A program made the translations under genes and the position numbers. From a virus: a stretch of DNA of 28,601 nucleotides. Positions 1 to 28,601 of this stretch are shown here, piece after piece; positions within the stretch are counted from its first letter, which is position 1, and each line of letters starts with the position of its first letter. The notes beneath the pieces are model-generated. The model ran no database searches and was not told where the DNA came from. It saw nothing but the letters and a program-made list of their open reading frames with translations. Location: positions 1-28,601 of IMG/VR virus record IMGVR_UViG_3300021142_000142. One strand, written 5' to 3'.

Positions 1-271
1 GCTTAACACCCAACTTCATTTCGCAGTGTTTGGTCCCTTCAATAGCATTCAGCTTGTCGAGGTAGGGCTTAATAAAAGCAAACCGGGGATCTATCTCTTT
101 ACCATCACGGATGTACTCTTCAGCAGCTTTGTGTAGCTCGGTGCCATAGATTGTAGCCTCAGTCTCGGTAAACGGGACAGACTTGATAACCTTCTCTTCG
201 TAATACCTGCGAGCGCACTGCTCGAACAACTTTAAGCTGCTATAGCTCCAAGGCCCCGGAGTCCTACTCAT
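1..271 (-). CDS. PD-(D/E)XK (RecB/Cas4-like) nuclease, 5' part only
   Basis: Ninety codons are visible and the gene runs off the left edge of the window. The N-terminus reads MSRTPGPWSYSSLKLFEQCA, the usual opening of RecB-family PD-(D/E)XK nucleases (W-S-x-S-x-L-x-x-F-x-x-C). It is followed at about residues 44-52 by G-T-E-L-H-K-A-A-E, matching motif I (G-x-x-x-H-x-x-x-E) of that superfamily. The catalytic D and E-x-K residues would lie outside the window. The ATG at 271 is the only sensible start, because the ATG at 278 meets a stop within five codons. The gene follows the DNA polymerase by about 40 nt on the same strand, so an exonuclease or recombination role in phage replication is inferred. 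Family assignment is fairly sure; the exact function is not. Confidence 0.8.
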   Translation of the reverse strand, partial: MSRTPGPWSYSSLKLFEQCARRYYEEKVIKSVPFTETEATIYGTELHKAAEEYIRDGKEIDPRFAFIKPYLDKLNAIEGTKHCEMKLGVK

Positions 272-311
272 AACTCATCTCGTAAAGATGGAAAGGGTCA
301 TTATACACAAT

Positions 312-3074
312 CTATCCCGCAGCTTTCAAGTTATCACCAATGCCACCTTCAGCCGCCAAAGGAAGTCCGGGGGCCCACACGGGAGATTTGGTCATCTCCG
401 CCATCATAAAATCGTAAGCCGCTTGTGCTTCATCCTCGGGAACTACAACATAACAGCTATCATGGACCGAAATTTTGATCGGGTATTTCTTATTGATTCT
501 TGCCATGGCTTCGCCCATGACGCACCGGGCTACGCTCTGCGTGCAGTTGTGAACAATGAAAGGCCCTCTACTCCCTAAAACTACGAATCTGTTTCTGGGT
601 CCGCAATCAAGGATGTCGTAAACTTTTCTTTTCTGTTCGTGAAGTCTGGTTTGTCTAACAAGTGCTCCAGAGGCCAACCAGCTTTTAACCTGTTGTACAG
701 TGTTGTGCGCCCTATCCCAGATTCCGCAGATAGTTTTGGAATATCCAACTGTATCGAGCACCTCTTGTTCATTATGTTTGTGCGACGATCTACCCACCGA
801 CAGTTCTCTGGAGTGTAGTTCCCGTTGTTGTCTATACGATCCAACTCCAACCCGCGCTGATATGTAGGTCCCATATCCTCCCAAAAATTCTCGAATGAGC
901 GCTTCCATCTGTCGCACACTTCTATCCCACGCGCCCCATAATTTCTGTATGCTTGGTGCTGAGAGTTCTGGCACCTGGCCCTCATGCTGTCCCATACCGG
1001 ATATGCTGGATGTTTTGACATCCCGTGTTTTATATTCTTTTTGCTTATCAGTAAACGAGTCATACATCCGCAGTTCGGCGTTCCCACTCGCTTGAATTCG
1101 CGAGTAACCTTTGTTCCATCTTTCACTACAACTTTCCCACAATCGCAGCGGAACTCCCAGAAACGCTTCTTTCCATCGCTGTGCGCTGGTCTTATCGCGG
1201 TTAGATATCCAAATTTTTGGCCTGTAAGGTTCGGGGTTCTGTGATGCAACTTTCCATCCTTCATTTGTTAGTACCTCATGGTCTGGAGTCATATAAACGC
1301 CATCTACAGTAACACAAGACTGTACAGACTTAAACACCTTTCCGCCATGAAATACAAACTCTACTCCATCGTGCACCATATCGTCTGCATCTACAGTCTC
1401 TATGGGTTTCCAGCCGTCTGAGGTTAGGACTAACGTACCTTCAGCCAAGCAGTTTTGCAGGACCTTCGGGCCATATATTCTATTTTTGACTTTCCTGCGC
1501 CCTTCATATAACCATTCTTCCTTGCCTTTTTCATTCTTGAACCGTGCCAGCTTTGGGTACTTGATAGAGAGCCCGCTTGGAAGTCTGATGCCCTGCGCCC
1601 CGTACACCGGCAATTCTAGGAACCCCGGCTTGTACATGTAATACTCGTTATCCCGCACTGCTTCCAATACATCCTCACCCTGATACCAAGCATCTTTGAC
1701 TCTGTGATTAATTTCCCGGTATAGATTTACAATGCGCTTTGCTTCCTTTTCATCTACGTTAACATCGATCCCGAACTGCTTAGCCCCAAGATTGATGGAC
1801 TTGCATAGCACCTGATGACCCGAGGAAAAACCGAGCGATAGCACTGCGCATTTCGAGATAAACCGTTGATTTTTCGTAATCTCATCGTACCCAACGTTAA
1901 AGACCTTGCTACCAAAGTCCCGGTACATATCTAGTCCTTGCGTGATGATATCAAGCTGATCCTGTTGCCCTGCAATGTAAAGATTAACCCGAACCTCAAT
2001 GTTGCTGAGGTCAAAACCGACGATCTTATAGCCTTCTGGTGCGACAATAGCTTCTTTGATTTTTGAATCCCTAGCCACATTCTGTAGCTGTAACGCACCG
2101 CCATCCCCCCCTGCAGACCACCTGCCTGTCACCTCGGCCCCATAATACTTGAGCCCTACCGGGAGTTTCCCCTTGGTACGCTTAGCCACTTCAATCAGGC
2201 GTTGGGTTTTGGTTTCCTCTAGGGTCTCCTTCACCTGCAGGCGCGAACTCACAACGGTTTGAACTTTAAAATCCTGGTGCTCAAGAAGTGATAACAGTTC
2301 CTCATCTTTCTTCGCAAAGGCGTAGGTGGGCTTGCCAGTCGTAGGGCTGGTTTTCATCGGGGGCTCGACCCCTAAGCTCCGTAGCACATCCGCAAATTTT
2401 TTATTCGACATAAGGTCTGTCTTGTCTATGCCGCAGTCTTGCAACGCTTGAAGCTTTCGGAACTGAATGTCCCGCAGTGAATCCTCCAGTATAGGCACGC
2501 TAAGCTCCAAGGACGGCTCTACAAACATGCGCAACGTCATGTCAATCAAATTAATCTCGGTCCTATTAAAGCGCGGGGCCAATCGCTTAAACAACTCATA
2601 GGTCAGGTCTACGTCATTCCTGCAGTACATCATGTACGCTTCGAGCTCTGGCTCGGTAAATCTCAGGCGGCGTTTACCTATGGCATTGTAAATCTCAGTG
2701 CCTTTCTCCCCGATACCATAGTGTTCCGCAAGGGCTTTAAGCGATCCTCCAACTTCCGTGCCGTGTAAAGCACGTGCCATCGATAGGGTATCTAGCCAGA
2801 CCTTAGGGTTAATCCCAAAGTGCCATGAAAGAATTGTCGCGTCGAATAAAGTATTGTGGCAAAGGGCGTAGGACTCTTCCCAGTTAAATTGTTTTAGCCA
2901 CTCCGCAGTAGCTTTCTTAGATCCGCTAAATGTTTGGGTTTCTCCATCGTCCACCTTAACGGCAACACCAATAACTTCGAACCGTGGGTCATTAACATAG
3001 CCCTCCGTAGACAGCTTAGTGAGGCTGTACTCTTTGTCGAAAAAAGTTTCGAAATCGGCGGTGATTATTGGCAC
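312..3074 (-). CDS. Family-A DNA polymerase with 3'-5' exonuclease, interrupted by an intein
   Basis: The ORF is 920 residues; removing the 302-residue intein leaves a 618-residue replicative polymerase. Exonuclease motifs are Exo I D7-F-E9, Exo II N74-T-L-F-D78 and Exo III Y150-C-R-N-D154, so proofreading looks intact. Polymerase motif A is GFDLSNIEVRV (D355, E360). Motif B lies around R404-K408. Motif C is V-H-D-S-C with D872. The intein sits between motifs B and C, splitting the conserved L-Q-N/C-T-Q segment after N541. Translation starts at GTG 3074, with an AGAGGGGG Shine-Dalgarno sequence upstream and a 10-nt overlap with the VRR-NUC gene. The lack of an N-terminal 5' nuclease domain is normal for phage enzymes. 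Splicing must occur for an active polymerase, because the insert separates catalytic aspartates D355 and D872. Confidence 0.95.
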   Translation of the reverse strand: MPIITADFETFFDKEYSLTKLSTEGYVNDPRFEVIGVAVKVDDGETQTFSGSKKATAEWLKQFNWEESYALCHNTLFDATILSWHFGINPKVWLDTLSMARALHGTEVGGSLKALAEHYGIGEKGTEIYNAIGKRRLRFTEPELEAYMMYCRNDVDLTYELFKRLAPRFNRTEINLIDMTLRMFVEPSLELSVPILEDSLRDIQFRKLQALQDCGIDKTDLMSNKKFADVLRSLGVEPPMKTSPTTGKPTYAFAKKDEELLSLLEHQDFKVQTVVSSRLQVKETLEETKTQRLIEVAKRTKGKLPVGLKYYGAEVTGRWSAGGDGGALQLQNVARDSKIKEAIVAPEGYKIVGFDLSNIEVRVNLYIAGQQDQLDIITQGLDMYRDFGSKVFNVGYDEITKNQRFISKCAVLSLGFSSGHQVLCKSINLGAKQFGIDVNVDEKEAKRIVNLYREINHRVKDAWYQGEDVLEAVRDNEYYMYKPGFLELPVYGAQGIRLPSGLSIKYPKLARFKNEKGKEEWLYEGRRKVKNRIYGPKVLQNCLAEGTLVLTSDGWKPIETVDADDMVHDGVEFVFHGGKVFKSVQSCVTVDGVYMTPDHEVLTNEGWKVASQNPEPYRPKIWISNRDKTSAQRWKEAFLGVPLRLWESCSERWNKGYSRIQASGNAELRMYDSFTDKQKEYKTRDVKTSSISGMGQHEGQVPELSAPSIQKLWGAWDRSVRQMEALIREFLGGYGTYISARVGVGSYRQQRELHSRELSVGRSSHKHNEQEVLDTVGYSKTICGIWDRAHNTVQQVKSWLASGALVRQTRLHEQKRKVYDILDCGPRNRFVVLGSRGPFIVHNCTQSVARCVMGEAMARINKKYPIKISVHDSCYVVVPEDEAQAAYDFMMAEMTKSPVWAPGLPLAAEGGIGDNLKAAG
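546..1451 (-). other. Intein in DNA polymerase (residues 542-843), splicing domains only in frame
   Basis: The in-frame insert is 302 residues. Block A starts at C542 (CLAEGTLVLTSDGW). Block B is T-P-D-H-E-V-L-T. Block F is VYDILDCGPRNRFVV. Block G is P-F-I-V-H-N, followed by extein Cys+1 (C844). All standard class 1 catalytic residues are present: C1, the block B T-x-x-H, the penultimate His-Asn pair and a Cys nucleophile at +1. The segment between blocks B and F has no LAGLIDADG, HNH or other endonuclease motif in the intein frame. It reads as low-information sequence because it is the shifted-frame translation of the nested HNH gene at 581-1264. The insertion site is a conserved polymerase motif, as expected for homing. 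Confidence 0.93.
581..1264 (-). CDS. HNH homing endonuclease nested out of frame inside the polymerase intein
   Basis: This 227-residue protein is encoded wholly within the intein, in the +1 frame relative to polymerase. The N-terminal region (about residues 14-70) is a Cys-rich module (G-Q-K-F-G-Y-L-T, C-D-C-G, N-C-G-C) seen in phage HNH proteins. The HNH core (about 85-165) contains V-W-D-S-M-R-A-R-C, Y-G-A-R-G-I, L-D-R-I-D-N and N-Y-T-P-E-N-C-R-W. A helix-turn-helix resembling NUMOD-type DNA-recognition modules follows (L-S-A-E-S-G-I-G-R-T-T-L-Y). The start ATG at 1264 lies in the codons for N-E-G just after block B and is preceded by ATGAGGT at good spacing. The stop lies inside block F. 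The HNH core closely resembles that of the free-standing gene at 4548-5192. It presumably cuts intein-less polymerase alleles; that is inference. Confidence 0.92.
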   Translation of the reverse strand: MKDGKLHHRTPNLTGQKFGYLTAIRPAHSDGKKRFWEFRCDCGKVVVKDGTKVTREFKRVGTPNCGCMTRLLISKKNIKHGMSKHPAYPVWDSMRARCQNSQHQAYRNYGARGIEVCDRWKRSFENFWEDMGPTYQRGLELDRIDNNGNYTPENCRWVDRRTNIMNKRCSIQLDIPKLSAESGIGRTTLYNRLKAGWPLEHLLDKPDFTNRKEKFTTSLIADPETDS

Positions 3075-3361
3075 GGTCTTACCCCCTCTAAAATACTCTT
3101 GAGCTCATCTATATTGCTGTCGTCTACGACGAGGGCGAAACCCCCGGCACTTTTAATTCTTTCTATCTCTCGCAACTGCAATGCTGTTGCTTTATTCTTC
3201 CCGGCTTTAATCTCCAACCCAACAAAGAGCCCATCCAAACACACGATGATGTCTGGCACCCCGCGAGCGGAGTATTGCCCACCTATAGGGAAGAAGTAGT
3301 AGCATCCTAGCTCATCCAATATCTTCTTCACGCGGGCTTTTTGCTTCCCTTCAGGCGTCAT
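3065..3361 (-). CDS. VRR-NUC domain nuclease
   Basis: Ninety-eight residues, the size of stand-alone phage VRR-NUC proteins. The core is visible: Y-S-A-R-G-V-P-D-I-I-V (metal-binding D), then G-L-E-I-K-A-G (E-x-K), then Q-L-R-E-I (conserved Q). These residues define the PD-(D/E)XK-like VRR-NUC fold, a structure-specific nuclease found in replication modules. ATG 3361 is chosen because it forms a 4-nt ATGA overlap with the upstream gene and has GGAG eight nt upstream. An in-frame ATG at 3382 lacks a ribosome site. The gene overlaps the polymerase start, so the two are probably translationally coupled. The role in trimming replication or recombination intermediates is inferred. Confidence 0.88.
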   Translation of the reverse strand: MTPEGKQKARVKKILDELGCYYFFPIGGQYSARGVPDIIVCLDGLFVGLEIKAGKNKATALQLREIERIKSAGGFALVVDDSNIDELKSILEGVRPCQ

Positions 3362-3825
3362 ACTCCAGTCTCCACCCAGCATTTAAACGATACGCACTCT
3401 ACCTCACAGGTCTTTCTTTTCCAACAGTTATCGCAGGGGCATGGTGATTCCTCTATTACTACAGCCATTGTTGCTTCTTCGCGCTTTTGTTTGTTGTAGC
3501 TATTACTGGCATTGCTTCGGCATTGCTTGCATCGTACTTCCTGATACTCCCTATCGGTTCCTTTGAACCTCCATCCGAACGCGCTAGAGGGCTTCCGCTC
3601 TCCGCAATCCGTGCAAGTCTTTGGGGGCAACGCTTCCATGCGCTCTTCCGATCCCTTCCAGAGCTTATTGTTCTTTATGGCTGACACCAGCCCTTTCGAG
3701 AGGCCGTAGACCTCCGTGATTTCCTTACCCGTATGCCCGCAGTTTAACAGATGCCTAATGACTTTGACCGCTTCAAGTGAAAGCTTTGCCCCCTGATTAT
3801 TCTCCCCGGCGTTCCGTGTTTTCAT
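3358..3825 (-). CDS. HTH and zinc-finger protein, endonuclease-accessory-like
   Basis: This 155-residue protein has no catalytic nuclease motif. Residues about 8-55 (G-E-N-N-Q-G-A-K-L-S, then an HTH ending in K-L-W-K) match the DNA-recognition HTH often attached to phage HNH endonucleases. Residues about 70-105 hold C-T-D-C-G-E-R-K-P-S and C-K-Q-C, the zinc knuckle typical of the N-terminus of endonuclease VII-like proteins. A second Cys cluster (C-P-C-D-N-C, C-E-V-E-C) lies near the C-terminus. It may be a domesticated DNA-binding protein or a decayed homing endonuclease. The GGAAG site six nt before ATG 3825 supports this start, which lies inside the end of the preceding gene. Confidence 0.65.
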   Translation of the reverse strand: MKTRNAGENNQGAKLSLEAVKVIRHLLNCGHTGKEITEVYGLSKGLVSAIKNNKLWKGSEERMEALPPKTCTDCGERKPSSAFGWRFKGTDREYQEVRCKQCRSNASNSYNKQKREEATMAVVIEESPCPCDNCWKRKTCEVECVSFKCWVETGV

Positions 3826-3982
3826 CTACAACTTCCAACGGTTTCTTACAGCACATGCACGCCATACCCGGCACGGGTTCCCAACTTCGCGGTGTTCCTA
3901 TGTGGTGCTTGCATCCCGTCTCCCAGATTAGCGGCTTGGTCCTTTGCCATTTACAGGTTTCTTCAGGGTCTTGTGAGTTCAT
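3797..3982 (-). CDS. Small Cys-rich protein of a common phage type
   Basis: Sixty-one residues. The pattern C-K-W, W-E-T-G-C, then C-M-C-C-K-K-P-L recalls small phage proteins with C-x-W ... W-x-T-x-C ... C-x-x-C-G-K-P-I, probably zinc-binding. It overlaps both neighbours in the operon (start 3982 inside the upstream gene, stop inside the downstream gene). No function is known. Confidence 0.6.
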   Translation of the reverse strand: MNSQDPEETCKWQRTKPLIWETGCKHHIGTPRSWEPVPGMACMCCKKPLEVVDENTERRGE

Positions 3983-4163
3983 TGATCTTCTCCAACTTCC
4001 TCTTTAAATGTTCAAGTTCCAATGCCGCACTGGTCAGGAGGTCTATCTTGTCGTTGTACTGCGTCTTGATCTTATCAATCTCTGCATAGGCTTCGCCCAA
4101 GAAATACACAAGCGCCACGATAACGGCTATGGATAGCCCCGCTACAATTTCTAATGGTGTCAT
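3963..4163 (-). CDS. Single-pass membrane protein with coiled coil (Rz/spanin-like shape)
   Basis: Sixty-six residues. An N-terminal hydrophobic helix (I-V-A-G-L-S-I-A-V-I-V-A-L-V-Y-F-L) is followed by a charged heptad-like coiled coil to the C-terminus. This shape resembles i-spanins but also many unrelated phage membrane proteins. No lysin or holin gene is adjacent, so a lysis role is not claimed. ATG 4163 overlaps the upstream stop by four nt (ATGA). Confidence 0.6.
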   Translation of the reverse strand: MTPLEIVAGLSIAVIVALVYFLGEAYAEIDKIKTQYNDKIDLLTSAALELEHLKRKLEKINELTRP

Positions 4164-4372
4164 ACTCTAGCCTCCCAAGCTAATTGCTCTTTCGTCTTGC
4201 TGTTGTGCTGCACCCTGAGGGTTACGTAGCTGGCACAGTCTTTCGTTTCAATACACTCTTCACCTTCATCGATAGCCCCCAGATGGCATTGCTTCTTCGC
4301 GATTTTAGTCCAAAGCTTATTGCCCAATGGGTCAAACCCTACGATGAGATAGTTGCCTTCTGAGTATTTCAT
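4160..4372 (-). CDS. Hypothetical protein, 70 aa
   Basis: No recognised domain. It is a mixed-charge small protein with three Cys (K-Q-C, E-E-C, K-D-C). It is joined to both neighbours by 4-nt ATGA overlaps, which supports it being a real translated gene in the coupled operon. Confidence 0.55.
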   Translation of the reverse strand: MKYSEGNYLIVGFDPLGNKLWTKIAKKQCHLGAIDEGEECIETKDCASYVTLRVQHNSKTKEQLAWEARV

Positions 4373-4548
4373 GGGTTCTCCGGCTCTTCTACTTTCTCAC
4401 TTTCAATCATCAAATTTCTAACCTCTACAACACACTCGGGGCACATCGTCCCTACCCCCTGAGCGAACAGAAACTTTACATCCGATACATCTCTCTGGCA
4501 GAACGAACAGGAGGCATTCTGCGCATTACGTTTGGTTAGTATTTCCAT
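4369..4548 (-). CDS. ClpX-type zinc-finger small protein
   Basis: Fifty-nine residues. C-S-F-C-Q-R-D-V-S-D-V-K-F-L and G-T-M-C-P-E-C-V-V-E-V resemble the C4 zinc-binding domain at the N-terminus of ClpX (C-S-F-C-x-K ... I-C-x-x-C-V). No AAA+ domain follows. The start is ATG 4548, which shares one nt with the stop of the HNH gene (TGATG) and has GGAGGGG directly upstream; the longer in-frame start at 4581 is unlikely. In ClpX this domain binds substrates and adaptors, so an effect on ClpXP is possible but only inferred. Confidence 0.62.
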   Translation of the reverse strand: MEILTKRNAQNASCSFCQRDVSDVKFLFAQGVGTMCPECVVEVRNLMIESEKVEEPENP

Positions 4549-5192
4549 CACTCCCCTCCTATCCCATGGTGCTTTAGCCATTCCTGCCTAGCCTGATTCG
4601 CTTTTTCCGCGCTATCAAAAGACCCGATGTGAACTCTATTTTTCCTGCTTCCGTAATAGGCATTCCACCGGTTATATCTTTTATCGTGAGCAACCCCTGC
4701 GTAACCTGTTGTATTGTTCCTGCTAAGCCCTGTTGCTGACGCTGGATTCTTCCCTTCATACCAATACTTTTGTTCCGCATCTTTTCTTGCTTTTAGCGCC
4801 TCTTCAAATGTTCCGTATTGGCCTACATGAAAAGTCTTATTTCCGACACCTATCTGCACTTTATATCGGCCTTCGCACAGAGAAATTCCAACACCCACTC
4901 TTGTCGCTTTTCCCGTGTTTCTAGCTTGTTGAGTCCTACTTGCCCACCGGCAATTTTCTGGTGAGTAGCCCTTGTCATTGTCTATCCGATCAAGCGTCAT
5001 TCCATCTGGGCTTTTCCCCATGTCAGAAATAAACTTAGCTAAATCATTTACCCATTCATCGCATACCCCAATCCCCCTGCCGCCATATCTCGCGTAACTT
5101 TTGTGTTTTGGATTTAGGCATCTTGCTTTCATGTCTAGCCAACAAATGTACTCTTTCCTATGCGTAGCAGAATAGCCGTGTGTTCTAACCAT
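4548..5192 (-). CDS. Free-standing HNH homing endonuclease with two AP2-like domains
   Basis: This 214-residue protein has an HNH core at about residues 15-90: [26 protein letters not shown] and Y-S-P-E-N-C-R-W. Two AP2-like DNA-binding repeats follow. The first is about 95-140 (Y-K-V-Q-I-G-V ... Q-Y-G-T-F-E-E-A). The second is about 160-205 (T-G-Y-A-G-V ... [10 protein letters not shown]). It has a strong site (GGAGAATAATA) before ATG 5192. It sits between small operon genes, as expected for a mobile endonuclease gene inserted in an intergenic junction. Its HNH core is closely related to the one nested in the polymerase intein. Confidence 0.92.
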
Positions 5193-5194
5193 TA

Positions 5195-5284
5195 TTATTC
5201 TCCTAAGATTTTATGGTGCTTTTCTACTCGACGGATCAGGCCAACTGCCGCGCTGAAATACTCTTCCATCCTGTAATCTTCCAT
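5195..5284 (-). CDS. 29-aa acidic/basic microprotein
   Basis: A very short ORF (starts [10 protein letters not shown], ends H-K-I-L-G-E). It has a near-ideal ribosome site, GAGGAG six nt before ATG 5284. Its stop codon lies within the Shine-Dalgarno region of the HNH gene, two nt before that gene's ATG, so translation would be coupled. No function is known. Confidence 0.55.
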
Positions 5285-5302
5285 GATTAACTCCTCGCAT
5301 TC

Positions 5303-5650
5303 CTACTCCGTCATCGGCTTCCTTGCTGGCTCGGGTCTGGGTGGGCGGCAATCAGGACAGTCATCAATGCAATCAACAGGGCCGTTCATGTAAGGAGTTC
5401 CATCTGGATAGCAGTCGATTTCCCCTGTCTTGATAAATCCTGTACCGCTGCACCTTTTACACGCCACAGGTTCCGCTTCAGGGTTCCACTTCAAAACACC
5501 TTTCGGGATTGAGTCTGCAAACGGATCTGCTTCTTTCTCGGTGGCGAGGTAAGCGCGGATTTCTTCGGCTACTTTTGCGCTTTCTTTTGCTGATAAATCA
5601 AAATTCAAAGCCTCAAGCGCCCGTCTCAGCAGTTCGGTTGCGTTACTCAT
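5303..5650 (-). CDS. DnaJ-like zinc-finger small protein
   Basis: One hundred fifteen residues. C-K-R-C-S-G-T-G-F (C-x-x-C-x-G-x-G) and D-C-P-D-C form a DnaJ-type zinc-binding pair in the C-terminal half. The N-terminal half is helical and acidic. ATG 5650 overlaps the upstream stop by four nt. No J domain is present, so this is a zinc-finger microprotein rather than a co-chaperone. Confidence 0.6.
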   Translation of the reverse strand: MSNATELLRRALEALNFDLSAKESAKVAEEIRAYLATEKEADPFADSIPKGVLKWNPEAEPVACKRCSGTGFIKTGEIDCYPDGTPYMNGPVDCIDDCPDCRPPRPEPARKPMTE

Positions 5651-5919
5651 AAATCCACCCATTCCCAACCCAGCACCAGTTTCACCATCGTGCGGTGGAA
5701 ACAGTAAGGCTTCTTTGTGCCGTTGAACTGTGTACCAATAGCGCCACCGAAACGATAGCCGCCAACGTATTTAGGGGGTTCGTAGATTTCATAAGATTTC
5801 CCCCAATTTAACGGCTCTGCCGTAGACCATATCCTTGCGCTTGAATCTATTGATGCAACCACTTCACCGTCTCCATTTACCCAACGGTGCTGCCCCGGTT
5901 TTATTTCTTCATGGTTCAT
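5647..5919 (-). CDS. Hypothetical protein, 90 aa
   Basis: Aromatic- and Gly-rich (W-G-K-S-Y-E-I-Y, G-G-Y-R-F-G-G), with no recognised domain. It is linked on both sides by ATGA overlaps, which supports it as a real gene. Confidence 0.6.
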   Translation of the reverse strand: MNHEEIKPGQHRWVNGDGEVVASIDSSARIWSTAEPLNWGKSYEIYEPPKYVGGYRFGGAIGTQFNGTKKPYCFHRTMVKLVLGWEWVDL

Positions 5920-6257
5920 TCAACCCCCCTACCAATTTCAGCGGCGGCACGCACTATGGCTCTACGGGTTGCGGCGTAGGGGTCGTCATCAAAAAAGTAT
6001 TCCATTGCCGTTATTGGTTTTTGACCTTGTTCATGCTCAGGATCTTTTGCTTCCGCATAACCGGGGCCTACATCAATCATCATTTTCAACTTCACCGCAA
6101 GGCGCAGAGCGTCACCATCGTCGGTTAGGGGGTTCCAAGGTCTTTGAAGTTCTTCGCCTTCTGGAATCCAGAAAGACTCACCAAACCCAAAGCGATAGAG
6201 TTCAATCTCAATCCCCGCCGCTTTCGCCGCCAAGGTCAATAGTTCTTTGTCAGTCAT
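5916..6257 (-). CDS. Conserved phage protein of unknown function, 113 aa
   Basis: The motif W-N-P-L-T-D-D-G-D-A-L-R-L-A-V-K-L and the C-terminal T-R-R-A-I-V-R-A-A-A-E-I match a family that is frequent in phage and prophage early regions. No biochemical role is known to me. Two adjacent ATGs exist (6260 and 6257). The second has better spacing from AGGAGG and is preferred. Confidence 0.75.
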   Translation of the reverse strand: MTDKELLTLAAKAAGIEIELYRFGFGESFWIPEGEELQRPWNPLTDDGDALRLAVKLKMMIDVGPGYAEAKDPEHEQGQKPITAMEYFFDDDPYAATRRAIVRAAAEIGRGVE

Positions 6258-6477
6258 CATTTCCTCCTATCCAGTGGTGTTCCCACGGTTCCACGTTTTC
6301 CACCTTCATAGTCGGCTTGAACCCACCGAGATAGCTATGGAGTCTGGCCGCGTCTCTAAGCTGATAAAGGCACTGCAGGTAGCTCTTAGCTTTAAATATC
6401 TCGTCGTTAATATGTTTGAGTTTGATCTGGGCCTCTTGGCGCTGTCGCCATTGCTCGAAGAGTTCTTTGTCAGCCAT
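6250..6477 (-). CDS. Hypothetical protein, 75 aa
   Basis: Helical, possibly coiled coil (residues about 5-35 are rich in K, E and Q). ATG 6477 shares one nt with the upstream stop (TGATG), and the upstream gene's Glu-Glu codons supply GGAGGAG as the ribosome site. The longer in-frame start at 6540 would lie deep in the upstream gene. Confidence 0.6.
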   Translation of the reverse strand: MADKELFEQWRQRQEAQIKLKHINDEIFKAKSYLQCLYQLRDAARLHSYLGGFKPTMKVENVEPWEHHWIGGNDD

Positions 6478-6860
6478 CACTCCTCCTCCAAATAAAAGGT
6501 AACGCTCACTGAGTAGTACCCATTTGACGAGCCGAACCACCGGATATCAACGTAGCCTTTGATCGTTGCGAGTTTGTAGAACGTCCATGTGTAGGATTCT
6601 GGTTTGTAGTAGTCATTGTCTTGTTGCGGGGGGTCGTCGATGTTGTTTGACACCTCCTCTGCCAGCAGGATCTCTGACCCGACTAAGTCTTCAATGTCAC
6701 CAACGATGCTTTCGATGCCTACGCTCTCACAACAGTCCTGAAAATGCTCCATTGCATACTTCTCGCCATCTGTAGTTACGAAAGTAATCCTCTTGTCCTC
6801 TTCGACGTTGACCTCGGTAAGCGTCTTTCCCTTAAGGGTTTCAAACGGTACGTATTTCAT
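6477..6860 (-). CDS. DUF7448-like protein
   Basis: One hundred twenty-seven residues from ATG 6860. Recognisable stretches are I-T-F-V-T-T-D-G-E-K-Y, H-F-Q-D-C-C-E-S-V and Y-T-W-T-F-Y-K-L-A-T-I-K-G-Y-V, then R-W-F-G-S-S-N-G-Y-Y. These are hallmarks of a phage-encoded family of unknown function (DUF7448, assigned from memory). The start overlaps the stop of the upstream gene by one nt, and that gene's terminal Glu codons provide the ribosome site. Confidence 0.75.
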   Translation of the reverse strand: MKYVPFETLKGKTLTEVNVEEDKRITFVTTDGEKYAMEHFQDCCESVGIESIVGDIEDLVGSEILLAEEVSNNIDDPPQQDNDYYKPESYTWTFYKLATIKGYVDIRWFGSSNGYYSVSVTFYLEEE

Positions 6861-7054
6861 CACTCCTCCTCCAGCTTCGCGAGTGCGGCTCGGGCCTTGT
6901 CTAGTGTTAAGGTTTCCGTAGACCATCCGTCCTTTTGGATGGTCCCTGCAATTGATCCGGCTTTTTTGCCGCCAGAAAAACTTTTTCGCGTAAACAGCCC
7001 AGTAGACGGATTGTATATGAAATGTTTTTTAAGTAATTCCTGATTTATATTCAT
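6860..7054 (-). pseudogene. HNH endonuclease N-terminal remnant fused to a shared C-terminal tail
   Basis: Sixty-four residues. The first about 43 (Y-N-P-S-T-G-L-F-T-R-K, then K-A-G-S-I-A-G-T-I, G-W) match the N-terminal segment of phage HNH endonucleases, which normally runs on into an HNH core. Here it breaks off and continues as D-K-A-R-A-A-L-A-K-L-E-E-E, a tail shared with genes at 7341, 7616 and 11584. The catalytic part is missing. The ORF may still be translated, because an AGAGGTGA site precedes ATG 7054 and its tail supplies the ribosome site for the next gene. It looks like the scar of a lost endonuclease gene. Confidence 0.6.
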
Positions 7055-7059
7055 GGCTG

Positions 7060-7341
7060 TTATTCACCTCTGGCTTTGGCTAGGGCGGCACGAGAATCCT
7101 CTGCTGTCTTTTTAGCCTTTGGCCCAATCCACGCCATTTCATCAAGGCATCGCTGTAAACAGTCGAACAACTCAGGCGCGGCGGCGATTAGGTGGGCGTT
7201 GGAAATCCAGTTTGCGCCTCTATCAGGACGCGCAATAAATTGACGGATCGGAAGGCCGGGCGTGTAGTCAACTGCATAGATTTCCGTTCCATCTGTTTCT
7301 GGATAAACCACCCAAGGCCCCGGCGTGAATTTTGTTTCCAT
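7060..7341 (-). CDS. Conserved phage protein (TPGPW family), 93 aa
   Basis: The start F-T-P-G-P-W-V-V and the N-A-H-L-I-A-A-A-P-E-L-F block are typical of a widespread phage early protein of unknown function. The C-terminus ends S-R-A-A-L-A-K-A-R-G-E, similar to the tail repeat of its neighbours. ATG 7341 shares a nucleotide with the upstream stop. Confidence 0.75.
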   Translation of the reverse strand: METKFTPGPWVVYPETDGTEIYAVDYTPGLPIRQFIARPDRGANWISNAHLIAAAPELFDCLQRCLDEMAWIGPKAKKTAEDSRAALAKARGE

Positions 7342-7619
7342 CACTCCTCCTCCAGCTTCGCGAGTGCGGCTTCCATCTGCTCGGCATACCCCTTGTTGCG
7401 TTCTGATTTGTCATTCGCGCCACCCTCTTTGTATTCATGATGCGCTTGGTAGGCGCGGAATACTTGGGCGGCGATGTGCAGTTTCTGGCGCATTTCTTCG
7501 ACGATGTCAGCGCGGATGTAGGGAACGTCATCATCTCTTGTTTGGCTCTTCTCGGTGTCCCATGTGTGGTAAAACTCATCGGGTGTTACGTCAACATAAA
7601 TTCTCTTAGGCGCGTTCAT
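7341..7619 (-). CDS. MNAPKRI-family protein, 92 aa
   Basis: This is a member of a small paralogous family here: an N-terminal M-N-A-P-K-R-I-Y-V segment, an acidic middle and a C-terminal E-A-A-L-A-K-L-E-E-E. Its first 30 or so codons are nucleotide-identical (about 92 nt) to the gene at 11584-11805. The start overlaps the upstream stop by four nt (ATGA). Function unknown. Confidence 0.7.
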   Translation of the reverse strand: MNAPKRIYVDVTPDEFYHTWDTEKSQTRDDDVPYIRADIVEEMRQKLHIAAQVFRAYQAHHEYKEGGANDKSERNKGYAEQMEAALAKLEEE

Positions 7620-7822
7620 TCTTCCTCCAGCTTCTTCAGCGCGACTTCAATCATGTCTCTTGCATTCTTGTACCCTTCAACTTTTAGGCATTCATTCAAC
7701 GCTTCAACCAAACCGTCTACAAGATCAGAGCGGATGTACTTAACGTCAGTCGAATCGGGATTCTCATTGACCAACTGCTCGGCGGCATACTCCCATACCC
7801 AAATTCTTTTCGGCGCGTTCAC
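7616..7822 (-). CDS. MNAPKRI-family protein with GTG start, 68 aa
   Basis: The paralogs fix the start: the product begins V-N-A-P-K-R-I-W-V from GTG 7822, in a 4-nt GTGA overlap with the upstream gene. An in-frame ATG at 7837 would add five residues absent from the paralogs. The C-terminal half (C-L-K-V-E-G-Y-K-N-A-R-D-M-I-E) is almost the same as that of the gene at 11584-11805. Function unknown. Confidence 0.7.
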   Translation of the reverse strand: MNAPKRIWVWEYAAEQLVNENPDSTDVKYIRSDLVDGLVEALNECLKVEGYKNARDMIEVALKKLEEE

Positions 7823-8115
7823 TCGGTCTCCTCCCACTCGATGCGGATGCAGGCTATTCGGTCCTTTGTCGCTTGCTCATTTGCTTTAGCTTCTGTCGAC
7901 CAAATAAAACCCGCGTAGCTATCCCCTTCATTATCTGTACCATAAACATTCACCCACCCCTCTTTCTTCACGGTCTTGGGTTTTACGCGCCACTGCAATG
8001 CCTCATGGAAGCTAGGTTTTTTTTGGCTAACCCATTCCCCACAGCTACGATACTCAACCTCCTCACCTTCAGCCCACGCATGAATTACATCAGCGTGGAT
8101 ATGTCTCTTGTTCAT
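7819..8115 (-). CDS. Conserved phage early protein, 98 aa
   Basis: The opening R-H-I-H-A-D-V-I-H-A-W-A-E-G-E-E-V-E-Y-R and a later W-R-V-K-P match a frequent phage protein family of unknown function. ATG 8115 overlaps the upstream stop by four nt. Confidence 0.7.
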   Translation of the reverse strand: MNKRHIHADVIHAWAEGEEVEYRSCGEWVSQKKPSFHEALQWRVKPKTVKKEGWVNVYGTDNEGDSYAGFIWSTEAKANEQATKDRIACIRIEWEETE

Positions 8116-8279
8116 TCTTCCTTCTCCTCCACAATCTCAACATCTGTCCAACAGGCTAAATGCACACGCTCGCCTTCGTCGGTGTAGCTCAGGGAATACA
8201 TCCCATCAATGTGCTTGAAGTTAAGCTCGTATTCACCAACCCGAATGCGCGTGTCACACGGTACGTCATAGAGTTTCAT
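8112..8279 (-). CDS. Hypothetical protein, 55 aa
   Basis: A small beta-rich protein beginning M-K-L-Y-D-V-P. ATG 8279 has GGAG with seven-nt spacing; the upstream in-frame ATGs lack a ribosome site. It ends V-E-E-K-E-E, whose GAG/GAA codons supply the ribosome site for the next gene. Confidence 0.6.
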   Translation of the reverse strand: MKLYDVPCDTRIRVGEYELNFKHIDGMYSLSYTDEGERVHLACWTDVEIVEEKEE

Positions 8280-8360
8280 TGGTGTCTCCAATAAGGGTGG
8301 GAACCTCATGGATGTTTTCACAACCCCTTGTAAAAGTTAGGCCACTTGGTTCCCATAAAC

Positions 8361-8564
8361 TTAGTTATACGTCCTGAAATCCTCAATCACATCCTTGAGC
8401 TTCATGTTAGCCCAGCGTTTCCAGTCGTCTACGCCCGCTTTGCGGTCGGCAATATAAAGACCTACCATGATGTCATCACGGTCATTGGCACGATACCCTC
8501 CATCGACAAGAAATACAACCTCCTCCATCACAGTACGCTTGTCGTGATTATTGCCCGTCTCCAT
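8361..8564 (-). CDS. Hypothetical protein, 67 aa
   Basis: No recognised domain. A strong AGGAGG lies six nt before ATG 8564. It overlaps the end of the upstream gene by 17 nt. An 81-nt gap to the next gene follows, containing an 8-bp inverted repeat (8298-8305 with 8348-8355). Confidence 0.6.
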   Translation of the reverse strand: METGNNHDKRTVMEEVVFLVDGGYRANDRDDIMVGLYIADRKAGVDDWKRWANMKLKDVIEDFRTYN

Positions 8565-8793
8565 CTTGGCCTCCTACGGGAAGGATGGGTTCAATGCCCG
8601 CTTTGCCTCCTTGCGACCATATATTTGTGGTGTCCCCGTTGGGTTCTACGATCTGTTGGTAGCCATTGAAGTTCCTAACCTGCGTAATGCCCTCATCGTT
8701 CACGATGTTGTAGTTGCCGTTGCCCATCGGGGCAATGTAGGTCGGCCCATTCGGTGTCAGCACCATAGTGCCTGCAAGGATTAAACCCATCAT
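8548..8793 (-). CDS. Hypothetical protein with hydrophobic N-terminus, 81 aa
   Basis: It begins M-M-G-L-I-L-A-G-T-M-V-L and is rich in Asn and Gly (G-N-G-N-Y-N-I). It could be a short membrane-associated or beta protein, but no family is recognised. It overlaps the upstream wHTH gene stop by four nt (ATGA). Confidence 0.5.
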   Translation of the reverse strand: MMGLILAGTMVLTPNGPTYIAPMGNGNYNIVNDEGITQVRNFNGYQQIVEPNGDTTNIWSQGGKAGIEPILPVGGQDGDGQ

Positions 8794-9251
8794 CTCAGTA
8801 TCTCCACCAATTTTTTGATCGTTGCCTCTCTACCCTGCTCATACGACGCTCTTTGCGCCTCCTGAACGCCTACGGAATACCCCTTTGCAAAGCCACGTTG
8901 CTCCGCTTCAACGACGAGCGTTTCCCACGCGGAAGGTTTTTGCTCCACAGTTTCCTTGATAACAGTTCCTTTGAAGTTTTCCTCAACGGCTTTACACGCC
9001 TTGTCCGTGTGGCGCTCCAGCTCCCGCGCCAGATACTCTTTACCCTTGTCAGTGATGTTGTAGTGGACAACGCCGTTGCTATCCGTAGATCTGGCTACGC
9101 GGCCTTCCTTGTGCAGATAATGTAGGGCTTTCCTTGTGGCTTCCTTGGTTTCATTAAGCCGGGTGCAGACTTCAGCAAACGTCAACCCAAAAGATTTCTC
9201 AAGGATCAATAGAGTCTGTCCGGTCTGTGTCAGTGCGTGTTTCTTGGTCAT
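8790..9251 (-). CDS. Winged-helix DNA-binding protein, putative regulator
   Basis: One hundred fifty-three residues from ATG 9251 (GAGGAA six nt upstream). Residues about 20-80 form a winged helix: L-T-F-A-E-V-C-T-R-L, A-T-R-K-A-L-H-Y-L-H-K-E-G-R-V, then the wing V-H-Y-N-I-T-D-K-G-K-E-Y-L. The C-terminal part is helical. Upstream lies a 98-nt gap with three inverted repeats and a possible promoter, fitting an autoregulated transcription factor within the operon. The target is inferred only. Confidence 0.68.
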   Translation of the reverse strand: MTKKHALTQTGQTLLILEKSFGLTFAEVCTRLNETKEATRKALHYLHKEGRVARSTDSNGVVHYNITDKGKEYLARELERHTDKACKAVEENFKGTVIKETVEQKPSAWETLVVEAEQRGFAKGYSVGVQEAQRASYEQGREATIKKLVEILR

Positions 9252-9349
9252 TGGTTTCCTCATCATTCAACAGCAGTACCCGATTAAACAGGGTACAGAT
9301 ATAAAAGCGTACTCGTCTGTACGTATCAACGGGATGTGGCAAGCCACAC
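9252..9349 (-). promoter_or_regulatory. Palindrome-rich control region upstream of the winged-helix gene
   Basis: Three perfect inverted repeats lie in 98 nt: GTACCC/GGGTAC (9276-9296), CGTAC/GTACG (9308-9323) and TGTGGC/GCCACA (9335-9348). A TTGATA box reading leftward (9324-9329) with a T/A-rich segment downstream is a possible internal promoter. The repeat next to the upstream stop codon may be an attenuator; it lacks a U-tract. Confidence 0.4.
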
Positions 9350-9514
9350 CTACGGCACTTTACTTCCATAGCCATAGCCCATATCCAACAGCGTCTGGTT
9401 AATCAATGCGTCCACTTCCTCTGTGCTGAGATCCGTCTCAATCGCAAGTCTGTAATGAATACCTTCCAACGTATCGTCCAACAATTCTTCTACAAGCTCC
9501 TTAGGCTGTTTCAT
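9350..9514 (-). CDS. Hypothetical acidic protein, 54 aa
   Basis: Starts M-K-Q-P-K-E-L-V-E-E-L-L. ATG 9514 has GGAG seven nt upstream and overlaps the preceding gene by 14 nt. The sequence is helical and acidic, with no known domain. Confidence 0.55.
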   Translation of the reverse strand: MKQPKELVEELLDDTLEGIHYRLAIETDLSTEEVDALINQTLLDMGYGYGSKVP

Positions 9515-9656
9515 CTTTCTTCTCCGGCATAATGAATTTGAAAAATGCGTGGGTAACAAATGTTACCTCGTCATACTTAACATCCGTGTCATTCTTAAAA
9601 AATTCCAAAGCTAGGCGCAGTGACTCCAGTCTTGCAATCGTATTTTCATTTGGCAT
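9501..9656 (-). CDS. Hypothetical protein, 51 aa
   Basis: Starts M-P-N-E-N-T-I-A-R-L-E-S-L-R from ATG 9656, with AGGAGAATAAAT upstream. The longer in-frame start at 9746 has no ribosome site. No domain recognised. Confidence 0.55.
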   Translation of the reverse strand: MPNENTIARLESLRLALEFFKNDTDVKYDEVTFVTHAFFKFIMPEKKDETA

Positions 9657-9678
9657 ATTTATTCTCCTTTGATTTAAA

Positions 9679-9894
9679 TTAACGTACTCTTGCGTACGAG
9701 ATACACCGCGTACCCAAACCATGCGGCTCTGCCGCGACACAAACAAACTCCTTAGCGCTCAGTGTGACCGTATCGGGAGACTTCCAAATCTCATAGCCCA
9801 CCAAACTTGCTGTTGCCAGCATCAGTAACGTCCCGAAGATCAAACCACCTCGGGTATCTATAATCCACCCACCAAAATTCTCTACGTAGTACAT
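9679..9894 (-). CDS. Single-pass membrane protein, 71 aa
   Basis: A hydrophobic helix (L-I-F-G-T-L-L-M-L-A-T-A-S-L-V) lies at about residues 18-34. A polar C-terminus follows with two Cys (F-V-C-V, T-R-C-I) that could form a disulfide if periplasmic. GGAG with good spacing precedes ATG 9894. Function unknown. Confidence 0.6.
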   Translation of the reverse strand: MYYVENFGGWIIDTRGGLIFGTLLMLATASLVGYEIWKSPDTVTLSAKEFVCVAAEPHGLGTRCISYARVR

Positions 9895-9906
9895 CGTTTC
9901 TCTCCT

Positions 9907-10146
9907 CTAATGTAGTCTCGCACTAAAGTGCGCCAGTGCCATCGAACGATCTATAGCGGCATTAACCTCTGCAGGGCTGTAGCACTCGCAAATCTCGTAG
10001 TCAGATTCAAAAAGCATCCCTATCATGTTCTCCTGCTCGTCGTAGAGAAACGTAACCTCTACTTCACCCGCCAGAAGGAACCGCCACCTTTTCGCATCCT
10101 GTACCATCTCATCTCCAGCAGGGCCATGCCCCGCGCTTTGGTTCAT
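9907..10146 (-). CDS. Conserved phage hypothetical protein, 79 aa
   Basis: The D-A-K-R-W-R-F-L-L-A motif and the C-terminal A-A-I-D-R-S-M occur in a common phage family of unknown function. AGGAGGAG precedes ATG 10146. Confidence 0.6.
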   Translation of the reverse strand: MNQSAGHGPAGDEMVQDAKRWRFLLAGEVEVTFLYDEQENMIGMLFESDYEICECYSPAEVNAAIDRSMALAHFSARLH

Positions 10147-10168
10147 GTTACTCCTCCTTCACCTCCTG

Positions 10169-11143
10169 TCAACCCCCTTTCCCCACAAATTTTCTACCCA
10201 TGTCAAACCGGGCGCAATACCGCGTGACGTTGCCAATATGCCGATAACAGTTCCTTTCATGCCGGTAGTCCATGCGATAGTTTTCAAGCTCTTTAACAGC
10301 CTTCAGCACATTCACAGGGATATATAGCGTCTTCGATTCGTGCCCCGTCACCGGGTTCTCTACGTGTTCATAGCGTCCGATCCAATCACTAATAGGTAGC
10401 TCAGGTTTCACCTGTCTGTCTTCAAGCTTGCGCTTGCCATCCCTTTCTACGAACCGCTTGGATATTCTATGTACCGCGCCGATATAGTTCTTGATGAAGG
10501 CATCGATGTCTTTTACGTGAATACGCTCCTCTTGTGGGACATGGCGTTTCTTGTTTGCTCCTTTCCTCGGGCCGCGCTTATGCCCTTTAATGGCTATCTG
10601 GTTTACTTCCTCTAGTAGCTTCCTCGTATCTCTGAATATCTGCTCCATCTCAATGAGCAGGGGATGACCCGCGTAGGTTTCTTTAAGCGCATTAATCTTT
10701 CGATTGAGGGTCAGCATCGTCACATCGGACTTCTCGGCAACAGCTTGCCGCGCTCGGGTTTTCTCAACGGTTAGGGGTCTGCCGCGTCTAGGCCGTATAG
10801 GCTCACTACGCTCTTCGGGTTTCTCGGATAGGTCGAACACCACTACGTTCCTTGGCGGGTCGGTGCGCCCCGTACCTGATGCCATCCGCTTAACCATTAC
10901 GCCTGCATACTGCTGGCTCTTGCGCCACTCCTTGATAGTCCCTTCCAGTTCAAGCCACCCAAAGATTCTGCTGTCTATATATAGGAGTTCCTTGGTGGGT
11001 TCATAGCGGATATAGATTTGGTCTGGGAGTTCTGTGCCCTCCTGCACTTTACCGTCTGCTCCCATAATTACTAAGTGCGACCCGAAACAATTCGCCAAGT
11101 CCACAGGGTCTAGGATGATCGCATCATCAGGTAGGGTTAGCAT
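10169..11143 (-). CDS. Basic 324-aa protein with AT-hook-like motif
   Basis: This is the longest gene of the small-gene region. Its family is not recognised. Residues about 119-128 (R-P-R-R-G-R-P-L-T) contain the R-G-R-P core of an AT-hook. A second very basic patch (K-R-G-P-R-K-G-A-N-K-K-R) follows near residue 200. The N-terminal 70 residues look beta-rich, the rest helical. DNA or RNA binding is inferred. GGGAGG precedes ATG 11143, which overlaps the end of a 47-aa membrane protein gene. Codon use looks like that of the neighbours. Confidence 0.7.
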   Translation of the reverse strand: MLTLPDDAIILDPVDLANCFGSHLVIMGADGKVQEGTELPDQIYIRYEPTKELLYIDSRIFGWLELEGTIKEWRKSQQYAGVMVKRMASGTGRTDPPRNVVVFDLSEKPEERSEPIRPRRGRPLTVEKTRARQAVAEKSDVTMLTLNRKINALKETYAGHPLLIEMEQIFRDTRKLLEEVNQIAIKGHKRGPRKGANKKRHVPQEERIHVKDIDAFIKNYIGAVHRISKRFVERDGKRKLEDRQVKPELPISDWIGRYEHVENPVTGHESKTLYIPVNVLKAVKELENYRMDYRHERNCYRHIGNVTRYCARFDMGRKFVGKGG

Positions 11144-11270
11144 TTAGCGCCTCCCAAAAGAAATAAAACATCGCGCCTAACCAAAACAACAAAGCAGTCA
11201 CAGGACGGTCCCCCGTGAAATACACCGCAGAGATCAACAAACAAAACCAACCTCGTAATTCAACACCCAT
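11127..11270 (-). CDS. 47-aa two-helix membrane microprotein
   Basis: Two hydrophobic stretches (F-C-L-L-I-S-A-V-Y-F and A-L-L-F-W-L-G-A-M-F-Y-F-F) are separated by a short polar T-G-D-R-P turn, a helical-hairpin shape. AGGAGG lies six nt before ATG 11270. It overlaps the next gene by 17 nt. No function is known. Confidence 0.62.
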   Translation of the reverse strand: MGVELRGWFCLLISAVYFTGDRPVTALLFWLGAMFYFFWEALNANPT

Positions 11271-11279
11271 TGCGTCCTC

Positions 11280-11456
11280 CTAATAAAGTTTCTGCGTTTC
11301 CCGACACCACCCGGATTTCTTCAGGTTTGGGCTACGCCCTGTCCAGTCACAGAGTCTGCATTCCCAACGCCTTGTCTTGGCGTCCCATATATCGGCTTTG
11401 TTGTTACACACCGGGCAGTATCCCGGTAGAGAGTCTGGTTCGTCTAGGTCGTTCAT
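11280..11456 (-). CDS. 58-aa zinc-ribbon protein
   Basis: Contains Y-C-P-V-C-N-N-K and W-E-C-R-L-C-D-W, a two-knuckle CxxC zinc ribbon. It starts at ATG 11456, overlapping the upstream stop (ATGA). Its TAG stop overlaps the Shine-Dalgarno of the following membrane protein gene. Confidence 0.62.
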   Translation of the reverse strand: MNDLDEPDSLPGYCPVCNNKADIWDAKTRRWECRLCDWTGRSPNLKKSGWCRETQKLY

Positions 11457-11584
11457 GGTTTACACCCCGCTTGGATTTTGGCTAGTTCGATTTGAGTTAC
11501 GGCATCTAGTCTCCCTGCTTCGTGAACAACCATAAGCCCAACAATTATAATAGCCGCTACAAGCCCCGCTATAATTTCACTCAT
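11453..11584 (-). CDS. 43-aa single-pass membrane microprotein
   Basis: Begins M-S-E-I-I-A-G-L-V-A-A-I-I-I-V-G-L-M-V-V and then a polar amphipathic tail. ATG 11584 shares a nt with the upstream stop (TGATG); ribosome site GGAG comes from the upstream K-E codons. The stop overlaps the next ATG by four nt. Confidence 0.6.
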   Translation of the reverse strand: MSEIIAGLVAAIIIVGLMVVHEAGRLDAVTQIELAKIQAGCKP

Positions 11585-11805
11585 CACTCCTTCTCCAGCT
11601 TCGCGAGTGCGGCTTCAATCATGTCTCTTGCGTTCTTATACCCTTCAACCTTCAGGCATCCATTCAACGCTTCAGCCAGTTCATAAACAATATCCTCTCG
11701 AACATAAACCACATCATCATCTCTTGTTTGGCTCTTCTCGGTGTCCCATGTGTGGTAAAACTCATCGGGTGTTACGTCAACATAAATTCTCTTAGGCGCG
11801 TTCAT
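11584..11805 (-). CDS. Mosaic MNAPKRI-family protein, 73 aa
   Basis: A chimera of two relatives 4 kb away. Residues 1-31 equal the N-terminus of the gene at 7341-7619 (about 92 identical nt). Residues about 45-72 (C-L-K-V-E-G-Y-K-N-A-R-D-M-I-E) match the gene at 7616-7822 at lower nucleotide identity. The tail A-A-L-A-K-L-E-K-E is the shared one. AGGA lies before ATG 11805. Function unknown. Confidence 0.7.
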   Translation of the reverse strand: MNAPKRIYVDVTPDEFYHTWDTEKSQTRDDDVVYVREDIVYELAEALNGCLKVEGYKNARDMIEAALAKLEKE

Positions 11806-11915
11806 TTTTTCCTATCTGCTATTTTGTTTGCGATGTGGCACACCAGAGAAAGCAACGCCAATGTGAGTAAAGGTCCGAACACTAATCCCGCTTCCGGCAT
11901 TATGTTGCTCATCAT
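11802..11915 (-). CDS. 37-aa membrane microprotein
   Basis: A hydrophobic centre (G-L-V-F-G-P-L-L-T-L-A-L-L-S-L-V-C) and a basic end (N-K-I-A-D-R-K-K) suggest a single N-out/C-in helix. ATG 11915 and the final TGA both form 4-nt overlaps with the neighbours. Confidence 0.55.
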   Translation of the reverse strand: MMSNIMPEAGLVFGPLLTLALLSLVCHIANKIADRKK

Positions 11916-12097
11916 CTAAACCCCTCGTCGTATACAGCTTCTTGTATCTCCCGCACTTTGCGGGTCATGTCTTCGGCTTTCACAGTCTTTCGGCTGTCTA
12001 GGTACACCAGCATATCGGCTAATCCTAGGAGTGCTACGCGGGTCGCGGCACTGAGCTTCACACACTGGTCGGTGAGTTGTTTGATTTCTTCGTTCAT
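11912..12097 (-). CDS. Hypothetical helical protein, 61 aa
   Basis: Predicted all-helical by eye, no domain recognised. GGAGGACTAA precedes ATG 12097. Confidence 0.55.
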   Translation of the reverse strand: MNEEIKQLTDQCVKLSAATRVALLGLADMLVYLDSRKTVKAEDMTRKVREIQEAVYDEGFR

Positions 12098-12259
12098 TTA
12101 GTCCTCCAAGTCATTCACGTTATACGGGTCAGGGCACAGCCATAGCCACACTACACCTGCAACAATCAACATCCCTACGCCTAGTATCGGCGTGTCAGAA
12201 AATAGTAACAGCAGTCCAACGATTGTCAATGCGTCAAACAAAATCTCCAGCCTAGCCAT
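12098..12259 (-). CDS. 53-aa two-helix membrane microprotein
   Basis: Two hydrophobic helices (L-T-I-V-G-L-L-L-L-F and I-L-G-V-G-M-L-I-V-A-G-V-V-W-L-W-L) are separated by S-D-T-P, with an acidic tail. AAGGAGCAGGGC precedes ATG 12259. The TAA is immediately followed by the next ATG. Confidence 0.6.
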   Translation of the reverse strand: MARLEILFDALTIVGLLLLFSDTPILGVGMLIVAGVVWLWLCPDPYNVNDLED

Positions 12260-12277
12260 GCCCTGCTCCTTAAATAC

Positions 12278-12352
12278 TCATGCTTTCCAGACGTACACCC
12301 AAACGGCGTACCATGCTACGAACCCAATAACGAATGCGATAATCTCAGTCAT
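12278..12352 (-). CDS. 24-aa single-helix membrane microprotein
   Basis: The whole product is one hydrophobic helix rich in Trp and Tyr (M-T-E-I-I-A-F-V-I-G-F, V-W-V-Y-V-W-K-A). AGGAGGGAAT gives it an excellent ribosome site, and its start overlaps the upstream stop. It is short enough that conservation would be needed to prove it. Confidence 0.5.
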   Translation of the reverse strand: MTEIIAFVIGFVAWYAVWVYVWKA

Positions 12353-12572
12353 ATTCCCTCCTGCTTCGCAGTTCACCGGCCCATAGTGTCTCAACGACAC
12401 CTAAGATTTGCTTAGTCGCGTCTTTATCCCGCCCGTAATACAAGTCCCACAAAATCTCGTTGATCGTATCGGCATCCAGTAGCTCGGTCAGATCCGCTTC
12501 GCTACTCCATTCTTCAAAGGCATCCCCTTCGGGGTCTTCTGGTTCAATGTTAAGGTAGTAATCATCAAGCAT
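12345..12572 (-). CDS. Acidic hypothetical protein, 75 aa
   Basis: Strongly acidic (E-D-P-E-G-D-A-F-E-E-W), no recognised domain. ATG 12572 has AGGAGG eight nt upstream. An in-frame GTG at 12578 overlaps the preceding stop (GTGA) but is too close to the ribosome site. Confidence 0.55.
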   Translation of the reverse strand: MLDDYYLNIEPEDPEGDAFEEWSSEADLTELLDADTINEILWDLYYGRDKDATKQILGVVETLWAGELRSRREYD

Positions 12573-12574
12573 CT

Positions 12575-13264
12575 TCACTTCCTCCTTAATGCGCCGGTGC
12601 GCTTTGCTAGTTTCACCAAGTCAATCGTTTGTCCGTTAATTATCAGCATCCCATCAGCGTCTATTGTAAGCGTGCTTTGTCCGAACTTAATAGGTACTCC
12701 AGGTGGCACCGCGATTGCGGCGTCTTTAATTACAGCTTGGGACATATCAATGCCTACGGCTACTGATCCTTGGGTTGCATCGCCATTCACGTTGCCTATC
12801 CTTAGTCCTATCCCTGCATCGTTGGGTGCGCCTGACGCTACCCCTTTGCCGATCACAATATCCACACCGACTTTATTGCCGAGCTTGTCCACACCATTAG
12901 CGAAGTTATCTACCTCCAACCCTACCAATGCGCTCGGTGTCGCTGTACCGGACTTATCCCTTGCTTCGAATACTCCACCCCACGTTGGCCCTGCTCCTTG
13001 GTACTTGTTACCCTGCCCATAAACCCCTACGTTTTCTCCGCCTGTGGCGTAGTTGTCCACGATGCCTAGCACTGCCCACTCGAATGAGGTTGTCCCTTGT
13101 TGCGTCTGAGTATAGCCACGCATGGCTGAGTTCACCCATCCCGCTTGCCCCCCTGCGGGGGCTTGGCGCGTTACAAAAAGCGTAGCGACTTCGGAGTTCT
13201 GGATTACATCGGCATGGGCTACACCGCATAGCATCACCGCCGCGATAGTGGCTTTAAGCTTCAT
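12575..13264 (-). CDS. Exported Gly-rich protein with Sec signal peptide
   Basis: Two hundred twenty-nine residues. The N-terminus M-K-L-K-A-T-I-A-A-V-M-L-C-G-V-A-H-A-D is a textbook Sec signal peptide with cleavage expected after A-H-A. The mature part is rich in Gly, Asn, Val and Asp and looks beta-structured (G-E-N-V-G-V-Y-G-Q-G, G-L-R-I-G-N-V-N-G-D), recalling tail-fibre or appendage beta domains. The family is not recognised. An exported protein inside the leftward early-type operon is unexpected; superinfection exclusion or host-surface modification are possible but unproven. ATG 13264 has GGTGA upstream. Confidence 0.68.
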   Translation of the reverse strand: MKLKATIAAVMLCGVAHADVIQNSEVATLFVTRQAPAGGQAGWVNSAMRGYTQTQQGTTSFEWAVLGIVDNYATGGENVGVYGQGNKYQGAGPTWGGVFEARDKSGTATPSALVGLEVDNFANGVDKLGNKVGVDIVIGKGVASGAPNDAGIGLRIGNVNGDATQGSVAVGIDMSQAVIKDAAIAVPPGVPIKFGQSTLTIDADGMLIINGQTIDLVKLAKRTGALRRK

Positions 13265-13436
13265 CTTTATCACCATTAGAAATACTCAACAACTTAAGAG
13301 CGACATTAAGAAACGAATGTTCAAAATGCCTAGGATCGACTACACCTAACGTCTCTGGGCTGAACACCATGACTGCATAACCTTCCTGTTTCATCTGCAT
13401 AATAGCTTTTCTATGTTCGTACTTTAGCTTGTCCAT
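13254..13436 (-). CDS. Small phage protein, paralog of the gene at 15495
   Basis: The core R-K-A-I-M-Q-M-K-Q-E-G-Y-A-V-M-V-F-S-P-E-T-L parallels K-K-A-I-E-Q-M-R-K-E-G-C-A-V-V-V-L-T-P-K-E-L of the 15495-15713 product. Both belong to a common phage family of unknown function. ATG 13436 shares a nucleotide with the upstream stop. Confidence 0.65.
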   Translation of the reverse strand: MDKLKYEHRKAIMQMKQEGYAVMVFSPETLGVVDPRHFEHSFLNVALKLLSISNGDKDEA

Positions 13437-13645
13437 CACTCCACCTCATACTCTAGAGTCTCTTCACACCACACGGCTTCCATCAGTTCATTATCGCTAC
13501 GCTTAAGCGCGGCTAGTTTTCTCTCTATCGCCTCCTTTATTTCTTCGGGAGTGACAAGCTCCCATGGTTTGTCTGTTGATACGCTGAAGCCTATGCTGAA
13601 TATGTGTTCGTACTGTTTGTTGTCGTTCCATTTTTGCGCGTTCAT
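13436..13645 (-). CDS. Hypothetical protein, 69 aa
   Basis: Contains F-S-I-G-F-S-V-S and L-V-T-P-E-E-I-K-E-A-I-E, an alpha/beta small protein. GAGGT precedes ATG 13645. The final V-E codons form the next gene's ribosome site. Confidence 0.6.
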   Translation of the reverse strand: MNAQKWNDNKQYEHIFSIGFSVSTDKPWELVTPEEIKEAIERKLAALKRSDNELMEAVWCEETLEYEVE

Positions 13646-13664
13646 GGTTTTACCTCATTATGGT

Positions 13665-13961
13665 TTACCCTAGCGTTATTGTCGCAACTGGGTATTCTGT
13701 CTCGGTATTGTTTATCCACCCGTATCGCTCTCCCTCGGGGGATTGTTTTAGTGCATAGGCTACGATGTATATCTCGTTGCTATCTTCCGAGCGGTAGATG
13801 TTTATGTCGCATCGGTCGTTGGTCTCCCGGTTAAAATAGGTTGTCCATACGTCATCACCGTTTGATTCTGCATCCGCTGAAAAATCCCTCACGGCTACGG
13901 TCAGCATAGCGAACCTATGCTCTTTCACGAACGCTTCGAGTTTGTCTTGTGTGTCTATCAT
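13665..13961 (-). CDS. Hypothetical protein, 98 aa
   Basis: Mixed alpha/beta, acidic, with no recognised domain. GGGAGAATTAAA precedes ATG 13961, and the start overlaps the upstream stop by four nt. Confidence 0.6.
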   Translation of the reverse strand: MIDTQDKLEAFVKEHRFAMLTVAVRDFSADAESNGDDVWTTYFNRETNDRCDINIYRSEDSNEIYIVAYALKQSPEGERYGWINNTETEYPVATITLG

Positions 13962-14128
13962 TTTAATTCTCCCGACGTGATTGTGGCTTTATGCACTAGA
14001 AAATCTATAATTAGCTTCGCGTCTTTTTCCGTAATGCAATAGCTCTCGGCATTGGTTTTGTCCTCGCCATATATTGCTACTATTCCGGGTGCTATGCGCG
14101 TATAGGTATAGCCTTTGTACTTTTTCAT
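13958..14128 (-). CDS. Hypothetical protein, 56 aa
   Basis: Starts M-K-K-Y-K-G-Y-T-Y-T and ends T-S-G-E-L-K. Its last codons contain the GGGAG ribosome site of the following gene and the stop forms an ATGA overlap. No domain recognised. Confidence 0.58.
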   Translation of the reverse strand: MKKYKGYTYTRIAPGIVAIYGEDKTNAESYCITEKDAKLIIDFLVHKATITSGELK

Positions 14129-14129
14129 C

Positions 14130-14324
14130 TCATAACCCCTTATCCCTAATATAGTCCGCGAAGTGGTTAGCCCTGCCCATCCCTAATTTACCCGCGCATT
14201 TTTTCTTGACGTTCATGGCTTGCAGTTGCGGGATACACTCGGCCCTGTGTTTAGGTAGTTTGGTTTTGTCGGCTTGACCGCCTAGGCGTAGCCCGCAGAG
14301 TGGGCATATTGTGTTGTATTGCAT
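14130..14324 (-). CDS. Small zinc-finger protein, 64 aa
   Basis: C-P-L-C-G-L-R-L-G and L-P-K-H-R-A-E-C make a C2HC-like zinc site. ATG 14324 has better spacing from GAGGGA than the ATG at 14330. The C-terminus is basic, so nucleic-acid binding is plausible. Confidence 0.6.
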   Translation of the reverse strand: MQYNTICPLCGLRLGGQADKTKLPKHRAECIPQLQAMNVKKKCAGKLGMGRANHFADYIRDKGL

Positions 14325-14334
14325 TGCCATTCCC

Positions 14335-14478
14335 TCAGTTCGCCATAAACATCACGCCCATAAGGCAGGTGAAAAACGTCACGGCAAGGTATGCTAGGTT
14401 AATCTCGTTTTCGCTTTTCGCCATGCTCAGGATCGCCGTTACTACGGCAAATGTAAAAAATATAATTAGAATCGCCAT
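14335..14478 (-). CDS. 47-aa two-helix membrane microprotein
   Basis: Two hydrophobic helices (I-L-I-I-F-F-T-F-A-V-V-T-A-I-L and Y-L-A-V-T-F-F-T-C-L-M-G-V-M-F) joined by a charged K-S-E-N-E loop. GAGG lies seven nt before ATG 14478. Confidence 0.58.
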   Translation of the reverse strand: MAILIIFFTFAVVTAILSMAKSENEINLAYLAVTFFTCLMGVMFMAN

Positions 14479-14531
14479 TGGTTCGCCTCGGGTTGTCTTT
14501 ATGGTTAGCTATGCTGTCGATACCACGCTCT

Positions 14532-14717
14532 TTAATTTTCTGGGTTTCCTACTCGCATAACCCCTTTAGGGCGGTCGCATACCGCCCATGCAAGTCTAAT
14601 CAATGCTTCCGCTTCATCCCGGCGTAGTCCGTAGTATTCGGCATATCCATCGACGGAAAAAAAGTTATTAACCCAGTCTAAATATACGCGCTCAAAGTCT
14701 TCACGGTTCATTGTCAT
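14532..14717 (-). CDS. Conserved small phage protein, 59-61 aa
   Basis: The core Y-L-D-W-V-N-N-F-F-S-V and Y-A-E-Y-Y-G-L, then E-A-E-A-L-I, belongs to a family common in phages and prophages, function unknown. Two starts are possible, ATG 14717 or ATG 14711; GAGGGA spacing favours the second. A 41-nt gap upstream holds a GC-rich hairpin (14733-14750). Confidence 0.7.
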   Translation of the reverse strand: MTMNREDFERVYLDWVNNFFSVDGYAEYYGLRRDEAEALIRLAWAVCDRPKGVMRVGNPEN

Positions 14718-14758
14718 TCCCTCATTAATTAAGGGGCGCGGTGTGGCCCCCGTGGGTT

Positions 14759-15193
14759 TTAGCAATTACGAATCCAGTAGTCCACGCCGTCAAACTCGAC
14801 AAGCATATAGTCATATTGAAGTTCCCTAGCCGCTTGATCCCAATCGATGCAGTTGCAAGGCCATGACAAACCTTCGGGGATCATTCCACAATCTTCGGCA
14901 AGCTCTTGTGCGTAGTCTTTAAAGTAGCTGTATCTAATCAGTGTCTCACCATATTCCCAGTCGGCTACACCTCCACATTCAGCGGCTAGGGCCTCAAGTT
15001 TCGCAAGCTCATCTTCCAGTTCATCACTCCAGTTAACATCATTCCGCGCGTATCTAGCAAAGTCATACCCGGCGTTATCTGGATTTGATGCCCATTCTGT
15101 TTCTATGGTGTCTCTGATTTCTTTAAGCTCTGCAATCCGCTCAATAATGTCGCGTGAGTCGATGACGTCTTGTGTGTTGGTGATTGGTTCCAT
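14759..15193 (-). CDS. Conserved acidic phage protein, 144 aa
   Basis: The C-terminal half (Y-F-K-D-Y-A-Q-E-L-A-E-D, then C-I-D-W-D-Q-A-A-R-E-L-Q, then Y-W-I-R) is a pattern I recognise from many phage proteins of unknown function. Its strong acidity could suit a DNA mimic or antirestriction factor, but that is speculation. GGAGG precedes ATG 15193. Confidence 0.7.
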   Translation of the reverse strand: MEPITNTQDVIDSRDIIERIAELKEIRDTIETEWASNPDNAGYDFARYARNDVNWSDELEDELAKLEALAAECGGVADWEYGETLIRYSYFKDYAQELAEDCGMIPEGLSWPCNCIDWDQAARELQYDYMLVEFDGVDYWIRNC

Positions 15194-15196
15194 TGT

Positions 15197-15490
15197 CTAG
15201 TCCTCCGCCGCTACGAGGCGCGTATCTAAACTAGCCGTGTTGAACCCATCAGTAGGGATGAAGTAATACCCATCATTGTCTGAGCCTACGGTATACCTAT
15301 CGCCCCAAAGCAGTCCAAGCTTTTCTATCAGCGCCTTTGCGGCTTGCCAATGCACGTCTGCCGCTCTTAATTCGTATGGGTAGCTGATGGTGATTGATCC
15401 CGCTTGGCATATGGCCTTGATACGCGCCCCACGATAGTTTGTTGGTCCGATAAACTTGGTCTTGATGATTGCTCTCGGTGAAATCTGCAT
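15197..15490 (-). CDS. Hypothetical protein, 97 aa
   Basis: The start M-Q-I-S-P-R-A-I at ATG 15490 has an AGAGGAAT site made from the upstream gene's E-E codons. The sequence contains R-G-A-R-I-K-A and W-Q-A-A-K-A-L-I, a pattern seen in phage early proteins. Function unknown. Confidence 0.6.
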   Translation of the reverse strand: MQISPRAIIKTKFIGPTNYRGARIKAICQAGSITISYPYELRAADVHWQAAKALIEKLGLLWGDRYTVGSDNDGYYFIPTDGFNTASLDTRLVAAED

Positions 15491-15494
15491 TTTC

Positions 15495-15713
15495 TTATTC
15501 CTCTTGTTCGTATAGTTCAACGCTTGCCAGCGCGTGTGCTTTGATCTCGTCACTTATATCCGCTCGGGCAAACGTGTTATTGTTTAGCGCCCTGTCTACT
15601 CCGAGATATATAAAGGTTTCTAGCAGGGAGGGGTTTAGCCCCTTTAGCTCTTTTGGCGTGAGTACGACAACCGCGCAACCCTCTTTCCGCATCTGTTCGA
15701 TTGCTTTCTTCAT
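15495..15713 (-). CDS. Small phage protein, paralog of the gene at 13254
   Basis: Starts M-K-K-A-I-E-Q-M-R-K-E-G. The paralog fixes this start at ATG 15713 rather than the longer 15770 form. The rest contains L-T-P-K-E-L-K-G-L and a helical C-terminus. Function unknown. Confidence 0.65.
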   Translation of the reverse strand: MKKAIEQMRKEGCAVVVLTPKELKGLNPSLLETFIYLGVDRALNNNTFARADISDEIKAHALASVELYEQEE

Positions 15714-15717
15714 TGCC

Positions 15718-15948
15718 TTACATTCCAACCATTGCCGCGCGCACCGCGCTTTTAGAGTACCTAGCCCCATCAGGTGTGCTGAATTCCTCCCGCATTCCCC
15801 GAAGCTCTAAGAAAAGCTCTACTGCACTGTCCCGGTTTAGCCCGCACGAAATAGCCCACAATGCGTCCTGGTAAAGCCCCTCATCGTTATTGATCCAAAG
15901 CGAGACGTTCCAATGGTTCCAGTTCTTATGTCCGTTATAGGTTTTCAT
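15718..15948 (-). CDS. DUF7249-like protein, 76 aa
   Basis: Y-N-G-H-K-N-W-N-H-W-N-V-S-L-W-I-N-N-D-E is highly characteristic of a small phage family (DUF7249, assigned from memory). AGGAG lies seven nt before ATG 15948. Function unknown. Confidence 0.75.
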   Translation of the reverse strand: MKTYNGHKNWNHWNVSLWINNDEGLYQDALWAISCGLNRDSAVELFLELRGMREEFSTPDGARYSKSAVRAAMVGM

Positions 15949-15979
15949 GATTTTCTCCTGTAGGGCCATGCCCCGCTCT

Positions 15980-16231
15980 TTAAATTCCTAAATCCTTCAC
16001 AATTGCACGCAGCGCCGTGTCAATATGCTTGTCGTCCATGTAGTTGTAGAGTGTATCGGCAATATATATGCTAGATTGCGAAGCAAACAGCAAGTCCCAC
16101 CTAAACCGCTTGTCTAAGTCTTTAACCCGTGCGTCATTCTTCAACGCTTCCTTGTGTGCTAGCACCTTATCACGCGGCAATGCTTCAATGGCATGCTTAA
16201 TGTACTCGTAGTGTTCTGGTTTGATTTTCAC
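15980..16231 (-). CDS. Conserved small phage protein with GTG start, 83 aa
   Basis: The product begins V-K-I-K-P-E-H-Y-E-Y-I-K and contains K-R-F-R-W-D-L-L-F-A, matching a phage family that normally starts M-K-I-K-P. GTG 16231 has GGAGG eight nt upstream, so it is preferred over the ATG at 16288. Confidence 0.72.
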   Translation of the reverse strand: MKIKPEHYEYIKHAIEALPRDKVLAHKEALKNDARVKDLDKRFRWDLLFASQSSIYIADTLYNYMDDKHIDTALRAIVKDLGI

Positions 16232-16235
16232 CCTC

Positions 16236-16343
16236 TTAGCCTCCCAAAATATCAGCAATGCTCTCGCCAAACGCGAGTAAAAAGGCAATTAAATACAGTG
16301 TCCAGTCGGCTTTGTCGGTCTTATGGGGGTTGATGATTCGCAT
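16236..16343 (-). CDS. 35-aa membrane microprotein, first gene after an internal promoter
   Basis: Begins M-R-I-I-N-P-H-K-T-D-K-A-D-W and then one hydrophobic helix (L-Y-L-I-A-F-L-L-A-F). GGAGAGAACA precedes ATG 16343. It lies just downstream of the promoter/operator unit at 16363-16415. Confidence 0.58.
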   Translation of the reverse strand: MRIINPHKTDKADWTLYLIAFLLAFGESIADILGG

Positions 16344-16362
16344 TGTTCTCTCCAGTTGCTCT

Positions 16363-16377
16363 GGTGTCGGTGACACC
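16363..16377. promoter_or_regulatory. Operator-like inverted repeat
   Basis: GGTGTC-ggt-GACACC is a perfect 6-bp inverted repeat. It lies just downstream of the leftward promoter at 16386-16415, in the 5' leader of the operon, where a repressor could act. Either ribbon-helix-helix protein encoded just upstream is a candidate ligand. Confidence 0.45.
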
Positions 16378-16385
16378 GTGGACAT

Positions 16386-16415
16386 AGTCTAATCCTTCAC
16401 TTTTTCGCTTGTCAA
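16386..16415 (-). promoter_or_regulatory. Leftward sigma70-like promoter
   Basis: On the minus strand TTGACA (16410-16415) and TAGACT (16386-16391) are separated by 18 nt. They lie in an AT-rich 140-nt gap between the regulator gene and the first small membrane gene. The position suits the main promoter of the small-gene operon. Confidence 0.55.
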
Positions 16416-16484
16416 TAGTTTTTGTAATTATTTTTTCACCTTGAGAATCAAGGGTTTGCGCCGTCCGTGGCGCGGGGTTGGTCC

Positions 16485-16844
16485 TTAATCTTCGAACGCG
16501 TGGCGTTCTTTTATTTCCTTGCATTGCTCAGCAATGAACGCTTGCTTGATGGCGTGCTTGAGCGCTTCCGTTTTACTGAGGCCATATCTTTCGGCTAGGT
16601 ATTCAACCGCCACTGTCACGGCATTGTTCAGCTTTATCGTGTGGCCCTCTGGGTCATCAAACGGCATGGGGGCCGCTTCCTTTATATCCTGCGCGTACTC
16701 CCACGGGTCCCGCTCATATCTTTCCCAAGCCCGCTTAATCAGAGTTTCCAATTCCCCCGGGGCCCTGCGGTGCGTAGCTTCCGCCATGACTGCCAACTTT
16801 GCGCTGGAAGTATCACTTATAGCTATCATCCTTTTCTTATTCAT
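16485..16844 (-). CDS. Putative double ribbon-helix-helix regulator
   Basis: One hundred nineteen residues. The N-terminal part (M-I-A-I-S-D-T-S-S-A-K-L, then a long helix) has the strand-helix-helix pattern of an RHH repressor. The C-terminal part (H-T-I-K-L-N-N-A-V-T-V-A-V-E-Y-L, then G-L-S-K-T-E-A-L-K-H-A-I) has the same pattern again, suggesting two RHH units in one chain. GGGGGA precedes ATG 16844, two nt after the upstream stop. It sits right before a promoter/operator unit, consistent with a repressor. This is a by-eye fold call. Confidence 0.6.
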   Translation of the reverse strand: MNKKRMIAISDTSSAKLAVMAEATHRRAPGELETLIKRAWERYERDPWEYAQDIKEAAPMPFDDPEGHTIKLNNAVTVAVEYLAERYGLSKTEALKHAIKQAFIAEQCKEIKERHAFED

Positions 16845-16845
16845 C

Positions 16846-17250
16846 TTAGTCCCCCAGAACTTGAGCCAGACCATCAGCATAGTATTGCTTTTCCTTCGGG
16901 TTTAAAGCCCGCCACTTCACACCACGTTCGGCGCACAAAGCCTGTACCCTGCGCTCAAAGTCATCCACACTCCCTAAACGCGGGATCAATTCCCTCGCCG
17001 AGTCACCTAGCACGGATTTCCACGCTTTCTTCCATACTTCATACTCATACGCGGTAGATGAATTGGGATCTGCAGACACTCGGATTTGAACGCCCCTTGG
17101 CACCGGCAATGTCGAACTGCCGAATTGCTTCCTCCAATGCTCTCGCACTATATAGTCCAACTCAGCGGCCCTTGACCGACTATTTTTCTCCCCAAGTTGG
17201 GATAAAGCCTCTGCAACATCGGTGGCCAGTTTGATAGAGACAATTTTCAT
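16846..17250 (-). CDS. Putative ribbon-helix-helix regulator
   Basis: One hundred thirty-four residues. The start M-K-I-V-S-I-K-L-A-T-D-V-A-E-A-L, followed by S-R-S-R-A-A-E-L-D-Y-I-V, fits a CopG/Arc-type RHH. A C-terminal domain of unknown fold follows (R-G-V-K-W-R-A-L-N). AGGAG lies six nt before ATG 17250. As the first gene of the leftward operon, with an inverted repeat in its leader, autoregulation is likely but inferred. Confidence 0.62.
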   Translation of the reverse strand: MKIVSIKLATDVAEALSQLGEKNSRSRAAELDYIVREHWRKQFGSSTLPVPRGVQIRVSADPNSSTAYEYEVWKKAWKSVLGDSARELIPRLGSVDDFERRVQALCAERGVKWRALNPKEKQYYADGLAQVLGD

Positions 17251-17271
17251 ACACTCTCCTAGAGGGTTAAA

Positions 17272-17290
17272 GGAGGGCGGAATGCCCTCC
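17272..17290. promoter_or_regulatory. Operator-like hairpin in the leader of the leftward operon
   Basis: GGAGGGC-ggaat-GCCCTCC is a perfect 7-bp inverted repeat 22 nt upstream of the ATG and just downstream of the -10 box. There is no T-tract, so a repressor site or leader hairpin is more likely than a terminator. Confidence 0.5.
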
Positions 17291-17296
17291 GATTTC

Positions 17297-17325
17297 AAAA
17301 TAGCACCCGATTTCTAGGACGTCAA
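17297..17325 (-). promoter_or_regulatory. Leftward sigma70-like promoter
   Basis: On the minus strand TTGACG (17320-17325) and TATTTT (17297-17302) are separated by exactly 17 nt. It would drive the two RHH genes and the operon. The layout, a promoter followed immediately by an inverted repeat, matches that at 16363-16415. Confidence 0.55.
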
Positions 17326-17346
17326 GAATTTTCGAAGGGTTTTATA

Positions 17347-17402
17347 GGAGTTCTAAAAGAGTGCGCCCATTTTTGGGAATCTGGAGTACTAAAAGAGTGC
17401 GC
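17347..17402. repeat. Two 20-bp direct repeats with 36-bp periodicity
   Basis: GGAGTTCTAAAAGAGTGCGC (17347-17366) and GGAGTACTAAAAGAGTGCGC (17383-17402) differ at one position. They lie upstream of the leftward promoter, a likely place for an activator, repressor or replication-initiator site. Confidence 0.6.
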
Positions 17403-17457
17403 TTTTTAGTGTTAGTTACCAAGCTAGACAAAGTTTACAGGGAATAGAGGGTTAATC

Positions 17458-17500
17458 GAGGGCGGTTAGAGCGTTTAGGGAGTGTGATTAGAGGGCGGTT
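17458..17500. repeat. Two GAGGGCGGTT repeats
   Basis: Identical decamers at 17458-17467 and 17491-17500, 33 nt apart. A related GGAGGGCGG lies in the hairpin at 17272. They may be half sites for the same protein. Confidence 0.4.
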
Positions 17501-17576
17501 TTCGGTTGTGTGGAAAATGTCGGAAAGCCTTGTGCGGTGCGGGTTCTAGGTTTTTTGTGAGTGTTACAAGTGGTTT

Positions 17577-17878
17577 TGTGATTCTAAGGCCGGGCTTAGT
17601 CCAATGTCGTTTAGCTATGCGTGGTGCGGGCTGTGGGGGTTTGTTATAGGTGCATCTAGCTTCTACCTAATTATTTTGAAAGTACAATGTTTATAAGAGA
17701 GAGGTGGAGGAACAAAAAGATGGGACGTCCCACAAACACCACACATCCCCCAAAAACCCCTCGATGGGGCGGCTATTATTATTATTTAGTAGAAGATAGA
17801 TATATATATAACAAACATCCTAAACCCCTGCCAATGCTGGCTAAACGACATTGCAATCATGCCGGCCTTAGATTCACA
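17577..17878. repeat. Long inverted repeat, 39-bp arms, centred on a palindrome
   Basis: The arm at 17577-17615 and the reverse complement of 17840-17878 share TGTGA(T/A)TCTAAGGCCGG, then eight mostly different bases, then CAATGTCGTTTAGC. Weaker matching extends both ways; for example GTTTGTTATA and ATCTA..TTCTAC recur inside the loop side. The homologous arms may therefore reach about 150 nt at lower identity. The centre of symmetry falls within one nt of the perfect palindrome at 17721-17732. An AT-rich stretch (17775-17814) lies inside. No convincing gene covers it. It may be a replication origin or recombination site, or a decayed inverted duplication. Confidence 0.6.
17721..17732. repeat. 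Perfect 12-bp palindrome TGGGACGTCCCA
   Basis: A self-complementary dodecamer at the centre of the long inverted repeat. It could be the binding site of a dimeric protein or the tip of a cruciform. Confidence 0.5.
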
Positions 17879-18058
17879 GCTTCCCGCGTAAGGCTTACAT
17901 TCCGCGCCCCATAAGGTTTTCGACATTTCTTGGCAGTCTGAGTAGTTGCCGTGGGTTTCCCGGCGGCGTGTTGGGTTTCCGTGAGGTGCATTGATGCCTT
18001 GGATTCGTTGCTTGCCTTGTTTGCTTAGTTGTCCTGGTGTGCATTGTTCTCTCGACGT

Positions 18059-18202
18059 GCTTGAGATCCGCAGAGTAGCAAAATGTCCTGACCCTTTACC
18101 TTCGCATGGGTTGCTATGCTTTCGTCGCTTCACGGGCTTCTCAGGCGGTCGCGGCGGTATTCTGAATGGTCTATGCGCTTGAGACCCGCAGGGTAGCAAA
18201 AT
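18059..18202. repeat. Two 26-bp direct repeats, 118 bp apart
   Basis: GCTTGAGATCCGCAGAGTAG plus CAAAAT (18059-18084) recurs at 18177-18202 with two changes (GAGACCC, GCAGGG). The repeats fall in different frames of the long minus-strand ORF that spans them, so they are DNA-level elements rather than protein repeats. No function assigned. Confidence 0.55.
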
Positions 18203-18381
18203 CTTTCCGGGCAAACCCGGCAGGCGCGAACCCACCGTACCCGATACCCCCCTTATGGCTTTGGAGTCCCTAGGAGCGGCTAAAATAGTGTTCCAGACAA
18301 ATAATTACCAAATCCCACCAAAACAGCTATGCCGACCCCGCCCCCGGCCTTCCCGCATTTAGCCCCCCAAGCTTTTCAAAA

Positions 18382-18481
18382 GGGTCCCATACCCGCTATA
18401 CCTACAAAAAATCTTCGCGCCCAAAACACCCCCCATGCCAATCCAACGGGTCCCATACCCCCCACCCCTACATAAAAAATT
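18382..18481. repeat. Two imperfect direct repeats upstream of the terminase genes
   Basis: GGGTCCCATACCC, a C/A-rich spacer and CCTACA followed by an A-tract occur at 18382-18412 and 18448-18481, 66 nt apart. A TTGACA lies at the end of the second copy (18481-18486) but lacks a good -10 at 16-18 nt. They may be control elements of the rightward operon. The rest of the gap from 17879 to 18544 shows no supportable gene. Confidence 0.45.
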
Positions 18482-18544
18482 TGACAACACTTTCCCCCTA
18501 TGTTAGCGTCAAGCTCTCTGGGCCTCCTACCCTGCCAAAAAACT

Positions 18545-19042
18545 ATGGAAGATTTTGAAATCCCTCTCGGTCGTACACCTGCCTCACACGCCAAGGCCGT
18601 TTTCGCTTCTCCAGCGTTTATCAATGCAAAAATCCCCGATGCTCCTTCAGAGCCTCTCACAGCCCAAGAAATGGATTGGGTGACTTCCACGGTGGCACAA
18701 GGACAAAAAACGTCACCAGCGCCGTCTCCGGCAGCGGAAAGGTATCTCACAACGGCTTTTAGACCCTACGATTTCGCATTGCCTGTTACAGAGACGCAAT
18801 GGAGGAACTTTGTCCTGACGAAGTGGTATCAGCAAGCAAACGACCCAGACCCTAAAATTGCCAAGGCGGCATTGGATTCGATTGCCAAATCCTGCGTAGC
18901 TAACCTGATGGTTGAGAAAAAGGAGATCAGCATTACAACAAAACCCACCGGGGAACTTGAAGCGGAGCTTGCGGGACTCATAGCCAAACTATCTGGCCGA
19001 GTGAATGAGAAGGTTGTTGAAGGCACAGCGGAGCGCGTGTGA
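18545..19042 (+). CDS. Putative small terminase subunit or terminase-associated protein
   Basis: One hundred sixty-five residues from ATG 18545; an in-frame ATG at 18500 adds 15 residues, and neither has a clear ribosome site. The C-terminal half (W-R-N-F-V-L-T-K-W-Y-Q-Q-A, D-P-K-I-A-K-A-A-L-D-S-I-A-K) is helical and ends with a Glu/Leu-rich oligomerisation-like segment. Its place directly before TerL, with a TGATG overlap, suggests TerS, which would recognise the packaging site. The sequence alone is not diagnostic. Confidence 0.6.
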   Translation: MEDFEIPLGRTPASHAKAVFASPAFINAKIPDAPSEPLTAQEMDWVTSTVAQGQKTSPAPSPAAERYLTTAFRPYDFALPVTETQWRNFVLTKWYQQANDPDPKIAKAALDSIAKSCVANLMVEKKEISITTKPTGELEAELAGLIAKLSGRVNEKVVEGTAERV

Positions 19043-21582
19043 TGTTGGAAGGCATATCCCCCGAAGCCATAGAAGCTGCATTAGCCCACGCCTCAACGGA
19101 GGAGAAACGGAAACTCAATGCCATACTGTCGGAGCTTGATAAGCGTGAGAACCGCAAGAAATGCCAAGAGGACTTCATCAGTTTCGTAAAATCCCAGTAC
19201 CCCGATTTCATTTCGGGAGCGCACCATCAGCGTATTGCCAAGCTGTTTGAAGACATCGCTGCCGGAAGGAAAAAACGCGTAATTATTAATTTGGCTCCGA
19301 GACATAGCAAATCGTTATTCGCATCCTACTTATTCCCTGCGTGGTTCTTGGGTAGATTTCCGAAAAAGCAGATCCTACAGGTATCCAACACAGGCGAGCT
19401 CGCTGAAGGCTTCGGTAGGCAGGTGAGAAATCTATTGGAGTCTGAATCTTATCAGGATATTTTCCCTGATGTGTCTCTTAGATCGGACTCAAAGTCAGCA
19501 GGGCGCTGGGCTACAAACCATAACGGCGTTTACTATGCGTGCGGTGTTGGAGCGGCCTTGGCAGGACGCGGTGCTGATTTAGCAATCGTGGATGACCCGC
19601 ATAACGAACAAGAGGCGCTTGCGGCAATTCTTAATCCCGGTATCTACGATAAAATCTACGAGTGGTATACAACAGGTATTCGTCAGCGTTTGCAGCCCGG
19701 TGGGGCTATTGTCATCGTTATGTGCATGACCGGGGATACGAAAGTTTTGATGGCGACGGGGGTAGAAAAACCACTGCAAGACATACGCCCCGGAGATGTG
19801 GTAGCGACTTTCGATGCGGGTAAGCTGACAACAGCCAAGGTGAAAAACTGGCGGTCATGTGGTGTTGATTCCATACACAAAATACAAACACAATCTGGTA
19901 GAATACTCCGAGCAAATGAGAGACACCCGTTTCTTGTGATGAACGAAGGAGTATTGGAATGGACGAGACTAAAAAACTTGAGGCCGGGAGATCAACTTGT
20001 ATCACGGAAGGATGTAGCAGACCTTCTAGGACAAAGAAGCCGGGGCTTTGCGACTCGTGCTATAAAAAACAGACATATACTCCATGGACTTCGGAAGATA
20101 GTTTTGGGCCTTGTACAAACGAAGGGTGCAACAGGCCGGGGAGAGCAAAGACAAAACCCAGTAAGTGCGGACCTTGCAAAGCAAGCGATAGCTACCACCG
20201 CAAAAACCCAGACGCCCCTAGGCATCCTCCCGGGCATCACGGAAAGCATAAAGGAAAAACTTGCTCAGAGCTGGGTTGCCAAAATGACATTGTGTCTAAA
20301 GGCTTATGTGCCTCACACTACAACGCAAAAAGATGGCAAGATGGTCACGGCAGACGCACTCCAGAATTACGAAGAGCTACGCGCATTAAATCGCGGTACG
20401 GGATTACTATCGAAGAGTACGATGCAATGGTCGAAAAACAAGGCGGCAAGTGCGCAGTTTGCAAAGAGCCACCATCTGATAAAAACACAAGAGCACATTG
20501 GAACGGGAAGCTCTGCATCGACCACTGCCACGACACAGGAAAAGTCAGAGGGTTATTGTGCAACGATTGCAACCTCGCTGTTGGATACGGAAAAACACCA
20601 GAAGTACTTGAGCGAGCTGCGGCGTATCTCAGACTTCACGACGGATCAGATTCTGACGATAACTCCTGACGGGGAGGCCGAAGTTTTTGATGTGGAGATT
20701 GATAGGACGGAGAATTTTATCGCCAACGGGGTAGTTTCCCACAATACTAGATGGTCCCTCCGCGACCTTACCGCGCAGGTGCTTGAGACCGCGGCTAAAA
20801 ACAATAAAGCCGATCAGTGGGAAGTTTTTGAGTTCCCGGCTATTTTGCCATCGGGTAAACCACTCTGGCCGCAGTATTGGTCGAAGGATGAGCTGGAGAC
20901 CGTAAAAGCCTCTATCCCCGTAGCGAAGTGGCAAGCCCAGTACATGCAGGACCCCACATCCGATGAGAACGCTATCATCAAGCGGCAGGATTGGAGAATC
21001 TGGGAAGCGGAGCGACCTCCCCCTGTGGAGTACATCATTATGGCTATGGACACGGCGTTTGAAGCGCGTAAGTCTGCTGACTACTCTGCGGCTGTGTTTT
21101 TTGGTGTGTGGAACAATGATGACGATGGGGGTCAACCTAACCTGATTTTGCTGAATGCGTGGCGAGACAAGCTTGAGTTTCCTGAGTTAAAAGCCAAGAC
21201 GCTCGAAATGTACAAGGAGTGGGAACCTGATAGCATCATCATTGAAAAACGCGCCAGTGGTGCACCGTTGATTTACGAACTTCGCAGAATGGGTATTCCC
21301 GTTGGGGAGTTTACGCCGTCTCGGGGTAACGATAAGATAACCCGCTTGAATGCCATTGCCGATATATTTGCTTCGGGTAAAGTATGGAGACCTGATACGC
21401 GATGGGCTGAAGAGGTTGTGGATGAAATGGCGGCGTTTCCTAATGCGCGTAACGACGACTACGTTGACGCTACCAGCCTGTGTTTGCACAGATATAGGCA
21501 AGGCGGGTTTATTGGAACCCAGCACGACGAAGAGGATGTGGATTTTTCTTTATACCGGGCAAAGCGTGCCGCTTACTATTGA
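19042..21582 (+). CDS. terL: Large terminase subunit (TerL) interrupted by an intein
   Basis: The ORF is 846 residues; without the 341-residue intein the TerL is 505. ATPase motifs are the Walker A-like P-R-H-S-K-S (86-91), Walker B L-A-I-V-D-D (180-185) and the coupling motif V-M/T-R-W, which the intein splits after M227. Nuclease motifs follow: M-A-M-D-T-A-F-E, I-I-I-E-K-R-A-S-G and N-D-D-Y-V-D-A-T-S. ATG 19042 shares one nt with the upstream stop; the GTG at 19039 is an alternative. TerL cuts concatemers and pumps DNA into the head, so splicing at the ATPase core is needed for activity. Confidence 0.96.
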   Translation: MLEGISPEAIEAALAHASTEEKRKLNAILSELDKRENRKKCQEDFISFVKSQYPDFISGAHHQRIAKLFEDIAAGRKKRVIINLAPRHSKSLFASYLFPAWFLGRFPKKQILQVSNTGELAEGFGRQVRNLLESESYQDIFPDVSLRSDSKSAGRWATNHNGVYYACGVGAALAGRGADLAIVDDPHNEQEALAAILNPGIYDKIYEWYTTGIRQRLQPGGAIVIVMCMTGDTKVLMATGVEKPLQDIRPGDVVATFDAGKLTTAKVKNWRSCGVDSIHKIQTQSGRILRANERHPFLVMNEGVLEWTRLKNLRPGDQLVSRKDVADLLGQRSRGFATRAIKNRHILHGLRKIVLGLVQTKGATGRGEQRQNPVSADLAKQAIATTAKTQTPLGILPGITESIKEKLAQSWVAKMTLCLKAYVPHTTTQKDGKMVTADALQNYEELRALNRGTGLLSKSTMQWSKNKAASAQFAKSHHLIKTQEHIGTGSSASTTATTQEKSEGYCATIATSLLDTEKHQKYLSELRRISDFTTDQILTITPDGEAEVFDVEIDRTENFIANGVVSHNTRWSLRDLTAQVLETAAKNNKADQWEVFEFPAILPSGKPLWPQYWSKDELETVKASIPVAKWQAQYMQDPTSDENAIIKRQDWRIWEAERPPPVEYIIMAMDTAFEARKSADYSAAVFFGVWNNDDDGGQPNLILLNAWRDKLEFPELKAKTLEMYKEWEPDSIIIEKRASGAPLIYELRRMGIPVGEFTPSRGNDKITRLNAIADIFASGKVWRPDTRWAEEVVDEMAAFPNARNDDYVDATSLCLHRYRQGGFIGTQHDEEDVDFSLYRAKRAAYY
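19723..20745 (+). other. Intein in TerL (residues 228-568), splicing domains only in frame
   Basis: The insert is 341 residues. Block A is C228-M-T-G-D-T-K-V-L-M. Block B is N-E-R-H-P-F-L-V. Block F is E-V-F-D-V-E-I-D-R-T-E-N-F-I-A. Block G is N-G-V-V-S-H-N, followed by extein Thr+1 (T569). Block B has Asn where Thr is usual, but keeps the His. Between blocks B and F the intein frame has no endonuclease motif and is rich in Thr, Ala, Lys and Gln, as expected of a shifted-frame reading of the nested gene at 19959-20669. Insertion is in the conserved ATPase coupling motif. Confidence 0.93.
19959..20669 (+). CDS. Endonuclease VII-like HNH homing endonuclease nested out of frame inside the TerL intein
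   Basis: The 236-residue product is read in the +2 frame relative to TerL and lies wholly within the intein. Three tandem zinc knuckles come first: C14-x4-C19 with C31-x2-C34, C52-x4-C57 with C70-x2-C73, and C102-x4-C107 with C117-x2-H120. The endonuclease VII/HNH domain spans about 146-225, with C165-A-V-C168 and the catalytic I-D-H-C-H-D-T-G-K-V-R-G and C-N-D-C-N (201-205). AAGGAG lies seven nt before ATG 19959; that site is made of intein codons for N-E-G-V just after block B. The stop lies just before block F. It probably drives intein homing; its cleavage site is inferred to be the TerL coupling-motif region. Confidence 0.93.
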   Translation: MDETKKLEAGRSTCITEGCSRPSRTKKPGLCDSCYKKQTYTPWTSEDSFGPCTNEGCNRPGRAKTKPSKCGPCKASDSYHRKNPDAPRHPPGHHGKHKGKTCSELGCQNDIVSKGLCASHYNAKRWQDGHGRRTPELRRATRIKSRYGITIEEYDAMVEKQGGKCAVCKEPPSDKNTRAHWNGKLCIDHCHDTGKVRGLLCNDCNLAVGYGKTPEVLERAAAYLRLHDGSDSDDNS

Positions 21583-21608
21583 ACATGTACATACACCTGA
21601 GGGACATT

Positions 21609-22046
21609 ATGGCTTTTGAGGATGAAGTAGATGATATGGGCAACCGTATACGGTTTAACCCTGAAGAACTCGGTGCAGATAACACCCAGAGAATGTGGGA
21701 AACTTTAGCGGCCAAGACCGCTGTGGTACGCGAAGAAAGAGCAAAGCTTGCTGAGAAGGTGAGCTACGCGACAGACTGGGAGCCGGGTATGGCTATACCG
21801 GACATTTCCAAGGACAAAAACGGAAACCAAATTCCCGCAAACTCGCGTCAGGTGGGCGGTGCGCACTACAAAGACATGGACATTCAGCCGTGGGATGTGA
21901 TTGATGACGGGCCTAGAGAACAAGCTATCGGGTTTTACAGGTACAATGCGCTAAAATACATCATGCGGGCAGGCGAGAAAGGCGAATTTCCTGAAGACAT
22001 AGCCAAAGCCCAGCACTATTTGCAGAAACTTCTCGAAATCCTATAG
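21609..22046 (+). CDS. DUF3310 (nucleotide-kinase-like) protein
   Basis: One hundred forty-five residues. The C-terminal domain (Q-V-G-G-A-H-Y-K-D-M-D-I-Q-P-W-D, then F-Y-R-Y-N-A-L-K-Y-I-M-R-A-G and D-I-A-K-A-Q-H-Y-L) is the hallmark of DUF3310 phage proteins, often annotated as nucleotide kinases without proof. ATG 21609 has GAGGGA upstream; an in-frame TTG at 21579 overlaps TerL but is unlikely. It is unusual for such a protein to lie between TerL and portal. Confidence 0.82.
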   Translation: MAFEDEVDDMGNRIRFNPEELGADNTQRMWETLAAKTAVVREERAKLAEKVSYATDWEPGMAIPDISKDKNGNQIPANSRQVGGAHYKDMDIQPWDVIDDGPREQAIGFYRYNALKYIMRAGEKGEFPEDIAKAQHYLQKLLEIL

Positions 22047-22054
22047 GTAAACAC

Positions 22055-24481
22055 ATGGCCGCTCCAGACCTAGTATCCAAGCAAATGATGCCCCAGAGCC
22101 CTTTCTTAGAGAATGATGACCAGCCTATTGAGGTTGTGATTGGGCCCGAGGACGGTGAGGATGTATTTGACGTAGATATAGAGGTCGAGCAGGAGCCTAG
22201 CTTTGATGCAAACCTAGCGGAGTACATGGATGAGAGTGCGCTCGCTTCGCTCGCTGGCGATCTGCTTGAGGATTTTGATAATGACCGCAATGCTCGCAAG
22301 GATTGGGAACAAACTTACATAGACGGTTTAGATTTATTAGGGCTAAAAATAGAAGAAAGGTCGGAACCTTGGCAGGGAGCGGCAGGTGTATATCATCCCA
22401 TGCTTACGGAAGCTGCAGTACGTTTTCAGTCCGAAATGATTTCGGAGACTTTCCCTGCGCAAGGCCCTGTAAGAGCCAAAGTAATCGGCAAGGATGACCG
22501 TAAGACGCAAGAGATGGCGGCGCGAGTTGTAGAGGATATGAACTACAACCTGACTGAAAAGATGCAGGAGTTCCGGCCTGAGCATGAAAAGATGCTGTGG
22601 TCACTGTCGCTTGCGGGTGCAAGCTTCAAAAAGGTCTATTTTGATCCCACGATGGACCGCCCGACTTCCATGTTTGTCCCGGCTGAAGACCTCTATATCC
22701 CATATGGAGCATCAGATGCCCGTACTGCCCCGCGTGTCACGCACGCTATGCGGAAGACCAAGAATGAGGTCAAAAAGCTTCAATACGCAGGGTTTTACAG
22801 GGATGTAGAGCTCGGTGAGCCGAGTAAGGACTTTGATGACATTCAGAAGCGCAAGGATGAGGCAGATGGATTCAGCGCCATTAAGGATGATCGCTATCGT
22901 ATTTTGGAGATGCAGGTTGAATTGGACCTTGAAGGGTTTGAAGATACCGACCCCGAGACCGGGGAAGAGACAGGTATTGCGCTGCCTTACGTCATTACAA
23001 TAGACAAGGGGACTCAGGAGGTTCTGGCAATTCGTCGCAACTGGGATGAAACCGACCCATTCAAGCGAGCCAAACAGCATTTTGTTCAGTACACCTACAT
23101 TCCGGGGTTCGGTGCTTACGGCTACGGTTTGATTCACCTGATTGGCGGGTTCGCCAAGAGTGCTACGAGTATTGTTCGTCAGTTGATTGATGCAGGTACG
23201 CTCAGTAATCTCCCCGGCGGTTTGAAGGCGCGTGGGCTACGCATTAAGGGTGACGATACCCCGATTATGCCGGGTGAATGGAGAGATGTGGACGTACCCG
23301 GTACGTCAATCAGGGACAATATCCTGCCGCTTCCCTATAAAGAACCTAGCCAAACGCTGTTCCAGCTCCTCCAGAATGTGGTCGATGAGGGCCGTAGGCT
23401 CGCCGCTGTAGCCGATGTTAAGCTGAATGACATGAACGGTGAGGCCCCTGTGGGCACTACACTGGCTATTTTGGAGCGTACGCTCAAGGTCATGTCGGCT
23501 GTTCAGGCGCGTGTACACGCCAGCATGGAGCAGGAATTTAAGCTCATCGCCAAGCTGATTAAGGACTATACCCCGTCAGAGTACGAATATGACCCCGATT
23601 ATGGGGCCACGAGAGCGCAGAAGCGCGACGATTACGATCAGACCGACATTATCCCCGTATCAGACCCGAACGCCTCCACGATGGCGCAGAGGATCATCCA
23701 GTATCAGGCCGCTATCCAGCTTTCTCAGAGTGCTCCGCAGATTTATGACCTTGCTGAGTTGCATCGTCAGTTCTTGGACACCATGGGTATTCGGGACGCC
23801 GACAAGATTATTCCTATTGCGGATGAAGAGACGCCCGTAGATCCTGTGACTGAGAACATGAACATTCTCAATATGAAGCCCGTGAAGGCATTTTTGGAGC
23901 AGGACCACACCGCGCACATCACCGTCCACAAAGCAGCGCTTAACGACCCCTCAATAGCTCAAATCATGGGACAGAACCCGCAAGCGCAGGCGATAGGCCA
24001 AGCGATGCAAGCACACATCATGGAGCACATCGGGTTCCAGTACCGCAAAGACATCGAAAAGCAGTTGGGTGTTACGCTCCCCGCGCCGGGTCAAAAGCTT
24101 CCGCCGGAATTGGAGGTTCAGATTTCCCAGCTTTCAGCAGACGCCGCACAGCGACTTTTAGCGCAGAACCAGAATCAGGCCCAACAGCAGCAGAACGCTC
24201 AGCAGGCTCAGGACCCTGTACTACAGATGCAGAAGCAGGAGCTCGAACTTAAAGCGAAGGAGCTTGAAGACAAGAAGATGATTGAGATGGCCAAGATTGA
24301 CGCGCAGAAGGAAATTGCGATGATTAACAACGAGGCCAAGATGCTCTTGCAGGGCGAAGACCAGAAGCTTGATTTGCTGTTTAAGGGAATGGACGCCGCA
24401 ACGAAGCAGACGGAAGCTCTGAGAGAGCAGGAAATGCAGACCCCTCCGGGTCAGCCGGGTATGCCCCAACCACCAATGTAA
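22055..24481 (+). CDS. Portal protein
   Basis: Eight hundred eight residues, the size of podovirus-type portals. Its position after TerL, the P-W-Q-G-A-A-G-V-Y-H-P and S-E-M-I-S-E-T-F-P segment near residue 110-130, and the R-R-L-A-A-V-A-D-V-K region near 450 fit a dodecameric head portal. Residues about 700-790 are Gln-rich then strongly coiled (K-Q-E-L-E-L-K-A-K-E-L), as in extended portal barrels. Portal forms the DNA entry channel and docks TerL. The N-terminal 60 residues are very acidic. The gene starts eight nt after the DUF3310 stop. Confidence 0.85.
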   Translation: MAAPDLVSKQMMPQSPFLENDDQPIEVVIGPEDGEDVFDVDIEVEQEPSFDANLAEYMDESALASLAGDLLEDFDNDRNARKDWEQTYIDGLDLLGLKIEERSEPWQGAAGVYHPMLTEAAVRFQSEMISETFPAQGPVRAKVIGKDDRKTQEMAARVVEDMNYNLTEKMQEFRPEHEKMLWSLSLAGASFKKVYFDPTMDRPTSMFVPAEDLYIPYGASDARTAPRVTHAMRKTKNEVKKLQYAGFYRDVELGEPSKDFDDIQKRKDEADGFSAIKDDRYRILEMQVELDLEGFEDTDPETGEETGIALPYVITIDKGTQEVLAIRRNWDETDPFKRAKQHFVQYTYIPGFGAYGYGLIHLIGGFAKSATSIVRQLIDAGTLSNLPGGLKARGLRIKGDDTPIMPGEWRDVDVPGTSIRDNILPLPYKEPSQTLFQLLQNVVDEGRRLAAVADVKLNDMNGEAPVGTTLAILERTLKVMSAVQARVHASMEQEFKLIAKLIKDYTPSEYEYDPDYGATRAQKRDDYDQTDIIPVSDPNASTMAQRIIQYQAAIQLSQSAPQIYDLAELHRQFLDTMGIRDADKIIPIADEETPVDPVTENMNILNMKPVKAFLEQDHTAHITVHKAALNDPSIAQIMGQNPQAQAIGQAMQAHIMEHIGFQYRKDIEKQLGVTLPAPGQKLPPELEVQISQLSADAAQRLLAQNQNQAQQQQNAQQAQDPVLQMQKQELELKAKELEDKKMIEMAKIDAQKEIAMINNEAKMLLQGEDQKLDLLFKGMDAATKQTEALREQEMQTPPGQPGMPQPPM

Positions 24482-24489
24482 GGTGCTAA

Positions 24490-24675
24490 ATGACAACGAT
24501 ACTTGATGTATTGCAAAAGGATATAGAGGAAGCCTTGGAATCGCAGAAGGACTACGTGGTTTATTCCCATGCCAAGGACTATGCGGACTATCGATATCAA
24601 ACGGGAGTGATTACGGGTCTAACTCTCGCCCTTAACCGGGTAAAAGACCTGCAAAGCTATGATGAGGAAGACTAA
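24490..24675 (+). CDS. Hypothetical protein, 61 aa
   Basis: A small acidic helical protein with Y-S-H-A-K-D-Y-A-D-Y and T-G-V-I-T-G-L-T-L-A-L. A similar small protein is often found between portal and downstream head genes. The stop shares one nt with the GroES-like start (TAATG). Confidence 0.65.
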   Translation: MTTILDVLQKDIEEALESQKDYVVYSHAKDYADYRYQTGVITGLTLALNRVKDLQSYDEED

Positions 24676-25064
24676 TGTCTGCTACAGCAATCGACGCTGA
24701 AAAGACCCAAGAAGCCGCTGAAAACCTTGCATCTCGCCTGCCAGACCCTGTTGGGTACAAAATGCTGGTGGTAAAGCCGGAAATCGAAGAGAAATCCGAA
24801 GGCGGTATTGTATATGCCAACGAAACCCGAAAAAAGGAAGAACAGGGCGCTGTTGTAGGTCTTGTGTTGAAACAAGGACCGATGTGTTACAAGGATGAAG
24901 CGAAGTTCCCCACGGGGCCATGGTGTAAGGAAGGCGATTTTGTTCTTCTACGCGCCTATTCAGGCTCCAGATTCTCTGTAGATGGTAAGGAGTTCATCAT
25001 CGTAAACGACGATCAAATCGAGGGTACAATTCTTGATCCTCGCGGCCTCGGGAGGGCGTACTAA
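24675..25064 (+). CDS. GroES-like phage co-chaperonin
   Basis: One hundred twenty-nine residues. V-G-Y-K-M-L-V-V-K-P, G-G-I-V-Y-A-N-E-T-R-K, then V-G-L-V-L-K-Q-G-P, G-D-F-V-L-L-R-A-Y-S-G and E-F-I-I-V-N-D-D-Q-I-E-G-T follow the GroES beta-barrel, with the mobile loop at about residues 38-50. It is longer than cellular GroES (about 97), with an N-terminal extension. Placed between portal and scaffold, it probably helps host GroEL fold the capsid protein, as gp31 does in T4. The start and stop each share a nucleotide with their neighbours. Confidence 0.85.
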   Translation: MSATAIDAEKTQEAAENLASRLPDPVGYKMLVVKPEIEEKSEGGIVYANETRKKEEQGAVVGLVLKQGPMCYKDEAKFPTGPWCKEGDFVLLRAYSGSRFSVDGKEFIIVNDDQIEGTILDPRGLGRAY

Positions 25065-25999
25065 TGGCTAAAGAAATTATCAACGAAGAGTTTGAGATTC
25101 CTGAACACTTGCAGGCTGAAGCCGAAGAACAGGGTTTTGAAATTGAAGTCGTAGACGATACGCCGGAAGAAGACCGAGGCCGTAAGCCGCTAACAGCGCA
25201 GGAAGAGGAAGAACACGAAGAGGAGTTGGAGAACTACTCGGACAAAGTTCAGAAGCGTATTAACCAGATTAACCACAAGTACCACGATGAGCGTAGAGCC
25301 AAGGAAGCTCTGGAACGGCAAAATGCCGAAGCTATTCGGGTAGCGCAGTCTATTCTTGAAGAGAACAATAGGCTCAAACAGACGCTGACATGGGGTCAGC
25401 AGGCTTACACGCAGGAAGCGCAAGCCAAAATTGAGATGGCCCAGAAGCTGGCCGAAGATAGATACCGTAGGGCGCACGAAGCGGGTGACACCGAAGGTAC
25501 GCTGGAAGCGAGTAAAGAGCTTAATGAATTGGCTATACAGAAGGATAGGCTCAGCTCCTATGTATCTAACGCGGTAGCCCAACAAACCCCCTCTTTACAA
25601 ACGCAGAATACTCAGGTATATAGTCCTCAACCAGCGCCTGAAGCGCCTATCCAACCTCGTGACCTGAAAGCTGAAGACTGGGCGGCACGCAACCCTTGGT
25701 TTGGAAAGGATGAGGAAATGACCTCACTTGCTTACGGACTGCACCAGAAATTGGTTAACTCGGGAATTGACCCGACCAGCGATGAGTACTATCAAAATAT
25801 CGATAGTGGGATTCGTCAGAGGTTCCCCGAAAAATTTGAACGACCCAAGAAGGCATCACCTGTGGCACCGGCTGGAAGAACCACCGCATCAAAAAAGGTC
25901 ACATTGACAGCATCGCAAGTCGCAATAGCAAAACGTCTTGGAGTACCGCTCGAAGTATATGCCAAGCACGCAGCAAAGGAGCAGAAGATAAATGGCTAA
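25064..25999 (+). CDS. Putative scaffolding protein
   Basis: Three hundred eleven residues: an acidic N-terminus (E-E-E-E-H-E-E-E-L), a long coiled coil at about 55-165, a Pro/Gln-rich linker and a basic C-terminus (K-K-V-T-L-T, A-K-R-L-G-V). This matches the composition and gene position of head scaffolds, which are removed before or during DNA entry. The N-terminal acidic part and basic C-terminus would suit capsid binding. Assignment is by shape and context. Confidence 0.75.
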   Translation: MAKEIINEEFEIPEHLQAEAEEQGFEIEVVDDTPEEDRGRKPLTAQEEEEHEEELENYSDKVQKRINQINHKYHDERRAKEALERQNAEAIRVAQSILEENNRLKQTLTWGQQAYTQEAQAKIEMAQKLAEDRYRRAHEAGDTEGTLEASKELNELAIQKDRLSSYVSNAVAQQTPSLQTQNTQVYSPQPAPEAPIQPRDLKAEDWAARNPWFGKDEEMTSLAYGLHQKLVNSGIDPTSDEYYQNIDSGIRQRFPEKFERPKKASPVAPAGRTTASKKVTLTASQVAIAKRLGVPLEVYAKHAAKEQKING

Positions 26000-26459
26000 T
26001 CAAATTGATTTGGATCGTAAGCCCCGTGCAACGGAAACAAGGGAAACTGAGGTAAGGCAGCAGTCATGGAAGCCTGCGCACGATCTCCCAATCCCAAATC
26101 CCGTAGACGGCGTAACTTTTAGATGGGTTCGAGTAGCAATGATGGGTCAGCCTGATCCCGCAAATATGGCGAAAGCTAGGCGTGAAGGTTGGGTTCCATG
26201 TAAGGCATCGGATCATCCAGAAATCAGTGCTGATTTTGCCGCATTTGGTCTGGCTCCGAGTTCTGATCTTATTGAGATTGGCGGGCTTGTCCTTTGTAAG
26301 ACCTCACAAGAAATGTCGGTTCAGCGGCGTGAGTATTATGATGAGATGACCCAGCGCCAAACGCAGTCGGTCGACAACAACCTTATGCGTGAAAGTGATC
26401 CTAGGATGCCCCTTTTCCGTGAAGGGAAATCCAAAGTGTCTTTTGGTCGCGGTTCCTAA
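25992..26459 (+). CDS. Conserved protein of the structural module, 155 aa
   Basis: Contains W-K-P-A-H-D-L-P-I-P-N-P, F-R-W-V-R-V, R-R-E-G-W-V-P and A-S-D-H-P-E, a pattern conserved between scaffold and capsid genes in podovirus-like phages. The function is unknown; it could be a head-associated minor protein. It overlaps the scaffold gene end by eight nt. Confidence 0.68.
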   Translation: MANQIDLDRKPRATETRETEVRQQSWKPAHDLPIPNPVDGVTFRWVRVAMMGQPDPANMAKARREGWVPCKASDHPEISADFAAFGLAPSSDLIEIGGLVLCKTSQEMSVQRREYYDEMTQRQTQSVDNNLMRESDPRMPLFREGKSKVSFGRGS

Positions 26460-26499
26460 AATGTTTAGGGGCCGAATCATTTAAATTTAGGAGTTTATT

Positions 26500-27162
26500 A
26501 TGGCTTATCCTAATGGTATCGGCCCTACAGGTTTGGTTCCTGTTAACCTCATCGGTGGCCGTGTTTATAGCGGAGCGATTCGTGAAATCCCGATTGACTC
26601 TGGGTACGCTCAGAACATCGGTTATGGCGATTTCGTAACCTACACCACTGACGGCACGATTGTTCGTGTTGACACCACTGCTGGCGCTAAGGCGGCTTTT
26701 GCTGCGGCTCCGGTTGGTATTTTCCTTGGATGTCAGTATTCACCTAGCACTGCTCCTAAGCAGCCGCTGTGGTCTCAGTATTGGCCTACCGGCACCACGA
26801 TCCTTGCAGACAGCTCTAACTCTAACTACGGTTTCGGTTGGGCGTATGTTTGTGAAGATCCTGATGCTGTATTTGTTGCTACGGTATCTGATAGCTCAGG
26901 CAATCTGCTTACCTCTTCTGCGGCCACTCAGGCCAACGTAGGGCAGAATGTCGGCTACTATGTAAAGACGGGTCTTGTTAACACCACTACGGGCGACAGT
27001 CTCGTAACCGTTAATCTGTCTTCTGCAGCCACCACCAACACCTTGCCGCTTCGTATCATTGACGTTGTTCGTTCTACGGCGCTGTCTGATGGCACTTATC
27101 AGCAGGTTCTGGTTGGCTTCAATGCAGGCTTCCATTTCTATCGTCAGACTACCGGCATCTAA
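26500..27162 (+). CDS. Capsid decoration-like protein
   Basis: Two hundred twenty residues, beta-rich, with G-P-T-G-L-V-P-V-N-L-I-G-G-R-V at the N-terminus and G-Y-A-Q-N-I-G-Y-G-D-F-V-T-Y. It is small, rich in Ser/Thr/Gly, with regular codons and a strong AGGAG site, placed directly before the major capsid gene. A head decoration or stabilisation role is inferred. Confidence 0.65.
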   Translation: MAYPNGIGPTGLVPVNLIGGRVYSGAIREIPIDSGYAQNIGYGDFVTYTTDGTIVRVDTTAGAKAAFAAAPVGIFLGCQYSPSTAPKQPLWSQYWPTGTTILADSSNSNYGFGWAYVCEDPDAVFVATVSDSSGNLLTSSAATQANVGQNVGYYVKTGLVNTTTGDSLVTVNLSSAATTNTLPLRIIDVVRSTALSDGTYQQVLVGFNAGFHFYRQTTGI

Positions 27163-27174
27163 GGAGTAACTTAA

Positions 27175-28089
27175 ATGGCTGCTATTACACGCGCGCAATT
27201 ACTTAAAGAGCTGCTCCCCGGCTTGAACGCACTGTTCGGTCTGGAATATGAGCGGTATGGTGAGGAATACAAGGAGCTTTTTGAAACTGAAAGTTCTGAG
27301 CGTTCCTTTGAAGAAGAACAGAAGCTCTCCGGCTTCGGTGCCGCCCCGGTTAAGGCCGAAGGTAGCGCCATTGCGTATGACAATGCGCAGGAAGCTTGGA
27401 ACACTCGCTACACCCACGAAACCATTGCACTTGGCTTCTCTCTCACCGAAGAAGCTATCGAAGATAACCTGTATGACTCACTGTCTGCACGTTATACCAA
27501 GGCGCTGGCTCGTGCTATGGCGTACACCAAGGAAGTCAAGGGCGCTAACATTCTGAACAACGGCTTTAACTCGAACTACAAAGGTGGTGACGGTCAGGCT
27601 CTGTTCAGCAATGCTCACCCACTGACCTATGGTTCAACCATCTCCAACATCCCGTCAACCCCTGCGGATCTGAACGAAACCTCACTTGAAAATGCGGTTA
27701 TTCAGATTTCTCTGTGGACTGACGAACGTGGTCTGCTCATCGCAGCTAAGCCGAAGAAGCTGGTAATCCCGTCTGCCCTGCAGTTCGTAGCTACTCGCAT
27801 CCTCGAAACTGAGCTTCGTGTTGGCACTTCTGACAACGATATTAACGCTCTGAAGAACAATGGTTCTATTCCGGGTGGCTATACTGTTAATCACTGGTTG
27901 ACTGACACCAATGCTTGGTTCCTTACCACGGACGTACCGAATGGCCTGAAGCATTTCGTTCGTACACCGCTTTCTACCAGTATGGACGCTGATTTCGATA
28001 CAGGAAACGCTCGCTACAAGGCAAGAGAGCGCTACAGTTTTGGATGGTCCGATTACTTGGGCGTATACGGTTCTTCCGGTTCAACCTGA
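27175..28089 (+). CDS. Major capsid protein (HK97 fold, Mu gpT-like)
   Basis: Three hundred four residues. The N-terminus I-T-R-A-Q-L-L-K-E-L-L-P-G-L, then Y-T-H-E-T-I-A-L-G-F-S-L-T-E-E and L-F-S-N-A-H-P-L and the C-terminal R-Y-S-F-G-W-S-D fit the Mu gpT-type major capsid family. GGAGTAACTTAA precedes ATG 27175. Many frequently used codons (GGT, GCT, CGT, AAC) suggest high expression. A terminator follows directly. Confidence 0.9.
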   Translation: MAAITRAQLLKELLPGLNALFGLEYERYGEEYKELFETESSERSFEEEQKLSGFGAAPVKAEGSAIAYDNAQEAWNTRYTHETIALGFSLTEEAIEDNLYDSLSARYTKALARAMAYTKEVKGANILNNGFNSNYKGGDGQALFSNAHPLTYGSTISNIPSTPADLNETSLENAVIQISLWTDERGLLIAAKPKKLVIPSALQFVATRILETELRVGTSDNDINALKNNGSIPGGYTVNHWLTDTNAWFLTTDVPNGLKHFVRTPLSTSMDADFDTGNARYKARERYSFGWSDYLGVYGSSGST

Positions 28090-28126
28090 GGAAAATCAAT
28101 GGGTTGGGAGATCCCAGCCGGGAAAC

Positions 28127-28150
28127 AGGGGCCTTCGGGCCCCTTTTCTT
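28127..28150 (+). terminator. Intrinsic terminator after the capsid gene
   Basis: AGGGGCC-ttcg-GGCCCCT is a perfect 7-bp stem with a TTCG tetraloop, followed by TTTTCTTT. It ends the packaging and head transcript after the capsid gene. A smaller hairpin (TGGGA/TCCCA, 28105-28116) precedes it. Confidence 0.9.
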
Positions 28151-28160
28151 TATCTAACAG

Positions 28161-28189
28161 TTGACACGGTGTTCCGCGGCCTATACACT
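28161..28189 (+). promoter_or_regulatory. Sigma70-like promoter of the GIY-YIG gene
   Basis: TTGACA (28161-28166), a 17-nt spacer and TACACT (28184-28189) lie between the terminator and the GIY-YIG start. This would let the endonuclease gene be transcribed separately from the capsid operon. Confidence 0.6.
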
Positions 28190-28221
28190 AACGTTCACTT
28201 TATTTATATCGGAGATTTCCT

Positions 28222-28601
28222 GTGAAGAACGTGATCTACAAAATCCGCAACGTCGTCAACGATAAGTTTTATGTTGGTAGCACCGTAGATAGCCGCAAAC
28301 GCTTCTGGGCTCATCGTAAAGCACTGCGCTTGGGAAATCACGTTTGCATTCGCCTACAAAGAGCGTGGGATAAGTATGGTGAAGATTGCTTCAGGTTCGA
28401 AATTGTAGAACAGCTAAACAGTAAGGAAGAGCTATTCCCGGCGGAGCAGAAATGGTTGGACGAGCATTTTGGTACAGCCTATTGCTATAACGTGGCTGCC
28501 CATGCTGACGCCCCCATGCGAGATGCAAGCCCGGAAATCAGAGCAAAAATAGCAGCAAAAACTAAGGCGTGGCTCGAACGCGACGGTCATCCAAGAAAAG
28601 G
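28222..28601 (+). CDS. GIY-YIG homing endonuclease, 5' part
   Basis: The first 126 codons are visible and the gene runs off the right edge. The GIY half is V-I-Y-K-I-R-N and the YIG half is F-Y-V-G-S-T. R-K-R-F-W-A-H-R (catalytic Arg region) and A-W-D-K-Y-G-E-D-C-F follow, with the conserved Glu in P-A-E-Q-K-W-L. After the catalytic domain comes S-P-E-I-R-A-K-I, probably the start of a NUMOD-like DNA-binding repeat. GTG 28222 has GGAG seven nt upstream. The placement after the capsid terminator, with its own promoter, fits a free-standing mobile endonuclease. Confidence 0.9.
   Translation, partial: MKNVIYKIRNVVNDKFYVGSTVDSRKRFWAHRKALRLGNHVCIRLQRAWDKYGEDCFRFEIVEQLNSKEELFPAEQKWLDEHFGTAYCYNVAAHADAPMRDASPEIRAKIAAKTKAWLERDGHPRK

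Follow-up and report, generated by a model that had tools for sequence, protein, structure and literature searches.

A family A DNA polymerase intein of a metagenomic virus encloses an HNH endonuclease gene in a different reading frame

Results

The polymerase intein and the gene that it encloses

The DNA analyzed here, a metagenomic virus contig of 28,601 bases taken as one strand, is referred to as the window. A DNA polymerase gene located on its minus strand hosts an intein, and the intein in turn encloses a complete ORF in another frame. The features of this locus are:

312..3074, (-) strand: family A DNA polymerase gene, 920 aa, hosting the intein (ORF; Pfam and PHROG matches)
1452-3074 and 312-545, (-) strand: polymerase exteins
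546..1451, (-) strand: polymerase intein, 302 aa, running from C1 to H301 and N302 and followed by C+1 (alignment, profiles, AlphaFold, Foldseek)
1269..1289, (-) strand: intein block B, TPDHEVL, overlapping the HNH start signals (sequence, alignment)
1273..1277, (-) strand: Shine-Dalgarno sequence GAGGT, 8 nt before the HNH ATG, made up of the block B Glu-Val codons (DHEVLT) (sequence)
1268..1270, (-) strand: TAA, a stop of the HNH frame, two codons before the HNH ATG (sequence)
581..1264, (-) strand: nested HNH endonuclease ORF, 227 aa, ATG start, +1 relative to the intein frame (ORF; PHROG 374)
579..623, (-) strand: intein block F, VYDILDCGPRNRFVV, doubling as C-terminal tail and stop of the HNH gene (sequence, alignment)

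The polymerase ORF matches Pfam DNA_pol_A (2.5e-19), DNA_pol_A_exo1 and the PHROG 17 DNA polymerase profile (1e-70), and the intein is inserted between the polymerase residues QN and CTQSVARC. When 31 intein homologues were aligned, the block A nucleophile C1, T55 and H58 of the block B TxxH motif, D279 in blocks F/G and N302 were invariant and H301 nearly so, with C+1 following HN. Solved inteins were recovered by profile search. The AlphaFold model shows a Hint fold built from both ends of the intein (pLDDT above 90), while residues 84-178 and 191-269 score below 50; Foldseek aligned this model to the gp41-1, DnaB and RecA inteins with probability 1.00 and E-values of 1e-3 to 1e-2. No Pfam endonuclease domain was found in the intein frame of 546-1451. 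Both the completeness of blocks A, B, F and G and the lack of an in-frame endonuclease domain, as described in the first-pass annotation, were thus borne out. The intein is not a bifunctional one with a fused endonuclease, its linker being disordered in the model and the HNH ORF lying in +1, and it is not split either, being a single continuous open frame. A plasmid search using the intein returned no match.

The nested gene takes up the B-F interval, which in canonical inteins houses the endonuclease; unlike theirs, it is out of frame. Its coordinates, its +1 frame, its own start and its own Shine-Dalgarno sequence had been reported before, and they proved exact when the sequence was checked. 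The 227-aa product matches the PHROG 374 HNH endonuclease profile (E = 1e-59) and shows CxC...CxC cysteines in its N-terminal part, an HNH core and an HTH-like C-terminal segment; HTH Pfam matches were found in its relatives. The conserved cysteines and HNH-core residues are invariant in an alignment of 37 HNH sequences, and the AlphaFold model of the protein has a mean pLDDT of 85. A search of the contig for the Pfam HNH domain (PF01844) gave no match; the HNH assignment rests on PHROG profiles. Profile comparison with the PDB gave a weak match to I-HmuI (E = 0.06), and nothing significant was found when the HNH model was compared with the PDB by Foldseek. This HNH family is better covered by PHROGs than by Pfam.

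The probability that such a frame stays open by chance had been estimated at 2 in 100,000. That figure was only a rough one: upon recoding the intein synonymously, the HNH frame remained open in 0.15% of trials. Recoding of the HNH gene left the intein frame open in 0/2000. Sequence homology is stronger evidence than recoding, as it comprises both the PHROG 374 match and the same layout in dozens of diverged loci.

Nested HNH genes are widespread among relatives of the intein

Among 177 non-redundant HNH homologues, 42 are nested (matches running across the HNH stop were trimmed for this count), and the intein frame lies at the same offset in 42/42. That frame is open in only three of the 135 free-standing relatives (L059, L076 and L061), and L061 is a truncated nested case. 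The nested layout is carried by the isolated Hamiltonella phage APSE-1, Shewanella phage SFCi1 and Caulobacter phage GB2A, as well as by IMG/VR contigs and contigs of bacterial genomes from several phyla.

A second census used the first 66 residues of the intein as query; this segment belongs to the Hint domain alone, and hence the census has no linker bias. It yielded 68 intact inteins with a nested HNH gene (58 in +1, 10 in +2) and four mini-inteins of 123-135 aa without it. The database search suggested by the first-pass annotation, for inteins that lack an endonuclease domain and encode an HNH protein in a shifted frame, was in this way fruitful. An in-frame HNH fusion was found neither in the 72 inteins of this census nor in the 76 obtained with the full profile. 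Where both Hint halves of an HNH-bearing intein lie in one frame, the linker is open in 68 of 69. HNH-less deletion derivatives are represented by L027 and by L371, L392 and L394, and wherever the HNH gene is gone in the Hint-only census, the whole linker has gone with it. Within this intein family, a nested HNH gene is the norm.

The +2 cases that were inspected (L325, L336 and L340, from an earlier scan) occupy another polymerase site and encode another HNH subfamily; on account of these two differences they look separately derived, suggesting a separate origin. The L336 polymerase holds both kinds of nested HNH gene. The nested arrangement is real, has arisen more than once and is common in phages.

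Start signals of the nested gene

A Shine-Dalgarno match of at least 4 nt precedes the HNH gene in 39 of the 42 nested relatives. Synonymous recoding of block B gives a match of that length at the chosen start in 66% of cases, and the comparison lends modest support only, since the best among several candidate starts was taken for the observed sequences but not for the null. The Shine-Dalgarno sequence may be a pre-existing property of the block B motif that the nested gene exploits. The TAA two codons before the ATG would stop any ribosome that changed frame far upstream, and so rules out such a frameshift fusion for the HNH ORF of the window. An in-frame stop is located at most 39 nt upstream of the start of HNH homology in 37/42 relatives, which makes a frameshift fusion an unlikely route of expression. 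Judging from these signals, internal initiation is the likeliest one.

The constrained frame switches along the intein

Nucleotide divergence between relatives was compared by codon position. In the overlap, between pairs with 50-60% HNH identity, it amounts to 0.59 at the HNH third position versus 0.37 and 0.33 at the other two, and the same third-position excess is seen in free-standing HNH genes. Towards both ends of the intein (its N- and C-terminal parts), and likewise in the extein, divergence peaks at the third position of the intein frame (0.65-0.68). For the overlap, translation in the HNH frame gives about double the amino-acid identity obtained in the intein frame; HNH identity between pairs ranges from 42 to 79%, and intein-frame identity is about half of that.

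Stop-prone codon junctions end in T in 0/2144 instances in nested genes versus 2178/7803 (28%) in free-standing ones, a zero that is partly so by definition, since an open frame was the criterion for calling a gene nested; the Hint-only census is free of that circularity. In other contexts, nested genes have T at 1402/6742 (21%). The constrained frame switches along the element: it is the intein frame in the splicing blocks and the HNH frame between them, where essentially all that is kept of the intein frame is its openness. The earlier view of a splicing element and an HNH enzyme as separate proteins sharing the same DNA is supported, both frames being maintained in the comparative data. Intein splicing and HNH activity are predicted from these sequence patterns.

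A second nested case in the terminase gene

The window contains another intein, in the terminase gene, with a nested nuclease gene of its own:

19039..21582, (+) strand: terminase large subunit gene, hosting the second intein (Pfam Terminase_6C 5.4e-8, Intein_splicing 2.2e-16)
19723..20745, (+) strand: terminase intein, 341 aa, CMTGDTKVL ... GVVSHN (Pfam Intein_splicing 2.2e-16)
19947..19951, (+) strand: Shine-Dalgarno sequence AGGAG, 7 nt before the ATG of the nested gene (sequence)
19959..20669, (+) strand: nested Endonuclease VII-type HNH gene, 236 aa, +2 relative to the terminase frame (Pfam and PHROG)

The nested ORF matches Pfam Endonuclease_7 (1.6e-22) and the PHROG endonuclease VII profile (2.6e-30). 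In 60/60 non-redundant homologues of this endonuclease, the host frame is open and in the same relative frame. As both the nuclease family and the frame differ from those of the polymerase case, the terminase nesting is, by sequence comparison, of independent origin. Related terminase inteins are present in 36 records (mycobacteriophages, Gordonia phages and one Mycolicibacterium phage), in which this region carries no annotation other than terminase or intein. Gosselin et al. reportedly dealt in a 2025 preprint with actinobacteriophage inteins of non-canonical architecture, and their work may cover the Endonuclease VII-bearing terminase inteins of mycobacteriophages and Gordonia phages. In the passages searched, a survey of mycobacteriophage inteins (PMC5050341) makes no mention of an alternative-frame nuclease. 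The terminase example was not reported in the first-pass annotation.

Traces of mobility

Two related polymerase genes, L274 and L275, whose N-extein is 72-73% identical to that of the window polymerase, have an empty site, QN/ITQAVARCVMGEA; related genes thus differ in whether this precise site is occupied by the element. L029 groups with the window group in the HNH tree (98/97) and, in the extein tree (96/95), with another group that consists mainly of Bacillota. Between L114 and the window group, HNH identity is 60-67% and extein identity 25-31%. Homologous elements also occur in genes that were assigned by sequence inspection to SNF2-like helicases (L018, L046, L048, L051 and L108). Taken as sequence evidence, the conflict between trees and the presence in other host genes fit homing combined with partly vertical descent (identity correlation 0.67).

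Fractured relatives

At the same polymerase site, L399 has a whole HNH ORF, five stops in the intein linker and an ATG directly before block F. In L369, L370 and L416, at a polymerase site further upstream, the N-intein ORF ends and the HNH ORF overlaps both sides; the C-intein belongs to a new ORF in a different frame, which starts with MLVPVYDI and is preceded by an SD-like AAGGA, GGAG or GAGGA. The two halves of the intein are in these three loci carried by separate genes, which look like fractured genes with split inteins. The same genes also hold a nested intein downstream. L369 was at one point considered a single intein bearing stops, a reading that was rejected upon finding that it resulted from mispaired Hint halves; the stops of L399 are real.

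Discussion

Taking into account the evidence presented above, we interpret the polymerase element as a mobile intein whose homing endonuclease is encoded by a separate, overprinted gene, with a probability of about 0.86. The polymerase frame would be read through the N-extein, the first Hint half, an unstructured linker of 186 aa, the second Hint half and the C-extein, and the Hint halves would then excise the intein by splicing. Ribosomes would also initiate inside the intein, at the Shine-Dalgarno sequence in block B, and release a free HNH protein of 227 aa. The targets of this protein would be polymerase genes lacking the intein, which it would cut at the conserved insertion site; the entire element would be copied in when the cut is repaired. 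The evolution of the DNA between blocks B and F would be that of an HNH gene, subject to the intein frame staying open. Splicing, internal initiation, cleavage and homing of the polymerase element are steps that we infer.

The HNH ORF could instead be a relic or a chance open frame, with only the intein, or only the HNH gene, being of present significance. Chance overlapping frames do occur, a few free-standing relatives having one (L059, L076), and the HNH-less deletion derivatives L027, L371, L392 and L394 exist. This reading is improbable: HNH identity holds at 42-79% while that of the intein frame is about half, the cysteines and HNH-core residues do not vary in 37 sequences, the third-position pattern is that of a selected HNH gene, and loss of the HNH gene goes together with loss of the whole linker. 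We regard as very improbable that the HNH protein is produced by programmed frameshifting as a Hint-HNH fusion, which would make the element a canonical bifunctional intein in frameshifted form. The constant frame relation within the polymerase-site family would agree with such a route, but the stops upstream of the HNH gene, both the TAA of the window and those in 37/42 relatives, leave a very short stretch for a shift, and the other frame is used by ten inteins and by the terminase case.

That a self-splicing RNA intron with an ORF, and not an intein, makes up the insert is exceedingly improbable, even if intron-encoded HNH genes are the classical arrangement and the free-standing HNH relatives belong to a family that includes intron endonucleases. 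The insert is open throughout in the host frame, it contains intein blocks A, B, F and G and a Hint fold, and the intein-frame third-position constraint is seen at both of its ends; a search for group I or II introns gave no Rfam match. The window being a metagenomic virus contig, sequencing or assembly indels might have broken a single fused frame, as the first-pass annotation had cautioned. The probability of this is practically negligible, and the comparative sequence data refute it: the identical architecture and frame offset recur in dozens of contigs and in isolated phages that were sequenced independently, and the 76 full-profile and 72 Hint-only inteins include no in-frame fusion.

A mobile intein with an overprinted endonuclease gene can be compared with several known systems. 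Inteins are taught as a single polypeptide in which the splicing domain is fused to a homing endonuclease; canonical bifunctional examples are PI-SceI and, for the HNH type, Synechocystis GyrB. The window element shares with them the Hint domain, the endonuclease coding region between blocks B and F and predicted mobility at a conserved host site, but their endonuclease is fused in frame within one polypeptide and that of the window is separate and in another frame. Genes fractured within a split intein, with a free-standing endonuclease lying between the two intein parts, were reportedly described by Dassa et al. in 2009. A separate endonuclease between the N and C intein halves is common to both (compare L369, L370 and L416), the difference being that the window intein is one continuous open frame and not two genes. 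Like group I introns with HNH enzymes of the I-HmuI type, the element combines a free enzyme with a splicing element, the sequence relation being distant and weak; unlike them, it would depend on protein splicing, and the host frame must stay open across the endonuclease gene.

The ShiLan domain of a phage methylase contains a hidden out-of-frame HNH ORF in an insertion that is inferred to home (Arsenault et al., 2025; PMC11855218). No splicing domain or Shine-Dalgarno sequence was found for that insertion, which its authors think stays in the protein (PMC11855218), and another out-of-frame HNH insertion is mentioned elsewhere (PMC12613952). The window element resembles ShiLan in having an out-of-frame HNH ORF in a phage insertion that is open in the host frame; it differs in that a full Hint intein encloses the HNH gene and in that a Shine-Dalgarno sequence is present. 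In phage APSE-1 (NC_000935), RefSeq annotates an HNH endonuclease, P46, inside the DNA polymerase P45 in another frame. This pair is a homologue of the window element and not a different system, and no paper was found that treats P45/P46 as an intein with a nested endonuclease. Our literature search found no paper describing an intein with a nested out-of-frame endonuclease. The initial statement that no described system was known needs to be qualified, as the APSE-1 overlap was already annotated and intein-less HNH insertions have been published (PMC11855218). Priority for a nested out-of-frame endonuclease in an intein is not claimed.

It is possible, at somewhat below even odds, that inteins recurrently adopt a second architecture, with the endonuclease nested out of frame, and that this architecture forms a bridge to split inteins. 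L399 on one side, and L369, L370 and L416 on the other, resemble stages of a path from nested to split. The linker frame would stay open as long as splicing must happen in one chain; once the Hint halves were able to meet on their own, the linker would gather stops and indels, and a new start before block F would give rise to a fractured gene with a split intein. It would amount to a testable route from contiguous inteins to naturally split ones.

In the arrangement proposed for the window, a free endonuclease overprints the linker of an intein and its start signals are built from the catalytic splicing blocks. The amount of enzyme could thereby be uncoupled from the amount of polymerase. Nesting would explain the long featureless linkers of phage inteins annotated just as polymerase or terminase, and it offers a clean natural model of overlapping genes, with functional constraint on one frame and, on the other, mainly the requirement to remain open. 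The deletion derivatives, for their part, supply ready small Hint domains of about 125 aa.

Nested endonucleases in other inteins

A second case of a nested HNH ORF, independent of that in the polymerase intein, lies in the terminase gene of the same contig, in a frame other than that of the polymerase case:

19723-20745 (+), terminase intein, holding the nested HNH ORF
19959-20669 (+), nested ORF encoding the HNH protein, of Endonuclease VII type

Among the related loci, three inteins look like a third lineage, being inserted at a polymerase site other than that of the window and carrying, in the +2 frame, an HNH of a different subfamily:

L325:1169-2026, nested intein
L336:1724-2584, nested intein
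L340:1793-2626, nested intein

L336 has two inteins, each with a nested HNH, in differing frames.

Probable split inteins and reduced inteins

The inteins of three further polymerase genes (L369, L370 and L416) look like fractured split inteins. The HNH ORF overlaps the N- and C-halves, and the C-intein ORF has an ATG start with an SD-like sequence, at MLVPVYDI; a nested intein is also present downstream in these genes. At the polymerase site of the window intein, another locus contains:

L399:2501-3463, intein

Its nested HNH is whole, yet its linker has five stops, and an ATG directly precedes block F; this intein looks either broken or newly split. Mini-inteins of 123-135 aa, or intein remnants that have lost most of the HNH, occur in L371 (2501-2869), L387, L392, L394, L027 and L352 (1766-2134), and these small natural Hint domains are handy material for splicing tests.

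Other ORFs in the window

4548-5192 (-), HNH-like protein, free-standing, whose C-terminal part resembles an AP2 domain (the score for Pfam AP2 falls slightly under the cut-off)
28222-28599 (+), GIY-YIG endonuclease ORF, incomplete, running off the contig end, downstream of a gene (27175-28089) that may encode a capsid protein
3358-3825 (-), cysteine-rich protein of 155 aa, containing CTDCGERKPSSAF ... CKQC
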